NCBI RefSeq assembly: GCF_007993755.1
Contig: NZ_CP042467.1
Span: 4,550,001 to 4,614,000, forward strand
Direction: 5' to 3'
DNA from: Microvenator marinus
GTDB taxonomy: Bacteria > Myxococcota_A > Bradymonadia > Bradymonadales > Bradymonadaceae
Length of the DNA: 64,000 nucleotides
In this document: positions 1 to 64,000 of the stretch, piece by piece
Numbering within the stretch: position 1 is the first letter of the stretch
How the letters are laid out: the number at the start of each line of letters is the position of its first letter
Notes under the pieces: generated by a model
Seen by the model: only the letters and a program-made list of their open reading frames with translations
Database searches by the model: none
What the model was told of the DNA's origin: nothing
Translations under genes and position numbers: made by a program

Positions 1-999
1 AACTCCAATCAACGAGCTTTGTGCTGGGGGAGTAATGCCGCCCAAGAGCTTGGGCTCGGGTCAAGCGCGCCTGCGAGCGAGCCCACACCTACTCAGCTCG
101 CCACGACTGGCGTGCTGGAGATATCGACCCGCGCTCAGAATTCATGTTTGAGGACGGCGACCTCGGTTCGGTGTTGGGGGCCCAATGATTTTGGGCAAAT
201 CGGTGATGGGACTCAGAGTCCGCGAAACCAGCCGACTTTGGTCAGCGGCCTCGGCCAGACCCTAAGCATCAGTGTTGGTGGTGGATTTGCCTGTGCACTC
301 ATGCCGGATCGCACCGTTCGTTGCTGGGGTACGAACGCACAGGGGCAGCTAGGTATCGGTTCCTCGGACCAGTTTAGAACGACCCCAGCGCAAGTTCAGG
401 GTCTGACCGATGTCGCGCAGATCGCCACGGGTACGGCGCATACGTGCGCGCTAAAAATCGACGGAAGCGTGTGGTGCTGGGGTTGGAACGAAGACGGACA
501 GCTCAGTGGCACCAATGGTCTTTCTCGCTTTCCAGTGGGCGTCTCGGCGCTCCAAGACATGAAGAGTATTGGACTTGGGAACTATCATTCATGTGCGGTC
601 TCTCAGGCTGATGAACTTTATTGCTGGGGACGCGGTGCTCAGGGGCAAATCGGCGACGGAACACTAACTTCTGCGCAGCGAACACCGGTCAAGTTGAGCC
701 TGGTAAATGTCCTAAAGGTGAGTGCTGGGGCTTCGCACACCTGCGCGGTAATGGAGAACGGAGCGTTGCGCTGTTGGGGTGAGAACAGCGACGGACAGCT
801 CGGCAACGGGACCACCACGCGAAGTTCGTCACCGGTCCTGGTGGGCGGGCTATCCGGGATTTCGAGCGTTTCAGGTGGTGCGTATCATACGTGTGCGACT
901 CGAACGAATGGCCAACTCTATTGCTGGGGCCGCAGCGACTTTGGGCAAATTGGCGACGGAACGACGACACGAAAGCTGAGTCCTGTACAGATTTTTTGA
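1..999 (+). CDS. RCC1-repeat (regulator of chromosome condensation-like) protein, 5' end outside window
   Basis: The frame is open from base 1, so the gene begins upstream and only its C-terminal part is here. The visible 333 residues are about seven RCC1-type repeats, each with a CWG-x-N-x-x-G-Q-(L/I)-G core preceded by a Cys-Ala or Cys-Ala-Leu strand. Such repeats fold into a seven-bladed beta-propeller. In Myxococcota and Bradymonadota these proteins are usually secreted or lipid-anchored, and the two Cys per blade suggest disulfides in an oxidising compartment. A signal peptide cannot be seen because the N-terminus is missing. Function is unknown; propellers of this kind generally bind proteins. 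The next gene starts 14 bases downstream and may be co-transcribed. Confidence 0.85.
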   Translation, partial: NSNQRALCWGSNAAQELGLGSSAPASEPTPTQLATTGVLEISTRAQNSCLRTATSVRCWGPNDFGQIGDGTQSPRNQPTLVSGLGQTLSISVGGGFACALMPDRTVRCWGTNAQGQLGIGSSDQFRTTPAQVQGLTDVAQIATGTAHTCALKIDGSVWCWGWNEDGQLSGTNGLSRFPVGVSALQDMKSIGLGNYHSCAVSQADELYCWGRGAQGQIGDGTLTSAQRTPVKLSLVNVLKVSAGASHTCAVMENGALRCWGENSDGQLGNGTTTRSSSPVLVGGLSGISSVSGGAYHTCATRTNGQLYCWGRSDFGQIGDGTTTRKLSPVQIF

Positions 1000-1013
1000 A
1001 GAAGGTTTGAGAA

Positions 1014-1643
1014 TTGCGTAACTCCACCATCGTCACTCTAGTAATCTTGGCCGTACTCGGGGCTGGTGCGTGGATCTTTCTGGCAGAGCCGTTTTCCAAA
1101 GATACGGGGCTCGTCAAAAAGGCCGCGCTCGCCTTTATGGAAGACCTTCAGTTCAAGGACTTCCGTTCGTCTTCGCTCTATCATCACGAGTTAGAGCGCG
1201 ACCGCGTGGACATTGGTCGAACGCTCGAGAAGCTCTTTCTGGTCAAGCCGGAGCTCCTGGACATAATCGACTACCGCATCGTCAAGATGGACGTGGATAG
1301 TTCAGGAGATCGAGCACGCGTGAAGATTCGAAGCCGATACAAGCGGCTCAATTACGACGAGGAACCCAAGGACGGCGAGCTTCTCCTCTACTGGATTAAG
1401 AGGCACCCTCAATGTCCGATCGGCGCGAGCTGTAGCGTGGATGGGCGTTGTGTTGATGAGTTCGGTAAACTCCTCCTCAAGCCCGAGGACGAGGATAAAA
1501 AGAAAAAGAATTCAAAACCTATCCAAGCCGACGAAGTTGACCCCGGCATGACCGATCAGCACTTTTCGTGCAGTCCAGAGCGCGAACATCAGTGGTTCAT
1601 GAATCTAGATTCGACGCTGAAAGAAAAGCGGTATAACTACTGA
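1014..1643 (+). CDS. membrane-anchored hypothetical protein
   Basis: This 209-residue protein has a TTG start preceded by a purine-rich GAAGAAGG (999-1006). One N-terminal hydrophobic helix (about residues 5-24) acts as a signal anchor, followed by a soluble region. The body resembles the helix-plus-strand layout of NTF2-like or DUF4878-like domains (a long helix with LVKKAALAFMEDLQ, then strands), but I do not recognise the family. Near residues 133-145 it has three closely spaced Cys, and near 160-168 a Lys/Glu/Asp-rich low-complexity stretch. It follows the RCC1 protein by 14 bases. No function is proposed. Confidence 0.7.
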   Translation: MRNSTIVTLVILAVLGAGAWIFLAEPFSKDTGLVKKAALAFMEDLQFKDFRSSSLYHHELERDRVDIGRTLEKLFLVKPELLDIIDYRIVKMDVDSSGDRARVKIRSRYKRLNYDEEPKDGELLLYWIKRHPQCPIGASCSVDGRCVDEFGKLLLKPEDEDKKKKNSKPIQADEVDPGMTDQHFSCSPEREHQWFMNLDSTLKEKRYNY

Positions 1644-1746
1644 TTCGCAGAAAAAGTGAAAAAAGTGGGAATCATAGCTTGCCTCGGCGAGGTTTGCGTC
1701 AACACTTTTGCATCCGAAACTGGATAACATTTGATGAGGTGGACGA

Positions 1747-2730
1747 ATGGAGGACAATCTCAAACCGAGTATCGAAGTCGATAAGCTCTCGAAATCCTAC
1801 GGTGATTTTGTAGCTCTGGACGGCGTGAGTTTCAGCGTTCAGCCCGGCCAGATTGTGGGCTTTCTAGGGCCAAATGGCGCTGGAAAAACGACGACAATGA
1901 AGATTCTGACCTGCTTCATGGCGGCGAGCAGCGGCAGCGCCAAGGTTGCCGGGTATGACGTCTACGATGAGTCCGAAAAGGTGCGCGAGAAGATCGGGTA
2001 TCTTCCTGAAAGTGTGCCGCTTTATGAAGATATGATCGTCTATGATTATCTGAACTTCATGGCGGAGATTCGTGGCGTCGAGAAGTCAAAGCGGCATGGC
2101 GCCATCAAGAGGGCTGCGGAGCTGACGGGCCTGACGCATATGATCGGTCGAGAGATTTTCGAGCTTTCGAAGGGCTATCGGCAACGTGTGGGGCTGGCTC
2201 AGGCGATTATTCACGAGCCAGACGTGGTGATTTTGGACGAGCCTACGAGCGGTCTAGATCCCAATCAGATTCTGGAGATCCGAGACTTGATCAAAGAGAT
2301 TGGAAGGGAGAAGACGGTCATTTTCTCCACGCATATTTTGGGCGAGGTCTCGGCTGTTTGTGACCGGATCATCCTGATCAATCGCGGGAAAATTGTGGCA
2401 GATGGCTCTTTTGAAGAGCTTTCGAAACAGGTGGCCGAGCGCGAGCGCGGCGTGGTTGTTCGTCTGAAAGACTTAAACGCCGAGAAGAAGCTCGCCTTGA
2501 AGGGCATTAGTGGTGTGGCGGAGATGGTTGACCATTTGGGTGGAGTAAAGCTCGTGGGCAGCGATGATGACGCTATCAGAAAGGCTTGCCTCGAACTCGT
2601 GCAGAACGAGGGGTGGGAATTGTTGTCCATCGATACGTATCGACCAGACCTCGAAGAAGTCTTCAGGGCGTTGACGCGAGATGACTTTGTGGCGCCTGAG
2701 AAGGATGACTTGAAAGTGGCGGAGGGCTAG
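1747..2730 (+). CDS. ABC transporter ATP-binding protein, GldA-like
   Basis: A 327-residue ABC ATPase. Visible motifs are Walker A GPNGAGKT (about residue 40), the ABC signature written as LSKGYRQRVGLA, Walker B VVILDEP and a switch His in FSTHIL. The ~90-residue C-terminal extension is typical of ABC-2 type and GldA-like ATPases. GAGGTGG lies about 6 bases before the ATG. The next three genes encode an ABC-2 permease, a GldG-like protein and a DUF4340 protein. This set occurs in many non-gliding bacteria as well as in Bacteroidota gliding systems, so export of an unknown envelope substrate is a safer statement than gliding motility. Confidence 0.93.
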   Translation: MEDNLKPSIEVDKLSKSYGDFVALDGVSFSVQPGQIVGFLGPNGAGKTTTMKILTCFMAASSGSAKVAGYDVYDESEKVREKIGYLPESVPLYEDMIVYDYLNFMAEIRGVEKSKRHGAIKRAAELTGLTHMIGREIFELSKGYRQRVGLAQAIIHEPDVVILDEPTSGLDPNQILEIRDLIKEIGREKTVIFSTHILGEVSAVCDRIILINRGKIVADGSFEELSKQVAERERGVVVRLKDLNAEKKLALKGISGVAEMVDHLGGVKLVGSDDDAIRKACLELVQNEGWELLSIDTYRPDLEEVFRALTRDDFVAPEKDDLKVAEG

Positions 2731-2732
2731 AA

Positions 2733-3443
2733 ATGCAGAAGATTTATTTTGTGTGGAAACGGGAAGTTAGCGCCTATTTCAGCTCGGTAGTGGCCTATGT
2801 GGTGGCCGTGCTCTTTCTATTGATCACAGGAGCGCTCTTTTGGCTGAACTACTTCCAAGAACTCAACCTTTTGTCCCTGCGACCCTACTTCAACCAGGCT
2901 CCACTCTTCTTGGCCTTCTTTGCGCCAGCCATCACGATGGGATTGCTGGCCACTGAAAAGCGCTCGGGAACGCTCCAGCTCATGATGACCATGCCGGTCT
3001 CGGACTTTCAGATCGTGACTGGGAAGTTCCTCGCTGCGCTCACGCTTTTAGGCGTAGTCTTCTTGATGACTCTTCCCTATCCAATCACGCTTTCTCAGTT
3101 GGGAGATTTGGATTGGGGAGCGACCATCGCGGGGTACGTGGGGCTCCTCCTTTTGGGCGGGGCGTATGCGGCCATTGGAATCATGGCGTCGAGTTGGACT
3201 CAGGATCAGGTGGTCGCCATTCTGATCGCGTTTTCGATTTCGTTCTTCCTCTATTTGATAGACCAACTCGTGGGGCAACCTACGGGTGGCATGGCGTACG
3301 CCGTTCAGTACCTTTCAACGAATTTTCATTTTCAAAATATTGCCCGTGGAGTCATCGACCTAAGAGATGTGATTTATTACCTCTCGGTGATCACGGTTTC
3401 CCTTGTAGTGGCGCAGGCATCCATTGCCTCGCGTCGATGGTGA
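2733..3443 (+). CDS. ABC-2 type permease, GldF-like
   Basis: A 236-residue integral membrane protein with six predicted helices. Features include the KREVSAYFSSVVAYVV start typical of this permease group and an ATEKRSGTLQLMMTMPVSD segment, the coupling loop conserved in ABC-2 permeases that work with GldA-type ATPases. It starts 2 bases after the ATPase stop, so the two are almost certainly co-translated and form one transporter. The substrate cannot be read from the sequence. Confidence 0.9.
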   Translation: MQKIYFVWKREVSAYFSSVVAYVVAVLFLLITGALFWLNYFQELNLLSLRPYFNQAPLFLAFFAPAITMGLLATEKRSGTLQLMMTMPVSDFQIVTGKFLAALTLLGVVFLMTLPYPITLSQLGDLDWGATIAGYVGLLLLGGAYAAIGIMASSWTQDQVVAILIAFSISFFLYLIDQLVGQPTGGMAYAVQYLSTNFHFQNIARGVIDLRDVIYYLSVITVSLVVAQASIASRRW

Positions 3444-3451
3444 GGTGAGTC

Positions 3452-5125
3452 ATGGCAGAGAAAAAACGAATCATAACAGGTGGTAACGCGGTAGCCGTGG
3501 TGGTTATCACGATCATCAGTGCCGTCGTTCTGAACTTGATCATGGCCCGCGTCCCGGTTCCTTTCGATCTTACTGAGAACAAGATTTTCACGCTCAGTGA
3601 CGCAAGCAAAGAGGTCGTCGGAAACCTGGAAGAACCGGTAGAGGTCAAGGTCTTCATATCTAGCGATATGCCGCCGCCATTTCACACCTTGGCTCAGCAG
3701 GTCAACGACCTTTTGGCTGACTATCAGAGCGCATCTGGGGGCAAGCTAACCTATCAGATCATCCAGCCAAGCTCGGACGATGAGGAGGCCGAGGAGGCCG
3801 CTCGAGGTTTCGGAATTGAGAAGGTCGGCATCGGTACCGAGTCGGAAGACGAAGTCGCGCTCAGGGCCGTCTACAAAGGCGTGGCCTTTGTGATGGGAGA
3901 TAAGGTCGAAGTCATTGCGGACCTCAGAACCACGGGGTCCGTCGAGTTCGACAATTTTGAGTATGACTTTACGAAGGCGTTGATGAACCTCACGCTCAAG
4001 GAGTCCCGAAAACTAGCGTTTGCGTCTGGGTTCGGTGGACCTGGTTCGCAGCCCGGATTTGCAGAAGGTATTCGGCCAACCTTCAAGCAGCTTTATGGGG
4101 ATTTGGTCGAAGTATCTGTCGAGGATATTTCAGACGGAGAGGTTGCCGAGGATATCGATGCACTGGTCATTCTCAACTTTTCGGAGCCTGTATCGGCCAA
4201 GGGGAAATTTGCGATCGACCAGTTCCTGCAACGGGGAGGTAGCGTCGGTTGGTACCAAAGTGCCAGCGGATTGGATGAGCAACTGATGCGTCAGTTTGCC
4301 CAACAAATGGGGCCAAACGCGCGCATGCCGGATATCAGGCGACCCCTGAATCATGGGCTTGAAGACCTCTTTAAGGTCTACGGAATTGAGCTTCGAAAAG
4401 ACACCGTGCTCGATAGGAAGAACGCGCTTGCACTCGGTCTGGTGATGACCGAGCAAGGACTTGCGCGCGTGAGTCATCCGGCGTCTTTCCTGATGACGGA
4501 TATCGATAGAGAGCTTCCATTTACCCGCGATATCTACGCCATCGGCATGCCTGCTCCGTCGAGTATGGTGCTCTTGCCGAGCGTGGCGGAGTCTAAAGAC
4601 CTGGAAGGTTTTGAGGTTGTTAGGACTTCCGACGTGGCGGTACGAAGACCTACACCACCGCAATCACTGAACTACCAAGACCTTTCTCAGCCTGCCGCTG
4701 ACGAAAGCCCCGGCCCCTTTGTTGTGGCGGCCGCCCTTCAAGGTGAACTGCCGAGCTGGCTCGAGTCCAATCCGATTCCAGAGGGAATGAGCGAGGAGAA
4801 CGTGGTCAAGGAAAAGAAGCCTGCCCGCGTGTTGGTCGTGGGTAGTGCCGACTTCTTCCAGCCCAACCCACAACTGGGTTTCAACGAACAACTCGCCGGT
4901 TTCGGAGGGCAATTCTTGATCTCGAGTTTGGAGTGGTTGGTTCAGGACAACGCGCTCACCAATATCCGAGGAAAGTCGCTTCCACGGTTGATTGGCGACG
5001 TGCCGAAGTCTGAACAGCGCCGTGTGCAGCTGATGAATATTGTCTTTGTACCACTTTTCTTTGGTGTGCTCGGTTGGACAATTTTGCAGCTTCGTCGCCG
5101 GCGCAAAGACAAGATTATTCTCTAG
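3452..5125 (+). CDS. GldG-like ABC transporter auxiliary protein
   Basis: A 557-residue protein with an N-terminal membrane helix (about residues 10-32) and a large extracytoplasmic part. The segment VPFDLTENKIFTLSDASKEVV is the hallmark of the GldG/IntraFlagellar-like ABC auxiliary family. A second hydrophobic helix lies at the very C-terminus (about 530-548) followed by an Arg/Lys cluster, so both ends are membrane-anchored with the bulk outside. It begins 8 bases after the permease. In this family the periplasmic part probably handles or senses the substrate; that role is inferred. Confidence 0.88.
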   Translation: MAEKKRIITGGNAVAVVVITIISAVVLNLIMARVPVPFDLTENKIFTLSDASKEVVGNLEEPVEVKVFISSDMPPPFHTLAQQVNDLLADYQSASGGKLTYQIIQPSSDDEEAEEAARGFGIEKVGIGTESEDEVALRAVYKGVAFVMGDKVEVIADLRTTGSVEFDNFEYDFTKALMNLTLKESRKLAFASGFGGPGSQPGFAEGIRPTFKQLYGDLVEVSVEDISDGEVAEDIDALVILNFSEPVSAKGKFAIDQFLQRGGSVGWYQSASGLDEQLMRQFAQQMGPNARMPDIRRPLNHGLEDLFKVYGIELRKDTVLDRKNALALGLVMTEQGLARVSHPASFLMTDIDRELPFTRDIYAIGMPAPSSMVLLPSVAESKDLEGFEVVRTSDVAVRRPTPPQSLNYQDLSQPAADESPGPFVVAAALQGELPSWLESNPIPEGMSEENVVKEKKPARVLVVGSADFFQPNPQLGFNEQLAGFGGQFLISSLEWLVQDNALTNIRGKSLPRLIGDVPKSEQRRVQLMNIVFVPLFFGVLGWTILQLRRRRKDKIIL

Positions 5126-5137
5126 AGAGGTAGAGTC

Positions 5138-6439
5138 ATGAAAAAAGGAACACTCATAGCGATTGGGGTGCTCTTGGGGCTCCTGGCAGTCTTCTTCTTG
5201 ACCCGAGAGTCGCCTCAAACGAAGGTCGCAGCCCCCCATGTCATCAAGAGCGTAGAGGGATTGGCGCGCATTGAACTCACAAGGCCACTTGAAGATGGCA
5301 AAGAGCTCGTGGTCTTGGAGAAATCCGACGATGGCTGGCAGATGACCAAACCCGTTGAATCACCGCTGGCAGCGTCCGTGCTGGAGAAGCTGGAGGTGTT
5401 CAATTCCGATATTCGAACTGACGACCTGAGAATCTCGGCGGACAAAGTCGCGGAGTACGGCCTCGGAGAGGACGTGGTCACGGTGGCGCTCTTCACCTCC
5501 GATGGCAGTGCGGCTGCGCGGGAGTTTGGGGTGGGGCAGACGGTGAGCGTGGAGAATACCGGAGCAAAACGAACCTTCATTCTCTCCAACGAAAAGCCCT
5601 ATCGAGCGCAAGCTGCGTTGGACTTTCTGAAAGAGCCGGTCGCTGATTTGCGATCCAAAGAAATCTTTAGATCAGAGCGAGAGCTACTGACCGAGTTTGT
5701 GCTCAACAAAGGCGAAACTAGATTTGCGCTTCGTAAGCCTGAAAGTGGTTGGGAGATGGAGGATAAGTCGATGCCGGTCGAGAATTCGGTCGTGTCGAGC
5801 TTCGTTAACACGCTGACGAATCTGAACGCCGTGGGATTTTCGGATAGGCCCGCCGCGGAGGTGGGGCTTGAGCCACCTCAGTATCTGATCAATGCCAAGT
5901 TTGGGGATTCCTTCGCTCGGATTGCACTCTCCCAAGTAGGCGATGAGTACTTTGCTCAGCGACTCGGAAACCCAACCATCTACAAGATTTCAAAATTCAA
6001 TGCGGATAGCCTGATGCTGGATGAGTTGAAGTTGAGAAACCGCGTGGCACAAGAGTTCGACACGAAAGACATCAAGACCATTGAGTTTGCCGGCGAGGAT
6101 AGGGTGGTGCTTTCCAAGAGCGGGGAAGAGTGGACGACGCTTCGGCCTGAGAGAAAGAGTGTGAATCAAGACAAGGTCAAGGGGCATCTCACCACGATTT
6201 CGCGGCTTCGGGCGTCGAGATTTGAAAATGTTGAACTGGGTGACGTCGGGCTTAGCCGGCCCGAGAAGTCGGTGATTGTGCGAACAAACTCAGATGCGTT
6301 TGAGCTTTTGATCGGCAGTGAGGTCGAGGGAAGTGAAGACGTCTGGGCAAAGTGGAAGCATCAAGATTTGATCTGGGTCATGCCGAAATTCGTATTGGAT
6401 AAGCTGGCACCCAAAATTGGTGATTTTGAAGAATCGTAG
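5138..6439 (+). CDS. DUF4340 domain protein of the GldAFG-type exporter operon
   Basis: A 433-residue protein with a single N-terminal helix (residues 5-21) and repeated beta-rich modules containing GW-x-M-x-K-P and (L/Y)GL-x-x-P motifs. This pattern is characteristic of DUF4340, which commonly follows GldG-like genes. It probably sits on the outer face of the inner membrane. The gene starts 12 bases after the GldG-like stop with an AGAGAGGTAGAG ribosome-binding region. Its biochemical role is unknown. Confidence 0.85.
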   Translation: MKKGTLIAIGVLLGLLAVFFLTRESPQTKVAAPHVIKSVEGLARIELTRPLEDGKELVVLEKSDDGWQMTKPVESPLAASVLEKLEVFNSDIRTDDLRISADKVAEYGLGEDVVTVALFTSDGSAAAREFGVGQTVSVENTGAKRTFILSNEKPYRAQAALDFLKEPVADLRSKEIFRSERELLTEFVLNKGETRFALRKPESGWEMEDKSMPVENSVVSSFVNTLTNLNAVGFSDRPAAEVGLEPPQYLINAKFGDSFARIALSQVGDEYFAQRLGNPTIYKISKFNADSLMLDELKLRNRVAQEFDTKDIKTIEFAGEDRVVLSKSGEEWTTLRPERKSVNQDKVKGHLTTISRLRASRFENVELGDVGLSRPEKSVIVRTNSDAFELLIGSEVEGSEDVWAKWKHQDLIWVMPKFVLDKLAPKIGDFEES

Positions 6440-6448
6440 TGAGGAAAT

Positions 6449-7393
6449 ATGCGAATAGCCTTTGTGATGGACCCTATCGAAGCGGTCAATATCGACGCGG
6501 ACACGACCTTTGCGCTGATGTTGGCGGCCCAAGAGCGCGGACACGATGTCTTCTATGTGCGAATGCAAGACATGTATGCGCGTGGAAACGAGGCGTGGTC
6601 TAGGGTTGTTCGCGTAAATTTGAAGCGGGTCAAGGGAGCTCATTTTGAATTCGGCGTAGAGTCCGACATGGCGCTTCATGAGCTCGATGTCATATTCATG
6701 CGCAAGGACCCTCCCTTTGATATCGCCTATCTGCACGCCGTTCACTTGCTCGAGCTCGCCCAAGAGCTTGGTGCTCTCGTGATGAACTCTCCGGACGGCT
6801 TGAGAGCGGCCAACGAGAAGCTCTACGCCCTGCATTTCCCCGAGGCAACTCCTACGACTCTGGTGTCCAAGTCGGCGCGCATCATTCGGCAATTTGCGGC
6901 AGATCAGGGCGGGCGTTGTATCATCAAGCCCTTGGATGGGCACGGTGGTGAAGGTGTCTTCATGCTCGATTTGGAGGACCGCAACGCCAGTGCGCTCCTC
7001 GAAGTGATGACCCGCCATGAAACTGAGTATCTGATGTGCCAAACCTACCTGCCCGCAGCGCGGAAAGGGGATAAACGCATCTTGATGCTAGATGGAGAGC
7101 CGATGGGAGCCATTCTGCGCGTGCCACAAGAGAAGGACCACCGAGGCAATATCCACGTGGGTGGTCGTGTGGAAAAGACCGACTTGAGCCCGCGAGATCT
7201 GGAGATTTGCCAGATGGTCGGGCCGCGTCTACGCGAGGACGGGCTCTATTTTGTGGGGCTTGATGTGATCGGCGACTATCTGACCGAGGTCAACGTCACA
7301 AGTCCAACCGGTATTCAGGAGATGAGTCGCCTCAACGGGGTCGACGGGCCAGCCGAGGTCATTCGCTGGATGGAAGATAGACGGGCGCAATAA
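6449..7393 (+). CDS. gshB: glutathione synthase
   Basis: A 314-residue protein of the usual GshB length that joins gamma-glutamylcysteine and glycine using ATP. It starts MRIAFVMDPIEAVNIDADTT, the conserved GshB N-terminus. It has the FMRKDPPFD substrate loop, the IIKPLDGHGGEGVF ATP-grasp segment and the C-terminal EVNVTSPTGIQE motif that binds Mg2+ and the second substrate. It starts 9 bases after the DUF4340 gene, so it is the last gene of the exporter operon. Beyond the tRNA downstream lies a Kef-type antiporter, a family that can be gated by glutathione, which makes the arrangement suggestive. Confidence 0.96.
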   Translation: MRIAFVMDPIEAVNIDADTTFALMLAAQERGHDVFYVRMQDMYARGNEAWSRVVRVNLKRVKGAHFEFGVESDMALHELDVIFMRKDPPFDIAYLHAVHLLELAQELGALVMNSPDGLRAANEKLYALHFPEATPTTLVSKSARIIRQFAADQGGRCIIKPLDGHGGEGVFMLDLEDRNASALLEVMTRHETEYLMCQTYLPAARKGDKRILMLDGEPMGAILRVPQEKDHRGNIHVGGRVEKTDLSPRDLEICQMVGPRLREDGLYFVGLDVIGDYLTEVNVTSPTGIQEMSRLNGVDGPAEVIRWMEDRRAQ

Positions 7394-7439
7394 GCGCTTG
7401 CTCAAGTTCAAGAGCGGTGCTAGACCATCGCTCCCGAAA

Positions 7440-7511
7440 GGGCGCATAGCTCAGTGGGAGAGCACACCCTTCACACGGGTGGGGTCGCAAGTTCAATCCT
7501 TGCTGCGCCCA
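7440..7511 (+). tRNA. tRNA-Val (anticodon CAC)
   Basis: A full cloverleaf can be folded. The acceptor stem is GGGCGCA / TGCGCCC. The D arm has GCTC / GAGC. The anticodon stem CACCC / GGGTG closes loop TTCACAC, giving anticodon CAC (reads GUG, Val). The T arm GCAAG / CTTGC closes loop TTCAATC. The discriminator base is A and the CCA end is not encoded. It lies in the gap between gshB and the antiporter gene and is followed at once by a hairpin with a T run. Confidence 0.95.
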
Positions 7512-7518
7512 TGAAAGA

Positions 7519-7552
7519 ACCTGCCAAGTCTCTACGATTTGGCAGGTTTTTT
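7519..7552 (+). terminator. rho-independent terminator after tRNA-Val
   Basis: ACCTGCCAA (7519-7527) and TTGGCAGGT (7539-7547) form a 9-bp stem around an 11-base loop, followed by six T (7547-7552). It sits 7 bases after the end of the tRNA, so it ends the tRNA transcript and possibly read-through from gshB. Confidence 0.9.
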
Positions 7553-7645
7553 GTTGCGCAAGTTCTTCGCTTCATGCACTTGGGGAATCCTAATCTCATT
7601 GAACGGCATCAGAATCGACCTTCTGATTAAGTGAAAGGAATCACC

Positions 7646-9427
7646 ATGTTGGGCTCTATAGCGATATTCTTGGCAGCGGCGGTCATTGCGGTTCCGATCT
7701 TCAAAAAGCTCGGGTTGGGGTCGGTGCTGGGCTATCTTGCCGCGGGCCTCGTCATTGGGCCATCAGTACTGGGTTTAGTCTGGGATGTAGACGATATCCT
7801 GCATTTTGCAGAGTTTGGCGTAGTGCTCTTGCTCTTCATCATCGGGCTTGAGCTTCAGCCTAGCCGACTTTGGGGAATGCGCCGTGCAGTTTTTGGTGTG
7901 GGTGGCTTGCAGGTGGGCGTTTCAGCTGCGCTCATATTCGGGGTCGGCCTTCTCTTTGGATTGACCTGGCAATCGGCCCTTGTGGTGGGGCTCGCCCTCG
8001 CGCTCTCTTCAACCGCGTTTGCGATGCAGGTCTTGGCCGAACGGCGTGAGCTGACGCGGCCGCACGGCCAGGCATCGTTTGGCGTGCTCTTGTTTCAGGA
8101 CCTTGCGGCCATTCCGATCTTGGCGATGATTCCGTTTCTTAAGCCTGCCCAGATAGCTGCGGGAGGCGTTCAGGACGCGGGATTTGATCCGATGGGATTA
8201 GTCCTGCCAGTGGTCGTCCTAGTAGGGCTGGTACTCGTCGGGAAATTCCTGCTCAAACCAATTTTTCGTCTGGTGGCTCAGACACACGTACACGAGCTTT
8301 CCATCGCGTTTGCGCTGCTCTTGGTGATCGGTACAGCCCTCCTGATGAGTGTGGCCGGCCTATCCATGGCGCTCGGCGCTTTTGTGGCAGGGGTGATGCT
8401 TTCGGACTCCGAGTATCGCCATGAGTTGGAGGCCAATATCGAGCCGTTTAAGGGCCTGCTCTTGGGGCTCTTCTTCATGGCCGTGGGCATGTCCGTGAAC
8501 GTCAATATCCTAACCGAGCAGCCTGTGCTGGTTTTGGGCTTGGTGGTGGGACTCGTGGGGCTCAAGTTTGCGGTCCTTATGGTGGCTGCGCGAATGGCAG
8601 GTCTTTCTGGAGCCTCCGCCGTGGCCATGGGCATTGCACTCTCGCAAGGCGGCGAGTTCGCGTACGTGATCTTTCAGTCGGCGACGACTCAAGGGGTGAT
8701 GGGGGAAGAAACTTCTCTTTTGGTGATGGTCGTAACGCTCTCGATGGTCGTTACCCCGTTGTTGTTCCTTGTGTTTGACGCGTGGCTGAAACGCAGCAAG
8801 AACTCGACCGAAGCAGAACCCTTTGATGAGATTGACGCTAGCGGGTCCGTAGTGATTGCGGGGTTTGGGCGATTTGGCCAGGTGGTTGGCCGTGTTCTTG
8901 GCCTGCGAGGAATTCCGTTCACGGCCATGGACGCGAGCGCGACTCACGTAGACTTTGTGAGGCGTTTTGGAAACAAGATTTACTATGGAGATGCCACCAA
9001 ACTGGACCTCTTAAGGGCAGCAGGCGCCGAGAACGCAAAGGTCTTTGTGATCGCGGTGGACGATATGGAGACCTCGCTAAAGATTTTGGAGGTTGCGAGG
9101 TCAGCGTTTCCGCACTTGAAATTCGTGGCGCGTGCGAGAAACCGCCAGCACGCGTACGCGCTGATCGGCGCAGGGGTTGAGCATGTCATCCGCGAAACCT
9201 TCGCTTCGAGTGTTCAGGCTGGCCGCATTGCGCTTGAACTCTCGGGGCTTCCAAGTTCGGAAGCGCTCAAGACTGAGCGTTTCTTTGTGGACTATGATGA
9301 AGAGGCTGTGCGCCGCAGTGCCCCGCACAAGGATGATATGGATGCCCTGGTAAAGGCCGCTCAGAACTACGCTGAAGAGCTTGAGTCAATTTTCAAAGCC
9401 GATGAGTCTGCAGACAAGCTGCTCTAA
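7646..9427 (+). CDS. Kef-type monovalent cation/proton antiporter with RCK domain
   Basis: A 593-residue protein exchanging K+ (or Na+) for H+. The first ~390 residues form about 12 membrane helices of the CPA2 family, with the LGYLAAGLVIGP start and the QD motif of LFQDLAAIP. An RCK/TrkA-N Rossmann domain follows (VVIAGFGRFGQVVGRVL, about residue 410), then Kef-like YYGDATK and DDMETS segments. I chose ATG 7646 rather than GTG 7631 because AAAGGA (7634-7639) is correctly placed for the ATG and the protein then begins like its relatives. KefB/KefC proteins are gated by glutathione adducts, and gshB lies just upstream. No KefF/KefG partner gene is seen next to it. Confidence 0.92.
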   Translation: MLGSIAIFLAAAVIAVPIFKKLGLGSVLGYLAAGLVIGPSVLGLVWDVDDILHFAEFGVVLLLFIIGLELQPSRLWGMRRAVFGVGGLQVGVSAALIFGVGLLFGLTWQSALVVGLALALSSTAFAMQVLAERRELTRPHGQASFGVLLFQDLAAIPILAMIPFLKPAQIAAGGVQDAGFDPMGLVLPVVVLVGLVLVGKFLLKPIFRLVAQTHVHELSIAFALLLVIGTALLMSVAGLSMALGAFVAGVMLSDSEYRHELEANIEPFKGLLLGLFFMAVGMSVNVNILTEQPVLVLGLVVGLVGLKFAVLMVAARMAGLSGASAVAMGIALSQGGEFAYVIFQSATTQGVMGEETSLLVMVVTLSMVVTPLLFLVFDAWLKRSKNSTEAEPFDEIDASGSVVIAGFGRFGQVVGRVLGLRGIPFTAMDASATHVDFVRRFGNKIYYGDATKLDLLRAAGAENAKVFVIAVDDMETSLKILEVARSAFPHLKFVARARNRQHAYALIGAGVEHVIRETFASSVQAGRIALELSGLPSSEALKTERFFVDYDEEAVRRSAPHKDDMDALVKAAQNYAEELESIFKADESADKLL

Positions 9428-9428
9428 C

Positions 9429-9932
9429 TTATTCTTCCGATTCCAAGAGGGAGCGGTCAGAAGGGGCTAGTTCGTTGGCGATAAGGTTTGCCTGCTCTTG
9501 CTTTAGTAGCGAACTGACTCGAAAACGTTTCCCATTCAAGAGAACCAAGAAGGCAATCCACGTCCCGCGGTTGTTGTAGACTTCGATATGGGAGACTTCC
9601 GTAGCGGGAAATCTCCACGTCCGGCCTTTTCCAAAGAGTTGTCGGTGGAGCACATATTCGTTGGAACTCAACGAGAGTGTGGTCTTAAAGAGAAATTCGG
9701 AGAAGAAAAGCAGACCGGTTAGGCCAAGGGCCAATTGAAGGAATCCACCCACGTGTTCTTTGACAAAGATGAAGTAGAGACCGATCACGCTGAGGAAGAG
9801 AAAAATCAGCAGGTAGGCCCCGCCGGCCTTTCCGGGACGTCGTGGAAGTTGCAAGTACTTGGTCCCGCCATCTTCCCAGATTAGGACGCCATGTTCGCGT
9901 CTTTGGGTTGTCTGAAGCTCGTGAGTGTTCAC
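9429..9932 (-). CDS. membrane protein with PH-like C-terminal domain, unknown function
   Basis: A 167-residue protein with two adjacent membrane helices (about residues 40-60 and 66-85). The remaining ~80 residues are beta-rich (LSLSSNEYVLHRQLFGKGRTWRF), resembling bacterial PH-like (DUF304-type) domains that read as EYVLxRxxF-x(n)-I-x-x-V. Its ATG overlaps the stop of the upstream acyltransferase by four bases, so the two are translationally coupled. It converges on the antiporter gene with one base between stops. Function not recognised. Confidence 0.7.
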   Translation of the reverse strand: MNTHELQTTQRREHGVLIWEDGGTKYLQLPRRPGKAGGAYLLIFLFLSVIGLYFIFVKEHVGGFLQLALGLTGLLFFSEFLFKTTLSLSSNEYVLHRQLFGKGRTWRFPATEVSHIEVYNNRGTWIAFLVLLNGKRFRVSSLLKQEQANLIANELAPSDRSLLESEE

Positions 9933-10933
9933 AGGAATCTGTCCGTTCCTTCAACGGCGTTGGACTGTCCTTCGAGGTATTCTGGGTCGAGCAATTCGCC
10001 AATGCGCTCCATAACGAGTTTTGTCACGGAATCGAACTTCTGGTCGTATTTGTGAGCTTCATCAGTGAAGGGCCTATAAGGCTCCGAAATCTGGAAATCC
10101 TTGAGCTCTCCGTCCGGTGTCAACGGATGGCCAACCCGATAGAGGATCTTTCCGCCACGCGAAAACGGGTTGTTTCCAGGATACGCTTTATCTGAGCCGT
10201 TAGAACCTACGGGCACGATGGTCGACTTTGTCCGCAGAGCCATTTGAGCGAGTCCAGGCTTGCCTTCGCCGAGGGTGACCGAGCGGGTCCCTTCGGGGAA
10301 CACGATGATTCTGAGTCCTTTATCCAGAGCCTCGTCGTTGAGCTCGATGAACCGGTCCATCATGAGTCTAAAGAGTTCGCGATGCCTTTCGACGAATTGA
10401 TGACGAAACGGGCTGAATTCGAGCCCAAGAATTGAGCGTGGAGTCTTGAGCAGGCGGTCGATCTCCCGCTTCATCCCAATCTCTCGGCAAGCTTCGTGGA
10501 GCTCGGAGTCAGACCAGCCGTCTTCGGTCGCTTTGCGCAAGAGCCGATAGAGTTCAGGCGCGGGCGCCTTGTGTAGGGTTCGGTGGCAATCGGCGGTGAT
10601 GAGATATCCGCGCGAAGGGGTTGGTATGTTGTTGGTGGCTTCCATGAAGCGTCGTGTGGCCGGCTTATTGTAGTACTTGCCCTTGACCCATGTCGCTGTG
10701 AACTCACCGCGTTGCTTCCAGAGCTCGATCTGGAACGGCCAATAATTGAACCGGTCGGTATGATTCATGGCGATGTAGAGAGGCCGCTTCGGAATTCGGT
10801 CAAAGTTCTCAACCTTAGTCGTCGTGTAGGTTGGCGGGAATCTGTAGTTGGTGCGCAGAATCCATCCCACGCCTTTTTGGGCGTTTGGAAGAGCTGTCAG
10901 CGAGATGCGATTCATGACGTCTAGGGTAAGCAT
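9929..10933 (-). CDS. PlsC-like 1-acylglycerol-3-phosphate acyltransferase family protein
   Basis: A 334-residue acyltransferase. Motif I reads MNHTD-RFNYWP (His58), and the IVFPEGTRS motif III follows about two-thirds along. It likely moves an acyl chain to a glycerolipid or related acceptor at the inner membrane. The usual H-x4-D of motif I reads H-x4-N here (Asn63), with an Asp two residues after the His, so the fine chemistry may differ. The frame continues open far upstream to 11374, across the Fur-box region and into the divergent gene. I start at ATG 10933; ATG 10915 is also possible, and neither has a clear Shine-Dalgarno. Confidence 0.82.
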   Translation of the reverse strand: MLTLDVMNRISLTALPNAQKGVGWILRTNYRFPPTYTTTKVENFDRIPKRPLYIAMNHTDRFNYWPFQIELWKQRGEFTATWVKGKYYNKPATRRFMEATNNIPTPSRGYLITADCHRTLHKAPAPELYRLLRKATEDGWSDSELHEACREIGMKREIDRLLKTPRSILGLEFSPFRHQFVERHRELFRLMMDRFIELNDEALDKGLRIIVFPEGTRSVTLGEGKPGLAQMALRTKSTIVPVGSNGSDKAYPGNNPFSRGGKILYRVGHPLTPDGELKDFQISEPYRPFTDEAHKYDQKFDSVTKLVMERIGELLDPEYLEGQSNAVEGTDRFL

Positions 10934-11006
10934 GGGTGCAGGATACGGGTGGCGAAGGTGAGGGACAAGCGAGGGAATGAAAAGAAATTGATTTAGGACT
11001 TGATTT

Positions 11007-11021
11007 TGATACTCGTTTTCA
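11007..11021. promoter_or_regulatory. Fur-box-like operator 1
   Basis: TGATACT-C-GTTTTCA matches the 7-1-7 Fur consensus TGATAAT-N-ATTATCA at 11 of 14 informative positions. An almost identical copy lies 36 bases downstream, both between the divergent acyltransferase and DUF4856 genes. The genes it precedes (imelysin-like protein, TonB receptor) are of iron-uptake type, which supports the reading. Fur binding itself is inferred. Confidence 0.65.
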
Positions 11022-11041
11022 ATTAGAGAGTGCGCATGAAA

Positions 11042-11070
11042 TTGATACTTGTTTTCAATTTCAATTAAAT
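11042..11070 (+). promoter_or_regulatory. candidate sigma70-type promoter of the iron-uptake operon
   Basis: TTGATA (11042-11047), a 17-base spacer and TTAAAT (11065-11070) place a start site near 11077, about 20 bases before the DUF4856 ATG. The -35 and most of the spacer lie inside Fur-box-like operator 2. The -10 matches TATAAT at 4 of 6 positions. Confidence 0.5.
11043..11057. promoter_or_regulatory. Fur-box-like operator 2
   Basis: TGATACT-T-GTTTTCA scores the same 11 of 14 as operator 1. It lies at the centre of a perfect inverted repeat, GAAATTGA (11038-11045) and TCAATTTC (11055-11062). It covers the -35 and spacer of the promoter proposed here, so a bound repressor would block transcription. 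Confidence 0.7.
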
Positions 11071-11098
11071 GATGCAAACTATCGTGAGGAAGGAAACG

Positions 11099-12649
11099 AT
11101 GAAGAAGGCGAGTTTGATATTGATGTTTGGGGCACTTTTGGTGGCGTGTGGTGATGACAGCGAGTCCACCAACAACGCGAACAACGGTGAGAACAACGTT
11201 TCGAACAATGATTCGAATAACGACACCACCACCAATAACGGGACCACTACGAATAACGGCACTGCGGGAACTAACAACCCGGCTGTGTGTAACCAGCCCG
11301 AGGCGTCGGTCTATATGTTCCTGAACGACGACTGTCAGGACACCGTGGCTTACACCGGTCAGGTGGGGCGGCAAGTTCTGGTCAAGGACCTTTCAAGCTA
11401 TATTTTGAGCCTCGAAGCACAGGTTGATGGCGGAAACTTCTTCCCCGAAGAAGGTGATGTTGTGGGCGCGCTCGACTTCTATTTCCGCTTTGATGGGGAC
11501 GCGAGCGCTGAAGAAATGATCCGCATGAGCGCTGACCCAGAGCTGCTTCAGACCACTTATGGGTTTATGGGAGGCGGCAAGGATTTGGTAAGCAAACTCG
11601 CGGGCAATGACTCGTCGACGGACCACAAAGACTGGAGCACCGAGTTCGAGGGCTGGGAAGACGCAACTCTGGCCCAGTATGGTGGTTCAATCGACACGCC
11701 AGAAGGCATGGTTCAGGCGATCTTCGCGCAGGTCGAAAAGGCCGCGATCGACCGCGCAAACGGCACGTTCGCCCTGGACCCCGTGACGGGTGCGGAGCTG
11801 CCGCTTCACGTGACAGCCGAGGGCTGGGACCTCCAACAGCTGGTCGAGAAGTTCTTGCACTCAAGCCTGAGCTTCAGCCAGGGTGCCGATGACTACCTTG
11901 ACGACGACGTCGAGGGCAAAGGTCTACTCGCCAGCAACGATGGTCCAGACGGAGACAGCCCTTACACGCCGCTCGCCCACCAGTGGGACGAAGGTTTTGG
12001 CTACTTCGGAGCGGCTAGAAACTACATCGATTACACGGACGATGAGATCGCGCAGACGGGTTATCGCGACACCAATGAAGACGGCAAGATCGACCTTTTG
12101 ACCGAGTACAATTTCGGTGCGTCGACTAACGCAGCAAAGCGTGACCGTGGTGCAGCAGCACTCGGTGTGACCGTGGATCTCACGGGTGACGCGTGGAACG
12201 CATTCCGTCAGGGCCGTGCGTTGATTGCAAGCGTTGAGGGTCCTTTGACTGAAGCACAACTCGACGAGTTGCGCGGATATCGCGACCAGGCTGTTCTCAC
12301 ATGGGAGAAAGCTTACATGGCCACCGTGCTCCACTATATCAACGACACGCTCTCGGAAATTTCGAAGTTTGGCTCAGATGATTACAACTTCGTGACCTAT
12401 GCGAAGGTATGGGGAGAGGCCAAAGGGTTTGCGTTTACGCCACTCTACAACCGCAACTCGCCGCTTAGCGAAGAAGACTACGCAGAGCTCCACAGACTTC
12501 TTGGCGACCGCCCCGTATCTCCTGCAGCAGACACTGCAGAGATCGATGCATACCAAGAGGGTTTGAGGACCGCGCGGCAAATTTTGGCAGACACCTACGA
12601 CTTCGATCAGGCTCTCATCGGAGGCGATAACGGAGAGGATGGCTGGTGA
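11099..12649 (+). CDS. DUF4856 lipoprotein of a Fur-box-preceded iron-uptake operon
   Basis: A 516-residue lipoprotein. Signal peptide MKKASLILMFGALLVAC has a clear lipobox; an Asn/Thr-rich linker of about 40 residues follows. The body carries DUF4856 landmarks: VAYTGQVGRQVL near the start, MIRMSADPELL, TWEKAYMATVLHYIND and YAKVWGEAKGFAF. I chose ATG 11099 (GAGGAAGGA just upstream, lipobox at the right distance) over the in-frame ATGs at 11069. DUF4856 genes are often next to imelysin and TonB-receptor genes in Bacteroidota, as here. The domain's function is not established; capture of an iron compound at the outer membrane is inferred from context. The next gene overlaps by four bases (GTGA). 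Confidence 0.88.
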   Translation: MKKASLILMFGALLVACGDDSESTNNANNGENNVSNNDSNNDTTTNNGTTTNNGTAGTNNPAVCNQPEASVYMFLNDDCQDTVAYTGQVGRQVLVKDLSSYILSLEAQVDGGNFFPEEGDVVGALDFYFRFDGDASAEEMIRMSADPELLQTTYGFMGGGKDLVSKLAGNDSSTDHKDWSTEFEGWEDATLAQYGGSIDTPEGMVQAIFAQVEKAAIDRANGTFALDPVTGAELPLHVTAEGWDLQQLVEKFLHSSLSFSQGADDYLDDDVEGKGLLASNDGPDGDSPYTPLAHQWDEGFGYFGAARNYIDYTDDEIAQTGYRDTNEDGKIDLLTEYNFGASTNAAKRDRGAAALGVTVDLTGDAWNAFRQGRALIASVEGPLTEAQLDELRGYRDQAVLTWEKAYMATVLHYINDTLSEISKFGSDDYNFVTYAKVWGEAKGFAFTPLYNRNSPLSEEDYAELHRLLGDRPVSPAADTAEIDAYQEGLRTARQILADTYDFDQALIGGDNGEDGW

Positions 12650-13839
12650 ACATGAAGTATCTGGTTCTATTGGTCTTGGGGCTTTTGGTTGGATGTGAGT
12701 CGAAAACGGATTCAACGCCAGCGCCGGAGCCTAATAATGTGAGCGAAAACAACGGTGACGCGGATCTCGTGGCGTTGAGGCAAGCGGTGGTTGAGAACCA
12801 CGCGGCCTATATCCACGAGACGCTCTCGGAGTTCGAGACGCAGTCAAAAGAGCTACAATCTGCCGTCAACGCCTGGCAGGCGTCCGGAAGTACAAGCGAC
12901 TTGGAGTCCGCAATCGGCGAATTCCACGAAGCGATGGACGTCTGGCAGCGTGCTGAAGTGCTCCAGGTGGGTCCTGCGGGGGTCATGGGAGCTGTAGCTG
13001 GCGGAGAAGACCTACGGGACCAGATATATTCATGGCCGCTTTCAAACGCGTGCCGAGTCGACCAAGAGCTGGTGCGGCTCGGCTACGAGTCTGATTTTGC
13101 CTCACAAGCCGTAAACGTGCGTGGATTGGATGCGCTGGAGTACTTGCTCTTTGCTCAAGACACGTCCAACGCCTGTCCGATCAACTCCATGATCAACACG
13201 GACGGACAGTGGGCGGCACTTAGCGAAGATGAGATTCGAGAGCGCCGTCGGACGTACGCAAAGGCCGCGACAGACCTCGTGGTGACGAGTGCTGAAGATT
13301 TGAGCGCCCGTTGGGCCGAGGGTGGGAGCTTTCGCACCCAGTTCACAGATCCGAGCTCCGGGCAGGTCTACGGTAGTGTGCGAGAAGTGCTCAACGGCGT
13401 CAGCGACGCGATGTTCTACGTGGAGAAAGAGGTCAAGGACATGAAGCTCGCTCCGCCCTTGGGCGTTGTAGGGTGTGCGTCTGAGACGTGTCCTGAGCTC
13501 ATCGAGAGCAAGTACGGGGATCGTTCACTTCGCAACATTCGCCAAAATTTGGTGGCCTTCCAATGGCTCTTCACTGGCGGCGAGGGAAGTGGTTTTGATG
13601 ACCTTCTCGAGGCGGTTGGTGCTGAGGAAACTCGGGATGAGCTACAGAACGATATTCAAATGTCTATCGACCTGGTTGATGCGATCGAAGGTGAGTTTAC
13701 TCCGACCCTTGAGAGCGAGCCTGCAAAGCTTCAAGCAGTCTACGACCAAGTACGAAACGTGAGCACCATCTTAAAAACTGATTTTGTAACCCTTCTCGAT
13801 TTGGATTTGCCAAAGCGCGCCGAAGGCGACAACGACTAA
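12646..13839 (+). CDS. imelysin-family (IrpA-like) lipoprotein
   Basis: A 397-residue lipoprotein with signal sequence MKYLVLLVLGLLVGC. GTG 12646 is preferred because GGAGAGG lies 7 bases before it; ATG 12652 also keeps the lipobox. The body is helical and matches the imelysin/IrpA family, which is iron-regulated in several bacteria: ALRQAVVENHAAYIHETL near the N-terminus, DVWQRAEVLQVGPAG, and RGLDALEYLLF. The signature is normally G-x-H-x-x-E; here it reads G160-L-D162-A-L-E165, so the His that would bind metal is Asp. It is translationally coupled to the DUF4856 gene and followed 10 bases later by the HTTM gene. Confidence 0.85.
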   Translation: MNMKYLVLLVLGLLVGCESKTDSTPAPEPNNVSENNGDADLVALRQAVVENHAAYIHETLSEFETQSKELQSAVNAWQASGSTSDLESAIGEFHEAMDVWQRAEVLQVGPAGVMGAVAGGEDLRDQIYSWPLSNACRVDQELVRLGYESDFASQAVNVRGLDALEYLLFAQDTSNACPINSMINTDGQWAALSEDEIRERRRTYAKAATDLVVTSAEDLSARWAEGGSFRTQFTDPSSGQVYGSVREVLNGVSDAMFYVEKEVKDMKLAPPLGVVGCASETCPELIESKYGDRSLRNIRQNLVAFQWLFTGGEGSGFDDLLEAVGAEETRDELQNDIQMSIDLVDAIEGEFTPTLESEPAKLQAVYDQVRNVSTILKTDFVTLLDLDLPKRAEGDND

Positions 13840-13849
13840 CGGAGCTTTC

Positions 13850-15190
13850 ATGGCCCTTTTTCAGGCCATAAAGAAAGAGGCTTTTCAGCCGCTAGACGCA
13901 GCCAGTCTAGCGGCTTTTCGCGTTTTCTTTGGACTGATGATGTGCGCCGGAGTGATTCGGTTTGCGGCCTATGGTTGGATCGATCGCTTCTTTGTTAAGC
14001 CCGGGTTCTACTTCAAGTTTTGGGGTTTCGAGTGGGTTGAAATCGCAAGTCCAGCGGTGATGTACGCGGTCTTTGCTGGGTTGGCACTAAGCGCGTTCTT
14101 GGTGGCGATAGGCTTTCTCTATCGCATCGCCATCGTGGTTTTCTTTCTGCTCTTTACGTACGTCGAACTCATTGATGTTTCGAACTATCTCAATCATTAC
14201 TATCTGGTTTCGCTGCTCGCGTTCATCTTGATGTTCCTGCCGGCGAATCGAGTTTGGTCCGTCGATGCACGGATTCGGCCGCCGCGCTTTGAGACCGTTC
14301 CTGCGTGGATGCTCTGGTGGCTTAGGTTTCAAGTTGGGTGTGTGTATTTTTACGCGGGGATAGCCAAGTTCAAGGAAGACTGGCTTATTCACGCGCAGCC
14401 GCTCAATCTCTGGCTGACATCCAGGGTTGAGACGCCTTTCATCGGCCCACTTTTGCAGTATTGGGAGACCGCGCTCGTGATGAGTTGGGCCGGATTTTTG
14501 TTCGACACGACCATCGTGTTCTGGCTTCTTTGGCGAAAGACGCGGCCGTGGGCGTATATCGTTCTAATTGTCTTTCATCTTTTAACCAACGTCTTTTTCG
14601 CGATTGGCCTCTTCCCGGTCATCATGATCGTGGCCGCAACGGTCTTTTTTGAACCTAACTGGCCGCGGCGCTTCTTTGGTGGAAGGCCGACCGGCCGCCT
14701 CTTGGAGGCTGAGCGAGGACCCGTATGGGTCTTGCTAATTGCGCTCGTCTTCTGCGTGTTTCAGGGGCTTATGCCCTGGCGGCATTTCGTTTATCCAGGG
14801 TCGGTGCTCTGGAATGAAGAAGGCATGCGTTGGTCCTGGAAAGTGATGTTGCGCGAGAAGAATGGTGACGTGGTCTACCGGGTTAAGTTGGGCGAACGAG
14901 TTCGAGAAGTCAGCCCTCGCTTCTACCTCAGTGCCGATCAGGAACGTGAGATGTCTGGTCAGCCAGACCTAATTTTACAACTTGCACACCACATAGCAGA
15001 TGAGTACACCCACGATGGCCACAGGCCCGAGGTGTATGCCGATGCGTGGGTGTCGTGGAATGGGCGCAAACGTGCGCGGCTTATCGATCCCTCGGTTAAT
15101 TTGGCCGAGGTAAATGATCGTGTTTGGCCGCCCGCCCCTTGGATTTTGCCGGAGCCCGAAACGAGTCCGTTTCGACCAAAAGGAAGATGA
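13850..15190 (+). CDS. HTTM-domain membrane protein, vitamin-K-dependent carboxylase-like
   Basis: A 446-residue protein with about eight or nine membrane helices and a C-terminal soluble part of about 120 residues. The HTTM domain resembles the membrane half of gamma-glutamyl carboxylase: NHYYLVSLLAFILMF followed by PANRVWSVDARI, then VYFYAGIAKFKEDWL. From memory of the human enzyme, His160 and the catalytic base Lys218 fall on His116 and Lys173 here, both kept. The enzyme family uses reduced quinone, O2 and CO2 to carboxylate Glu; whether this protein does so is unknown. Its ATGA overlap with the TonB receptor gene and 10-base gap from the imelysin gene make it part of the iron operon. Confidence 0.88.
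   Translation: MALFQAIKKEAFQPLDAASLAAFRVFFGLMMCAGVIRFAAYGWIDRFFVKPGFYFKFWGFEWVEIASPAVMYAVFAGLALSAFLVAIGFLYRIAIVVFFLLFTYVELIDVSNYLNHYYLVSLLAFILMFLPANRVWSVDARIRPPRFETVPAWMLWWLRFQVGCVYFYAGIAKFKEDWLIHAQPLNLWLTSRVETPFIGPLLQYWETALVMSWAGFLFDTTIVFWLLWRKTRPWAYIVLIVFHLLTNVFFAIGLFPVIMIVAATVFFEPNWPRRFFGGRPTGRLLEAERGPVWVLLIALVFCVFQGLMPWRHFVYPGSVLWNEEGMRWSWKVMLREKNGDVVYRVKLGERVREVSPRFYLSADQEREMSGQPDLILQLAHHIADEYTHDGHRPEVYADAWVSWNGRKRARLIDPSVNLAEVNDRVWPPAPWILPEPETSPFRPKGR
13887..13918 (+). promoter_or_regulatory. perfect 11-bp hairpin inside the start of the HTTM gene
   Basis: AGCCGCTAGAC (13887-13897), loop GCAGCCA, GTCTAGCGGCT (13905-13915), then TTT. The hairpin starts 48 bases after the imelysin stop and 38 bases into the HTTM coding sequence. 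With only four T after the stem it is a weak terminator at best. It could be an attenuator, an mRNA stability or processing element setting the ratio of the upstream lipoproteins to the membrane proteins, or chance. That it is functional is inference. Confidence 0.6.
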
Positions 15191-17376
15191 TGATGAAGCC
15201 TCAAATGAAGTACCGCGTAGCAATAGCGGGGGCTCTTGTGCTCATAAGTTCGTCGGCTACCGCACAGGAAGACGATGAGATTCCTGAGGAACGGGTGGAA
15301 ACCGTTCTAATCACCCAGGAGAAGATCGCGAAGATTGGTGGAGCCGCCCATCGAGTGTCTGAGGAGGAGCTGAAAAGGACGGATTACGCGAATCCTGAGT
15401 CGGTCGTGCAGCAGGTTCCGGGCGTTGTGGTGCGCGGAGAAGATGGATTCGGGCTCAGGCCCAATATCGGGATTCGTGGCGCAAACTCCGACCGGAGCAA
15501 GAAAGTCGCCCTCATGGAAGACGGTGTGCTCTTTGGCCCGGCCCCATATTCAGCGCCCGCGGCCTATTACTTTCCTCAGATTGGCCGAATGGTCGGCGTG
15601 GAGGTCTTCAAAGGGCCGGGCTCGGTGCAATACGGACCCAATACCATGGGCGGTGCGCTGAACCTGATTACGCGGCCCATTCCGTACAAATTCAGCGGCG
15701 GCATCAAAGCCGAAGCAGGTCAGTACTTCACGGGTCGTGGACACGGCTGGCTTGGGGCGAGCACGGATTGGGGCGGCTTTGTGGCCGAGGGTTTCCATAT
15801 GCAATCGGACGGCTTTAAGGAGCTAGATGGCGGCGGAGACACGGGATTTAACCGGCAAGAGTTCATGCTCAAGGGTAGCCTCAATACCGATTATTCGGCG
15901 GAGCATTTCCACCGCCTAAACGCAAAAATCGGGTGGTCTCGTGAGCACTCAAACGAGACCTATCTTGGCCTCTCGGACGACGATTTCGCCAAGAATCCTC
16001 GCCGCCGCTATGCCGCGAGCGCTCTGGACGAGATGGACTGGGTCCGCTCTCAGCTCCAGCTCAGGCATACTTGGGAATGGGGTGACGCTCTCAGCGTAGA
16101 GTCGACGCTCTATCGGCACGATTTGCGCCGCGAGTGGTTCAAGCTCAATCGAATGGGCGAAGGCACCCCGATTTTTGATATTTTGAACGACCCGACAGGC
16201 AGACGACAGGTGCTCTACGAGGTTCTGACGGGCCAAGAGGATTCTCTCGATCCTTCAGAGAATCTCTTTGTGGGAACCAACGACCGTAGATACATCTCGC
16301 AAGGGCTTCAAACCAAGGCGCGCTGGAAGACCGAAGGCGAAGGCTGGGCCAATGTCCTGGAGGCTGGCCTCCGTCTGCACAACGACAGCATTGAGCGCTA
16401 TCACACCGAGCTCGGGCACCGGATGGAGTCCGGGCGTCTCGTGCGAGACGGCGAGTTGCTGCTCAACACGCAAAACGTGGGCGAGACATACGCATTGGCC
16501 ATTCACGTACTGGAGCAGTTCTCATTCTGGAAGTTTGCGTTCACCCCTGGTGCGCGTCTGGAACTCTTCGAGCAGACTTTGACCGATGAGCTGGCAAATA
16601 CAGAAGTGGTGGGCAATCAGGTGGTTTTGGTGCCTGGTATGGGCCTGAGTTTTGAGGTCGTAGACAAGTTGTCTTTGCTTGGCGGGGTGCACAGAGGATT
16701 TTCGCCGACGTCACCAGGGCAGGCGTCTGACGTGAGCTCCGAGACGAGCATCAACTACGAAGCCGGGGTTCGATATAGTGATGCTCGTAAGCGGCGCCTG
16801 ATTGAGGCAGTCGGGTTCTTCAACGATTATTCGAATCTCCTGGGCGAATGTACGTTTTCGGCAGGATGTGATGAGACGCAGCTCGACGATCAGTTCAATG
16901 CGGGAGCGGTGGAAGTCTGGGGCGTCGAGTTCGCGGGGCATTGGGCGTTTGAGGCTGGCGCGTTCACCATTCCGGTCAGGGGAACCTACACTCTGATCCA
17001 GTCGGAGTTTCAAAGTGCGTTCAACTCCGAAAATCCTCAGTTTGGTGAGGTCGAAGTTGGAGACGAGTTGCCCTATACACCTGAGCATCAGGCGTCCTTG
17101 CAGCTCGGATTGGAATGGGAGGAATTGAGTTTCTACGCCACAGGGACGTGGGTTTCCGCGATGCGCGAGAGCGCTGGTCAGTCGGAAGACGACCTCACGA
17201 CAGACGACCAGTTGACGCTCGATTTGAATGCCGGCTGGCGATTCGAAGAAGGGTTCTCAATAACAGCCCGCGCCGAGAACATCACGAACGACACAGGCAT
17301 CGCTTCGAGGCGCCCGTTTGGCGCTCGACCTCATCGCCCCATGTTAATCATGTTGGGAGCAGGCTACGAATTTTAG
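15187..17376 (+). CDS. TonB-dependent outer-membrane receptor (FecA-like)
   Basis: A 729-residue receptor. A signal peptide ending SSSATAQ is followed by a plug domain with VVQQVPGVVVRGEDG, RPNIGIRGANSDRSKKV, MEDGVLFGPAPYSAP and VEVFKGPGSVQYGPNTMGG. The beta-barrel ends in HRPMLIMLGAGYEF with the terminal Phe of outer-membrane proteins. It is similar in layout to FecA-type ferric-chelate receptors. It begins with ATGATGATG; the first ATG overlaps the HTTM stop by four bases (ATGA), while AAGGA is best spaced for the third (15193). As the last gene of the Fur-box-preceded operon it should pass an iron compound to the periplasm. No TonB/ExbB/ExbD or inner-membrane transporter lies nearby. Confidence 0.94.
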   Translation: MMMKPQMKYRVAIAGALVLISSSATAQEDDEIPEERVETVLITQEKIAKIGGAAHRVSEEELKRTDYANPESVVQQVPGVVVRGEDGFGLRPNIGIRGANSDRSKKVALMEDGVLFGPAPYSAPAAYYFPQIGRMVGVEVFKGPGSVQYGPNTMGGALNLITRPIPYKFSGGIKAEAGQYFTGRGHGWLGASTDWGGFVAEGFHMQSDGFKELDGGGDTGFNRQEFMLKGSLNTDYSAEHFHRLNAKIGWSREHSNETYLGLSDDDFAKNPRRRYAASALDEMDWVRSQLQLRHTWEWGDALSVESTLYRHDLRREWFKLNRMGEGTPIFDILNDPTGRRQVLYEVLTGQEDSLDPSENLFVGTNDRRYISQGLQTKARWKTEGEGWANVLEAGLRLHNDSIERYHTELGHRMESGRLVRDGELLLNTQNVGETYALAIHVLEQFSFWKFAFTPGARLELFEQTLTDELANTEVVGNQVVLVPGMGLSFEVVDKLSLLGGVHRGFSPTSPGQASDVSSETSINYEAGVRYSDARKRRLIEAVGFFNDYSNLLGECTFSAGCDETQLDDQFNAGAVEVWGVEFAGHWAFEAGAFTIPVRGTYTLIQSEFQSAFNSENPQFGEVEVGDELPYTPEHQASLQLGLEWEELSFYATGTWVSAMRESAGQSEDDLTTDDQLTLDLNAGWRFEEGFSITARAENITNDTGIASRRPFGARPHRPMLIMLGAGYEF

Positions 17377-17378
17377 CC

Positions 17379-17663
17379 TTACTTCATCTTCTTGTTTTCT
17401 TTCTCAGTGCAGTCTTTGACGTCGAACACACGGGTAGAGCCCAGGATACATTCGACCTCGCGCCGATAACTATTGACACCATACTGTTTCTTTCGCATCT
17501 CAAAATGTTCGATGCAACGGGCCTGCTCCGAGAGGTATCCAGGCGGGTCGACATTACCCTTGTAGACTTCGCTCAAGTGAGAGCATACCTTGCTTGCATC
17601 AGGTGCGCAGCCGCTTGAAAGCAACAACGCCGTGAGAGCGATGAGTAGCGATATAAACTTCAT
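17379..17663 (-). CDS. small Cys-rich lipoprotein
   Basis: A 94-residue lipoprotein. MKFISLLIALTALLLSSGC is a clean lipobox signal and GGAGGAGG stands just upstream of its ATG at 17663. The mature part has four Cys besides the lipidated one (KVC, ARC, VEC, KDC), enough for two disulfides, and a charged Lys-rich tail. The frame is open upstream to 17924, but that extension overlaps dsbD and lacks a signal. It is divergent from dsbD, which supplies reducing power to the periplasm; a link to that thiol chemistry is a guess. The stop is 2 bases from the TonB receptor stop (convergent). Confidence 0.8.
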   Translation of the reverse strand: MKFISLLIALTALLLSSGCAPDASKVCSHLSEVYKGNVDPPGYLSEQARCIEHFEMRKKQYGVNSYRREVECILGSTRVFDVKDCTEKENKKMK

Positions 17664-17718
17664 AATGGACCTCCTCCACGTTCTCCAGTGGGCACCATCA
17701 TAGTCAGCGGGGAATGAA

Positions 17719-19980
17719 ATGCAATCAATACCGGTTATCGAGACCACGATGGGATGTGCAAATAGACAAATTGGTGTGGTTTTTGGGCTATTGCTTTTGG
17801 TTTTCGGTACCGGTTTTTCCGACTGGTACGCGGACAAAGCTCTGGTCTCAGAGACGCCTCCAGAGGCCTTTGCCGCTGGGGCTGAAGACAAGGGAGATCC
17901 TCGCGTTGAAGCACATCTGGTCATCGATCACGCGAGTGTGGATTCGACCGGTGAATTTCGTGCAGGCGTGTTCTTCGAAATCGACCCCGAATGGCATATT
18001 TACTGGCGAAACTCTGGTGAATCAGGACTTTCTACCGAAGTGACGTTCGATGCAGAGGGTGTGGAGTTCTCGGCGTTGACTTGGCCGGCACCAGAGCCCT
18101 ACCTCGATAAAGCCGGAATTGTGGCCACTTTCGGGTACTCGGACACCGTTCTTCTCTGGTCAGACGCGCGCGTAGCGTCAGCAAAGGGTGACATTGAGGT
18201 CAACGCCTCCATCGACTACCTCGCCTGCAAGGTCGAATGCATTCCCGGAAGTGCAACGCTCAAGCGAACGGTCAAAGTTGGTGCCACGGAAAGAGGACTT
18301 GATTGGGAACTTTTTGAGGCCGCATCCTCCGAGGTCGCGCAGTCTCCTGGCTCTCAAAGTATTGAAGTTGCACTGAATGTTGCAGGCGGAACGGAGACCG
18401 TGCTCGGAAGTCTTTCACTTGTTTGTAGCGGGTGTTCGCTGGAAGTCATGGCGCCCGTTGAGCGTTTTGCGTTTATGCCAGACGAGGGGCGGAACGTTCT
18501 TTGGAAAACCCAACAAATCAAGCGAAGTGGGCCCCGAAGTACCATCGAAATGTCTGGCACGCCCAATCCTGATGGATTCGAAGGGAGCTGCGATCTGGGC
18601 GGGGTGGTTTGGGTTCGAAAAGACGGAAAGCCTTTGCCGCTGGCGATTGAGCAACCTCTTGATTGTGCCTCGATTCCTGAACTTCAGGCCGCTGGAGCAA
18701 CTGAGCCAAGCCCGGATGTGAAAGCTGAGTTGAGCACGGATGGCAAAGCGCCTGCCAACGTCCCCAACCTAAACCTTTTCTACGTGTTGTTGCTTGCCTT
18801 CCTTGGCGGAATGATCCTCAACCTGATGCCGTGCGTGTTTCCGGTCTTGGCGATCAAAGTCTTCTCGTTTGTGAAGCTTGCCCATGAGACCAAATCCACT
18901 GTTCTCGCCCATTCGCTGGCGTACACTGTGGGCGTGGTGGGCTCCATGTTGGCGCTTGCCAGCGTGGTTGTGGGCCTAAAGGTGGCAGGGACCGAGGTGG
19001 GTTGGGGCTTCCAATTCCAAGAACCGCTCTTCATCGTAGCCTTGGCCGCGGTGTTGGTGCTCTTTGCCCTGAATCTCTTCGGAGTTTTTGAGGTGAGTCT
19101 GGGGATTCAGGCAAGGAAATCCTCCGAGCACACCTTGAGGCAAAGTGTGGGTGAGGGCGTGCTCGCTGTGGTTCTGGCCACGCCGTGTTCGGCTCCGTTT
19201 TTAGGGACTGCCGTGGGCTTTGCCCTATCCGCCTCTTATACCACTATCTTCCTGATCTTTGGTGTGCTCGGACTTGGGCTCGCCTTCCCATTTGTGGTTT
19301 TGACCTTGATGCCGGGAGCAGCGCGGGTGCTGCCAAAACCGGGCAATTGGATGGTGGTCTTTAAGCAGGTCTTGGGTTTTGCCCTACTAGGCACATGTAT
19401 TTGGTTGATCTGGGTGCTAGGGCAGAGTGTGGGCGTCAACGGCGTCACGCAACTCCTGATTTTCCTGACTGTCTTGGGCCTGGGAGCCTGGGGCTTTGGG
19501 CAGGTTCAATTCAAGTCTGGCGCAGTCAAGTGGGGTGTTTCGTTGGGGCTTGCGGCGTTAGTCGTAGCGACTGGCTTCGTTACGCTGAGCTTTGACTCGA
19601 GCGTTGAAACCCAAAGTGCAACCTACGATTCCTCGTGGGAGAAGTGGTCACACGAACGAGTGGCCGAGGAGACGCAAAACGGCCGTGTGGTTTTCGTGGA
19701 TTTCACGGCGGATTGGTGCATCACCTGCAAAGTCAACGAAGGTGCAGTTCTGGCTCAGCCAAAAGTGGAAGCCGCGTTTGAAAAGCATCAGGTGGTCAAA
19801 CTCAAAGGGGATTGGACGAAGAAGGACGAGGAAATCCGCCAGGTACTTGAAAGTTTTGGCAAAGGTGGAGTTCCTCTGTATCTGGTCTACGGACCCGGCA
19901 TCGAAGAGGTAAAGGTATTGCCCGAAGTATTGTCTCAAGAACTCGTTGTGAGTGCCCTCGATGAGGCTGCGGGTAAGTAA
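17719..19980 (+). CDS. dsbD: DsbD-type thiol:disulfide interchange protein
   Basis: A 753-residue protein carrying electrons from cytoplasmic thioredoxin to the periplasm. It has all three parts. The N-terminal periplasmic domain (about residues 60-340) has Cys pair CKVEC. The eight-helix membrane domain (about 350-620) has its two redox Cys in NLMPCVFPVL and ATPCSAPFLGTA. The C-terminal thioredoxin domain has FTADWCITCKVNE (CxxC near residue 665). The complete relay suggests it is functional. ATG 17719 has GGGGAA 6 bases upstream. A redoxin lipoprotein gene follows 33 bases later, a natural electron acceptor. Confidence 0.95.
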   Translation: MQSIPVIETTMGCANRQIGVVFGLLLLVFGTGFSDWYADKALVSETPPEAFAAGAEDKGDPRVEAHLVIDHASVDSTGEFRAGVFFEIDPEWHIYWRNSGESGLSTEVTFDAEGVEFSALTWPAPEPYLDKAGIVATFGYSDTVLLWSDARVASAKGDIEVNASIDYLACKVECIPGSATLKRTVKVGATERGLDWELFEAASSEVAQSPGSQSIEVALNVAGGTETVLGSLSLVCSGCSLEVMAPVERFAFMPDEGRNVLWKTQQIKRSGPRSTIEMSGTPNPDGFEGSCDLGGVVWVRKDGKPLPLAIEQPLDCASIPELQAAGATEPSPDVKAELSTDGKAPANVPNLNLFYVLLLAFLGGMILNLMPCVFPVLAIKVFSFVKLAHETKSTVLAHSLAYTVGVVGSMLALASVVVGLKVAGTEVGWGFQFQEPLFIVALAAVLVLFALNLFGVFEVSLGIQARKSSEHTLRQSVGEGVLAVVLATPCSAPFLGTAVGFALSASYTTIFLIFGVLGLGLAFPFVVLTLMPGAARVLPKPGNWMVVFKQVLGFALLGTCIWLIWVLGQSVGVNGVTQLLIFLTVLGLGAWGFGQVQFKSGAVKWGVSLGLAALVVATGFVTLSFDSSVETQSATYDSSWEKWSHERVAEETQNGRVVFVDFTADWCITCKVNEGAVLAQPKVEAAFEKHQVVKLKGDWTKKDEEIRQVLESFGKGGVPLYLVYGPGIEEVKVLPEVLSQELVVSALDEAAGK

Positions 19981-20013
19981 TTTAGAGAGTAAACGCGAAA
20001 CAAAGGAGCAAGG

Positions 20014-20712
20014 ATGAAAGGGACCAAAATTCTAATCTTGATGGCGGCGATGGGCCTCTGGGCGTGTGATAAAGAGACCGAAGCAGTGGCTGAACCAGCC
20101 GAAGCGGTGCAAGAGGTTGCTCAGGCGGCTGAAGAAAAGGTGGAAGAAGCTGGTGCAGCCGTGGCTGATGTGGCCAAAGAAGAGGCTATGACCGTGGCCA
20201 TGGTGGGCAAACCTGCTCCTGAATTTGAATTGAAGGACGAGTCGGGCAAGACTCATAAGCTGAGCGATTACAAAGGGAAAATTGTGGTGCTCGAGTGGAC
20301 CAACCCCGATTGCCCTTATGTGGTGCGCCATTACGAGGCGAAGACCATGCAAAAGACGTGGGAGAAGTTTGGACCAGAAAAGGTTGTCTGGCTGGCTGTC
20401 GACTCGTCGAATTTCGTCAAGCCTGAGAGCTCGACCGAGTGGAAAGGCAAAGAGGGCTTTGGCTACCCAGTGCTTCAAGATCCGTCAGGAACCGTGGGCA
20501 AGCTTTATGAGGCCAAGACTACACCTCATATGTACATCGTGGATGCCGAAGGCGTGCTTCGTTACAACGGTGCGATCGACGACGATCCGCGCGGAAAGTC
20601 TGAGGCGCCTACCAATCACGTAGAGCAGGCGTTGGGTGCGCTCCTCGAAGGAAAGGACGTGCCACAGACCAACACCAAGCCTTACGGCTGCTCTGTGAAG
20701 TACTCGTCTTAG
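20014..20712 (+). CDS. redoxin / AhpC-TSA-fold lipoprotein
   Basis: A 232-residue lipoprotein (MKGTKILILMAAMGLWAC). An Ala/Glu-rich linker of about 45 residues follows, then a thioredoxin-like domain: GKPAPEFELKDESGKTHKL, VVLEWTNPDCPYVVRHY, PHMYIVDAEGVLRY and a C-terminal TKPYGCSVKY. The single DCPY Cys lies where peroxiredoxins and TlpA-like proteins have the active Cys, and the second conserved Cys near the C-terminus may be resolving. ACAAAGGAGC stands before its ATG. Placed after dsbD, it is probably kept reduced by it and may act as a periplasmic peroxidase or reductase; the substrate is unknown. Confidence 0.88.
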   Translation: MKGTKILILMAAMGLWACDKETEAVAEPAEAVQEVAQAAEEKVEEAGAAVADVAKEEAMTVAMVGKPAPEFELKDESGKTHKLSDYKGKIVVLEWTNPDCPYVVRHYEAKTMQKTWEKFGPEKVVWLAVDSSNFVKPESSTEWKGKEGFGYPVLQDPSGTVGKLYEAKTTPHMYIVDAEGVLRYNGAIDDDPRGKSEAPTNHVEQALGALLEGKDVPQTNTKPYGCSVKYSS

Positions 20713-20723
20713 GTTTAGAACTC

Positions 20724-20751
20724 TTGACCTCCACATGCTGGTGTCTAGCTT
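20724..20751 (+). promoter_or_regulatory. candidate promoter of clpB
   Basis: TTGACC (20724-20729), 16 bases, TAGCTT (20746-20751), 115 bases before the clpB ATG. It is a modest sigma70-like match. I looked for a CIRCE element and a heat-shock CTTGAA / CCCCAT pair and saw neither clearly. A small inverted repeat, CGCAG-TACG-CTGCG, sits at 20772-20785 in the leader. Confidence 0.3.
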
Positions 20752-20865
20752 GCTTTTGAAGATAGGAAGCGCGCAGTACGCTGCGTACAAAGTTTAGACA
20801 CCGTCAACGCAACACAGGGGAATCTTTCATCGGAAGGACTTGTGTGCGCTTGAGCAGGAGGAAAG

Positions 20866-23460
20866 ATGAGATTCGATAGATTCACGATTAAGTCCCGCGA
20901 AGCTCTGGCTGACGCGCAGGAGATTGCCGAAAAGAAGGGGCATCCAGAGGTCAGGCCGGTTCACCTTTTAGACGCGCTGGTCGCGCAGGAAGGAGGCGTG
21001 GTTGTTCCCATTCTTCATAAGATGAATGTGAACACCGAGGTGCTAAAGCGCGGCATCAATGACCTCTTGAATCGCCTGCCAAAAGGGTCTGGCGGAAGCG
21101 TTTATATGTCGAACGACTTCCGTGAGGTTCTGCAGAAATCGCAGTCTGAAGCCGAGGCGCTCAAAGACGAATTTGCCTCCACCGAACACCTGCTACTCGC
21201 CCTAAGTGACGAGCGTGCTGAATGCGGTGAGATGCTTCGAAGAAGCGGCGTTTCAAGAGATGGCGTTTTGGCGGCGATGGTAGAAGTGCGCGGTTCACAA
21301 CGGGTGACCGATGAGGATCCAGAGGGCAAGTACCAGGCGCTGGAGAAGTACACCAAGGATCTTACTGCGCTTGCGCGGCGCGGCAAGCTCGACCCCGTAA
21401 TCGGGCGCGACGAAGAGATTCGTAGGTCCCTCCAAGTCTTGAGCCGACGAACCAAGAATAACCCCGTGCTCATTGGTGAACCGGGTGTGGGTAAAACTGC
21501 CATTGCCGAGGGCATTGCATTGCGCATCGCGGCAGGAGACGTGCCGGACAGTTTGAGAGATAAACGTGTGCTTTCGCTCGACCTCGGCTCCATGGTGGCT
21601 GGGGCAAAGTTCAGGGGCGAATTTGAAGAACGCCTGAAGGCAGTTCTGCAGGAGATTACCTCGTCGGATGGCGAAGTCATTCTCTTTATCGATGAGCTTC
21701 ACACGCTAGTGGGCGCCGGTGCTGCCGAAGGATCGATGGATGCTTCGAATATGCTAAAACCCGCACTAGCTCGAGGCGAGCTGAGGTCCATCGGTGCTAC
21801 GACCTTGCGCGAGTATCGCAAATATATTGAGAAGGACGCGGCTCTTGAGCGGCGTTTCCAACCGGTTCTCGTGGAAGAGCCCACGGTCGAAGATACGGTG
21901 ACCATCCTCCGGGGAATCAAGGAGCGCTACGAGCTTCACCACGGGATTCGGATTTCGGATGCGTCCTTGGTGGCCGCTGCGAACCTATCCGATAGGTATA
22001 TCAACGACCGTTTTTTGCCTGATAAGGCCATCGACCTTGTGGACGAGGCAGCTGCCGGGGTCAAGATGGAGCTAGAGAGTCTTCCCGTGGAAATCGATGC
22101 GGCTGAACGCAGGGTCACAAGCCTTGAGATCGAGCGTCAGGCGATGAAGAAAGAGCGTGATGACGCGAGCCGAAAGCGCCTCGAAGAAGTCGAGTCCGAG
22201 ATCGCCGAGTTGCGCGAAAGTGTGGCTGGAATGAAGGCTCAATGGATGAGTGAGAAGTCGCTTATCGAGGAGCAGCGTGCAGCTAAACAGGCGCTCGAGG
22301 AGCTCCGATTGGAGTATGACAGGGTGGAGCGACAAGGTCAGCTCGACCGAGCAGCTGAGATTCGTTTTGGCCTCTTGCCTGCTGCTGAGCGAGAGCTCGC
22401 CGTGCTCGATGAGAGACTTAAGGAGATTCAAACCGGCTCGAGCTTCCTTCGTGAGGAGGTGACCGAGGACGATATCGCTCGCATTGTGGCTCGTTGGACC
22501 GGAATTCCAGTCTCGAAAATGATGGAGAGCGAACAAGCCAAACTCTTGCAGCTTGAGGATAGGCTTCACGAACGTGTGATCGGACAGGAACCGGCAGTTC
22601 AAGCGGTGGCTGATGCTGTGCGTCGCTCAAGAAGTGGTCTTCAGGATCCGAACAGGCCAATCGGAAGCTTCATTTTCCTTGGCCCCACGGGTGTCGGAAA
22701 GACCGAACTCGCGCGCTCACTGGCTCACCAGCTCTTCGATGACGAGACGAATATCGTTCGGGTGGATATGTCTGAGTACATGGAGAAGCACTCGGTGGCC
22801 CGATTGATTGGCGCCCCTCCAGGCTACGTGGGATACGACGAGGGTGGGTATCTGACCGAGGCCGTGCGCCGCAGGCCTTATTCGGTGGTGCTCTTTGACG
22901 AAATTGAGAAGGCGCACCCTGATGTGTTCAACGTCTTTTTGCAGATTTTGGACGAGGGAAGGCTGACCGATGGCAAGGGACGTACCGTAGATTTCAAAAA
23001 TACGGTGATCATCATGACCTCGAATATCGGGTCACATTTTATCCAGGAATTTGGTCAAACCGATTGGGAAAAAACCGAAAAACTGGTCATGGAAGAGATG
23101 ATGCGACAGTTCCGTCCAGAGTTCCTAAATCGTGTGGACGACGTGATACTTTTCCACGCGTTGGCCAGAAAGCACATGGGTTCAATCGTCAAGATTCAGC
23201 TCGGGCATTTGGAGAAACTTCTGGCTGGCCGAGATCTGAAGATCCGGCTCAGTGACGAGGCTTTGGAGCATTTGGCTGAACGCGGATACGACCCCGTTTA
23301 CGGGGCTCGACCACTTAAGCGAGTGATCCAAAAAGAATTGCAAAACGCGCTCGCCAAAGAGCTCCTAGCTGGACAGTACCTGCCGGGCGATACTGTCTTC
23401 GTGGTGGTCGAAGGCGGCGAGCTTAGTTTTGTGCGGGAGGCCTTCGACGAGGCGAGTTAA
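20866..23460 (+). CDS. clpB: ATP-dependent chaperone ClpB
   Basis: An 864-residue protein of normal ClpB length that pulls apart aggregated proteins together with DnaK. The parts in order are the N-terminal Clp repeat domain ([18 protein letters not shown]), AAA+ domain 1 with Walker A GEPGVGKT (near residue 204), the coiled-coil middle domain (about 405-520), AAA+ domain 2 with GPTGVGKTE (near 605), [20 protein letters not shown] pore region, and a C-terminal D2 small domain. The presence of the M domain separates it from ClpA/ClpC. GGAGGAAAG precedes the ATG. Single gene with its own leader. Confidence 0.97.
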
Positions 23461-23473
23461 TTTGAACGTTATG

Positions 23474-23495
23474 ACAAGAATTGGAAACTTCTTGT
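23474..23495 (+). terminator. weak inverted repeat after clpB
   Basis: ACAAGAA (23474-23480), an 8-base loop and TTCTTGT (23489-23495), starting 14 bases after the clpB stop. The stem is AT-rich and the T run is short, so termination is only possible, not certain. Confidence 0.3.
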
Positions 23496-23577
23496 TTGCA
23501 ATCGCATCTGACTCTTGCGAAAGGGAGGCCTTACGCCGTCTCGTTCACAAAACGACGAGTGCCCAAGGAGATTTCTA

Positions 23578-24882
23578 ATGAAGAATGTTGTCGAAGTTCA
23601 GCCGAATGATGGAAAACTAGCAATTTTGATCCCAGGTCTTGGGGCCGTGGCCACTACCCTTATTGCGGGTGTGGACGCGATCTTGGCTGGACGAAATGCA
23701 CCGGTAGGCTCTTATGCCGAAATGGGTCACCTTCCGACTGCGGATGGTGAGCGTGTTCGAGTGAAAGAAGCCGTTCCATTGGCCAGTTTGGAAGATGTGG
23801 TGTTTGGTGGTTGGGATATCTACGAAGGTAACGCCTACCAAGCTGCGCGTCGCGCCAAAGTGCTTAGCAATGAAGATCTGAGCGCTTGCCAAGAGGCTCT
23901 CGAGCGCGTCAAGCCTATGCCGGCTGTGTTCGACCACGAGTACGTCAAGAATATTGACGGACCGAATGTGAAGTCGGCCAAGTCTAAGTGGGACCTGGCC
24001 GAGTCGATCGTTGCCGATATCAAAGGCTTCATGGATGCAAACGGTTGTGACCGCGCCGTGGGCGTTTGGTGTGCTTCTACCGAGCGCTACATCGAGCCCG
24101 GCCCAGTTCACCAAACCGTGAGCGCTTTTGAGAATGGTCTCAAAGAGAACCATCCAGACATCAGCCCCGCCATGATTTACGCGTATGCGTTTGTGAAGTC
24201 GGGCGTGCCGCTTGCGAACGGAGCACCTAACCTCGCGCTCGATATTCCCGCTATTGTGGAGTTCGCTAAACGCGAAGGTGTTGCGATTGCTGGAAAGGAC
24301 TTCAAAACGGGTCAAACCCTGATGAAGACCATGATTTCACCAGGTCTTGCTGCTCGTATGATCGGCGTCGAGGGTTGGTACTCCACCAATATCCTCGGCA
24401 ATACCGATGGCGCAGTGCTTGACGATCCGGGATCATTCAAGACCAAAGAGGTCAGCAAGCTCTCGGTGATCGAGTCGATTCTCGAGCCCGAGCTCTACCC
24501 TGAGCTTTACGGCAATATCACTCACCGTGTGCGTATCGACTACTATCCACCACGCGGTGATAATAAGGAAGGCTGGGATAATATCGATATCTTCGGATGG
24601 ATGAATTATCCTATGCAAATCAAGATCAACTTCCTCTGCCGCGACTCGATTTTGGCGGCACCGGTTGCGCTTGATCTCGCGCTCTTCATGGACCTTGCAC
24701 AACGTGCAGGCATGAGTGGTGTTCAAGACTGGCTCTCGTTCTACTTCAAGAGTCCACAACGAAATGGCGACGTCATGCCTCCGCATGACCTCTTCAAACA
24801 ACAAGAGGATCTCTTTGTGACATTGAGAGAGATTTCAAGCCGTTCATCGGTCAAAGCACCCAAAATAGCGAGCGCGTCCTAA
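23578..24882 (+). CDS. ino1: myo-inositol-1-phosphate synthase
   Basis: A 434-residue NAD-dependent enzyme converting glucose 6-phosphate to inositol phosphate. Landmarks are the Rossmann GLGAVATTLIAGV start, GGWDIYEGNAY, the GKDFKTGQTLMKTMISPGL catalytic block, WYSTNILGNTDG and the C-terminal NFLCRDSILAAPVALDLALF. I begin at ATG 23578, which has AAGGAG 7 bases upstream; the frame extends further 5' without a better start. The next gene, a CDP-alcohol phosphatidyltransferase, starts 28 bases later, and four more genes follow in a tight row. This context points to inositol phospholipid synthesis rather than a soluble osmolyte. Confidence 0.95.
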   Translation: MKNVVEVQPNDGKLAILIPGLGAVATTLIAGVDAILAGRNAPVGSYAEMGHLPTADGERVRVKEAVPLASLEDVVFGGWDIYEGNAYQAARRAKVLSNEDLSACQEALERVKPMPAVFDHEYVKNIDGPNVKSAKSKWDLAESIVADIKGFMDANGCDRAVGVWCASTERYIEPGPVHQTVSAFENGLKENHPDISPAMIYAYAFVKSGVPLANGAPNLALDIPAIVEFAKREGVAIAGKDFKTGQTLMKTMISPGLAARMIGVEGWYSTNILGNTDGAVLDDPGSFKTKEVSKLSVIESILEPELYPELYGNITHRVRIDYYPPRGDNKEGWDNIDIFGWMNYPMQIKINFLCRDSILAAPVALDLALFMDLAQRAGMSGVQDWLSFYFKSPQRNGDVMPPHDLFKQQEDLFVTLREISSRSSVKAPKIASAS

Positions 24883-24909
24883 ACCAATTGAGCACCCAGG
24901 AGGCTCACC

Positions 24910-25728
24910 ATGGAAAGCGACATTTTATTCGGCGTTGTGCCGGCACTCTCTACGCTCGGGTTCTTGATTGTTGCCTTGGTTATTTACTTGGCCGGTCCAG
25001 GTAAATCGAGGCCGCGGAAGAACTTTATTCTAGTTGAGTACATCTACTGGGTGTTCGGGCCTTTGGTCTCTGCCCTTGCGAAACTGGGTGTGACGCCAAA
25101 CATGGTGACCCTGACCTCCTTGGGGCTCGCGTCCCTCGCCGGCTTAGCGCTGGCGAACGGACTCTTCTTTGTGTCCACGTTCATTTTCGCGCTCACCGTG
25201 TTCTGCGACATCATCGACGGGAACCTCGCCCGCAAGACAGGACTGACCACGCGTGGCGGGGCTTTCCTCGATTCGTTCATGGACAGACTGGCGGAAGGCG
25301 TACTTTTCCTCGGAATCGCGTACTACGGCGGTGGAAACTGGGTGACAGTCGTAGCGGTCGCTGCCCTGATTCTCTCTTACGCTGTGAGCTACGCGAGGGC
25401 GCGTGGTGAATCCCTTGGCGTGAACGTGAAAGTAGGGTTTGCACAACGACCGGTGCGCATGTTTATCCTGACGTTTTCCATTCTTTTCTCAGGCCTCGCG
25501 GCTTGGGCCGGAAGAGACGTCCTAGCGCTGCAACTCCTCGGCGGAGGCTCTGGAATCATTGCGATTATCGCCGGTCAGACCGCATTCATTCGTGTTCGAC
25601 ACGTGATGAAACATCTCGATGCCGTCAAACAAGCATCTTCGGACGAAATGGCGCCCTTGCCATCCAAGTCTACGGATGAGGGACGAGTGATTCCAACGTC
25701 GCAGATAGCGGGCGAAATGCCGGCATGA
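24910..25728 (+). CDS. CDP-alcohol phosphatidyltransferase, probable phosphatidylinositol(-phosphate) synthase
   Basis: A 272-residue membrane enzyme with about six helices. The CDP-alcohol transferase signature D-G-x2-A-R-x8-G-x3-D-x3-D is complete as DGNLARKTGLTTRGGAFLD then SFMD. It would join CDP-diacylglycerol to an alcohol in the inner membrane. The family alone does not reveal the alcohol; inositol phosphate is inferred from the synthase directly upstream. CCAGGAGGCTCACC precedes the ATG. The C-terminal ~40 residues are polar and Ser/Pro-rich. Its stop overlaps the next ATG by four bases. Confidence 0.88.
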   Translation: MESDILFGVVPALSTLGFLIVALVIYLAGPGKSRPRKNFILVEYIYWVFGPLVSALAKLGVTPNMVTLTSLGLASLAGLALANGLFFVSTFIFALTVFCDIIDGNLARKTGLTTRGGAFLDSFMDRLAEGVLFLGIAYYGGGNWVTVVAVAALILSYAVSYARARGESLGVNVKVGFAQRPVRMFILTFSILFSGLAAWAGRDVLALQLLGGGSGIIAIIAGQTAFIRVRHVMKHLDAVKQASSDEMAPLPSKSTDEGRVIPTSQIAGEMPA

Positions 25729-26111
25729 GCCGCGTTTTCCGCGAGTTTGTTGCTGTCGCCGGCGCGAGTCTAATCGCCACGGCCGCCGACGGCGTGGTCT
25801 ATTCCATCCTCGTTTGGATGAGTACCCGTGCGGGCATCGCAGCAATCCTCGCCGCAGTCGTGGGCGGCATTCTCCACTTTTCGATGTGCAGATGGGGCAT
25901 TTTCAAGGACGAAGACTCACCCATTCTGCGCTCCGCACCCCTCTACCTTCTCATGAGCTCAAGCGCGGCATTGATGCAAGGAGGCCTGGTGGAGCTCGGC
26001 GTTCAGCACACCAATGCCTTGGCCGCATGGCTCGTAGGCAAGGTGCTGATCTACACATTCTGGACCTTTCCCATCTCAAAGTTCGTGGTGTTTAGGGGAC
26101 GACCCGCATGA
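25725..26111 (+). CDS. GtrA-like small membrane protein
   Basis: A 128-residue protein with four membrane helices and the GtrA-type beginning FREFVAVAGASLIATAADGVVY and end KVLIYTFWTFPISKFVVF. GtrA-family proteins are thought to move lipid-linked sugars across the membrane. Overlaps of four bases on both sides bind it tightly to the lipid operon. Here it might help flip or glycosylate the inositol lipid, which is inference. Confidence 0.78.
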   Translation: MSRVFREFVAVAGASLIATAADGVVYSILVWMSTRAGIAAILAAVVGGILHFSMCRWGIFKDEDSPILRSAPLYLLMSSSAALMQGGLVELGVQHTNALAAWLVGKVLIYTFWTFPISKFVVFRGRPA

Positions 26112-28465
26112 AACTCTACCAGAAGCTCGTAGAGAGCCTTCATTCGAATTTGGGCCCATGGGGGTTCGTGCTCACGATTCTCATCGTCTTGGCGTTCTGG
26201 GGGGCTTCTCAGCTAAGGCTGGATGGCGATCTTGGGCGACTCCTGCCTGACGATGCGCCGAGTGTCCAAGGTTTGAGATCTTTGGAGGCTGTTTATGCGG
26301 ACCAGATTGGGCGTCTGACCATTGTGGTTCACCCGAATGAAGGTGCTTCGGTCGAGCAACACGTAGAGACCGCGGCGAAGTCGCTCGAAGGGCTCGACGG
26401 AATTCAACGTGTCGTGACCCAGGAGCCCGCGTCTTTACTGAGTGATAAACGTCTACTCTATCTCGAACTCGAAGACTTGAAAGAGGTCGAAGGCCGTCTT
26501 GAAAAACGAATTCGCTGGGAGAAACAACGCGCAAATCCGTTCTTTGTCGAAGTGAAAAAGTCATCTCCGCCAAGCGTCGATATGTCCGATATTTCGGCCA
26601 AGTACTCTCAGAGTGCCGAGAAGTTTTGGGTGACTGAAGCAGGCGACATCTTGGTCTTTGTGCATCCCGACTTTCCGGCCGGAGACCTCGATGAAACGCG
26701 TACTCTGGTCAGCGGGGTTCAAGAACGTCTCGACAAATCCGGGCTGAAATACTCTCTGACAGGGCGCTACCAAAAGCGAATCGACCAACAAGACTTACTC
26801 ACGGCTGATATCGCAAAGGCCACACCGGCTGCGCTGGTGGTGATTCTTCTCTTCCTCGCGTTCTATTTCCGGTCTTGGGTTTCCACGCTTTTGGTGCTGG
26901 TGCCGTTGGTGGTGGGAACCGCAGCCGGTATGGCGATGGCGGGGGTCATCTTTGGAAGTTTGAACATTTTAACGGGGTTTTTGGCTGCAGTTCTGATGGG
27001 ACTTGGGGTGGATTACGGAATTCACCTTGTCTCGCGATACCTTGACGCGCGGCGGCAAATGGGGAGCGTGGAGGCCTGGCTTGACACATTCAGAACCTCT
27101 GGGCGCGCGAGTATCTATTCAGGACTGACCACGATTCTTGCGCTCGGAAGCCTTTCCACCTCAAGTTTCAGGGCGTTCTACGAGTTCGGAGTGGTCGCAA
27201 GTGTGGGTATCGCGTTCATCATTCTGAGCTACTCGGTTCTGATTCCCTTTGTGATCTTTGTGTTGAAGCGCGGTGAGCCAAAGGCGGCCCTGTCCACGCG
27301 AGTCGGTCTCTTGGTGGAGAAAGCGTGGGTACGTAAGAGTCCTCGGAAAAGCTGGTTGCGTGCGGCCCAAGTGGTCTACGTGCTCGGTATACTGCTCTTG
27401 GTCCTCGGTGCTCGCGAAGTCCGTTTCGACAGAAGTTTTGATAGCCTCTCCATCACCGATACGCCGTCTTGGAAGCTCGACGAGGTGGTCAACAAGACGC
27501 TCGGCACTTCGCAGACACCAGCGGTAGTACCGGTGGAGAATGCTGAACATCGCGCCGCTGTCCTGGCCGAGTTTGAGCGTCGGCGCGTCGGCGAGCTAGG
27601 GTATACGCTCGGCGAAGTGCTCTCTGTAGAAAATATTGTGCCGCCTGCTCAGACCGAGAAATTGGAGATCTTGCAGGGGCTCAAGGAGAAGATTGAAGAC
27701 GTGCCCGAGCGCGCCCGCTCTGAAGAAGCCGTGGAATTCCTGAAGGAGATTTCGGGCGTGCTCGATGCGGGAGAAGTCAGTCTAGAGACTCTGCCTGACG
27801 CGCTAAAAATGCCCTTTTTAAGAAAGGATAATCCGGCCGCGGGAGTCGTGCTTGCCATGCCAGATGTGGATTTGAACATTGCCGATGCCAGTCGTGATTT
27901 CTCGGGCGTGATCCGAGGGCTACCGGGCCCTGATGGCCAAAAGATCGACGCCATCAGCGATACCTTGCTCTTGACCGAAATTCTGGAATACGTGGAGCGC
28001 GACACGGAATGGATGGTTGAGATTACCTTGGTTGGCCTGATTCTGGTGGCCCTCATCGCGTTTCGTTTTACCTGGGATACCGTGCGTGTGGTGGTATTTT
28101 TGGCCCTCGCACTCGGCACGGGCATCGGTCTCATCGGGTTGAGCCACCTGGATTTCAACTTCATCAACGTGCTGATTTTGCCCATATGGTTGGGGCTTGG
28201 CGTAGATGCGACCTTCCACCTCATCGTGCACCTGCGAGACGAGCCTGAGAATACCGGTCTTCATGTGGGCACCATCGTGTCCATTGCCGCCGCGTTCACC
28301 ACCAGCATGATTGGGTTTGGCGCAATGATGATGTCGCATCATGTTGGCTTGAATTCTCTTGGCCAAGTCGCGGTGATGGGGTTCCTAGCCATGTTGATTA
28401 TCAACGTGGTGATAGGGCTCGACTTAGCGCTCCGTGAGCGATTCAGGCACGGAGACAAGGGATGA
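26108..28465 (+). CDS. MMPL/RND-family lipid exporter (HpnN-like)
   Basis: A 785-residue RND protein in two halves, each with a periplasmic loop and six helices. The helix-4 type motifs GLGVDYGIHL and GLGVDATFHL carry the Asp expected for proton coupling in each half. At under 800 residues it belongs with MMPL and hopanoid-exporter (HpnN) type proteins rather than multidrug pumps of ~1040 residues. The operon makes an inositol phospholipid export role plausible, carrying lipid towards the outer membrane. No hopanoid or squalene genes are nearby. Confidence 0.87.
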   Translation: MKLYQKLVESLHSNLGPWGFVLTILIVLAFWGASQLRLDGDLGRLLPDDAPSVQGLRSLEAVYADQIGRLTIVVHPNEGASVEQHVETAAKSLEGLDGIQRVVTQEPASLLSDKRLLYLELEDLKEVEGRLEKRIRWEKQRANPFFVEVKKSSPPSVDMSDISAKYSQSAEKFWVTEAGDILVFVHPDFPAGDLDETRTLVSGVQERLDKSGLKYSLTGRYQKRIDQQDLLTADIAKATPAALVVILLFLAFYFRSWVSTLLVLVPLVVGTAAGMAMAGVIFGSLNILTGFLAAVLMGLGVDYGIHLVSRYLDARRQMGSVEAWLDTFRTSGRASIYSGLTTILALGSLSTSSFRAFYEFGVVASVGIAFIILSYSVLIPFVIFVLKRGEPKAALSTRVGLLVEKAWVRKSPRKSWLRAAQVVYVLGILLLVLGAREVRFDRSFDSLSITDTPSWKLDEVVNKTLGTSQTPAVVPVENAEHRAAVLAEFERRRVGELGYTLGEVLSVENIVPPAQTEKLEILQGLKEKIEDVPERARSEEAVEFLKEISGVLDAGEVSLETLPDALKMPFLRKDNPAAGVVLAMPDVDLNIADASRDFSGVIRGLPGPDGQKIDAISDTLLLTEILEYVERDTEWMVEITLVGLILVALIAFRFTWDTVRVVVFLALALGTGIGLIGLSHLDFNFINVLILPIWLGLGVDATFHLIVHLRDEPENTGLHVGTIVSIAAAFTTSMIGFGAMMMSHHVGLNSLGQVAVMGFLAMLIINVVIGLDLALRERFRHGDKG

Positions 28466-28947
28466 ATGCTCAAATTAAAAGAGCGTGGGCCAAGGCGCCG
28501 GTCTCCATGTTTTTCGCGACCTGCGGAGGAATTGGCCATATCCCGGGAGGACCTGGCACCTACGCTGCGATCGTAGCGCTGCCTTCGATTTGGTGGCTTT
28601 CGCACACGATCAGCCCGTGGATGCATGTCCTGGTTGCGCTTGGGGCCAGCGTGTTGGGTGTGTACTGGTGCGAGATGGCGGGCCGTGCTTTGGAAGAGGA
28701 CGACAGCCGCAAGATTGTCTTTGATGAATGGGCCGGCGTTTGGTTGACGCTCGCCCCGTTTACAGCGTTGAACATTTTGGAACTCGTGGTCGGGCTAGTC
28801 GCGTTCAGAATTTTTGACATGAAAAAGCCGTGGCCTGTGAGTTGGGCAGATAAAAACGTTAAAGGTGGACTGGGCGTCATGCTCGACGACGTTCTCGCCG
28901 CGGTCCTGGCGGCGCTAGTTGTTTTTGTACTGCGGGGAACCCTCTGA
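28462..28947 (+). CDS. pgpA: PgpA-like phosphatidylglycerophosphatase, possible phosphatidylinositol-phosphate phosphatase
   Basis: A 161-residue membrane phosphatase. The signature TCGGIGHIPGGPGTYAA and the acidic KIVFDEWAGVWL segment are those of PgpA, and there are about four helices. PgpA normally makes phosphatidylglycerol from its phosphate. In the Bacteroides inositol-lipid cluster a PgpA-like protein is, to my knowledge, the phosphatidylinositol-phosphate phosphatase, and this operon has the same synthase and transferase. So PIP dephosphorylation is a reasonable alternative substrate. ATGA overlap with the exporter gene. Confidence 0.88.
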   Translation: MNAQIKRAWAKAPVSMFFATCGGIGHIPGGPGTYAAIVALPSIWWLSHTISPWMHVLVALGASVLGVYWCEMAGRALEEDDSRKIVFDEWAGVWLTLAPFTALNILELVVGLVAFRIFDMKKPWPVSWADKNVKGGLGVMLDDVLAAVLAALVVFVLRGTL

Positions 28948-28971
28948 GCCCTTTCACGCATCTTAACCACT

Positions 28972-30042
28972 ATGAAGACGCGCATCTTAGCTACAATTCT
29001 CCTGCTTCTTTTCACCACCGCCGCCCAGGCTCAGGTCAAGACCTTTGAGGATGGACGAAGCGCCAAAGGGGTCAGCTCCAAAACGCTGATTCCAAAGCTT
29101 GCGTCAGGGCAAGCCTACAGCGAGCGCTATACGTTCTCAGCGCTGCTCAGTGACGGGAGTGATTTCTACCTTGAGATGACCATCTCGAACTTTGGCTGGG
29201 GTGACCACAGTGCGGCCACCGCCACCCGGCTTGAGCTTGCGGGGCATTCGCCATACGCGGACAAGCAAACTATGGACAAAGACGAGTGGAGTTTTAACAA
29301 GTCAAAATTCCAGATGACCATGGGGCGCTCGAGTGTGGAAGTCGTCAAAGAAGGTCAGTATCGCGTACGTCATACGGGAGATGTGGAATACGACCTCATT
29401 TTCAAGAATATCCTGCCGTCGTGGAGGCCAGGTAGTGGAGAGATACGAGCTGACGGAGACTTCTTCAGGCTCGGTTTGATCGCGCCAAGAGCGTCGGTGA
29501 CCGGACGGGTCAAGATTGACGGCAAGTGGGTGGACGTGACGTCGCGTCAGGGCATGGCCGACTGGTCTGTGACAACCATCGCGCCTTTCGACCTGGCCAA
29601 GCAGTTTGGGCGGTTCAGGGCGACTCGCGGCGATACCTACGTAGCGTGGCGAAGCATCAAGTTGAGCGAGGATTTGGGCGGCGAAGAGGTCGTATGGGTG
29701 ATGGTCGGTAAGGGCAACAAAATCATCTTTGAAGATGCCTCCGCGACCATTGAAAAGCGCGCGCTCAAGAAGGACAAACGGTCTGGGTACAACGTGCCCT
29801 ACGAGGTCGTCATCCGTGGGTCTGACGGGGGTCAGGTGCTCGAGCTCACGCTGGAGAATCCTGGCCGCTACCAGGTCTCCGATCTTCTGGATTCGTACGG
29901 TTCGGTGACACGTTTTCTGGCACAACGCTTCACCAAACCCTTCCAGTTCAATGCCAATGTCAAATGGCGTCTAAATATCAAAGGGGACTCGCCGCTCGAG
30001 CTGAACGGACGAGGCCCCCTTGGTATGGATATTTTGAATTAA
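28972..30042 (+). CDS. secreted lipocalin-like protein (Svf1/CrtC-like fold), unknown function
   Basis: A 356-residue exported protein with signal peptide [21 protein letters not shown]. The body is beta-rich. The early [26 protein letters not shown] block and the later [23 protein letters not shown] block resemble the two tandem lipocalin-like halves of Svf1, CrtC-type hydratase and AttH-like proteins; this assignment is tentative. It starts 24 bases after the PgpA-like gene, so it probably belongs to the lipid operon and could bind or carry the lipid in the periplasm. Its stop overlaps the convergent EGF-protein stop. Confidence 0.6.
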
Positions 30043-32468
30043 GCGCGTCGACGACGCCAGAACAAGCCGAGAAGCAATAAGGGGAAGAGTCCGAGCGCGC
30101 CCGAGTTGTCGGCTGCGGAACACGCTCCTCCGGCCAAGAACTCCGCGGTTAGAGTCTCAGTGCTGACCTCAACATCTATTCGCGTACTGTTCCCGGCGGC
30201 GTCCGACGCGATGACCGAGATTTCCTCAGTACCACCGTCCACGTCCACCTCGACTTCCCAGTCGCCATTTTCGTCCGCCGTGGTGGTCCCGATTTCCACG
30301 CCATCGGCCAAGACCACAATGGTCGCGCCCGGCTCAGACGTACCGGTCACTACGACACTGCCTGGGGTCAGTACGTCGCCAGGAACGGGCGATACGACTT
30401 CCAATACAGGGGGTGTTGTGTCCACCGTGCCGTCGTCCACTTCACACATTTCGCCGTCGCCAACGAAGCCTTCGGCGCACTCGCACGTGAAGCTTCCGTC
30501 TGTGTTGGTGCAGGTCGCGTTTTCATGGCAGTTGTTCACGCCAGTCTCGCACTCATCGACGTCGGCACATTGCGTGCCATCACCATTGACATCCTCGTAG
30601 CCATCTGGGCATGCGCCACACTCAAAACCGCCTTCGGTGTTGGTGCATTCAGCCGTGTCATCACAGGTATCGAGCATGAGTTCACACTCGTCGATATCTT
30701 GACATAGTGACCCGTCACCATTGACGTCCTCAAAGCCAGGAGGGCAGTTCCCACCGCCGCACGCGAACCCGCCCGGAATGTTGGAGCAGCCAGCAATCTC
30801 GTCGCAATCGTTGAGCGTTTCGTCCGCGCATTCATCGATGTCCAAGCAGATAGAGCCGTCTCCGTTTTGGTCTTCGAACCCGGGCGGGCAGGTGCCGCAC
30901 GTGAATGTACCCGGCAAGTTTGTACAGACCACGAACTCGTCGCATGGTGTGGCTGCGCACTCGTCAATGTCCCGACAGAACGTACCGTCGCCGAAGACGT
31001 CTTCGTAGCCGGCTGGACATGCGCCACAGGTGAAACTTCCGTCCGTATCCGTGCAACTTGCGAGCTCCGAGCAATCATCTAAATCACGGTCGCATTCGTC
31101 GATGTTTTCGCAAATCGAGAGTCCGACATTGAACTCGTATCCAGGCTGGCAAAGGCTGCATGTGAAGCCGCCTGGTGTATTGGTGCAGAACTCGGCGACA
31201 AGGCAATCATCCGTATCAAGCGTGCACTCGTCGATGTCACGACAGAACGAGCCATCGCCAAAGATGTCCTCAAACCCACTCGGACACGCGCCACACTCAA
31301 AGCCGCCTTCGGTGTCCACGCAGTCGACCCGAGGGTCGCAGTTATCCGTGCCAAGGTCACATTCGTTGATATTGGTGCATGTTTGACCGTCGCCCTCGTA
31401 GCCGCTCTCGCAAGTACACGAGAACCCCTGAGGCAGGTTGATACACGTGGCGTTCTCATCGCACGTATTGGTTGTTGGGTCCGCGCACTCGTCCTCGTCC
31501 ACCAAGAAGGTCACACTATCGTTGGTGATCTCTCCGTTGGAGTCAGCCTGCGCCACGATCGTGTGCGTGCCGTCGCCGAGGGATTGATTGAGGCTCACGC
31601 TCCAGTTTCCGTTCGCGTCGGCCACCGTGATCTGCGCTGTACCACCGTCTACCGTCACGCTGATCGTGGCGCCCGGCTTGGCCGTGCCCGAGATCGTGTC
31701 CACGGACTGAGGAACTACTGATGCGTCAGCCGGGGTTGTGATCTGAACTGAGATGAGAATGGCTGGGCCAGAGATTAGGTCTTCAATCGAAGAACCATCG
31801 CCTCCGAAGTCGCCGTCGAATCGGCTATCTGCGTTTCCTGCCCCAACGATGACTCGTAAGTTGTTGGGGTCTACGCCTGCGTTTGTGAGGTCTTCGAGAG
31901 GCACGGCGTAGTCGATGAAGTAGTCATCATCATTCGAAAAGCACGGCGGCTGTGGCGCCGAAGCTTGTTCACAAGCCATAACTACGCGGCCAAAATCCCA
32001 GAATCGGTCGGACCAAAGGTCGGCTTCCAAAACGTCCGAAGGTGAGTTCGCATCTTGTTGTGTGGAATTCGACTTGATCGCGACTTCATCTGGATTCGCG
32101 ACACCCGAGACCATGGTCGCAAGCTCGATGGTCGAGTAGTCACCGTCGGTATCGAAGACCATGCCCCACGAATAAGGTTGGAGGTTGTTGGGTTGTTGAA
32201 TCGGCGAAGAGTTAACCCGAATCCTGGTGTAGAAATAGTCCGCGTCCGCCCACGTGTAGGCAGTGGGTCGCGCGGCATCGCCAACGATATCCCTTGAGCC
32301 AGGCGCGTCGCCCGGAGGGTCGTTAATCGGAACCTCCTGCATGGTGGTAGCATCGAATTTCGTGACCGCTTCCCAATCTGCATCTTGCGGGAAGGCCTGC
32401 GAAAATGCCAAATTCGGAATGAGTGAGCCAACCAAGGCCAAAGCCCAAAGTGTAGTACAACGTTTCAT
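30039..32468 (-). CDS. EGF-repeat surface protein with MYXO-CTERM-like tail
   Basis: An 809-residue exported protein. The signal peptide [24 protein letters not shown] is followed by a ~230-residue N-terminal domain, a bacterial Ig-like domain ([22 protein letters not shown]), eight calcium-binding EGF-like repeats introduced by (D/N)-(I/V)-(D/N)-E-C, and a second Ig-like domain. It ends [21 protein letters not shown] with four Arg, the tripartite Cys/helix/Arg sorting tail of Myxococcota. Probably held on the cell surface with Ca2+-stiffened repeats for adhesion. GGAGAG lies just before two adjacent ATGs (32471, 32468). Single gene, convergent with the lipocalin-like gene. Confidence 0.88.
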
Positions 32469-32586
32469 CATCTCTCCAAGGTGAGTTCGATTTCTATCTA
32501 GCACAGGCAAATGTCTAAAGTGAAATTATGTTAGGTCTGCATCAATTCTATTTCAAACCCTATCAGCGTAAAAAAACGACTTATTC

Positions 32587-33636
32587 ATGAGCGCTCTTGA
32601 ACTGCAGTCAATATCGGCTGGCGATATCCTTGTAACCCTTGTGCACGTCGAGGGCTCGGCGTACCGCCAACCGGGAGCACAACTGGTGGTGCGCGGTGGC
32701 GCCCCGCTGATTGGCTCAGTGTCAGGAGGTTGTTTGGAGCGCGATATCGCGCGACAAGCAAGGAAGTTCTTGGAGAGTGGCGAGCGCCTGGTTCAGTACG
32801 ACACGAGAGCGGAGAGCTTTCTGGGCTCTGGCGAATGGGGGTCGGGGTGTGATGGGGTTGTGACCGTCTTTCTGCAACCGTTCGAAGAGCTCGGGGAAGC
32901 CTTTGTACAGGCCGCTGAGCCGCAAGAACCCCAGGTCTTTGCACTCGGTTTCTCAGGCCATTGGGCGGGCCGCTGCGGTCTATACAATCAGAGTTCAGTG
33001 GTGGCCGGGGAGTTTTCCTCGGATGAACGGATGCAAGAGCACTTGCGCTGGGCCTTTGAAAACGAGCGTTCTCTCCACGTTCAAGACGGCGAATCGCGAG
33101 CTCTCTTCGCCTACTTTCAACCGCTGATGAAGCTTTGGATCTTCGGGGCTGGTCCCGATGCCCAAGTGCTGGCTAGCATCTCAAATGCCGCTGGTTGGCG
33201 ATGTACCGTAGCGAGCCCAGACCCCTTAAAGCTCGCCAGATTTGAGGGTGAGGCGACGTTCGTACTCAAGCCACATGCCGTTCCAACACTCGGCCGTTCC
33301 GAGGCCGCGATCGTCATGACGCACGACCTTGAACTCGACACCTGGCTTGTGCCAGCGTTGCTAAAGACCGACGCGTGGTTCGTAGGATTGATGGGGCCTA
33401 AACGTCGTGCCGCAAAGTTGGTGGCGAGGTGGAAGGAGGCCGGCCAGATACCCGATGGCCTTGAGCGCCTGCATACGCCGGTGGGGCTTGACCTTGGAGG
33501 AGATACACCTGCAGATGTCGCGGTTTCGATCGTGTCTGAAATTGTAGCGCTGCGAAACGGTCGCAGCGGCGGCCGACTACGGCACCGAGAGTCGCCGATT
33601 CACTCTCCGATCGAGATACGAGATTGGAATGCCTAA
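32587..33636 (+). CDS. xdhC: XdhC/CoxI-family molybdenum-hydroxylase maturation protein
   Basis: A 349-residue protein. The N-terminal XdhC/CoxI motif reads TLVHVEGSAYRQPGAQLVV then GSVSGGCLERDIARQA, including the conserved Cys; the C-terminal XdhC Rossmann domain begins LWIFGAGPDAQVLA. XdhC binds molybdenum cofactor and helps sulfurate it for insertion into xanthine dehydrogenase-type enzymes. It is the first gene of an operon that includes such an enzyme. The start ATG has no obvious Shine-Dalgarno. Its 3' end overlaps the next gene by 8 bases. Confidence 0.93.
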   Translation: MSALELQSISAGDILVTLVHVEGSAYRQPGAQLVVRGGAPLIGSVSGGCLERDIARQARKFLESGERLVQYDTRAESFLGSGEWGSGCDGVVTVFLQPFEELGEAFVQAAEPQEPQVFALGFSGHWAGRCGLYNQSSVVAGEFSSDERMQEHLRWAFENERSLHVQDGESRALFAYFQPLMKLWIFGAGPDAQVLASISNAAGWRCTVASPDPLKLARFEGEATFVLKPHAVPTLGRSEAAIVMTHDLELDTWLVPALLKTDAWFVGLMGPKRRAAKLVARWKEAGQIPDGLERLHTPVGLDLGGDTPADVAVSIVSEIVALRNGRSGGRLRHRESPIHSPIEIRDWNA

Positions 33637-34216
33637 GCCCGTCTTTCTGATTTTGGCCGCGGGTGGGTCGACTCGGCTTGGCCGCCCGAAACAACTTCTG
33701 AGGCTGAAAGGTGAGACCTTGGTCGCGCGCGCTGTCCGCGTAGTGGAGGAGGCGGGTGCGATTCCCGTGGTGGTACTTGGGGCTCGTGAAGAAGACGTCC
33801 GCCGTCAAATTGGCTCAGCGCTTTGGGTAGTCAACCCTGATTGGCAGGCGGGTATGGCCACTTCCATTCTGGCCGGTCTGGACTTTCTGGATGTGAAGTT
33901 CCCAGGAGCGCCGGTCGGCATCGCGCTTACGGATCAACCTGCAATTGGTGCCACACATTTGAGTGCTCTGGTTGAGGCCATCTCCGAGGTAGACATCGCA
34001 TGTACGCATTATCCAACGGGTCCAGGAGTTCCTGCCATCTTCGCCCCAAACGCGCTCTCGTTGCTCCGAGAGGTAGAAGGGGACCGTGGCGCGCGTGAAA
34101 TTCTGCGCCAGGAGCTGCATCTAAACCGATACACGATGAAGGTTTTCGAGAATTGGGATACGCTAGACATCGATGAGCAAGATGAATGGGATAAATTTCT
34201 GGGGTCAAATGAATAA
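33629..34216 (+). CDS. MocA-like molybdenum cofactor nucleotidyltransferase
   Basis: A 195-residue MobA-like NTP-transferase. The LAAGGSTRLGRPKQLL signature binds the nucleotide, and TDQPAIG carries the metal-binding Asp. MocA adds CMP to molybdopterin for xanthine dehydrogenase-family enzymes; MobA adds GMP. The presence of an aldehyde-oxidase-type enzyme in the operon favours CMP. Overlaps the genes on both sides by 8 bases. Confidence 0.88.
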   Translation: MPKPVFLILAAGGSTRLGRPKQLLRLKGETLVARAVRVVEEAGAIPVVVLGAREEDVRRQIGSALWVVNPDWQAGMATSILAGLDFLDVKFPGAPVGIALTDQPAIGATHLSALVEAISEVDIACTHYPTGPGVPAIFAPNALSLLREVEGDRGAREILRQELHLNRYTMKVFENWDTLDIDEQDEWDKFLGSNE

Positions 34217-34697
34217 GGTAATCTTGATTTTGGCCCTTGTCTTACCCGCAAGTGCGTTGGCCGAGGAAGGTAAACCATTCTCGTTTGGACCACGCACGAC
34301 TTGGGTTTGGAACGTTGGTCCGAGCCTGGGCTTGACGAATGGCGGCACAGGGCATGCCGCGTTTCTAGCCGGCGCGGAGACCTCGTTGGTAAGGCTAAGA
34401 GACGGTCTCTGGTGGGGCCTCTTTGCCGATGGCCAATGGGATTTCGGCCGAGATTTAGTGGCCTCCAATATCGGACCTGAGTTCGGTTACGGACCTTTGG
34501 GGCTAGACGGCGGGGTTGCCCTCGAGTTCTCGGATGACGTCTCGCTGGGTCTCCAAGCGCGAGGAGTGCTCACGCTCGGAATTCTGAGTTTTACCCTGCG
34601 TTATAAACATATGCCTGATTTCCAAGATCCCGGCAGCTTGGAAGGCGGGCTCCTCCTGAAGTTCCCTATTTGGGCTTCGGATGACGAGTTCAAATAG
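34209..34697 (+). CDS. small exported (outer-membrane beta-barrel-like) protein
   Basis: A 162-residue protein. I start at ATG 34209, giving signal peptide [19 protein letters not shown]; the longer frame lacks a signal. The mature part is a run of alternating hydrophobic and polar strands rich in Gly, Trp and Phe ([32 protein letters not shown]), the pattern of a small outer-membrane barrel. It overlaps the MocA-like gene by 8 bases and precedes the Fe-S subunit by 10. Why a barrel protein lies in a molybdoenzyme operon is not clear; a substrate channel is one idea. Confidence 0.7.
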
Positions 34698-34707
34698 ACG
34701 GAGCATT

Positions 34708-35172
34708 ATGAAGTTCAAAGTAAACGGTGAAGACCACGAAGTCGATGTCCCGGGCGATGTTCCGTTGCTCTGGGTCATTCGAGAAGAACTCAATCTCCTC
34801 GGCACAAAATTCGGGTGCGGTAAGGCGCTCTGCGGGGCGTGTACCGTAATGGTCGACGGAAAGGCGAGGCGCTCATGTGTACTGCCAGTTGGGAGCGTCG
34901 AAGGGGCCGAGATTACTACCGTAGAAGGGCTCGGCGAGGGCGGCACGCTTCATGCCGTACAGGAGGCGTGGCTTGAGGAAAATGTGGTCCAGTGTGGGTA
35001 TTGCCAACCAGGACAAATCGTACAGGCTGCCGCGCTCCTTAGCGTCAATGAGAATCCGTCGGACGCCGAGATCGATTCCGCACTCTCAGCCAATCTCTGT
35101 CGATGTGGAACATACCCGAGAATCAGAAAGGCCGTAAAACTCGCCGCGTCGAAGCTCGGAGGTCAGCCGTGA
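34708..35172 (+). CDS. iorA: molybdenum hydroxylase [2Fe-2S] subunit (IorA-like)
   Basis: A 154-residue subunit carrying both [2Fe-2S] clusters: the plant-type C-x4-C-x2-C ([12 protein letters not shown]) with its distal Cys in RSCVLP, and the four-Cys C-terminal set CGYCQPGQ and [10 protein letters not shown]. It passes electrons from the molybdenum centre. I use ATG 34708, preceded by ACGGAGC; the frame opens further upstream with no conserved residues. Its stop overlaps the GTG of the large subunit (GTGA), giving coupled synthesis. Confidence 0.95.
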
Positions 35173-37349
35173 ACTTCTCGAGACGAGAATTTCTCAAGGT
35201 TAGTTTGACGGCGTCCGGTGTCTTGGTCATGGGTGTACACTTTGCCGGTTGCTCGAATGGGCGTGGGCAAATGCGCGAAGAGGCTGAATCTACGGGCGTG
35301 TTCAGGCCGAACGCGATCATCGCGATTCAACCAGATGGGTTCGTGCAGGTCGCCGTTGCGAAGACCGAAATGGGGCAGGGTGTCTTCACCTCCCATGCGA
35401 TGCTCGTGGCCGAGGAGCTCGAGGTTCCTCTCGAGATGGTGCGTTCTTATCACCCCGAGGCTGGACCCGATTATCAGACCTTTGGCGTTCAAATCACCGG
35501 CGGGTCATCCAGTCTCAAAGAGAGCTTTGTGCCTATTCGAGAGGCCGCCGCTGCCGCGCGCGAAATGCTCGTTCTTGCGGCTGCTTCGGCATGGGGCGTG
35601 CCGGCCTCGGAGTGTGAGGCCCGTGAAGGCGCCATTCACCACAAAGACAAATCGGTTCCGATAGGCGATCTGACGCGCGCCGCGTCCACACAAGAGATTC
35701 CGTCGTCTCCGCGCATCAAGACCAAGGACTTCAAGGTTATTGGGCAGGCCAAAACGCGTGTTGATGCGCTCGAGAAGGTCAAGGGTGAAGCGGTCTTCGG
35801 GATAGATGTGTCGGTACCCGGCATGTTGCGTGCCGTCGTGATCCGGCCACCCGTGATGGGCTCGACCTTGAAATCTTTCGACGCAAGTGCAGCCGAAAAG
35901 GAGACGGGCGTAGAAGCGATTTTTGAGTTTGAAAGGGGTGTGGCTGTGGTTGCCCAAAAATACTGGCAAGCAATGCGTGCCTCGCGCCTTGTGAAGGTTG
36001 AATGGAATGACGACTCAAAGCTTAAAGGCCTGAACTCCGCTGAGTTGGCCAGCGAGGCCGCTCGTGAGTCACGAAAGTCTGAGCCGGATATTCCTGCGGG
36101 CCTCAAGGTGTTTGAAGCTGAGTATGCCTCTCCTTATCTCTCTCATTCGCCCATGGAGCCCATGAACGCCGCGGCCTGGGTCAAAGGGGATTCCGCCGAG
36201 ATTTGGGCGCCCCTGCAGTGGCAGTCAGCAGCGCAGGGGGATATCGCCATGCTGCTCGGAATCGACCGAGCCAAGGTCAAAATTCACACGACCATGCTGG
36301 GCGGCGGCTTCGGCAGGCGGCTGATGATCGACTACGTGGTTGAAGCCGTGCTCGTCGCGAGGAAGCTCAAAAAGCCTGTCCACGTGATCTGGAGCCGTGA
36401 AGACGATATGCGGGGCGGATACTACCGGCCGATCAATCATACGAGGGTGGTCGGTGGGCTAGATGAATCTGGCCGCATTCAGGCGTTGCACTACCACACG
36501 CTCTCGCAGTCTCTCTTGGACTTGAGGGACTGGCTGCCTGGTATTTTGCCCGAGTGGTTGCCGAGGATTGCCCGGACGATGGCCGCGCGAGCTGCCGGAA
36601 GTCTTGTAGAGTCTGATATGCTCCCAAACGCTCTTGCTACAGAAGGGGCGAGCGAGACGGCGTATAGAATTCCTGAGCATGATGTGAAGTACACTCAGAT
36701 TCGGGTGGATGTGCCCGTGAGCTTCTGGAGAAGTGTGGGTCACTCGTTTAACGCCTTTGCGATGGAGTCGTTTATCGACGAGCTCGCAGCCGCCGCTGAC
36801 AAAGACCCCTTGGCCTTTAGATTGGAGCATTTGCCTCAAGGCTCGAGGGAGCGAAATGTTCTGGAAAAGGCTGCGGAACTCGCGGATTTCTCAGGCCCAC
36901 GCGATTCCGGATGGGGCAAAGGCATTGCGGTCCATAAGTCTTTCGATACCTACTGTGCCGAAGTCGTAGAAGCTCGTGTAACCAATGGCGCAATCGAGGT
37001 GAGGCGCGTCTGGTGTGTGGTCGATTGTGGCATCGTGGTTAATCCAGATATCGTGAGGCAGCAGATGGAGAGCTGTATCATTCAGGGAATCTCGGCTGCT
37101 ATTCATCAAGAAATCACATTTGAAAATGGACATGTGATTCAAGGTAATTTTGATGATTACAAATTTATTAGATTGCATGAAACACCCGAGATATTTGTAG
37201 ATATTGTAGAGAGTAACGAAGCGCCCACGGGTGTTGGGGAGCCGGGTCTTCCTCCGGTGGCTCCAGCCCTAGCTGGGGCGATTTTTGAAGTCACTGGTCA
37301 ACGACTAAGAAGGATGCCGTTTTTGCAAGCACTTAAGGACACCAAATGA
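35169..37349 (+). CDS. iorB: molybdopterin-binding subunit, IorB-like isoquinoline/aldehyde oxidoreductase
   Basis: A 726-residue large subunit. The GTG start gives [20 protein letters not shown], a twin-arginine signal, so the folded enzyme is exported with its cofactor. Family marks include [52 protein letters not shown] and the end [19 protein letters not shown] with the catalytic Glu. It belongs to the xanthine oxidase family, isoquinoline 1-oxidoreductase branch; the actual substrate cannot be read. It forms a complex with the Fe-S subunit, and the cytochrome encoded next probably takes its electrons. A stretch at about 37095-37215 is clearly more AT-rich than the rest. Confidence 0.94.
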
Positions 37350-37981
37350 AGACAGTTACTCGCCAGGTTCTGCTGGGGTTTTTTGGGGTCCTCGGGCTCG
37401 GCACGGCTGTCCTCGGGGTTGTGTCGGTTTCGGGTGCAGAGGAACCCACGAAAGTTGAGCGAGAGCCGAGAACGCCTCGCACGGGCATCGGAGCTGAGCA
37501 GTCTAAAGAAGCCTGGGGCACGGTCTACGAGGTCCTCGTGTCTCCGAGGTGTATGAACTGTCATCCTGTCGGGGAAGAACCTTTACAAACGGATCAGTCC
37601 ATCCCGCACGCCATGAATATCTCGCGCCAAAGCCAGGCCAACGGCCTCGAATGCGCAACCTGCCATCAGCCCTTCAACACCGAAGTCTACGGCGCCCCCG
37701 GTGAAGCTGGCCCTCCGGGCGCTCCGCATTGGCAGCTCCCACCCAAAGACATGCCGATGGTCTTTCAAGACAGAACACCCACTGAACTCTGCGAGCAGCT
37801 CAAGCGCCCCGCGGATAACGGCAACAAGTCCCTGGAAGAGTTGGTGGAACACGTCACCTTTGATGCGCTGGTGCTCTGGGGGTGGAATCCTGGCGGCAAT
37901 AGGACGAAGCCCCCGCACTCACACGAGGATTTTGTCGAGGCATTTGAGATTTGGGTGGATGGTGGAGCTCATTGCCCTTAA
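37346..37981 (+). CDS. diheme c-type cytochrome of the molybdoenzyme operon
   Basis: A 211-residue protein with an N-terminal signal or anchor helix and two heme-binding CxxCH motifs, CMNCH and CATCH. It is encoded with a 4-base overlap after the IorB-like subunit, so it is the likely electron acceptor of that enzyme in the periplasm. The layout agrees with the cytochrome seen beside several IorAB-type oxidoreductases. The Pro-rich GAPGEAGPPGAPHWQLPP segment follows the second heme. Confidence 0.9.
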   Translation: MKTVTRQVLLGFFGVLGLGTAVLGVVSVSGAEEPTKVEREPRTPRTGIGAEQSKEAWGTVYEVLVSPRCMNCHPVGEEPLQTDQSIPHAMNISRQSQANGLECATCHQPFNTEVYGAPGEAGPPGAPHWQLPPKDMPMVFQDRTPTELCEQLKRPADNGNKSLEELVEHVTFDALVLWGWNPGGNRTKPPHSHEDFVEAFEIWVDGGAHCP

Positions 37982-38065
37982 GTGTTCTGGGCCTTTCTTT
38001 GACAATTCTCTTTAAATTTGGGCGGATTTCTTTTATGCCACTCACATCCCGAGCGGAGAGAGCCC

Positions 38066-39004
38066 ATGATGAAATTCTTAACTGCCGCACTCTACAAATT
38101 CGTTTCACTCCCGGATTTTGAGGATTTGCAGGCGCCGCTTCAGAAAGTCTGTGACGAGCACGACATCCGCGGCATGCTCCTCCTCGCCAAAGAGGGGATC
38201 AACGGCACCATCGCTGGCGCTCCGGACGATGTGTACGCCGTTTTGGACTTCATCAAGTCGGACCCGCGTATGGCGGACCTCGTCCACAAGGAGTCGTTCG
38301 CCACCAAGGCCCCATTCTACCGAATGAAGGTCAAGCTCAAGAAAGAAATCGTGACCATGGGCGTGGACTTCATCGACCCAAACACCATGGCAGGAAAGTA
38401 CGTAAAGCCCAAAGACTGGAACGCACTCATCACCGACCCAGACGTCGTCGTGGTAGATACTCGAAACGATTACGAGGTCCGAGTTGGCACGTTCAAGGGG
38501 GCTATCAACCCTGAGACTCAGAGCTTTCGCGAACTGCCTGAATGGGTTGAGAATGCCGATATCCTTCGTGAGAAGAAGAAAGTCGCCATGTTTTGCACCG
38601 GAGGAATCCGTTGTGAAAAGTCCACGGCATACCTGAAATCTCAAGGCTTCGACGAGGTCTATCACCTCGAAGGCGGCATCCTGAAGTACCTCGAAGAGAT
38701 ACCGGAAGAAGAGAGTCTCTGGGAAGGCGATTGTTTTGTGTTCGACGAGCGCGTCACGGTCAAGCACGGCCTGGAGCCCGGCGAGTACGAACTCTGTAGA
38801 GCGTGTAGAAACCCTGTCTCGCCCGAAGATAAGACCTCAGAGCATTGGGAAGAAGGCGTTTCCTGTCCCTGGTGTATTAACGAGAAGACCGACGAGGAGC
38901 GTGAACGATTCCGAGAACGGCAGCGCCAGATTCGGCTCGCAAGGCAGCGCGGCGAATGCCACGTCGGAAAACGCTACGTACCCCGCAAACGCCAGAAGGC
39001 TTAG
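38066..39004 (+). CDS. trhO: tRNA uridine 5-oxyacetic-acid/5-hydroxylation protein TrhO (rhodanese-like)
   Basis: A 312-residue YceA/TrhO protein. It has the N-terminal acylphosphatase-like part ([14 protein letters not shown], conserved), the rhodanese domain with [16 protein letters not shown] and active loop CTGGIRC, and a C-terminal Cys-rich segment with CRACRNPV and CPWC. TrhO hydroxylates wobble uridine 34 of some tRNAs in an O2-dependent way. GGAGAG lies 5 bases before ATG 38066 and 8 before ATG 38069, so either may be used. The stop overlaps the convergent methyltransferase stop. Confidence 0.95.
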
Positions 39005-39714
39005 CGCTCAGGTTTGGTCGCAATCACCAGCCTCGCCCGCGCGTAGTCACCTTTTTCGAACGGAGTCTCAACCTTGACTTCGAAGCCTCGCTTCCAAAGA
39101 AGCTCACTCGCTCTCTCAAGAGTAAAGGTCAGATAGAACATGATGAAGGGAGGCTGCACGAGGATATTTCGCACGTGCATGGCCGCGTTAAAACCGCGCG
39201 CGGCCCAGTACACGGGCTCAGTCGCTGAAGGCATGGGAGTGGTCCAGAAAAGGAAGCGCCCGCCCGGCCTCAACGCCTTCCAGATCAAGTCCACAAATTG
39301 GGGTTGCTCCGGCTCTAGGATGTGGCCAAAGGCCCCCGACGTGACCACCGCATCAAATTGTTCGTTGAAGCGCATATCAAAGAGGTTCATGACCTGAAAT
39401 TTGGCGTCGACTCCCTCGTCTTTGGCCAAGCGCTTGGCTTCTGCAATCATACCCTCGGAAATGTCGATGCCGAGCGCCGAATGTTCGACTTTGGGCGCGA
39501 GAGCCCGCGCCAGGGCGCCCGTGCCACACGCGAGGTCCAGCACATCGTCCATGGGTTTGTTAGCGGCTACCTCGGCGAGCTTTTGAACGAGTTCATCCGG
39601 AGTTCTAAACGGCGTGTACTCGAACTTGGGCGCGAGCATGTCGTAGCCTTCGGTCGTTGAAGAAAGCGCCTGTCTTGCGAGTTCAAGAAATGTAGGACCT
39701 TTGGGGTGAAACAT
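39001..39714 (-). CDS. class I SAM-dependent methyltransferase
   Basis: A 237-residue methyltransferase. Motif I is [15 protein letters not shown] and the following acidic loop is [10 protein letters not shown]; motif IV is [13 protein letters not shown]. The core has UbiE/Methyltransf_25 character. Substrate unknown. It lies 9 bases downstream of the GGDEF gene on the same strand. Confidence 0.88.
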
Positions 39715-39723
39715 GGCGTTCCT

Positions 39724-40620
39724 CTAGATATGGCGGACCGAAATCTGCCCCTTTCCGCTTGTCTTAGCGATGTACATGGCTTCGTCGGCGAGCTGAACGA
39801 GTGAGTCCGGATTATCCGGAATGTTTTCTATCGCGAGTATACCGACACTCGCGCCCAATGGGATACCCGCTACTTCATCTTTGAGGCTTAGGATGTGACG
39901 GACAATTCGTTCGCCGATCTCTTGAACCTTCTCGGGTGCCGCATCCACAAAGACGATCGCGAATTCGTCTCCGCCAAGTCTCGCCACCACATCGACCTGT
40001 CTCACGCTTTGCTTGAGCTTGCGCGCGACTTCAATGAGCACCTTGTCCCCACCACTATGTCCTAGCTTGTCATTGACCATTTTGAAGTTGTCGAGGTCGA
40101 TATAAGCAAGGCAGAGCGCGGCTTTGTTGCGTTTGTGTCGAGCCGCCTCGTAGGTCAATCTCTCGTGAAACATCCTGGAGTTTGCGAGCTTTGTCAGCGG
40201 ATCTTGCCTCGCCAACGCTTCGTTTTCTTTTGCGAGGACCGAGAGTTGCCGGTTCGCGCGCGCGAGACCATCTCGGACGGCTTTCATCTCGGAGACCGCG
40301 GCGGCGATGAACCCAAAGATAATGAAGCGGCTAATCCCGTTCCAGAGAAAGACTCCGATGTGGTGGTCAGAGTTCCAAGGCGTTTCACCCACCAACCATG
40401 CGACGATCGCAAAGACCGCACTCGCCCATGCCTCCGTCTTGCCGAATCGCCATGCACCCACGACAATGAAGAAAATGTAGAACAACGAAAAGCTCACCTC
40501 GGGGCCAGCTAGCTGGTCCAACCAACCAAAGAACGCAAAGGCCAACGCTAGGAAGAGTGTGTGGCGAACGCGCAAAGGGTTGGTGCGTTGCATCGAGTGG
40601 GTTTGATTTAAATCGTGCAT
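39724..40620 (-). CDS. membrane-bound diguanylate cyclase (GGDEF)
   Basis: A 298-residue protein with about four membrane helices in residues 20-115, a short coiled-coil (KAVRDGLARANRQLSVLAKENEAL) and a GGDEF domain with motif ARLGGDEFAIVF. The catalytic motif is intact, so it should make cyclic-di-GMP. The inhibitory I-site RxxD is present as RQVD five residues before GGDEF, so product feedback is likely. Another Met (MQRT) lies 9 codons in. It is divergent from trkA and shares the strand with a methyltransferase gene. Confidence 0.92.
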   Translation of the reverse strand: MHDLNQTHSMQRTNPLRVRHTLFLALAFAFFGWLDQLAGPEVSFSLFYIFFIVVGAWRFGKTEAWASAVFAIVAWLVGETPWNSDHHIGVFLWNGISRFIIFGFIAAAVSEMKAVRDGLARANRQLSVLAKENEALARQDPLTKLANSRMFHERLTYEAARHKRNKAALCLAYIDLDNFKMVNDKLGHSGGDKVLIEVARKLKQSVRQVDVVARLGGDEFAIVFVDAAPEKVQEIGERIVRHILSLKDEVAGIPLGASVGILAIENIPDNPDSLVQLADEAMYIAKTSGKGQISVRHI

Positions 40621-40732
40621 CTTCAGTGGAAATTCTTTTCAGCCAGCCTAGCACCGAATCAAAGATTCGCGAAGTCCTTGACGCCCCAAGGATGCAGGAG
40701 CATGAAGGACATGCACGAAGCTGAGAGTCAGT

Positions 40733-42139
40733 ATGCGTACGATGAAGATTGTTGTAGTTGGGGCCGGCCAGGTTGGCCGCTCCGTTGCGAGCGAACTGGC
40801 AAAGGTTCACGACTTGGTGGTGATCGATTCGGAGGCCGAACGCCTCGAGGATCTTCGGCATTCAGTGGACGTCATGACCATCGAAGGTGATGGCGCCGAC
40901 CTCGAAATCCTTAAAGAAGCTGGCGTCCCTGAGGCCGATATTATCATCGCCAGCACCGACGACGACCGCGTCAACATCTTGGTCTGCGGCATCGCGAGAA
41001 TGCTCTCCGAGGAGTTGTTCACCATTTGTAGGGTCGCTGACACAGCCTACCTGCGTTCCTGGGAACACACGCGAAAGGCCTTTCAAGTAGACCTCATGGT
41101 GGGAAGTAATTTCCTGACGGCCCAGAGTATCGATAACGTGCTCTCCGAGGAGCTCGCCCGCGACGTGGCCTATTTTGATAATGGGCGAATTGAGATGGCC
41201 GAGTACGTCATTCCTGAGGATTGCGAGCTGGCCGCCAAACAAATCAAAGATACCAAGATCCCCGAAGGTGTCAGGCTCGCCGCGGTTTTCGACGGGCAAA
41301 AGATGGAGGTGGCGACTGGAGCGACGTGGATGCGCGCGGGTAACCGAGTCCTCGTTATCGGTGAGTCCGAGGAGGTTGCTGGATTTGGCAATCGGTTGGC
41401 GAGGAGTCAAGATTCCAAGCTTGGCAAAGATCCCAGTAAGAACCGAGTCAAACGCTGGCTCAAACGTAAACAAAAAGACAACCTGAACGTCTTTATCCTC
41501 GGGGGAGGGGAGGTCGGTCTTCAGACGGCGACGCTCCTGGAGAAGCGTGGGCTAAGTCCAAAATTGGTGGAGTCTGACGCTAAGCGGGCCGAGCTTCTGG
41601 CACGAGCACTGCCAAAGTCGTTTGTGCTCAACGACGACATCAAGAATCCCGGCTTCATTCGTACCGAAGGTTTATCCCGCGCGGATCTGGTCATCGTTTG
41701 TCTATCAACCGATGAACTCAACCTATTCGCCTCGGTTTTGGCCTTGGATGTTGGCGCCAAAAAGGTGGTCTCGGTCATTCATAGCATCGAATTTCAACCC
41801 CTCTTCGATCGTAGCGGCGTGGAGCTGACCTTCAACCCGCGGACCGAAGTCATCAAGGAAATCATTCGGCACACGCGCGGCAAACGTCTAGATAAGATAG
41901 CGTTTGTGGAAGGCCATAAAGGCGAGGTGATTCAGATTACGCTAGACGAAAACTCGGCGCTGGTTGGTAAACCACTCCAAGAGGCTACCCAAGACCTTCC
42001 TGGCAAGTTGGTGATCGGTGCGGCTTCGAGGAACGATGTCGTCATTATCCCGAACGGTAAAACGGTGCTCGAGCCGGGCGACCGACTTGTTGTCTTCCTC
42101 GACACCACCGACGTAGCCGCCATGATGGAGGCTCTCTGA
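40733..42139 (+). CDS. trkA: Trk potassium uptake peripheral protein TrkA
   Basis: A 468-residue protein with two full RCK repeats. Each has a Rossmann nucleotide site (VVGAGQVGRSVASEL near the start, LGGGEVGLQTATLLE after the middle) and a TrkA-C domain. It binds NAD(H) or ATP/ADP and gates the TrkH pore. The stop shares one base with the trkH ATG (TGATG). I keep ATG 40733, which has GAGAG upstream; ATG 40742 is also reasonable and starts directly on the MKIVVVGAG strand. Confidence 0.95.
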   Translation: MRTMKIVVVGAGQVGRSVASELAKVHDLVVIDSEAERLEDLRHSVDVMTIEGDGADLEILKEAGVPEADIIIASTDDDRVNILVCGIARMLSEELFTICRVADTAYLRSWEHTRKAFQVDLMVGSNFLTAQSIDNVLSEELARDVAYFDNGRIEMAEYVIPEDCELAAKQIKDTKIPEGVRLAAVFDGQKMEVATGATWMRAGNRVLVIGESEEVAGFGNRLARSQDSKLGKDPSKNRVKRWLKRKQKDNLNVFILGGGEVGLQTATLLEKRGLSPKLVESDAKRAELLARALPKSFVLNDDIKNPGFIRTEGLSRADLVIVCLSTDELNLFASVLALDVGAKKVVSVIHSIEFQPLFDRSGVELTFNPRTEVIKEIIRHTRGKRLDKIAFVEGHKGEVIQITLDENSALVGKPLQEATQDLPGKLVIGAASRNDVVIIPNGKTVLEPGDRLVVFLDTTDVAAMMEAL

Positions 42140-43629
42140 TGCGCCGGCTGAAAAACGTGCTCGGGCTCCTTGGGACCATCATCAAATGGTTCGGTGTCCT
42201 CTACATCATCCCTTTGCTCTTTGCGCTTTTTTACGGCGCCGGTGCTACGGCATTCATCGTGCCGATGTTTATCTGTTTGGCGTTGGGATGGGCCCTCGAG
42301 AAGGTGTTTCCCGGGAGTGATTTGGAAGTGGCCGACGGGTTTCTTCTGGTCATCCTTACGTGGTTCGGAGTCTCATGGCTTGGGGCCTTGCCCTATATCA
42401 TCCACGGGGTGGGAAACCTCTCGGAGCCCATCAACGCTTTCTTTGAATCGGCGAGCGGTTTCACGTGTACGGGCTCCACGATCATGGACGAGATTTCGGT
42501 AGAAAAGTACTCGCACGCCATCATGATTTGGCGTCAGATGACGCAGTGGATCGGCGGGATGGGTATCTTGGTTCTAGCGGTGGCCGTTTTGCCCAGACTT
42601 TCAGTGGGCGGCGTGCAATTCCTAGACAACGAGGTCCCAGGCCCCAAGATGGACCGCCTGACCCCGCACATGGCCGAGACCGCGCGGCGCCTCTGGGTGC
42701 TTTATATCGGGCTGAGTGTGGTCCTGTTTCTGATCTTGCTGGTCATCGGCCTTGCGGGCTTAGACCCCGTCATGACGCCCTACCAGGCCTTTGCCCATGC
42801 GCTCACGACCATTCCCTCGGGCGGGTTTTCGCCGCTCGGCCGAAGTGCTGAGGCACTCGCCCCTATCGTGCAATGGATCTTGGTGCCTTTCATGCTCATC
42901 GCTGCCGTGAACTTCACGCTGCTCTGGTTTGCGCTTTTCAAAGGTCCGCGGGTCTTCTGGAGGGATACAGAGTTCAAGGTCTTCATGGCAATCTCGATGG
43001 GGGCAGGAACGCTCTTGGGCGCACTCCTCCTGGGCGCTGACCAGTACCCCACTGCGGAAGAGAACTTTCGGCACGGCTTTTTTCAGATGGCCACCTTCAT
43101 CAGTACAACCGGATTTGCGAGCACGGACTTCGCTGAGTGGAAAGGCGACTCTCACGCTATTCTACTGCTCTTGATGCCAATCGCCGGTTGTGTGGGGAGT
43201 ACCTCGGGCGGCCCAAAGGTCTTGCGTTGGATCATCGCGTTTAAGGTGATCGTACGTGAACTCGTGCAGCAGATTCATCCTTCGGCCGTGCGGCCTTTGC
43301 GGGTGGGTGAGCGTGTCTTGCACGAAGATGTGGTCAAGGGTGCCATGATCTTCCTCGTGACGTACTTGATTCTCTTCGTGGTGTCGGTCGGAGTCTTGGC
43401 CGTGGATTTGCGCATCGCGGGCATCGACTTGCCTATCGAAGATATTGCTTCTGCTGTGACTGCGACGCTTGGCAATATCGGTCCAGGCTATGGCGCGGTC
43501 GGGCCGATGGCTGGTTTCGGCTTCTTTCCGGTCTTTTCGAAGATTTGGATGTGTGTGTTGATGATCGCGGGAAGACTTGAGGTTATGACCTTGTTGGTGC
43601 TTCTAAGCCCTTGGTATTGGCGCGACTAA
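42139..43629 (+). CDS. trkH: Trk potassium transporter membrane subunit TrkH
   Basis: A 496-residue integral membrane protein with about ten helices. The four selectivity loops are recognisable: FFESASGFTCTGST, ALTTIPSGGFSPLG, ATFISTTGFASTDF and ATLGNIGPGYGAVG. WRQMTQWIGGMGILVLAVAVLP is conserved in TrkH/KtrB. It works with the overlapping trkA product to take up K+. Two potassium-handling systems thus occur in this window (the other being the Kef-type antiporter). Confidence 0.96.
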   Translation: MRRLKNVLGLLGTIIKWFGVLYIIPLLFALFYGAGATAFIVPMFICLALGWALEKVFPGSDLEVADGFLLVILTWFGVSWLGALPYIIHGVGNLSEPINAFFESASGFTCTGSTIMDEISVEKYSHAIMIWRQMTQWIGGMGILVLAVAVLPRLSVGGVQFLDNEVPGPKMDRLTPHMAETARRLWVLYIGLSVVLFLILLVIGLAGLDPVMTPYQAFAHALTTIPSGGFSPLGRSAEALAPIVQWILVPFMLIAAVNFTLLWFALFKGPRVFWRDTEFKVFMAISMGAGTLLGALLLGADQYPTAEENFRHGFFQMATFISTTGFASTDFAEWKGDSHAILLLLMPIAGCVGSTSGGPKVLRWIIAFKVIVRELVQQIHPSAVRPLRVGERVLHEDVVKGAMIFLVTYLILFVVSVGVLAVDLRIAGIDLPIEDIASAVTATLGNIGPGYGAVGPMAGFGFFPVFSKIWMCVLMIAGRLEVMTLLVLLSPWYWRD

Positions 43630-43662
43630 TTTCTCAAGAACAAAGACCACGAGACTTTGAAC

Positions 43663-45453
43663 ATGACACGAACTACGCTCGCTTGCGCATTTCTCCTCTT
43701 TGCTGCCTGCTCTAACGACGCGCAGGTTCAACCTGAGATGGATGCTGGGCCTGAACTCGATATGTCCATCGACACGGCCACGGATATGCTCGCGGATATT
43801 CCTGCAGACATGTCAGATGAGCTGCGCGTGGACTTCGAACTCACCTACACCACCAACGCTCAAGAGATTCAGGTTCAAGTAAGCCCCGGTGGTTTCCCGC
43901 GCGAAGACGTGGACGCGCTTAGATTCGACTTTGGCGACGGCATCGCGGGTTGGGGAGAAACGTTGACCCACGCCTACCGCGAACCCGGCGTTTGGCCCGT
44001 CACGCTCGAAGTCAGGCTCGATGGCCATCAGATCCTACGCGCAAAGAAGCTCGCCCGAATCAATCCCGGGCCCGACCACAACCCGCTCTTTCTGACCATC
44101 AATCAGATCCCAATCTACATCAACGGGTCAGTCCCGATTCCCCTGGACGACGGCACCACGTACGAGTTTGCCCATCAGGTCCCCAACAACCGGTTCGACG
44201 TCGATATTGATGTGCTAGATACCGAGGATAACCCGCTGAACCTGGCCTCTATCAGGCTCGAGGCCGTGCACACCGAGGCTATTGACCTGACGCACCTCGT
44301 AGACACAACGCAGCTTGAGAGCGGCATGATTCATGCCGAAATCCGAGACGCTGACGCGCTCCCTCTCGGCGAGATCGCCCTCAGAGTCTCGGCCGAAGAC
44401 GCCAGCGGCACAACGCACCAACGCGAACTTACGGTTGAGACCGTGGAGCTCACGCCGGACCTCGACCCCTTTGCACGCCCAAGCGACTGGCTTTTCAGAG
44501 ATGACCAAGACTTTTTCACCACAACACGCGTCCCAGCCTCCGGAAATCGCTACCAGTTCGCTTCTGAAGCCACGCCCAACGGCGAGGCCGACTTTCTGGA
44601 AGAAATGCGTCTGATGGGGGCTCTAGGCAGCGACGAGTCCCTCAACGAACTCTTCCTCACTCGAATCCGGCAGGCCATTCGCAAAGAAGTCTGTCGCTAT
44701 TTTGGGATCGCGCCGGACGGGACTGCCTTCGACGGCATCGACATGAAGATTTTTTGGGTAGGGGAGCCCGGCGCGCCGGACCCCGAAGCCTTTGATGAAG
44801 CGGGTACGTTCCACATGATGCGGCTTGGCGGCGTTTTCCAGGGGTTTCTAGGATTCTCAACCTACTCGGCGCACAATCAAGAACGAGCCGATGATTCACT
44901 GCCCACGCTTGGCGTGGCGAGCGCCGGAGTGCTTGGCGCCCTGACGAACACGCCGACCATCACCGATGCCTTTCTCCCGGTACATCTGGAGAACGGCCAA
45001 CCCGTGGGTCAGAACCCTCACGATGCTCTCGTCCTCGCCCCGGATTTTGACCCCGATGCCGAGCATCCCGAAGACGTTCTTCAACGCTACCTTGACCTCC
45101 AAAGTGTCGCCCGAAACATCGCGTACGGACTCGCGCCAGTGATTGCCCACGAGATGGGGCACGCCATGGGACTCATGCCAGACGGTCTTCCGCCCGAGGG
45201 CTTCTTCGGCAACTCGCCGGAAGTCGCCTTTGTGGGGAATCGTACCAATGTGCACCACGCAGACCTTCCGGGCCTGAACCTCATGCAAGCAGGAGGCGAC
45301 ACGATCGCCCTGATTGGCGAGCTTGAGAGCGTGATCGAACGCGAGAATATTACCTTGATCGAGCTCGCGAAAATTCTTTCGCTTGAGACTCGGCTCTCGC
45401 CTCTTTCGCGGGCCTATCTGCAGCGAAAGCTGACCTATACCAACAAAGACTAG
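43663..45453 (+). CDS. predicted zinc metalloprotease lipoprotein with PKD-like domain
   Basis: A 596-residue lipoprotein. MTRTTLACAFLLFAAC has a lipobox and is followed by an Asp/Met-rich linker. A PKD-like domain is visible (DALRFDFGDGIAGWGETLTHAYREPGVWPV). The C-terminal part has a zinc-protease motif, IAHEMGHAMGLM (first His near residue 496), with a GLNLMQAGG segment further on that could be a Met-turn. The expected third ligand of metzincins (HExxHxxGxxH/D) is off by one: Pro then Asp. I start at ATG 43663, not the TTG two codons earlier. Substrate unknown; surface or periplasmic. Convergent with the LysR gene, two stops one base apart. Confidence 0.8.
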   Translation: MTRTTLACAFLLFAACSNDAQVQPEMDAGPELDMSIDTATDMLADIPADMSDELRVDFELTYTTNAQEIQVQVSPGGFPREDVDALRFDFGDGIAGWGETLTHAYREPGVWPVTLEVRLDGHQILRAKKLARINPGPDHNPLFLTINQIPIYINGSVPIPLDDGTTYEFAHQVPNNRFDVDIDVLDTEDNPLNLASIRLEAVHTEAIDLTHLVDTTQLESGMIHAEIRDADALPLGEIALRVSAEDASGTTHQRELTVETVELTPDLDPFARPSDWLFRDDQDFFTTTRVPASGNRYQFASEATPNGEADFLEEMRLMGALGSDESLNELFLTRIRQAIRKEVCRYFGIAPDGTAFDGIDMKIFWVGEPGAPDPEAFDEAGTFHMMRLGGVFQGFLGFSTYSAHNQERADDSLPTLGVASAGVLGALTNTPTITDAFLPVHLENGQPVGQNPHDALVLAPDFDPDAEHPEDVLQRYLDLQSVARNIAYGLAPVIAHEMGHAMGLMPDGLPPEGFFGNSPEVAFVGNRTNVHHADLPGLNLMQAGGDTIALIGELESVIERENITLIELAKILSLETRLSPLSRAYLQRKLTYTNKD

Positions 45454-45454
45454 T

Positions 45455-46336
45455 TCAGACGCATTTTCGGTCGAATACCTGCATCGCCTGAGTGAACGGC
45501 GTCTGCGGATTCCACACGACTTGGAAGGGAAAAGTCAGTTTGAACGCGGGAAACGGATGTATTTCCAGAGTTCCCGCCGCGAGCTCTGGAGCGAGCACGT
45601 AATCAGGAAGAACGGCATATCCCGTGCCAAGCTCGGCGAGCGCCTTGAGCGAGTCTATATGCGAGATCTCGATGGTGTCTTTGCGGTAGAGGCCCTTGGT
45701 TCGGGCGTGTTTTTCTACCTGAGAAAAGGAAGGGTCTCGAGCCCCCGCCCAGATCAGGAGACGGTGCTCGGATAAGGTCTTTAGGGTAGGGCGTTTTGCA
45801 AATGTTCCGGCCTTGGAAGCCACTACAATTGGGACATCTCTGAGATGCCGTGTTTGAAGCCCGGTGGAGTCGATATCTCCAATAAAATAGACGAGATCCA
45901 ACCAACCATCTCTGAGTTTTGCCAGCAGGTCATGCTCAAGTCCGACTTCGACTCGAATCTGAACATCAGCATGCTCCGAAACCATCTGGTGGATAGCGTC
46001 CACCAAGACGTAGCGAGCCACCGTGGCCAGTGCGCCAATGCGCAGAATGCCGCGCGGTTCGGTGGATTGGGCGTCGATAAGTCTGGGAAAGGCCCGGAGC
46101 TTGGCCAAAATCTCCCTCGCGTAGTCCAAGACCGACTCGCCGTCCCGTGTCAGCACCACGCCTCGCCCTTGGGGCCTAAAGAGCGCCACCCCAAGCTCGT
46201 CCTCGAGTTGTCGAATCCTCTGAGAAATTGCGGGTTGTGACCGGCCAAGGAGTGACGCCGCCTCGGATACGCTTCCTAGGCGTGCAACCTCTACAAAGGT
46301 CTCCAAAAGATGGGTTGAAACCGGGTCTCTATTCAT
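45455..46336 (-). CDS. LysR-family transcriptional regulator
   Basis: A 293-residue regulator. The N-terminal helix-turn-helix reads FVEVARLGSVSEAASLLGRSQPAISQRIRQLEDELGVALF, the LysR signature, and the C-terminal two-lobe effector domain begins near residue 90 (GILRIGALATVARYVL). LysR proteins usually act on the divergent neighbour and themselves. The divergent gene here encodes a lipoprotein, and the 86-base gap holds an imperfect inverted repeat. The effector is unknown. Confidence 0.94.
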   Translation of the reverse strand: MNRDPVSTHLLETFVEVARLGSVSEAASLLGRSQPAISQRIRQLEDELGVALFRPQGRGVVLTRDGESVLDYAREILAKLRAFPRLIDAQSTEPRGILRIGALATVARYVLVDAIHQMVSEHADVQIRVEVGLEHDLLAKLRDGWLDLVYFIGDIDSTGLQTRHLRDVPIVVASKAGTFAKRPTLKTLSEHRLLIWAGARDPSFSQVEKHARTKGLYRKDTIEISHIDSLKALAELGTGYAVLPDYVLAPELAAGTLEIHPFPAFKLTFPFQVVWNPQTPFTQAMQVFDRKCV

Positions 46337-46347
46337 AAGTTTTGCGA

Positions 46348-46371
46348 ATGAGTAAGTGATAAACTATTCAT
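46348..46371. promoter_or_regulatory. candidate LysR operator
   Basis: ATGAGTA (46348-46354), 10 bases, TATTCAT (46365-46371). The arms match at 6 of 7 positions. The site lies between the LysR gene and the divergent lipoprotein gene, a usual place for a LysR box. The AT-rich centre is also typical. Binding is inferred. Confidence 0.4.
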
Positions 46372-46422
46372 TGGATGGAAGATAAGGCCTTCGTTAAGCT
46401 GCGTCAAACTCGATGGAGGTAG

Positions 46423-47436
46423 ATGATGAGAAATTGGTCTTTAGCATTATGTTTGGCGTTGTTGGGAGGATGCGTATCCACGGACCGCGAAGGTTGGGAT
46501 ATCGATGAAGAACCGGGGGTTGAAACCGATCCCGGCAACAACACAGCAGGTATGAACAACTCCGAGCCTGAGCCAGAACCCGATCCCGAACCCGAGCCCG
46601 AGCCGCGTAATCCTGACCCCAACGACCTGGCCCAAAATCACCGTTGCGCGGCACCAGCTCTGGTGCAGTCGGGAGCCCGCATTACGCAGTCGTTTGCGGG
46701 GCTTGAGCCAAGCGAAAACTGCCTCGGGTTCTCAAGACCTCAGCGGTATTACGAAATCGAAATCCCACCGGGTACACGCGGGTATCCAACTGCTGAGAAT
46801 GCGGTGGTCTACAACAACGATGGATGCGCGGGTGCTGATCCAAGCGCCACGTGCGGAAGCGACTATCTAAACTTGGGGGACGCCACCACGTATGAATCCA
46901 TTGCCCTCAGTCTCTTCAACGACGACGAGACTGAAGTTGAATTTCATTACGACGCCGTTCCGATCGCCGAAAACGCCACGTGTACCGGCCGGGTGAGTGT
47001 TGGCCCGGGAGATACCTACGAGTGGGATGCCCGCTCCGGCTACGAAGTGTATTCTCCGTGCTTTATTGTCGAGCCCCTGAACGCCTTCTACTTTTCTCTC
47101 GAGTTCCCAGATGGAGTTGAGGAGTTGCGGGTCCAGGTCGACTATCCAGGCTCCAACGACATCGGCGTATCGGTGCAAATCGTGGAGGATATGATTGCGC
47201 AGTACTATCCGCAGTGCGGTGAGCTGAGTGGGGAAGGTGATCGCCCAGACTACTGCGTCGGCGTCTACGATGCGTACTTCAACGCGAATCAGCCGGCAGA
47301 CTTAGTGGTCCAGCGACCACAAGACGTCGACCCTTCCGTAACGCCGTCCTATCTGATGATCGTCCATACGGGCGGCAATTCGTATCGTTGGTTTGGGAAA
47401 GACCCGCGCGTTCGTCTCAGAGTCACTGAGATGTGA
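46423..47436 (+). CDS. Cys-containing lipoprotein with Glu/Pro linker, unknown function
   Basis: A 337-residue lipoprotein (MMRNWSLALCLALLGGC) with GGAGGTAG just before the ATG. After the lipobox comes an acidic stretch and an EPEPEPDPEPEPEP linker. The mature domain is beta-rich with about ten Cys and two similar halves; NAVVYNNDGCAGADPSATCGSDYL and IVHTGGNSYRWF stand out. It looks like a secreted carbohydrate- or protein-binding domain pair (bacterial pre-peptidase-like), but I do not recognise the family. It is divergent from a LysR gene that may control it. Confidence 0.72.
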   Translation: MMRNWSLALCLALLGGCVSTDREGWDIDEEPGVETDPGNNTAGMNNSEPEPEPDPEPEPEPRNPDPNDLAQNHRCAAPALVQSGARITQSFAGLEPSENCLGFSRPQRYYEIEIPPGTRGYPTAENAVVYNNDGCAGADPSATCGSDYLNLGDATTYESIALSLFNDDETEVEFHYDAVPIAENATCTGRVSVGPGDTYEWDARSGYEVYSPCFIVEPLNAFYFSLEFPDGVEELRVQVDYPGSNDIGVSVQIVEDMIAQYYPQCGELSGEGDRPDYCVGVYDAYFNANQPADLVVQRPQDVDPSVTPSYLMIVHTGGNSYRWFGKDPRVRLRVTEM

Positions 47437-47495
47437 GTATTGGCAAAATCGTGTAGACTCCGTGCACGCATTGTTAAGTTGCACGAGTTTATTGA

Positions 47496-49553
47496 ATGAA
47501 TTTCAAAACCTACAAGACCTGCTCTTCGCCTGTATTGCTGGCAACAATTCTCATGATGGGGTGTAGCGATTCGGTTCTGGTTCAGAATTTGGACGAGCCG
47601 GATCTGGCCATCATGAGCGATATGCCTGAGGACTCTCAGAGTGATCAAGATAGCGTCGTGGAGGTCCCTCAAGAGTGCCCACAAGTTGTCCGATCTGGCG
47701 CCCTTTCAATGGACGGTTCTACACAGATAGCTATGGGGAATCGAAGTGAGTTTGGACTCGAGACCTTTACTCTTGAGGCATGGGTACGGCGAAATGGTCG
47801 AGGCGGTTTCGCGTCCACAGGTGTCGGAGGCTTGAGGATTGAACCTCTCATCTCCAAGGGCAGGGGTGAGTCTGACGGAAGTAACGTGGATTGCAATTAC
47901 GCGTTTGGATTCGTGGGTGATGTACTCGGAGCGGATTTCGAAGACATGGAGTCAGGAGCTAATCACCCAGTGCTAGGAAAGACTCCGATTCCGGACGGGA
48001 CGTGGAATCATGTGGTCGCAACATACGATGGAACCACATGGAAGCTCTATCTCAACGCCAAGCTAGACGCCGAGGTTCAGGTGGATGCCACACCTCGATT
48101 CGACTCCATTCAACACTTTGGCCTGGGCGCCATGTGGAACTCTGAAGGGGTGAGCGCCGGTGGGTTCATCGGGGATATGGCTCAGGCCAGAGTGTACTCA
48201 AGAGCGCTTTCAGCTGACGAGATAGCAGCCAACATGATGTCTTCAAACCCAATCTCGCAAGATTTAGTGGGGCATTGGGCTTTAGGAGAACCTGATGGAG
48301 AGCTCCAAGACGGCACCTATATTGAAGACGGACCGATCTTGGACCAGGGCACTTTACCGAGGTTTAGCCAACTTGACATGACTCGGGATGGGCTCACCAT
48401 CGCAGTGGATGACGATGACCAAGACCACGTCGAGGTGGACGTCTTTGTACGCAAGATCACGGACGAGGACGACTTCACGGTGGTTGTGATTCCGGATTCC
48501 CAATACTACACGCGCGATGCGAACCCACCGTCCAGACCCAATCCGGACAATCCAGAGTTCTTTCGTGCGCAAACTAGGTGGGCGATGGAACATATCGAGT
48601 CAGACAATGTGGTGGGGTTGATCCATGTCGGCGACATCGTCAACAATGCGAATCAACCTTCGCAATGGAGCCGAGCTGTCTCCGCGATCGAGATCCTGGA
48701 GACTCCGTCCCAGCGCTTTCCTGAAGGATTGCCCTACGGTTTGAGTTACGGAAATCACGACCAATACCCTGCCGGAAGCCCCAATGACACGGCCGAGGCG
48801 AACACTCATTTAGGTCTTGAACGCTTTGCAGACTTCACTTGGTTTGGTGGCTCTTATAGCGCCTCCAACGCGGATGAGACCTGGGTCTCCTTTTGGGTCG
48901 GTGAGCTTCAGATCATCGCACTCAACATGCAGTTCGCCGAGGAGCCCAATCCACGCGTCCTCGAGTGGGCCCGCAATGTTTTTCTCTCGCATCCGAACGC
49001 GCTCGGAATTGTAAACTCTCACTACATCGTTCGTGGAAATGGCGAATTCTCGCCGCAGGGCGCGGCCATCTACGAAGCCCTCAAGGACGTTGATAATGTC
49101 CAGCTCATGGCCAGTGGGCACGTCTCACACGCGGCCCGTCGCACCGATGACTATCAGGGGAATCTCATCCACTCCATGCTTCAGGATTATCAGCGCATGG
49201 CGATTGACCCCACGGACCCCTCCCGGCCCATCATGATCGATCAGAGCACCACGAACGGTGGCCAAGGATTCATGCGAGTTTGGCGCTTTTCGCCTAAGAA
49301 TCAGACCCTCAGCGTGCGAACCATTAGTCCGTACCTCAATCACGAGTATACGAACGACGATAATCAATTCGTACTTGACGTGGATATCAAAAGGGCCGGT
49401 TCCGATTTCACACAAGTCTCCGGTTTAGTGACGAAAACCTCCGAGGCTCAGTCTATTGCGTTAGACTTGGAGGAGGGCGAGGTTGCTGAGTGGTACGCAG
49501 TGACTCGAGACTGTCAGCACGAAGTTAGAACGGACATCTTCAGGATTCAGTAG
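47496..49553 (+). CDS. LamG-domain metallophosphoesterase lipoprotein
   Basis: A 685-residue lipoprotein. MNFKTYKTCSSPVLLATILMMGC has a lipobox, and an acidic linker follows. A LamG/concanavalin-like domain (about residues 75-260: FTLEAWVRRNGRGG, WNHVVATYDGTTWKLYLNAKL, DMAQARVYSRALSADEI) precedes a calcineurin-like phosphoesterase domain with VVIPDSQYYT, HVGDIVNN, LSYGNHDQ, NSHYIV and SGHVSH. The five metal-binding blocks are present, so it should be catalytically active on a phosphoester outside the cell. The LamG domain may target it to a glycan. The Shine-Dalgarno is weak (CGAG). A hairpin, CGTGCA / TGCACG (47461-47485), lies between the upstream gene and this ATG. Confidence 0.88.
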   Translation: MNFKTYKTCSSPVLLATILMMGCSDSVLVQNLDEPDLAIMSDMPEDSQSDQDSVVEVPQECPQVVRSGALSMDGSTQIAMGNRSEFGLETFTLEAWVRRNGRGGFASTGVGGLRIEPLISKGRGESDGSNVDCNYAFGFVGDVLGADFEDMESGANHPVLGKTPIPDGTWNHVVATYDGTTWKLYLNAKLDAEVQVDATPRFDSIQHFGLGAMWNSEGVSAGGFIGDMAQARVYSRALSADEIAANMMSSNPISQDLVGHWALGEPDGELQDGTYIEDGPILDQGTLPRFSQLDMTRDGLTIAVDDDDQDHVEVDVFVRKITDEDDFTVVVIPDSQYYTRDANPPSRPNPDNPEFFRAQTRWAMEHIESDNVVGLIHVGDIVNNANQPSQWSRAVSAIEILETPSQRFPEGLPYGLSYGNHDQYPAGSPNDTAEANTHLGLERFADFTWFGGSYSASNADETWVSFWVGELQIIALNMQFAEEPNPRVLEWARNVFLSHPNALGIVNSHYIVRGNGEFSPQGAAIYEALKDVDNVQLMASGHVSHAARRTDDYQGNLIHSMLQDYQRMAIDPTDPSRPIMIDQSTTNGGQGFMRVWRFSPKNQTLSVRTISPYLNHEYTNDDNQFVLDVDIKRAGSDFTQVSGLVTKTSEAQSIALDLEEGEVAEWYAVTRDCQHEVRTDIFRIQ

Positions 49554-49557
49554 CCTC

Positions 49558-49581
49558 CCGATCTTGGTGCTTCCAGATCGG
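49558..49581 (+). terminator. hairpin after the phosphoesterase gene, terminator-like
   Basis: CCGATCT (49558-49564), a 10-base loop, AGATCGG (49575-49581), 4 bases after the stop codon. The 7-bp stem is perfect but no T run follows, so it is at best a rho-dependent or stability hairpin. The remaining gap to 49819 holds a candidate promoter and the short palindrome described next, and no gene that I can see. Confidence 0.35.
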
Positions 49582-49728
49582 CTAGGGGTGCTAATCTTCG
49601 TCAGTTAATGTGGTGGCCTGCTTTGTGCGGATCGATTCGTGGCTTGAGGTGTTTCTAGTTCGAAAAATGTTAAGCTCAAGGCTGGATATTGGTTTTGGGG
49701 TTGTGGAGTTCTTACCTTAGGCAATCAT

Positions 49729-49758
49729 TTGACATGCGTTCGTCATTTTTGATAGCTT
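49729..49758 (+). promoter_or_regulatory. candidate promoter of the frameshifted lipoprotein gene
   Basis: TTGACA (49729-49734) followed after 18 bases by TAGCTT (49753-49758), about 60 bases before the ATG. The -35 is perfect; the -10 is poor by Escherichia coli standards. The same TAGCTTG string also occurs before clpB and before the GldA-like gene. Confidence 0.35.
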
Positions 49759-49776
49759 GACGTACACAACTAGAAC

Positions 49777-49791
49777 GGTGTGATTCACACC
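49777..49791. promoter_or_regulatory. palindrome upstream of the frameshifted lipoprotein gene
   Basis: GGTGTG-ATT-CACACC is a perfect inverted repeat with a 3-base centre, 27 bases before the ATG. It lies just downstream of the proposed promoter, so it may be an operator or the first hairpin of the leader. No regulator gene is adjacent. Confidence 0.4.
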
Positions 49792-49818
49792 CCTTTCGAG
49801 AAGGACCAGGGAGGATTT

Positions 49819-51202
49819 ATGAAGAATCTGACAATGTGCGCGACCATTTTCACACTCGTGGGCTGTGCCCCCCCCCCTAGAAGACGAGCTTAATGTGACT
49901 CGGCATCAGGAACTTTCGTCGACTCACATCTTCAGTCATGCCCCAGGGCTAAGTGGGTCGGGATTTTGGCAGGCTGAGTCCATTGTGGTGGATTCGTCCG
50001 GCAATTCGTATGTGCTCGGCGACTTTTCGGACAATAGCAGTCTCTCGTTTGGATGCACGGGGTCCCTCAGCAATCCTCAGTACTCGCAACGAGATATTTT
50101 TCTCGTCAAGTTTGACGATGATGGGGATTGTGTCTGGCAAATTTCACTTGGAGATAACGCGTCCTCTCAGATTACTGAGTCTACCTCTTACACTGCAGCT
50201 GACCTCTCCATTACACCGAACGACACAGTTGTTGTGGCACTCAACCAATACTTCATCCCATTCGGCCCAGGCGACTACGCCCGCACGATGGGCTTTTTTG
50301 AATATGACGGCTCCGCAAATCTGGTATGGTCAGACGTCTTCACTGCCTTTGCGGACACCAACAAGAATGTGGTGGCGATCGCAAGCGGTGACGATGACGT
50401 CTACGTACTGAGATGGGGTCCGCGCTCAGGGTCAAGCAGAACCCAATCGTGGGCTGAATCCTTCGGTGGCCTTGGGTCGAATCAGCCTGCGGACGTCGCT
50501 ATCGATCAGGACAACGGGGATATTGCGATTGTTGGCAACTACGACGACGAGCACACAGATTTGGACTCCAACGCAGGCAACTCAACGGATACAAACGCCA
50601 TCTTCATTCAGACGCTCGAGTCCGACGGGACTCCTATTACCTCTCTAACGAGTAACATGGCCTCTGGAGAGTACGGAGTCGCCACCGCGACAGCATTTGA
50701 TACCGACTCTGAGCTTTATCTCGCAGGCTACTTCGAAGGCGAAATCATACGAAACTCAGGATTGGCTCCGACGTTCTTCACTTCGAGTCTCACTTCCAAT
50801 GTCCAAGATGGGCTCTTGATTCGTTACGACAGCGCTAGCCTCAGTTCGGTCAGCATTAGCGGCCACTCGAACGATTCAAGCACAAGAGAAGAAATCCTTG
50901 GGATCTCCGCACCGTTCAACAACGTTGTAGTTGTTTCTGGTGAAACTTGTTCGGTGGTTGAGTGTGTGCCTTCAGGATTCACACACGAGTTCACCGGAAG
51001 CTACACGAAACCGACTAGCTACCTCATTGAGTACTCTAGCGAGAATTATCGGTTCAACGATGTCTTCTCTACGTACGGCTCCAGTTTTCTGATTTACGTT
51101 GTCGGTCAAGCTCGAGGAATCAATATTGACCTTGGGGGAGATGTACTAACGGGTGGTCATGATTTGGTGGCGGCTTATGAGATTACACCTGATGATGACT
51201 AA
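49819..51202 (+). CDS. beta-propeller-type lipoprotein, frameshifted at a ten-C tract (candidate phase-variable)
   Basis: AGGGAGG precedes ATG 49819, which opens a good lipoprotein signal, MKNLTMCATIFTLVGC. The Cys is followed at once by ten C (49868-49877). Read as given, this frame stops at 49891-49893 after 24 residues. The long body lies in another frame, open from 49865 to 51202. With nine or twelve C the two join as a lipoprotein of about 460 residues. The body has SBBP/NHL-like propeller repeats (DIFLVKFDDDGDCVWQ; VVDSSGNSYVLGDF). Its length and lack of stops argue it is under selection. Explanations are slipped-strand phase variation (now off), a recent mutation or a sequencing error. 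The next gene overlaps its end, so its expression may depend on this frame. Confidence 0.72.
49868..49877 (+). repeat. homopolymeric C tract of ten bases
   Basis: Ten consecutive C begin two bases after the lipobox Cys codon. A run of this length is unusual in the window and is of the kind used for slipped-strand mispairing in contingency genes. At ten C the signal peptide is out of frame with the long downstream body; at nine or twelve C it is in frame. Confidence 0.9.
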
Positions 51203-53195
51203 GCTATTGTTTCTCACGAGTCGGCTATTGGTCCTTTTGCTCGTTGCGTTGCCAGGGTACGCCTCGGCATGGCTTCCTGTTCCGTTCCAGGTCACAGGCC
51301 CTCAATATGAGCCGCGTCTGCCTTTTGGAGATGCCGATGTCAACGATGATGGATATGACGAAATCCTCGTAGGCAGACTCTTGTTCTTTGGTCGCTCCTG
51401 GGGAGCCGATACGAGACCTGTTGAAGTAGTATCGGATTCGGACCTGCAGAGCTCGAACTTCGCCGGTGATCTCAACGGCGATGGGTTTGATGATGCCATC
51501 TTCGTCCATGGAAACGGAAGTCAGAACGCCGTAGCTACGGTATACTTGGGGTCCCCATCGGGCTTGCATTACCAAGAGTCATTACCTCTCCCAGTCACTC
51601 AGGCAACGATTTTCCCGATTGGTGATATCAATGGAGACGGTTTCGACGACATTGCATTTTCCGAGCCTAAACTTGGCTCCTCTCCAAGTTGTGCACTAGC
51701 GGACTTCTTGAAGGTGTTCATTTACAGCGGAGGCGCTGAAGGTCTTGAAGATAGTCCAGCCACCGTGTTGGAGGCTGAACGAGCACAAGATTGCTTCGGG
51801 ACTTGGGTGGAAGGAGGAGACATCAATGGCGATGGGTACTCAGATGTGGTGGTCTTAGCGTCCGGATTTCGTGACAATCTCGACAACCAATTTCAAAGAG
51901 GCAAGGTCTACGCCTTTTTCGGGAGCCCAGATGGGATAGAGCTCACAGCGGACTGGGAAGCACGACCTAATGATCAACTGACCGATTTCGTCTTCGGATT
52001 TCAGAGGCAGATTTCTATCGCCGATGAAGATGGAGATGGGTTCGACGATCTTCTCTTGGTATTCGGACTTTTCGAGAAGGATGAAGGATCGTGCTTTCAC
52101 TACATATATCCTGGTACTTCTTCAGGCATTGGATTGCCACGACGGCACCTGAGTAGTTGCGGTTCAAGGATTTCTTGGGCTGGAGACATCGATGGAGACG
52201 GATTGCAGGATCGCCTCAACTCCGGCGAGTACTACCCGACGCCACAGACGATCAGCACCCATCTCTATCTAGGGGTCAACCCTTCTGAGTCTGCCTGGAA
52301 TACAGGATCGAGAGACGATGCGTTTCCGGTTGGCGATGTAAATGGGGATGCCTACGATGACTTCGCGACTTGGAGTTCAAGCCCAGCAGGCTTTGACCTT
52401 CGTTTGTACTTTGGACGGCCTAATCCAGTGCCGGTAGCCGACCGGCAATCAGTGTCCCTCCCCCAAAACTCAGACGTCGACATTACGCTGAGCGGAAGCG
52501 ACCCCTACAACGACTTGCTATCCTTCAGGATCGAGCGCGAGCCTGAGCACGGCAGGTTGGAGGCGTTTTCACCCAGCCTCGGGTTGGTGCGCTACATACC
52601 CAACTATGATTACTTCGGGCCCGACTCATTTGAGTTTGCAGTGCTCGACCCCTATGGGGGTGTGGGTACGGCTGAAGTACTCATTGAAGTGGGACGTTTG
52701 AATACAGCGCCGGTTTTTGTTCCTCCCACTCCTTCAACGCCGGTCATCGTTCGGGTCGGGGAGGAGTTGAGGTTGGTCGTTCGTGCCGAAGATGCGGAAG
52801 AAGATGAGGTGGAGTATTCGGCCACAGGGTTGCCTTGGAATGCCGAGTTTGATGCTGAGACAGGCGTAACTTATTGGACTCCTGACCAGAGCCAACTCGG
52901 GCCTGACACGTGGGTGTTTAGTGCGTCAGATGGCACTGATACCGTGACTCGATCAGTAGTTCTGGTGGTAGAGGAGGCGACTCCAGATCCACCGATAGAA
53001 CAGGATATGGGCTCAGCCGACCAGGGGATCCCCACCTTGCCAGTGGACTCCGGCCAGGGGCCGAACTCCATCGCGGACCAAGGCTGTGGCTGCGCGAGCA
53101 CGAAAGGCGGACCATGGATGTTGGTCTTTGTGTTTGCGTTTTCTCTTCGTCGTCGCCGATCGCGTTCTCACGATGTATATCGCATGGATGCGTAG
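51192..53195 (+). CDS. FG-GAP repeat protein with MYXO-CTERM tail
   Basis: A 667-residue exported protein. After the signal (MTKLLFLTSRLLVLLLVALPGYASA) come six or more FG-GAP type repeats with Ca2+-binding D-x-N-x-D-G-x-x-D cores (DLNGDGFDD, DINGDGYSD, DIDGDGLQD, DVNGDAYDD). An integrin-like propeller is expected. Two cadherin/Ig-like modules follow (VADRQSVSLPQNSDVDI; NTAPVFVPPTPSTPV). The end, QGCGCASTKGGPWMLVFVFAFSL then four Arg, is a MYXO-CTERM sorting signal. The start overlaps the end of the frameshifted lipoprotein gene by 8-11 bases (ATG 51192 or 51195), so translation may be coupled to it. The frame continues into the next gene's start. Confidence 0.87.
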   Translation: MMTKLLFLTSRLLVLLLVALPGYASAWLPVPFQVTGPQYEPRLPFGDADVNDDGYDEILVGRLLFFGRSWGADTRPVEVVSDSDLQSSNFAGDLNGDGFDDAIFVHGNGSQNAVATVYLGSPSGLHYQESLPLPVTQATIFPIGDINGDGFDDIAFSEPKLGSSPSCALADFLKVFIYSGGAEGLEDSPATVLEAERAQDCFGTWVEGGDINGDGYSDVVVLASGFRDNLDNQFQRGKVYAFFGSPDGIELTADWEARPNDQLTDFVFGFQRQISIADEDGDGFDDLLLVFGLFEKDEGSCFHYIYPGTSSGIGLPRRHLSSCGSRISWAGDIDGDGLQDRLNSGEYYPTPQTISTHLYLGVNPSESAWNTGSRDDAFPVGDVNGDAYDDFATWSSSPAGFDLRLYFGRPNPVPVADRQSVSLPQNSDVDITLSGSDPYNDLLSFRIEREPEHGRLEAFSPSLGLVRYIPNYDYFGPDSFEFAVLDPYGGVGTAEVLIEVGRLNTAPVFVPPTPSTPVIVRVGEELRLVVRAEDAEEDEVEYSATGLPWNAEFDAETGVTYWTPDQSQLGPDTWVFSASDGTDTVTRSVVLVVEEATPDPPIEQDMGSADQGIPTLPVDSGQGPNSIADQGCGCASTKGGPWMLVFVFAFSLRRRRSRSHDVYRMDA

Positions 53196-55050
53196 TGAAG
53201 ATGAACTCAACATTCTCAAGGACGCCTGGCTCGCCGAGCAAAGAGAAGAGCGCGAGCGAATCCGCGCCGAACGCCTCAACAAGACTCTAAAACAGCGTGT
53301 TGAGGCCGGGGTGGCCCTTTCTAAGCTCGAGGTCTCGGAGACCGGCACGGCGGCGGGAGGGCGCACGCTAGTCTGGGTGGAGCTCAAGTCCGCCGAGTTT
53401 CGAGCGTCTCCTGGAACACCCGTACTCCTCTGGTGGGACGAGCCAAAGCCCGAAACATCACTCAATGCCATCCTCGCCAGACGACGCGGCCAAGAGCTCG
53501 GGTTGGTGCTCGATGATTTCCCTCCAGAGCGGTTGCTTGGCGGCGAGTTTAATTTGGACTTGGAGGCACCGCAGACCACGTATCAACGGGGAGTCTGGGC
53601 CATCAAGGCGTTCGCTGAGGCCAAGAATTCGAGCGATACAGGGCGACTTCGAGAAGCCCTGTTCCTAGGTGAAGGCATTGAAACCTCCCGTCCAAAAACG
53701 CTGGAGTTCTTGGATGAAAAGCTCAATGAGTCGCAGCGTAACGCGGTGCAACACGCCCTCTTCACCGAACCGGTTGCATACATTCACGGACCTCCGGGCA
53801 CCGGTAAAACGCGGACCTTGGTGGAGGTGATTCGGCAGGCCCTTGGTGCGGACCAGCGCATTCTTGTGGCCGCCGCCAGTAATGCGGCTGTGGACCATAT
53901 CTCTCGTCAACTCTTGGCCGCATCGGTGCCTGTTCTGAGGCTCGGTCATCCGGCACGCGTCATGCCGGACTTGGAGCAGCACACCCTGGACAGCCGACTC
54001 GCGGCACTTCCCGACTATGCCATGGCCAAGGCGTGGATGGACCAGGCAAATGCCATTCGACGAAAGATTTCGAACAGGTCGGACCGCGGCACTATGCGTG
54101 GCGATGAGCGCCGTGAACTCTACCGACAGGCGCGAGAACTCACACAAGACGCAAAACGCCATCTCGCAAATCTCGAAGACGCCATCGTTTCAACGGCTAG
54201 GGTCGTCTCGTGCACTGCTTCGAGTGCGGACTCCAATATTTTGAGGAACCAAGACTTTGACCTCGTGGTGATCGACGAGGGCTCGCAGATTCCCGACCCA
54301 ATCGCTCTTATTGCGGCCAGGCGCGGCGCCCGTCTTGTGATTGCTGGGGACCCTTGCCAGCTCGCGCCCACCGTTCATTCAACTGGAAGTGTGGGAAAAA
54401 GATTGGCGTCCACATTCCTAGAGCGTTTTCAAGACCAGGCGTACCTTCTGGATACTCAGTACCGAATGAACGCTTTGATCATGAACTACCCTTCCGACGC
54501 CATGTATGCTGGTCGACTCATCGCTCACCCGAGCGTCGCAAACCACACGATTTGGGATCTCGACGTTGAGCCGGATGCGTGGCTCAAATCGCCCCTGATG
54601 TACCTGGATACCGCCGGCAAGGGGTGGGAAGAGCATGTCACGGATGAAGACCCAAGCACGTCGAATCCTCAGCAAGCTGAGCGCACGGTGGCCGAGGCCA
54701 GGCGCTTGCTGGAGCTGGGCCTTAAGCCCGAAGACCTCGCCATCATCTCCCCGTACTATGCGCAGGTTCGACTCATCCGTGCCTTGATTCCAGAAGTAGA
54801 CGTGGACACCGTGGATGCCTTCCAGGGTCAAGAGCGCGAGGCAATCATCGTAGACTTGGTGCGGTCAAACTACGAATCGCGCATCGGATTCTTGAGCGAT
54901 GTCCGCCGAATGAACGTAGCCATGACGCGCGCCCGGCGATTTCTCTTAGTGATTGGAGATAGCGCTACGATTGCGAATCACGGGTTCTACGAGGAGTTCT
55001 TAGAGTACGTCGAGAACTACGGAGCACTTGAGAGTGCCTGGAGCGACTAG
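53173..55050 (+). CDS. superfamily 1 helicase, UPF1/IGHMBP2-like
   Basis: A 625-residue ATP-dependent helicase. Motif I is HGPPGTGKTRTL, motif Ic/II DLVVIDEGSQIP (DEGSQ), motif III AGDPCQLAPT, motif IV QYRMN, motif V DTVDAFQGQERE and motif VI RRMNVAMTRARRF. This pattern is that of SF1B UPF1-like helicases acting on RNA or DNA 5'-3'. The N-terminal ~180 residues hold a coiled coil (AWLAEQREERERIRAERL) and a barrel-like domain. The start is uncertain: ATG 53173 or 53188, neither with a clear Shine-Dalgarno, both within the end of the FG-GAP gene. It is convergent with the RND pump by four bases. Confidence 0.88.
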   Translation: MYIAWMRSEDELNILKDAWLAEQREERERIRAERLNKTLKQRVEAGVALSKLEVSETGTAAGGRTLVWVELKSAEFRASPGTPVLLWWDEPKPETSLNAILARRRGQELGLVLDDFPPERLLGGEFNLDLEAPQTTYQRGVWAIKAFAEAKNSSDTGRLREALFLGEGIETSRPKTLEFLDEKLNESQRNAVQHALFTEPVAYIHGPPGTGKTRTLVEVIRQALGADQRILVAAASNAAVDHISRQLLAASVPVLRLGHPARVMPDLEQHTLDSRLAALPDYAMAKAWMDQANAIRRKISNRSDRGTMRGDERRELYRQARELTQDAKRHLANLEDAIVSTARVVSCTASSADSNILRNQDFDLVVIDEGSQIPDPIALIAARRGARLVIAGDPCQLAPTVHSTGSVGKRLASTFLERFQDQAYLLDTQYRMNALIMNYPSDAMYAGRLIAHPSVANHTIWDLDVEPDAWLKSPLMYLDTAGKGWEEHVTDEDPSTSNPQQAERTVAEARRLLELGLKPEDLAIISPYYAQVRLIRALIPEVDVDTVDAFQGQEREAIIVDLVRSNYESRIGFLSDVRRMNVAMTRARRFLLVIGDSATIANHGFYEEFLEYVENYGALESAWSD

Positions 55051-58000
55051 CCAACGTCCACCGGTGGCGCAAACCACCGCTTTGCGTCGTCGGCGATGAG
55101 GTAGATACACGGCACCAGGCCCAGCACAATGATCGTGGTGAACATGATGCCAAACCCTAGACTCACAGCCATAGGTACAAGGAACCTGGCTTGAGGCGAG
55201 GTCTCAAGAATCATCGGCGCGAGCCCGAAGAATGTAGTCAACGACGTCAACAAGACCGGCCTAAAGCGCCGCGTTCCGCCCGCCACCACGGCATCCCAGG
55301 CGCTCATTCCTTCCTTGCGAAACGTATTAATCGCGTCCACCAACACGATACTATCGTTCACCACCACTCCAGAAAGGGCGACCATCCCCATCAGGCTAAT
55401 CACCGAGACATCAAACCCCAGAACCATGTGCCCTATCACGGCGCCTACAATCCCGAAGGGAATGGCGGACATGATGAGCAATGGTTGAAGATACGAGCCA
55501 AGCGCAAAGGCCATCAGCGCGAACATCGCCAAAAGTGCGAAGGTGAAGTTTCGCTTCAACGCATCCATCATCTCAGCACGGTCCTGCTCCTGCCCCGAGG
55601 CCCCATAACTAAGGCCAGGTATCTCTGCTGCGATCTTGGGCATGACCTCGTTGATGACGGCTTGAGTGACAATCTGGCCCGTCGTCACCTCCTCGTCCAC
55701 GTCAGCGGTCACGGTTAGCACACGGCGCGCGTCCACACGCTGGATACTCGTATACGACTTGCCCCTCGTCACCTCGGCAGCCTGAGACAAGGGTAACTCG
55801 CCGCCCTGAGGGGTTTGGATCATCATCGTTTCAATATCGAACTCGGAGTTTCGCTCACTCATGGGGCGCCGCACAAAGACGCGCAATTCATCGCGCCCAC
55901 GCTGTTGGCGGGCGACTTCCGAGCCGTAGAAACTCGCGCGTACCTGGCGCGCAAGGTCGGTTTCAGTGAGGCCCAGTGCCCGCGCCTGAGGCTTAAGTTG
56001 GAAGTCGAGCTGGTCCTTGCCCGGCGTGTAGCCAGCGTCGGTGTCAAAGACACCTTCGTAGGTAGCCAAGCTCTCGGCCACGCGTGAAGCCGCAAACTCC
56101 AGAATCTTTGGGTCGCGATGGCTCAATTCAACCGAAACCGGCTGCCCGCGCGCAGGCCCGATATTGAACTGGAATTGCAAGGTGTCCACGCCCGGGATCT
56201 CGCCAACTTTCTGCCGCCATAGATTCGCAAATTGCGCGGTCGTGACCTCTCGGTCTTTGGCTGGCACCAGGAAAATCTGCACGTTGGCCAGATGCGAGCC
56301 TACGCCGCCTCCAACACTCGCCCCCATGCCCGACGCAGCACCTGCGCCGATATCCGCATACATGCCGCGGCTAAGCTCGTCTCCGCCGAGCTCTTCCAAC
56401 GCCTCCAAGCCACCGGCCTGAATCCGCTCAACAACGGCACGAGTGTCCTCAATCGGCGAGCCAAAAGGCAGCTGCAGCGTGGCGGTGACCACATCCCCTT
56501 CGACCTTGGGAAAGAACGTGAACTTGAGTCTACCACCGCCCAACATGCCAAAGGTCAGAATCAGCGTTGCCAGACCAAGCGCGACCGTCAGATATCGGTA
56601 CCTGAACGCAAACTCCGCAGAAGGGCGGTAGACGCGCTCAATAAAGGTCTCCAAAAGAGCGCTAAACCTCGCCTGTTTTGCGTCGATCCACCCGATAAAC
56701 CCGGTCTCTTTTCGCGAGGTGTGGGCGAGGTGCGCTGGCAAGATGAAGAGCGCATCCACAATGGATAAGAGCAGAATCGGTATGACGATGAGCGGGATAT
56801 TATTCCAAAACTTGCCCATCGTTCCCGGGATAAAGAGCAAGGGCATGAACGCCACGACAGTTGTTAGAACCGAGAAAACGATCGGAACCCAAACCTCTCC
56901 AATTCCCTCGATGGAGCTCTCCATGAGCCCTTTGCCTTGCTGTCTGTGGTGATAGATGGCTTCGCCGCCAACAATGGCGTCATCCACCACGATTCCAAGC
57001 GTAAGGATGAACGCAAACAACGAGATCATATTGATGGAGACATCTAGCGCCGGCATGAAGAGCATCGCTCCTAATACCGAAACCGCAATCCCGGAGGTCA
57101 CCCAAAACGCGAGCCTGATCTCGAGGAAAATCCCGAGGATAATGAGCACGAGGAAGACCCCGATATAAGCGTTCTTGAGCAGAAGGTTCATGCGATCTTG
57201 AAAGATCTCGGACCGGTCATTCCAGACTGCGATTCCATAGCCTTCGGGCAATCTCTCGAGCTTTTCATCGACGTAAGATTTAACGGCATCCGCCACATCT
57301 GTGGGTGTTTGTGAGCCGATTCGATAGACGTCTACGCGCACCGCGCGCTTGGAATTAAAAAATGCTTCGCGCTCAGTCTCTTCAAATCCGTCCACCACCT
57401 GCGCGAGGTCTTTTACGCGCACCATACTGCCGTCCGGAGAGGCTTTCACGGCAACCTCTTCAAACTCCGAACCCCAGTCGCGGCGCTCCGTGACCCGCAT
57501 CAACACCTCGCCGGCCGAAGTCTTGACGCCGCCGCCCGGGAGCTCGATGGACGCTCGACCAACCGTCTGCGCGATCTGGTCCAATGTAAGGTCGTGGCGC
57601 CGAAGCTCGGCTTGCGGGACTTCGATAGAAATCTCGGGATTCCTCACACCACCGAGCTCGGCGAGCGTCACCCGGGGATCTTGCAGAATCTCTTCGCGAA
57701 CTTCTTCTCCGAGCGCACGGAGTTCTCGCTCCGTGCCGTCTCCGTAGATCACCAACGAAATCACTTGGTTTCGGTTAGACAGAAGGCTCACCACCGGGCG
57801 CTCTGCGTCGCGCGGCAGGCTGGTGATGCGGTCCACCGCACTTTTGATGTCGTTGAGCGCTTCAAAGGCATCCACATCGGTAGAAATCTCGGCACTTACC
57901 GTGCCAACACTCTCTAGCGCCGTGGACCGAATCTCTCGCACGCCATCGATGCCCCGAACCGCCTCTTCGACAGCCAGAATAACGCCTTGCTCAACTTCTT

Positions 58001-58190
58001 CTGGACCAGCGCCGGGGTAGATGACCTGGATCGACACCGTGTCCAGAGTCACCTCTGGAAACACCTCTTGTTTGATATTCGGGGCCAGCATGATGCCGCC
58101 CACGATGAAGATGAGCATGAGGAGGTTTGCGGCCACATGGTTCTTGGCCATGAAAGCCATCGCACCCTTGTATTGTGGTGTCGCACTCAT
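55047..58190 (-). CDS. RND efflux pump inner-membrane transporter
   Basis: A 1047-residue RND transporter of AcrB/HAE-type size. It has twelve helices in two blocks with large periplasmic loops. The helix-4 region reads ILTLGIVVDDAIVGGEAIYHH, with the two proton-relay Asp, and the later LMGMVALSGVVVNDSIVLVDAIN block is also typical. The N-terminus KNHVAANLLMLIFIVGGIML fits a MdtC/CzcA-like subgroup. It should pump a substrate across both membranes with the adaptor and TolC-like proteins encoded just upstream on the same strand. Substrate unknown; TetR control suggests small molecules. Confidence 0.95.
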   Translation of the reverse strand: MSATPQYKGAMAFMAKNHVAANLLMLIFIVGGIMLAPNIKQEVFPEVTLDTVSIQVIYPGAGPEEVEQGVILAVEEAVRGIDGVREIRSTALESVGTVSAEISTDVDAFEALNDIKSAVDRITSLPRDAERPVVSLLSNRNQVISLVIYGDGTERELRALGEEVREEILQDPRVTLAELGGVRNPEISIEVPQAELRRHDLTLDQIAQTVGRASIELPGGGVKTSAGEVLMRVTERRDWGSEFEEVAVKASPDGSMVRVKDLAQVVDGFEETEREAFFNSKRAVRVDVYRIGSQTPTDVADAVKSYVDEKLERLPEGYGIAVWNDRSEIFQDRMNLLLKNAYIGVFLVLIILGIFLEIRLAFWVTSGIAVSVLGAMLFMPALDVSINMISLFAFILTLGIVVDDAIVGGEAIYHHRQQGKGLMESSIEGIGEVWVPIVFSVLTTVVAFMPLLFIPGTMGKFWNNIPLIVIPILLLSIVDALFILPAHLAHTSRKETGFIGWIDAKQARFSALLETFIERVYRPSAEFAFRYRYLTVALGLATLILTFGMLGGGRLKFTFFPKVEGDVVTATLQLPFGSPIEDTRAVVERIQAGGLEALEELGGDELSRGMYADIGAGAASGMGASVGGGVGSHLANVQIFLVPAKDREVTTAQFANLWRQKVGEIPGVDTLQFQFNIGPARGQPVSVELSHRDPKILEFAASRVAESLATYEGVFDTDAGYTPGKDQLDFQLKPQARALGLTETDLARQVRASFYGSEVARQQRGRDELRVFVRRPMSERNSEFDIETMMIQTPQGGELPLSQAAEVTRGKSYTSIQRVDARRVLTVTADVDEEVTTGQIVTQAVINEVMPKIAAEIPGLSYGASGQEQDRAEMMDALKRNFTFALLAMFALMAFALGSYLQPLLIMSAIPFGIVGAVIGHMVLGFDVSVISLMGMVALSGVVVNDSIVLVDAINTFRKEGMSAWDAVVAGGTRRFRPVLLTSLTTFFGLAPMILETSPQARFLVPMAVSLGFGIMFTTIIVLGLVPCIYLIADDAKRWFAPPVDVG

Positions 58191-59359
58191 TCTTCACCTG
58201 CTCGTCTAAGCTTCATGCCGTCCACGGGTGTCGCGATGCGGCTCGTGATGAGCGGCGTCTTGGTTTCTACGCCTGAGATCCACACATCGTCGCGCGTACC
58301 GTCCACGATCAAAACCTCGCGGGTGAGCAACTTTCCGTCGTCCCAGACGTAGATCCAGCGGCCGTTATGGACCGCGCTTCGCGGAACCTTTGCCACCTGT
58401 GCTTGAGTTGTGCCGTCGATGGTGACTCGCACTTGTGCGCCCAGCAGAATGGGTTGCGCGTCCTGATTCTCAAGGCCGAGCGGATCATCGATTCGGACCA
58501 TAACGCGGGCCATTTTGCCCAGTGTATCGAGCTCTGGGACCAGGCGGAGCACCGTGCCGCTTCGTTCGATCTCCTTTGTTCCAACCTCTTGAACCACCGT
58601 CGCAGCCGTTCCCGAGTGCGCCTCGGCATCCGCGAATTTCAGCCCCTGAAGCGCGTCCACAGGGACTGACACATTCACCCAGAATTCATCCGTACCGATG
58701 AGGGTCGCGATTTGAGATTGCGGCGAGACGACTTGCCCAACTTCCACAACACCCGACTGAACAAAAGCGTTGAATGGCGCCTTGATATTGGTTCGTCCGA
58801 GGTCGAGTTGCGCCTTTCGAAGCCGCGCCTTGGCCGCCTCCACGTTGACCTCCGCGATGCGGCGCTGCGGTCCGCGCAAGGCTAGCGAAGGGTCGGTCGA
58901 GTCTTTGGACGAATCCTTAAAGAGCTCCCACTCTCGCTGGGCCACAACTTGTTGGCCTTGCTCCAGCAGAAGTTGCGCCTCAGCTTGTTCCATCGCGGCC
59001 CTGCGCTCTTCCACCTGTACTTGGTAGTCGCGCGAATCCACCTTCAACAACACGTCGCCTTCTTTAACGCGTCCACCCATCACAAGGTTCGGGTTCACCC
59101 AAGTCACCACGCCTCCAACCTGCGCTTGAACCACCACACGCCGCGCTGGAATGACGCTTCCGAGACCTTCGATCCCGATGCGTTTTTCCTCGAGCTCAAG
59201 CGGCGAGACCTCAACCAACACACCTCGGTCTGGCGGGGTATTTCGCTGGGGTTCGGGCTTGCTCTTGACCAGCATGACCGCGCCTAAAATCGCGATCACT
59301 ACCACCGCAACGGGCAGCACGAGGCGAGTCAGTATCCACGTTATCTTTTCGTGACTCAT
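58187..59359 (-). CDS. RND efflux periplasmic adaptor (HlyD-type)
   Basis: A 390-residue adaptor. A single N-terminal helix (MSHEKITWILTRLVLPVAVVVIAILG) anchors it in the inner membrane; the lipoyl-like halves are VQAQVGGVVTWVNPNLVMGGRV and GRTNIKAPFNAFVQSGVVEVGQVV, separated by a coiled coil. A beta-barrel follows. I start at ATG 59359, whose ATGA overlaps the stop of the TolC-like gene; the longer frame upstream lies inside that gene. It bridges the pump and the outer-membrane channel, and its stop overlaps the pump ATG. Confidence 0.93.
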   Translation of the reverse strand: MSHEKITWILTRLVLPVAVVVIAILGAVMLVKSKPEPQRNTPPDRGVLVEVSPLELEEKRIGIEGLGSVIPARRVVVQAQVGGVVTWVNPNLVMGGRVKEGDVLLKVDSRDYQVQVEERRAAMEQAEAQLLLEQGQQVVAQREWELFKDSSKDSTDPSLALRGPQRRIAEVNVEAAKARLRKAQLDLGRTNIKAPFNAFVQSGVVEVGQVVSPQSQIATLIGTDEFWVNVSVPVDALQGLKFADAEAHSGTAATVVQEVGTKEIERSGTVLRLVPELDTLGKMARVMVRIDDPLGLENQDAQPILLGAQVRVTIDGTTQAQVAKVPRSAVHNGRWIYVWDDGKLLTREVLIVDGTRDDVWISGVETKTPLITSRIATPVDGMKLRRAGEE

Positions 59360-60753
59360 TCGTTCGACTCCGGCATTTCCATTGATTGAGTCCACGCCCC
59401 GCCCAATGCCCGGCAAGTCTGAACTCGGAATGATAATTGTTGGCGACGCGCATCCAGAAGCGACTGCTCCACAGCTTGCAGTGACCTAAGCGCCGTCAGA
59501 ACTCGCAAGTAGTCGAGGGCGCCGCTTCGGTACCGCTCACGGGCGAGCTCCAACGTGGTCTCGGCAAGCTCCTCCTGCGCCCGAAGCTCCTCCAAAACAC
59601 GCACTTGGGCGTCTTCCTGAGCCATCGCACTCTCCACCTCTTGGACTGCGCGATTGACCGCTTGCGCCCATACCCAAAGCCGCTCGCGTGCTGCTGCCGC
59701 GAACTGGTCAACTCGCGCCTGCCGTCTCCCACCCTCAAAGATGGGCTGCGTAGCCTGTGCGCCGAGCGACCAGAAGAGATCGTCAAAGAGCTCTCCGAGT
59801 TCAGCCGCCTGAAGAAAGAGGTTCGCGCTCAGCCGAATGGTAGGCAGCCGGTCCCTTGCAGCCTGAGCCGTGCGTGCGTCTGCGGCCTTAAGGCGCATGT
59901 ACGCGGACCGAATGTCTGGGCGTTGCTCCAAGACAGATGCCGGAGTTCCCGCACTTAGCGCAACGCCAATCTCAGGCAGCTCGCCTTGAGAAACAGCGGC
60001 CTTTTCGGCCTTGCCCAAAAGAACTCCAAGGCGCCAGAGGCTGAGTTCCTCCGCGAGCTTTGCCTGTTCTCGCCGCGCCTTGAGCCCTCGAATATCGGTC
60101 TCCTGTTGGTTCACGTCGAGTGCGCTCGCAAGACCCTGGCTGAGCCTCAGGAGCGTGAGCTCGAGGTAGTTCTCGGCCACCGAAATCTGTTCGTCCAAGA
60201 GCCGTATGCGTTCGCGATGAAAAACCACATCTAGCCAGGCCTCCGTGGTCTGCGCGGCAAGGCTCAAGGCCAGCGTCTCCGCGTCTGCGCGCGATGCCTC
60301 TACGTCGAGCTCGGCTGCTTCGCGTTGCGCGGCGAGCTTACCAAAGAGGTCGAGCTCGTAGGCCACCGGCATGCTCACCTGGAACTGATTGGCTTCAATA
60401 CTTCCTGCCGGACCAAAAGGCGCGGCGGTCTTTGAGCGTTGCGCGGAAGCCTGAAGAGATACCGTCGGGTAGAGGGTCGCGCCGTTTTGGGTGGCAATAG
60501 CTTCGGCCTGTTGCAGTCTCTCCCAAGCCGCCTTCAACTCAAGATTCTGAGTCAAGGTGGTGCTCAAGGTCTGGTCGAGTTCACTCGAGATTCCGGAGCA
60601 GAATGTCACCTGCTCCTCTGGCGCCCCTTGGCTTGGTTTTTCCCAAGCTTCTGGTGTGGGTGCCACTTCTTCGGCCTTCTCGGCGTATTGTGGCCCAGAG
60701 CAGCCCATCGAGTAAATGAGTAACAACTCAATAAGTCTACGTCTCTTCAGCAC
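59356..60753 (-). CDS. TolC/NodT-type outer-membrane efflux lipoprotein
   Basis: A 465-residue outer-membrane channel subunit with lipobox signal LIELLLIYSMGC. The OEP repeats are visible: LEKAA-type helices, PTVSLQASAQRSKTAAPFGPAGS, ELDLFGKLAAQREAAELDVE and a second repeat with RDRLPTIRLSANLFLQAAELG. Three such subunits form a tunnel. It is the outer-membrane partner of the adaptor and RND pump. Its start region overlaps the end of the tetR gene by 17 bases. Confidence 0.93.
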   Translation of the reverse strand: MLKRRRLIELLLIYSMGCSGPQYAEKAEEVAPTPEAWEKPSQGAPEEQVTFCSGISSELDQTLSTTLTQNLELKAAWERLQQAEAIATQNGATLYPTVSLQASAQRSKTAAPFGPAGSIEANQFQVSMPVAYELDLFGKLAAQREAAELDVEASRADAETLALSLAAQTTEAWLDVVFHRERIRLLDEQISVAENYLELTLLRLSQGLASALDVNQQETDIRGLKARREQAKLAEELSLWRLGVLLGKAEKAAVSQGELPEIGVALSAGTPASVLEQRPDIRSAYMRLKAADARTAQAARDRLPTIRLSANLFLQAAELGELFDDLFWSLGAQATQPIFEGGRRQARVDQFAAAARERLWVWAQAVNRAVQEVESAMAQEDAQVRVLEELRAQEELAETTLELARERYRSGALDYLRVLTALRSLQAVEQSLLDARRQQLSFRVQTCRALGGAWTQSMEMPESNE

Positions 60754-61324
60754 GTATCCCCCTTAAAATCATATCAACAACGCCGCGCACGTAGATCTGG
60801 CGTGGCATTGGGTGGATGTCGTTGATCCGAACGTGTTCGCAAAATGCATAATGCCAGGCCGTGCCTACGAGGAGCCGAGAGATAATCTCTGGATCGTGCG
60901 GACGAAGGCGCCCAAGTTCTGCTTCTTTGGCAAAATAGTTGCTCAACTCTCGAATCACTCGGGCAGGTGGAGCTTGAGGATTTGCAACGAGCTTTTCCCG
61001 GGCACCGCTCGAGACGACAAGCATGATGCAAGGTACTGCGTGTTCGAAAAACGCCAGCATTTCGTGCACCAGTTCTATGAGTTCCTCTTCAATATCTCTG
61101 CGTCCGACTCGAGAATGCAATTCGATCAAAAAAGACGGTTGTGTAAGCCCCATGGCCGCGAAGAAAAGGTCTTCTTTGGTCCCAAATCTAGCAAATATTG
61201 TCCCCTCAGAAATGCCGGCACGCTTCGCTATATCAGCAGTCGAGACCTGAAGCCCCTCCGCAAAGAACGCGTCCTTGGCACACGTCAGTATATGTTCGTC
61301 AGGTATGGATCTCGGTCTTGCCAT
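60737..61324 (-). CDS. TetR-family transcriptional regulator
   Basis: A 195-residue regulator. The N-terminal HTH is IPDEHILTCAKDAFFAEGLQVSTADIAKRAGISEGTIFARFGTKEDLFFAAM, typical of TetR; the helical ligand domain follows. It heads the TolC-adaptor-pump operon on the same strand, so it probably represses that operon and itself. A 16-base palindrome just upstream is its likely operator. Confidence 0.95.
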   Translation of the reverse strand: MARPRSIPDEHILTCAKDAFFAEGLQVSTADIAKRAGISEGTIFARFGTKEDLFFAAMGLTQPSFLIELHSRVGRRDIEEELIELVHEMLAFFEHAVPCIMLVVSSGAREKLVANPQAPPARVIRELSNYFAKEAELGRLRPHDPEIISRLLVGTAWHYAFCEHVRINDIHPMPRQIYVRGVVDMILRGIRAEET

Positions 61325-61349
61325 GCATCTTCCCTATCGAGTAGAGTTA

Positions 61350-61365
61350 TTGAGTGTTTACTCAA
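61350..61365. promoter_or_regulatory. candidate TetR operator
   Basis: TTGAGT-GTTT-ACTCAA is a perfect inverted repeat with a 4-base centre. It lies 26 bases before the tetR ATG and 12 bases before the ATG of the divergent lipoprotein hydrolase, so one site could control both directions. TTGAGTn4ACTCAA is similar to known TetR-type sites. Binding is inferred. Confidence 0.65.
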
Positions 61366-61376
61366 GAAGTCTCGAG

Positions 61377-62429
61377 ATGAAAAGTCGAAAATTTTACCTC
61401 TTCTTGTTGGCCGTTTCTTTCGTGGCACTGGTCTGCATCGGCTGTGCCCCTGCGCAACGCTGGTTAGACCGGCGTGGAATCGAAGATTACGCCCACGGCG
61501 CCGAGCTTGAATTGGACACACGAACCGAGGCCTTGAAGACTCCGTGGCAGTCCGTTGAACTCGATGAAATGACGTCTCCAGTTCCCGGGCGGTGGAAAAC
61601 GACTGGGCCTCCTCCTTGGTCGTCAAAGAGAGACCATCTGCGCGCCGAGATTTGGTCCTATGAGTCCGCAGGGCCTAGAGACAATCTCGGGGCCACCACG
61701 TTTTGGGTCTGGAGGCACGGTGAGTTGGGTGCAAGGCCTGTGATTCTTTGGTTGCCGGGCAACGGCTTTGCGCCCATTGCATTTCCATTTGTCTCAAATA
61801 TCTATGAGACAATCTTGGATCTCGGCTTCGACCTTGTTGTCTGGGTTCCTCCCAAACATTTTAATCGTTTAAAAACGGGGGAGACTGATTCCCTGATGGG
61901 GCCGGATGTACGTGAAAATCAGGAACTTGTGCTCGAATCGGTGCGTGAGATTCGGGCAATGATTCACCTATTAAGGAGCCGCGGAGTTGAACGTATCGGG
62001 GGGTGGGGAGGGTCCATGGGGGCTTCTGTTCTGTGGCTGGTCTCCGCCGTGGAAGACCTTGACCACATGGCCTTGATGATTCCCGTGGTGGATTGGCGAA
62101 CGCTGAGTGTAGAGCCCGCTGAGATGAAGACCCTCGTCCAGAAAATAGAGGCACGAGGCGTGCCGAAGCAAGTGCTTTCGCGGGCCTTCGAAACGATTAG
62201 CCCGGTCTCGTGGAAGTCGCGGGTCAGCCCGAATCGCATCTTCATTCAACATGGAGTCTACGACCAACTCACGCCAGACGAGGTGTTACGAGACTTTACA
62301 CAAAGCCAGGGGATTCGTAGAGTTCAAGGCTACGCGCGAAGTCATGCCACAATTCTACTCACACCCACACTATACGTGGACTATCGGGCATTTCTGGAAG
62401 AAATGAAAAAGCCTCCGAGGACGAAATGA
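61377..62429 (+). CDS. alpha/beta-hydrolase lipoprotein
   Basis: A 350-residue lipoprotein (MKSRKFYLFLLAVSFVALVCIGC). I start at ATG 61377 so the signal is N-terminal; the frame is open further upstream through the tetR start. The body is an alpha/beta-hydrolase: PVILWLPGNGFAPIAFPF (oxyanion region), the nucleophile elbow GGWGGSMGAS with Ser in G-x-S-x-G, and later FIQHGVYDQLTPDEVL with Asp and HATILL with the catalytic His. Likely an esterase or peptidase at the outer membrane. It is divergent from tetR, and its stop overlaps the next gene by four bases. Confidence 0.85.
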   Translation: MKSRKFYLFLLAVSFVALVCIGCAPAQRWLDRRGIEDYAHGAELELDTRTEALKTPWQSVELDEMTSPVPGRWKTTGPPPWSSKRDHLRAEIWSYESAGPRDNLGATTFWVWRHGELGARPVILWLPGNGFAPIAFPFVSNIYETILDLGFDLVVWVPPKHFNRLKTGETDSLMGPDVRENQELVLESVREIRAMIHLLRSRGVERIGGWGGSMGASVLWLVSAVEDLDHMALMIPVVDWRTLSVEPAEMKTLVQKIEARGVPKQVLSRAFETISPVSWKSRVSPNRIFIQHGVYDQLTPDEVLRDFTQSQGIRRVQGYARSHATILLTPTLYVDYRAFLEEMKKPPRTK

Positions 62430-63847
62430 AATATCTAGCTCTAATTACAATGCTTAGTTTGCTTGCGTGTTCTGACGAGTCGGTCGATGAGGCCAACAAC
62501 CCAGATGGAATGTCAAACAACCAGACAGCAAATTCCAACAACGCCTCAAACACCAACAACTCAAACAACGCAGCCTCGAACAACACGAATCAAACCAATC
62601 AAACAAATCAGACTAACCAAACTAACCAGACAAACGGCACCAACAACCCGACGAACAACGTGGAGACCCCTTGTGCTCCGCTGGAGATCCCAGCTGCCGC
62701 CATTCGTGTGGGCCCCGAAGATGATTGGGTGCAAGCGATTGCAAACGCCGAGAGCGGCGAAACGGTTGTCCTGGAACCCGGCACCTATCCCGTAGATAGC
62801 TCAGGCGTCTGGGTTAGGAATTCGGGTGTTACGGTTGTAGGCGGCGGTGATTCTGCCGAAGAAGTGATTCTGGACGGCGATTACCAGCAATCAAGCGGTG
62901 GGCTCGTCAATATCCGTGGCGTTCAAGACGTGGTCCTCTCAAACTTCACAATTCGGCGCTCACGATACCATGCAGTTCACGTCACGGGCTCGGACTCTGG
63001 GCCCGCAGACGGTGCACGCCTACACCGGCTGCGAGTCTTTGACCCGGGCGAGCAAGCCATCAAGGTCAACGCCAACGGGAACGAGGCCGACTACGGTGAG
63101 CTCGCCTGCTCACACGTCGAGCTGACGGCTGAAGGCCGAGAACAGGTCATGAGCTATGCGCCGGCGGGTCTTCGTTGTTACACGGGCGGTATCGATATCC
63201 ATCGCTCGCAAGGCTGGGAGATTCGGGACAACACCATCACGGGTTTCTGGTGTTCCAACGAGTTCCTCTCCGAGCACGCCATTCACGTCTGGCGCGGCGC
63301 ACGCGATACCCTGGTGGAGCGGAACATGCTGGTCAACAACGCGCGCGGCATCGGCTTTGGACTCGGTCAGCCTGGTTCCGGCAGAACCTACGCTGACAAT
63401 CCGTGTGGTGCCGCTGCGGAGCACTATGGAGGCCTGATTCGAAACAACGTGATTATTGGCGATGATGCCGCACTCTTCGCGTCCCCTAGCGGGATGGACC
63501 TTGGCATCGGCCTCGAGTCGGCATGCGAGGTAGACGTGGCTCATAACACGGTGGCGAGCTCTCAGGCTCCGTTCTCATCGATCGAGTGGCGATTCGCGAT
63601 GACCTCCGCGCGCGTGGTCAATAACCTCGTGACGCATAACCTCAGGCCGCGGAATGACGCAACCGCCGAGCTCTTGGGCAACGTGGAGAATGCGGAACTT
63701 AGCAGTTTCCAAGACTTTGCTGGACATGACCTCCACTTGAACGATTCAAGTCTGACCGGGGTTGGTCACGAGTTGGGAGCTGAACTGGCACCCACGGATT
63801 TTGACGGAAACCCGCGCTCTGATTCACCGAACATTGGCGCCTACTAG
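62426..63847 (+). CDS. right-handed beta-helix lipoprotein with Asn/Thr/Gln linker
   Basis: A 473-residue lipoprotein (MKYLALITMLSLLAC). After the lipobox comes an Asn-rich linker of about 60 residues, including five NQT units (62586-62634) encoded by imperfect 9-base repeats. The mature part is a parallel beta-helix: WVQAIANAESGETVVLEPGTY, NSGVTVVGGGDSAEEVILDG, VNIRGVQDVVLSNFTIRRS, IRDNTITGFWCS, VERNMLVNNARGIGF. Such folds are mostly polysaccharide lyases or binders, often annotated pectate-lyase-like. Active residues cannot be assigned. It is coupled by ATGA to the hydrolase gene and may share its TetR control. Confidence 0.85.
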   Translation: MKYLALITMLSLLACSDESVDEANNPDGMSNNQTANSNNASNTNNSNNAASNNTNQTNQTNQTNQTNQTNGTNNPTNNVETPCAPLEIPAAAIRVGPEDDWVQAIANAESGETVVLEPGTYPVDSSGVWVRNSGVTVVGGGDSAEEVILDGDYQQSSGGLVNIRGVQDVVLSNFTIRRSRYHAVHVTGSDSGPADGARLHRLRVFDPGEQAIKVNANGNEADYGELACSHVELTAEGREQVMSYAPAGLRCYTGGIDIHRSQGWEIRDNTITGFWCSNEFLSEHAIHVWRGARDTLVERNMLVNNARGIGFGLGQPGSGRTYADNPCGAAAEHYGGLIRNNVIIGDDAALFASPSGMDLGIGLESACEVDVAHNTVASSQAPFSSIEWRFAMTSARVVNNLVTHNLRPRNDATAELLGNVENAELSSFQDFAGHDLHLNDSSLTGVGHELGAELAPTDFDGNPRSDSPNIGAY

Positions 63848-63854
63848 GTAAGGC

Positions 63855-64000
63855 TTAGGGGCAGTTGCCAGACGTCACAGTCACGTTGCCGGGCTTGCCA
63901 ATATCCACAAACGAAAAGTCCACGGTCTGGCAGAATTGATTGGTCGTTGCACCGTCGCACACACCGATATGCAGGTGGGGCCCCGTAGACCAGCCGGTAT
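63855..64000 (-). CDS. M23-family peptidase, C-terminal end (gene continues outside window)
   Basis: Reading the minus strand from the window edge gives GWSTGPHLHIGVCDGATT and then a ~30-residue tail ending SGNCP before stop TAA (63855-63857). TG-x-S-T-G-P-H-L-H is the HxH zinc motif of LytM-type (M23) endopeptidases, which cut peptidoglycan cross-links. The rest of the protein is beyond base 64000, so length and signal cannot be judged. The stop lies 7 bases from the beta-helix gene stop (convergent). Confidence 0.8.
   Translation of the reverse strand, partial: TGWSTGPHLHIGVCDGATTNQFCQTVDFSFVDIGKPGNVTVTSGNCP

Follow-up and report, generated by a model that had tools for sequence, protein, structure and literature searches.

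Among the closest described relatives of the operon reported here are the IPPA-type operons PA4370-PA4373 and VC1264-VC1266 (PMC3143127), which combine Fur control and a His-less GxxxxE imelysin bearing a C-terminal tail with a second imelysin and a di-haem peroxidase (DUF1111/DHOR). The imelysins tested in that study bound neither haem nor ferric ion. An imelysin domain also takes part in iron uptake in EfeUOB/M, where EfeM and EfeO are iron-transport components. For the membrane protein of our operon, the reference is human GGCX, the vitamin K-dependent gamma-glutamyl carboxylase of blood clotting (PDB 9wfn, 9l20 and others), in which K218 is the catalytic base and N159/H160 hold the substrate carboxylate; these roles, and those of the residues lining the vitamin K hydroquinone pocket, are taken from PMC12589487.

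The operon of Microvenator marinus shares with the IPPA-type operons the His-less imelysin, its tail and probably Fur control, but has neither the second imelysin nor the peroxidase. While DUF1513 is present in the gammaproteobacterial loci surveyed, the operon carries DUF4856, a homologue of vitamin-K-dependent gamma-carboxylase (VKGC) and a TonB receptor instead. It differs from EfeUOB/M in the absence of a cupredoxin domain; a scan of its four genes and of four neighbouring proteins found no EfeU permease or EfeB, which sets the operon apart from the EfeUOB type. The connection to the PA4370-type operon is made by IME1-DHOR-IME2-VKGC operons that our survey found in Myxococcota, Chloroflexota and a Persicobacter plasmid: their VKGC lies directly 3' of the tailed imelysin, as it does here, but as a rule they have no adjacent TonB receptor or DUF4856. 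Our literature search, in a collection with few subscription journals, found no work pairing imelysin with a gamma-glutamyl carboxylase and none mentioning 'DUF4856'.

Operon layout and predicted iron control

The window, that is, the whole 64,000-nucleotide stretch of DNA analysed, contains a true four-gene operon on the forward strand. It begins with a DUF4856 lipoprotein gene (11102..12649, start extendable to 11069; PF16148, E 2.1e-7) and an imelysin-like (M75) lipoprotein gene (12646..13839, starting at GTG 12646 or ATG 12652; PF09375, E 5e-35), followed by the gene for the 446-residue VKGC homologue (13850..15190), which has an HTTM transmembrane domain (PF05090) and a VKGC lumenal domain, and by a TonB-dependent receptor gene encoding plug and barrel (15187..17376; PF07715, PF00593). 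The first junction is a 4-base overlap with the GTG start or a 2-base gap with the ATG start, the second a 10-base gap and the third a 4-base overlap of VKGC stop and receptor start. Layout and domains thus agree with the first-pass annotation, which had described two lipoproteins, a receptor and a membrane protein encoded by four genes with 4- to 10-base junctions.

Two near-identical Fur-like sites had also been proposed ahead of these genes, and this proposal held up. Site 1 (TTGATACTCGTTTTCAA, 11006..11022, forward strand) matches TGATAATNATTATCA at 11 of 14 positions; site 2 (TTGATACTTGTTTTCAA, 11042..11058, forward strand), a 17-mer differing from the first by one base and lying 36 bp 3' of it, likewise fits 11/14 positions of the 7-1-7 Fur palindrome, its count being read off the sequence. 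Within the 5.85-Mb genome, only these two sites match TTGATANTNGTTTTCAA with fewer than two mismatches, and a Fur-palindrome match in the 441-bp upstream stretch has p = 0.035 under dinucleotide shuffles. The E. coli 19-mer Fur consensus has no match across the window even when 3 mismatches are allowed. The suggested overlap of one site with a promoter was not borne out, as a scan gave no sigma-70-like promoter at either site. Each match is modest taken singly; as predicted Fur sites the pair is convincing because it is duplicated and supported by comparative data. Phylum-appropriate Fur boxes precede the gene set in 41 of 62 non-Bacteroidota loci (1/62 control stretches) and in 31 of 37 Bacteroidota loci (2/37 control stretches), so that predicted boxes in the promoter region are conserved among orthologues.

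The proposed iron control also agrees with the response of an orthologous set in Riemerella anatipestifer, a species of another phylum with another Fur-box type. There, receptor, VKGC, imelysin and a hypothetical protein occupy the consecutive locus tags RAYM_09779-09794 (PMC5609570, Table 4), and all are raised under low iron, with WT-Fe/WT+Fe ratios of 2.11, 2.64, 3.07 and 2.41, respectively (PMC5609570). Judging from position, RAYM_09794 would be the DUF4856 protein. Loss of fur did not abolish the iron response (dfur-Fe/dfur+Fe 2.70-3.07), and the ratio of mutant to wild type with iron present, dfur+Fe/WT+Fe, reached only 1.36-1.93 (PMC5609570); therefore, Fur accounts for only part of the response. 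The iron response of the gene set has thus already been published, as a table entry and not described as a system (PMC5609570).

The DUF4856 protein has a lipobox (LVAC), an Asn/Thr-rich linker and an all-helical domain (model mean pLDDT 87.9). The model gave no Foldseek match at E <= 0.001 and no clear PDB fold; in the VIA comparison its best Z was 7.8, to helical bundles, with imelysins and EfeM at 3.6-4.1, and comparison with the imelysin profile gave 64.5% probability with a poor alignment. For the receptor, the best NCBIfam subfamily was TonB-siderophor (TIGR01783), with a score of 113 bits against a cut-off of 223.5, and we file it only as a TonB-dependent receptor in general.

A two-domain VKGC homologue with intact catalytic residues

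The first-pass annotation had called the third product an HTTM protein resembling a membrane enzyme. The HTTM domain is present (PF05090, E 2.3e-84, spanning the whole model), but that name left out the VKGC lumenal domain (PF22777, E 2.5e-44), which follows it and makes the protein a complete two-domain VKGC homologue; the likeness to an enzyme is sustained by its intact catalytic residues. Human GGCX aligns across both domains (E 3.6e-42), although it is much longer (758 aa, chain 13ib_A, versus 446 aa), and the alignment places K173 (codon 14366..14368, forward strand), N115 and H116 at human K218, N159 and H160.

We counted conservation among 103 imelysin-adjacent VKGCs. The equivalents of human K218, N159, H160, F286, F299, W223, A214 and D222 are identical in all of them, and F294, V210 and G259 are kept in 102, 101 and 99, respectively. 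Conservation of the quinol pocket (F286, F294, F299, V210, W223, A214, G259) is therefore 99-103/103 per position; the pocket's M401 position, by contrast, carries Val in 103/103. In contrast to the human enzyme, K217 is replaced by Ala and N158 by Leu (each in 102/103), and the Y395 position varies (M 46, Y 36, F 17), while the bacterial-specific R37 and R311 are invariant and R327 occurs in 100/103. The partner, too, is different, being an imelysin lipoprotein; a substrate with a propeptide or Gla domain is not known, and we identified neither a Glu-rich domain of the Gla type nor a motif resembling a propeptide. The host genome encodes a MenB-type enzyme (418 bits, cut-off 342.7), pointing to menaquinone, and no futalosine-type menaquinone gene was found in it. 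VKOR would be expected alongside because a quinone epoxide, if it must be recycled, would need it, but in 148 Bacteroidota genomes VKOR was not enriched with VKGC (6/36 genomes with VKGC, 27/112 without).

Recurrence of the set and the imelysin tail

The gene set recurs in Myxococcota, Bacteroidota (the group named in the first-pass annotation) and a few other phyla. Of the 110 loci for which 1.5 kb or more of upstream sequence was available, 101 have imelysin next to VKGC. Where at least 3 kb was available on both sides, DUF4856, imelysin and TonB receptor accompany VKGC in 54 of 90 loci, and imelysin and receptor in a further 16, bearing in mind that ORFs were longest-frame calls and that absent DUF4856 or receptor matches may be profile misses. 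The named loci were limited to the 80 best among 554 relatives, so that close kin are over-represented. Of the 148 Bacteroidota genomes, 36 carry VKGC, 37 carry imelysin and 32 carry both (Fisher p 7.5e-23, kinship ignored). The expected co-occurrence of DUF4856 and HTTM across phyla was found, but the constant partner of VKGC is imelysin, not DUF4856. Two gammaproteobacterial DUF4856-imelysin-receptor operons (L274, L275) have no VKGC, and in 7 of 12 gammaproteobacterial regions a DUF1513-like gene (Pfam identity for two proteins) follows the tailed imelysin, the slot that VKGC holds here. Because such operons, and tailed imelysins, exist without an adjacent VKGC, neither the imelysin nor the operon strictly requires VKGC.

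The imelysin model (mean pLDDT 87.3) has the predicted two-bundle fold and matches ICMP, IPPA, IrpA, EfeM (7q1g) and EfeO (7wgu); Foldseek returned 7xrx (E 3.5e-9) and 3pf0 (E 4.1e-8), with TM 0.65-0.68 of the query. GLDALE (GxxxxE) replaces GxHxxE, as in the His-less IPPA type. The protein ends in G-D-N-D (codons with stop at 13825..13839, forward strand), a tail with a conserved D-x-D and predicted disorder (pLDDT < 50 at residues 390-395). After merging rows identical over the last 150 residues, and leaving out of the untailed set L094, whose adjacent imelysin ends as if frameshifted, and L229, truncated at a contig end, the histidine of GxHxxE is missing in 122/122 tailed and present in 35/35 untailed imelysins; L099 and L120, with 3 and 1 extra residues, were scored as tailed. 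Residue Arg43 of imelysin occurs in 83% of VKGC-linked sequences, 0/12 tailed non-adjacent and 0/35 untailed ones.

Among 4,485 ORFs, the 101 ending in D[GNS]D are all imelysins (117 sequences, from 116 loci and the window), and these adjoin VKGC apart from a single exception a few genes off. Untailed paralogues in the same operons lack the tail, an independent Bacteroidota sample gave the same pattern, and among 31 genomes of the window's class a tailed imelysin occurs in 16/16 with VKGC and 0/15 without. No tailed neighbour was found beside solo VKGCs, except that a laxer pattern yielded one unrelated antisense-type ORF. The tail as a VKGC-specific substrate was nevertheless rejected, since tailed imelysins occur without adjacent VKGC in Gammaproteobacteria: of 30 loci, 15 are tailed and His-less, with VKGC alongside in only 3 and not in the other 12. 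The Psychrobacter imelysin 3pf0 ends in TDGD, L258 ends in DGD yet retains GxHxxE, and two Bacteroidota genomes have a tailed imelysin after DHOR with no VKGC beside it. The tail is a marker of the His-less imelysin clade. In trees of the first locus set, which left out the counter-example Gammaproteobacteria, tail presence changes once, and the VKGC tree shows a single switch of tail class between DND and DGD. VKGC residue 326 (human Y395) is M in 45/49 DND and Y/F in 50/51 DGD/DSD loci, a match that represents one event and not replicated covariation because tail class changes once.

Proposed mechanism and its alternatives

We give an even chance to the reading that this is a Fur-repressed, imelysin-type iron-acquisition operon whose probably active, menaquinol-dependent carboxylase would act on an exported partner, likeliest the imelysin. 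Under iron starvation, the outer-membrane receptor and the two exported lipoproteins, IPPA-type imelysin and DUF4856, would be made, and the lipoproteins may bind or pass on an iron source. The same operon would supply the inner-membrane VKGC homologue, most probably an active carboxylase that needs menaquinol and oxygen and whose active site faces the periplasm. The imelysin, its constant neighbour, would be the likeliest substrate, and modification may create or tune a metal-binding site. The narrower proposal that VKGC carboxylates the imelysin in response to iron starvation, at the D-x-D tail or another acidic residue, seems rather unlikely to us. At either place, carboxylation would make up for a metal site that disappeared together with the histidine of GxHxxE. 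In the tail version it would give beta-carboxy-aspartate, a hard iron ligand; this version is weakened by the tailed imelysins without adjacent VKGC.

Use of the quinol chemistry, either the oxygenation of menaquinol or its strong-base step, on a small molecule such as the iron ligand, a lipid or a quinone, instead of peptide carboxylation, is an alternative we rate as less likely. The quinol pocket and K218 are the best conserved features, N158 is lost and Y395 variable, no Gla domain was found, and HTTM proteins act in other pathways, for example linaridin peptide biosynthesis (PMC9927463); yet N159 and H160 are invariant and the lumenal substrate-binding domain is kept. A non-catalytic role, for example assisting imelysin as a chaperone or scaffold in the membrane, would suit a protein that occupies the DUF1513 slot of other imelysin operons and is missing from some, but a scaffold would not be expected to keep every catalytic position across 103 divergent sequences, and we think this role improbable. 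We also think it improbable that the cargo is haem, another metal or an organic compound and the control by Fur incidental. The receptor falls below every NCBIfam cut-off and the imelysins tested in PMC3143127 bound neither haem nor ferric ion, whereas the Fur boxes across phyla, the Riemerella response and the kinship with EfeM/EfeO speak for iron.

Bacterial homologues of GGCX are long known, yet, to our knowledge, there is no agreement on what they do. Our analysis links a large group whose catalytic residues are intact to a single setting, in which iron starvation and an imelysin lipoprotein come together. It also reveals modular exchange around one imelysin type, with VKGC taking the place of DUF1513, and TonB receptor and DUF4856 that of DHOR and a second imelysin. 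We know of no earlier physiological role for a bacterial VKGC; if VKGC does carboxylate the imelysin, this would be the first.

Operon architecture and probable iron control

The four genes grouped in the first-pass annotation form an operon on one strand (11102-17376), in which no overlap or gap between neighbours exceeds 10 bases. Their identities as a DUF4856 lipoprotein, an imelysin lipoprotein, an HTTM protein and a TonB receptor were confirmed, as were the paired Fur-like sites, near-identical 17-mers at 11006 and 11042, upstream of the operon. Because the HTTM protein also bears a second, lumenal domain (PF22777, E 2.5e-44), it is a complete homologue of vitamin-K-dependent gamma-carboxylase (VKGC). 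The intergenic region with these sites is shared with a divergent acyltransferase gene (PF01553; 9929-10936, minus strand), whose start is ~70 bp away from the site at 11006; the pair might therefore act on this gene as well. Downstream, the genes for a DsbD-type thiol:disulfide protein (17719-19980) and a ResA/TlpA-like lipoprotein (20014-20712) are probably a separate thiol-redox pair.

A Fur box was scored where the best upstream match beat 95% of dinucleotide shuffles, with control stretches scored alike. Consensus 1, TGATAATNATTATCA, reached this threshold upstream of the operon at 41 of 62 non-Bacteroidota loci (controls, 1/62) and at only 1 of 37 Bacteroidota/Balneolota loci. A second consensus for Bacteroidota, based on the R. 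anatipestifer box of PMC5609570, did so at 31 of those 37 (controls, 2/37) and, being similar to the first pattern, also at 20 of the 62 other loci. According to the same paper, R. anatipestifer genes of the same kinds (RAYM_09779-09794) are upregulated 2.1- to 3.1-fold in low iron, and this response is largely retained in a fur mutant, indicating that Fur is not the sole control there.

A conserved carboxylase homologue

We surveyed 36 stretches around VKGC-lumenal matches in Microvenator marinus and its relatives, together with the best 80 of 554 VKGC relatives from named genomes, running iterated profiles of the four operon proteins against every reading frame. Bacteroidota, where the first-pass annotation placed the gene set, account for 39 of the loci; the others with a recorded phylum lie in Myxococcota (30), Chloroflexota (4), Balneolota (2), Pseudomonadota (1) and Bdellovibrionota (1); 40 loci had no recorded phylum. 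Where 1.5 kb or more of upstream sequence was covered (110 loci), an imelysin adjoins VKGC in 101. Ninety loci extend 3 kb or more to either side of VKGC. The combination of DUF4856, imelysin and TonB receptor occurs at 54 of these, imelysin plus receptor with no DUF4856 profile match at 16, two imelysins without receptor at 10, a single imelysin alone at 3, DUF4856 with imelysin at 1 and the receptor alone at 1; the profile search found none of the partner genes at 5. In both two-imelysin cases scanned, the intervening gene encodes a di-haem oxidoreductase (DHOR; PF06537). This type resembles a Leptospira set in which imelysins flank a haem-domain peroxidase and, as reported in PMC7567364, are induced by iron limitation.

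Human GGCX was the sole PDB relative found for the window's VKGC. With residue roles taken from PMC12589487, K218, N159, H160, F286, F299, W223, A214 and D222 (human numbering) are identical in 103/103 operon VKGCs, and the equivalents of F294, V210 and G259 are kept in 99-102 of 103. The bacterial proteins differ from GGCX at K217 (Ala), N158 (Leu), M401 (Val) and Y395 (Met, Tyr or Phe); K217, in the human enzyme, serves coupling rather than catalysis. MenB is encoded in the M. marinus genome, scoring above the curated cut-off. These kept catalytic and pocket residues, together with MenB, make menaquinol chemistry probable and carboxylation plausible, as judged from sequence.

Other VKGC homologues lie in different surroundings. 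M. marinus has a second, more distant one outside the window (L059, G000:C1:3223081), directly after a PPDK-type ATP-binding protein and without an imelysin. Three Bacteroidota loci (L288-L290; genomes G188, G203 and G219) hold a VKGC of another kind in a conserved arrangement of three genes, with no imelysin nearby, between what we take to be an FAD synthetase and a seryl-tRNA synthetase. On Paracoccus albus plasmid p1 (L238), a VKGC-like HTTM protein is divergent from a DUF393 protein, again with no imelysin nearby.

The imelysin and its C-terminal tail

The predicted imelysin structure (pLDDT 87.3, with low confidence in the lipoprotein linker and last six residues) matches ICMP, IPPA, IrpA, EfeM and EfeO. 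The protein lacks the GxHxxE histidine, which is absent from 122/122 imelysins with a C-terminal D-x-D tail and present in 35/35 untailed ones. GxxxxE imelysins have already been named the IPPA family, whose operons are described as Fur-regulated and as encoding a di-haem peroxidase plus another imelysin (PMC3143127). As far as the literature searched goes, the tail is a new observation on this known type; few elements are better conserved in this family, whose members share ~20% identity between phyla. Across the M. marinus genome, GDND at a true stop codon occurs only in the operon imelysin gene. The organism's other imelysin (G000:C1:2179342; L160, L292) keeps GxHxxE, has no tail and precedes a DHOR-like gene.

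The close match between the occurrence of the tail and that of VKGC first led us to read the tail as the VKGC substrate. In the window's class, a tailed imelysin occurs in 16/16 VKGC genomes versus 0/15 without VKGC; among 148 Bacteroidota genomes, 32 have VKGC and imelysin, 4 VKGC only and 5 imelysin only, the imelysins of these five all being untailed. Gammaproteobacteria have imelysin matches in 25 of 187 genomes, and 15 of 30 loci there carry a tailed, His-less imelysin, only 3 of the 15 adjoining VKGC. In 12 hand-chosen gammaproteobacterial regions, the tailed imelysin is directly followed by a DUF1513-matching gene in 7 and followed by VKGC in 2; 2 have DUF4856-imelysin-receptor without VKGC, and 1 (genome G402) has two tailed imelysins, then other genes. 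Two Bacteroidota genomes have a tailed imelysin after DHOR, with no VKGC beside it and VKGC elsewhere. We therefore rejected the tail as proof of a VKGC substrate and regard it as a trait of the imelysin type. VKGC holds the position filled by DUF1513 in gammaproteobacterial operons, and the imelysin may still be its target for modification, whether in the tail or in another part of the protein. A fatty-acid-hydroxylase-type membrane enzyme, not VKGC, comes after the tailed imelysin (C-terminal GDGD) at L276 (G402:C26) and L244.

In summary, this is very likely an iron operon of the ordinary kind, Fur-regulated acquisition through an imelysin and a TonB receptor; its extra component, a vitamin-K carboxylase relative with intact catalytic residues, is unusual and conserved very widely. 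From those residues, VKGC is reasonably likely to be an active quinol-dependent enzyme; the imelysin is our best, though tentative, guess at its substrate.

Follow-up and report, generated by a model that had tools for sequence, protein, structure and literature searches.

We believe that a run of ten cytosines (C10) placed directly behind the lipobox makes one lipoprotein gene of the marine predatory bacterium Microvenator marinus V1718 slippage-prone and phase-variable, and that the gene was sequenced in its off state. Our probability for this reading is about 0.55, and the gene is presented here as a candidate contingency locus.

Structure of the split gene

The V1718 genome is a single contig of 5,847,748 bp (PMC11509652); "the window" below means the whole 64-kb stretch of it that was analysed, G000:C1:4550001-4614000. 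The features under discussion have the following positions in the window.

49777..49791, strand not assigned: perfect palindrome GGTGTGATTCACACC, 27 nt 5' of the start codon
49808..49815, + strand: Shine-Dalgarno-like AGGGAGGA, read from the sequence
49819..49893, + strand: signal-frame ORF in its present state (start, signal peptide, lipobox LVG-C, stop after 24 aa)
49868..49877, + strand: C10 homopolymer, 1 base 3' of the lipobox Cys codon
49865..51202, + strand: out-of-frame body of 445 codons, beta-propeller-like
51192..53195, + strand: next gene, an FG-GAP/Ig-like protein with a MYXO-CTERM signal

From 49808 to 49893 the order is AGGGAGGA-ttt-ATG...LVG-TGT-G-C10-TAGAAGACG...TAA. Translation of the signal frame from the ATG at 49819 to the TAA at 49891-49893 gives MKNLTMCATIFTLVG followed by CAPPPRRRA and the stop, i.e., 24 aa. 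The segment MKNLTMCATIFTLVG with the subsequent Cys has the usual traits of a bacterial lipoprotein signal (a positive n-region, a hydrophobic core and a lipobox ending in Cys), with a single Lys and a short core; on the strength of the lipobox, the fused protein would be located at the surface. The body frame is open from the GTG at 49865 to the TAA at 51202 and corresponds to the +1 frame relative to the signal frame. An alternative start that would give the body its own signal was considered and rejected: an in-frame stop is found 12 codons 5' of the tract with no signal between, so the body lacks a separate signal peptide. While the gene is off, the mature body stays unattached.

The number of C in the tract was then changed in silico. 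Nine C give a protein of 460 aa and twelve give 461 aa; products of 19-25 aa are obtained with 8, 10, 11 and 13 C, and single-unit changes toggle the frame between the full-length and the truncated protein. The original prediction had described a ribosome site, a signal ending in LVGC, ten C, a stop after 24 residues and a body of about 445 codons, which proved exact in every detail; its proposal that nine or twelve C would fuse the signal and the body, and that the present state is off, agrees with these computed lengths and with the 24-aa product of C10.

We propose the following mechanism. Replication slippage (slipped-strand mispairing), known from hpuA and pilC of Neisseria, would alter the length of the C tract by single bases; every third length would join the signal peptide and the lipobox Cys to the propeller-like body in a lipoprotein of about 460 residues, and the remaining lengths would lead to a stop within 25 residues. 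We infer that slippage at C10 may be reversible, that the neighbouring gene may be coupled, and that surface display and some benefit may follow. Both mutS and mutL are present and intact in V1718, so that switching may be slow and need not be frequent.

The nature of the body is less clear-cut. A profile search assigns it a weak SBBP/NHL similarity, which is beta-propeller-like. Its likeness to the SBBP beta-propeller lipoproteins of the LipL53 family (NF047494) is weak and covers part of the profile only; the score is 40.5 bits against a curated cut-off of 400, and membership in this family was rejected. The structure predicted without an alignment has a pLDDT of 33, too low to be useful, and a profile search of solved structures gave short matches, all of them to designed proteins of the propeller type (SAKe). 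The GTDB scan returned no close relatives of the body. As to the upstream region, the palindrome is the sole match in the window even with two mismatches (0.14 expected), and is a possible operator; scans with promoter consensus sequences gave no match above chance.

The tract against the genome background

The next-longest C/G run in the window is 6. Over the whole genome, C/G runs of length 7 number 54 and those of length 8 seven, two of which belong to a CRISPR array; length 9 is absent, length 10 occurs twice and length 13 once, so that the lipoprotein C10 is one of three C/G runs of at least 10 in 5.85 Mb. The genome avoids C/G runs of at least 7 in coding regions: synonymous-codon resampling in a 464-kb sample gives 21 expected coding runs of 7 against 2 seen (about ten-fold rarer). 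This sample was partly picked to include two long tracts, and genome-wide counts were therefore used for those tracts. For runs of at least 10, extrapolation of the observed decay from 7 to 8 gives 0.14 expected against 3 seen (P ~4e-4), and P becomes ~0.02 if the decay is set to a milder 0.2 per base. The C10 is thus a long homopolymer in the 5' part of a coding sequence and an outlier for its genome, as is characteristic of contingency genes. The resulting Ala-Pro-Pro directly after the lipobox Cys (CAPP) occurs in none of the 32 sampled V1718 lipoproteins.

It could be argued that the tract was miscounted in the assembly, and that the cell has an in-frame tract with the gene simply on. C10 is the type of site where base callers fail, and the published pipeline is loosely described (PMC7460792); on the other hand, the same paper reports both Illumina HiSeq and PacBio SMRT for V1718 (CP042467.1). 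Of the coding C/G runs of 7-10 in this assembly, 36 others were checked and every one sits in an open frame: 35 runs of 7-8 and the second C10 (5807805-5807814), which is inside an open frame of 239 codons. Even with a count off by one, a tract of at least 9 at that place would stay unusual. We consider such an error unlikely and retain the phase-variable reading.

Two side observations concern the same counts. The second C10 (L018:1501-1510, G000:C1:5807805-5807814) belongs to an open frame adjoining a PMT_2 glycosyltransferase gene; its homology to relatives mostly begins after the tract, which leaves the state of this gene uncertain. A large CRISPR-like array with the repeat GCTTCAATGGGGCCGCATCCATGCGGATGCGGAGGG is found at about G000:C1 4,657,600-4,662,300 (L014 and L015).

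The homologue, the next gene and the parallels in relatives

Among 189 genomes of the phylum, a full-length homologue of the lipoprotein is found only in G087, which represents another genus of the same family. There the lipobox FTGAC is joined in frame to the body with no tract, and the identity is 34% over the alignment. The V1718 body aligns end to end with this intact lipoprotein and has no other lesion. The FG-GAP/Ig-like gene is next to the lipoprotein gene in both genomes, in the same order. Considering the in-frame homologue and the conserved next gene, the fused form is most likely the true gene, in line with the earlier claim that the tract splits one lipoprotein gene.

In V1718 the ATG of the next gene (51192) overlaps the body stop (the TAA ending at 51202), and we presume that this gene is probably translationally coupled to the body. 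Since it starts on the body stop, the off state may also reduce the FG-GAP neighbour, which would be anchored at the surface; in the proposed mechanism the lowering of this coupled protein is a probable accompaniment of the off state. In G087, one open frame (L160:11062-13863) spans the FG-GAP protein and continues into the apparent signal peptide of the next lipoprotein, which is a possible frameshift or fusion.

The lack of a tract in the homologue bears on two other explanations. One is a plain recent loss of function: the tract would have grown by one base, leaving the strain with a young pseudogene and no evolved switch. In its favour, one indel would account for all the features, the strain (V1718) is a laboratory-isolated type strain, the one full-length homologue does not share the tract, and singletons in frameshift surveys are usually indels or errors (PMC3711429). 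Against it, the rest of the body is undamaged, two independent parallels exist at the same site with one of them also off (see below), and a real C10 is expected, from other bacteria, to mutate often in both directions whatever its origin (PMC1891110). We find simple decay rather unlikely.

The other explanation is recoding, in which the ribosome or the RNA polymerase slips on the C run and some full-length protein is made with no change in DNA. Runs of CCC-CCC allow +1 slippage of the proline tRNA, and the body does sit in the +1 frame. Programmed sites are conserved, yet the G087 homologue has no such site, and the parallel in G043 differs in the tract length and the frame relation. A programmed ribosomal frameshift gene was rejected on account of the tractless homologue, and recoding in general appears to us very improbable. 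The phase-variable lipoprotein remains our preferred reading; further weight comes from two other genera, in each of which a lipoprotein has a tract at the corresponding post-lipobox site, and in one of these the gene is likewise out of frame.

These parallels were found by scanning the relatives for a Cys followed by a C/G run within a few bases; the hits fetched were tested for a lipoprotein signal.

G043, L296:4091-6454 on the - strand, G043:C16:23932-23955: split subtilase lipoprotein, C13 after the lipobox
G112, L090 / L315:3891-5195, G112:C5:311973: orphan lipoprotein, LSS-CGE with G9, in frame

G043 belongs to a different genus; here C13, a length taken from a draft assembly, comes after the lipoprotein signal MGRFKIFAFVAGVVLSG-CVA, and the signal frame stops a few codons past the tract. 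The body (787 aa, Peptidase_S8, E = 2.7e-14) is in another frame than the signal, and its 3' end is overlapped by a second lipoprotein gene. This subtilase lipoprotein is unrelated to that of V1718 and has the same split architecture, also out of frame. The G112 lipoprotein, from a third genus, has its G9 five bases past the Cys codon, and a 38% homologue in another MAG (L317) has no tract. Judged by sequence, the same tract architecture recurs in relatives, being predicted off in G043 (C13) and on in G112 (G9).

We examined 75 C/G tracts of at least 9 in ten genomes of the family; in three of them, those of V1718, G043 and G112 described here, the distance from the preceding lipobox Cys codon is at most 7 nt. 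About 0.04 are expected under random placement with the lipoprotein density taken from sampled V1718 genes, and the count was made post hoc. Post-lipobox linkers tolerate Pro and Gly runs, so that the enrichment may reflect tolerance rather than selection; together with the post-hoc count, this indicates a preferred place and leaves its cause aside. It is tempting to propose, tentatively and with considerable doubt, that Bradymonadales predators repeatedly evolve a C/G-tract switch after the lipobox Cys of unrelated lipoproteins (propeller, subtilase, orphan), perhaps with a coupled neighbour too.

Several broader proposals failed. Most long C tracts in other relatives are intergenic or in frame inside genes; therefore long C tracts by themselves are no mark of switches, and a genome-wide C-tract switching system in most relatives was rejected. 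A simple phylum-wide pattern of a lipobox with C8 was rejected as well, since most matches are not lipoproteins (L139 and L165 were discarded as further cases for the same reason); the genuine Myxococcota lipoproteins with C8-C9 at this place (L134, L149, L152 and L171) are all in frame. Separately, in G008 and G132 (L113, L310), runs of G9/C9 precede the start of a lipoprotein by a few tens of bases, and these are possible expression-level variants.

Related systems and biological meaning

The best-documented examples of homopolymer switching come from host-associated pathogens and are usually explained by immune evasion. Should the repeated evolution proposed above be real, it would mean phase variation in predators that live free of any host immunity, and it may have to do with prey defence, kin recognition or phage. 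Tracts recurring behind the lipobox in such predators would allow one to ask what selects for switching where there is no host. Annotators are also warned that genes of this kind will probably be entered as pseudogenes or as proteins without a signal.

As a principle, homopolymer switching is general and has been known for a long time (PMC2831843). The novelty would lie in the organism group and in the recurrence of tracts immediately after the lipobox. A search of the open-licence literature yielded no article that connects phase variation with Bradymonadales, nor any report of homopolymer switching for Myxococcus itself, so that the statement in the original prediction that contingency genes are rarely described in Myxococcota/Bradymonadota fits this limited search.

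The closest known case is hpuA of Neisseria, which encodes a 37 kDa lipoprotein and is switched by a poly-G tract inside the reading frame (PMC3786947). As part of the HpuAB haemoglobin receptor, it is likewise a lipoprotein gene switched by an intragenic homopolymer, with a partner protein (HpuB); it differs in having G instead of C, in being an unrelated protein and an iron receptor of a pathogen, and in that the variation is proven in many isolates. Neisseria pilC has a poly-G tract in the region coding for the signal peptide, with translational on/off switching (PMC13190605). The pilC1/pilC2 genes resemble our case in this switching by a tract near the signal-peptide region; in contrast to it, their tract is within the signal peptide and the product is a pilus adhesin, not compared here as a lipoprotein.

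In Bordetella pertussis, C tracts of about 8-15 at genes for surface and exported proteins are polymorphic in length (PMC1891110). The likeness to V1718 consists in C tracts at such genes; the best-known fim cases are promoter tracts, however, and their closer analogue in V1718 is the C13 tract (L005:1501-1513, G000:C1:4284631-4284643), longer than any other C/G run in this genome. It is located 81 nt 5' of the gene for a secreted orphan protein of 179 aa and is a candidate promoter-spacing switch.
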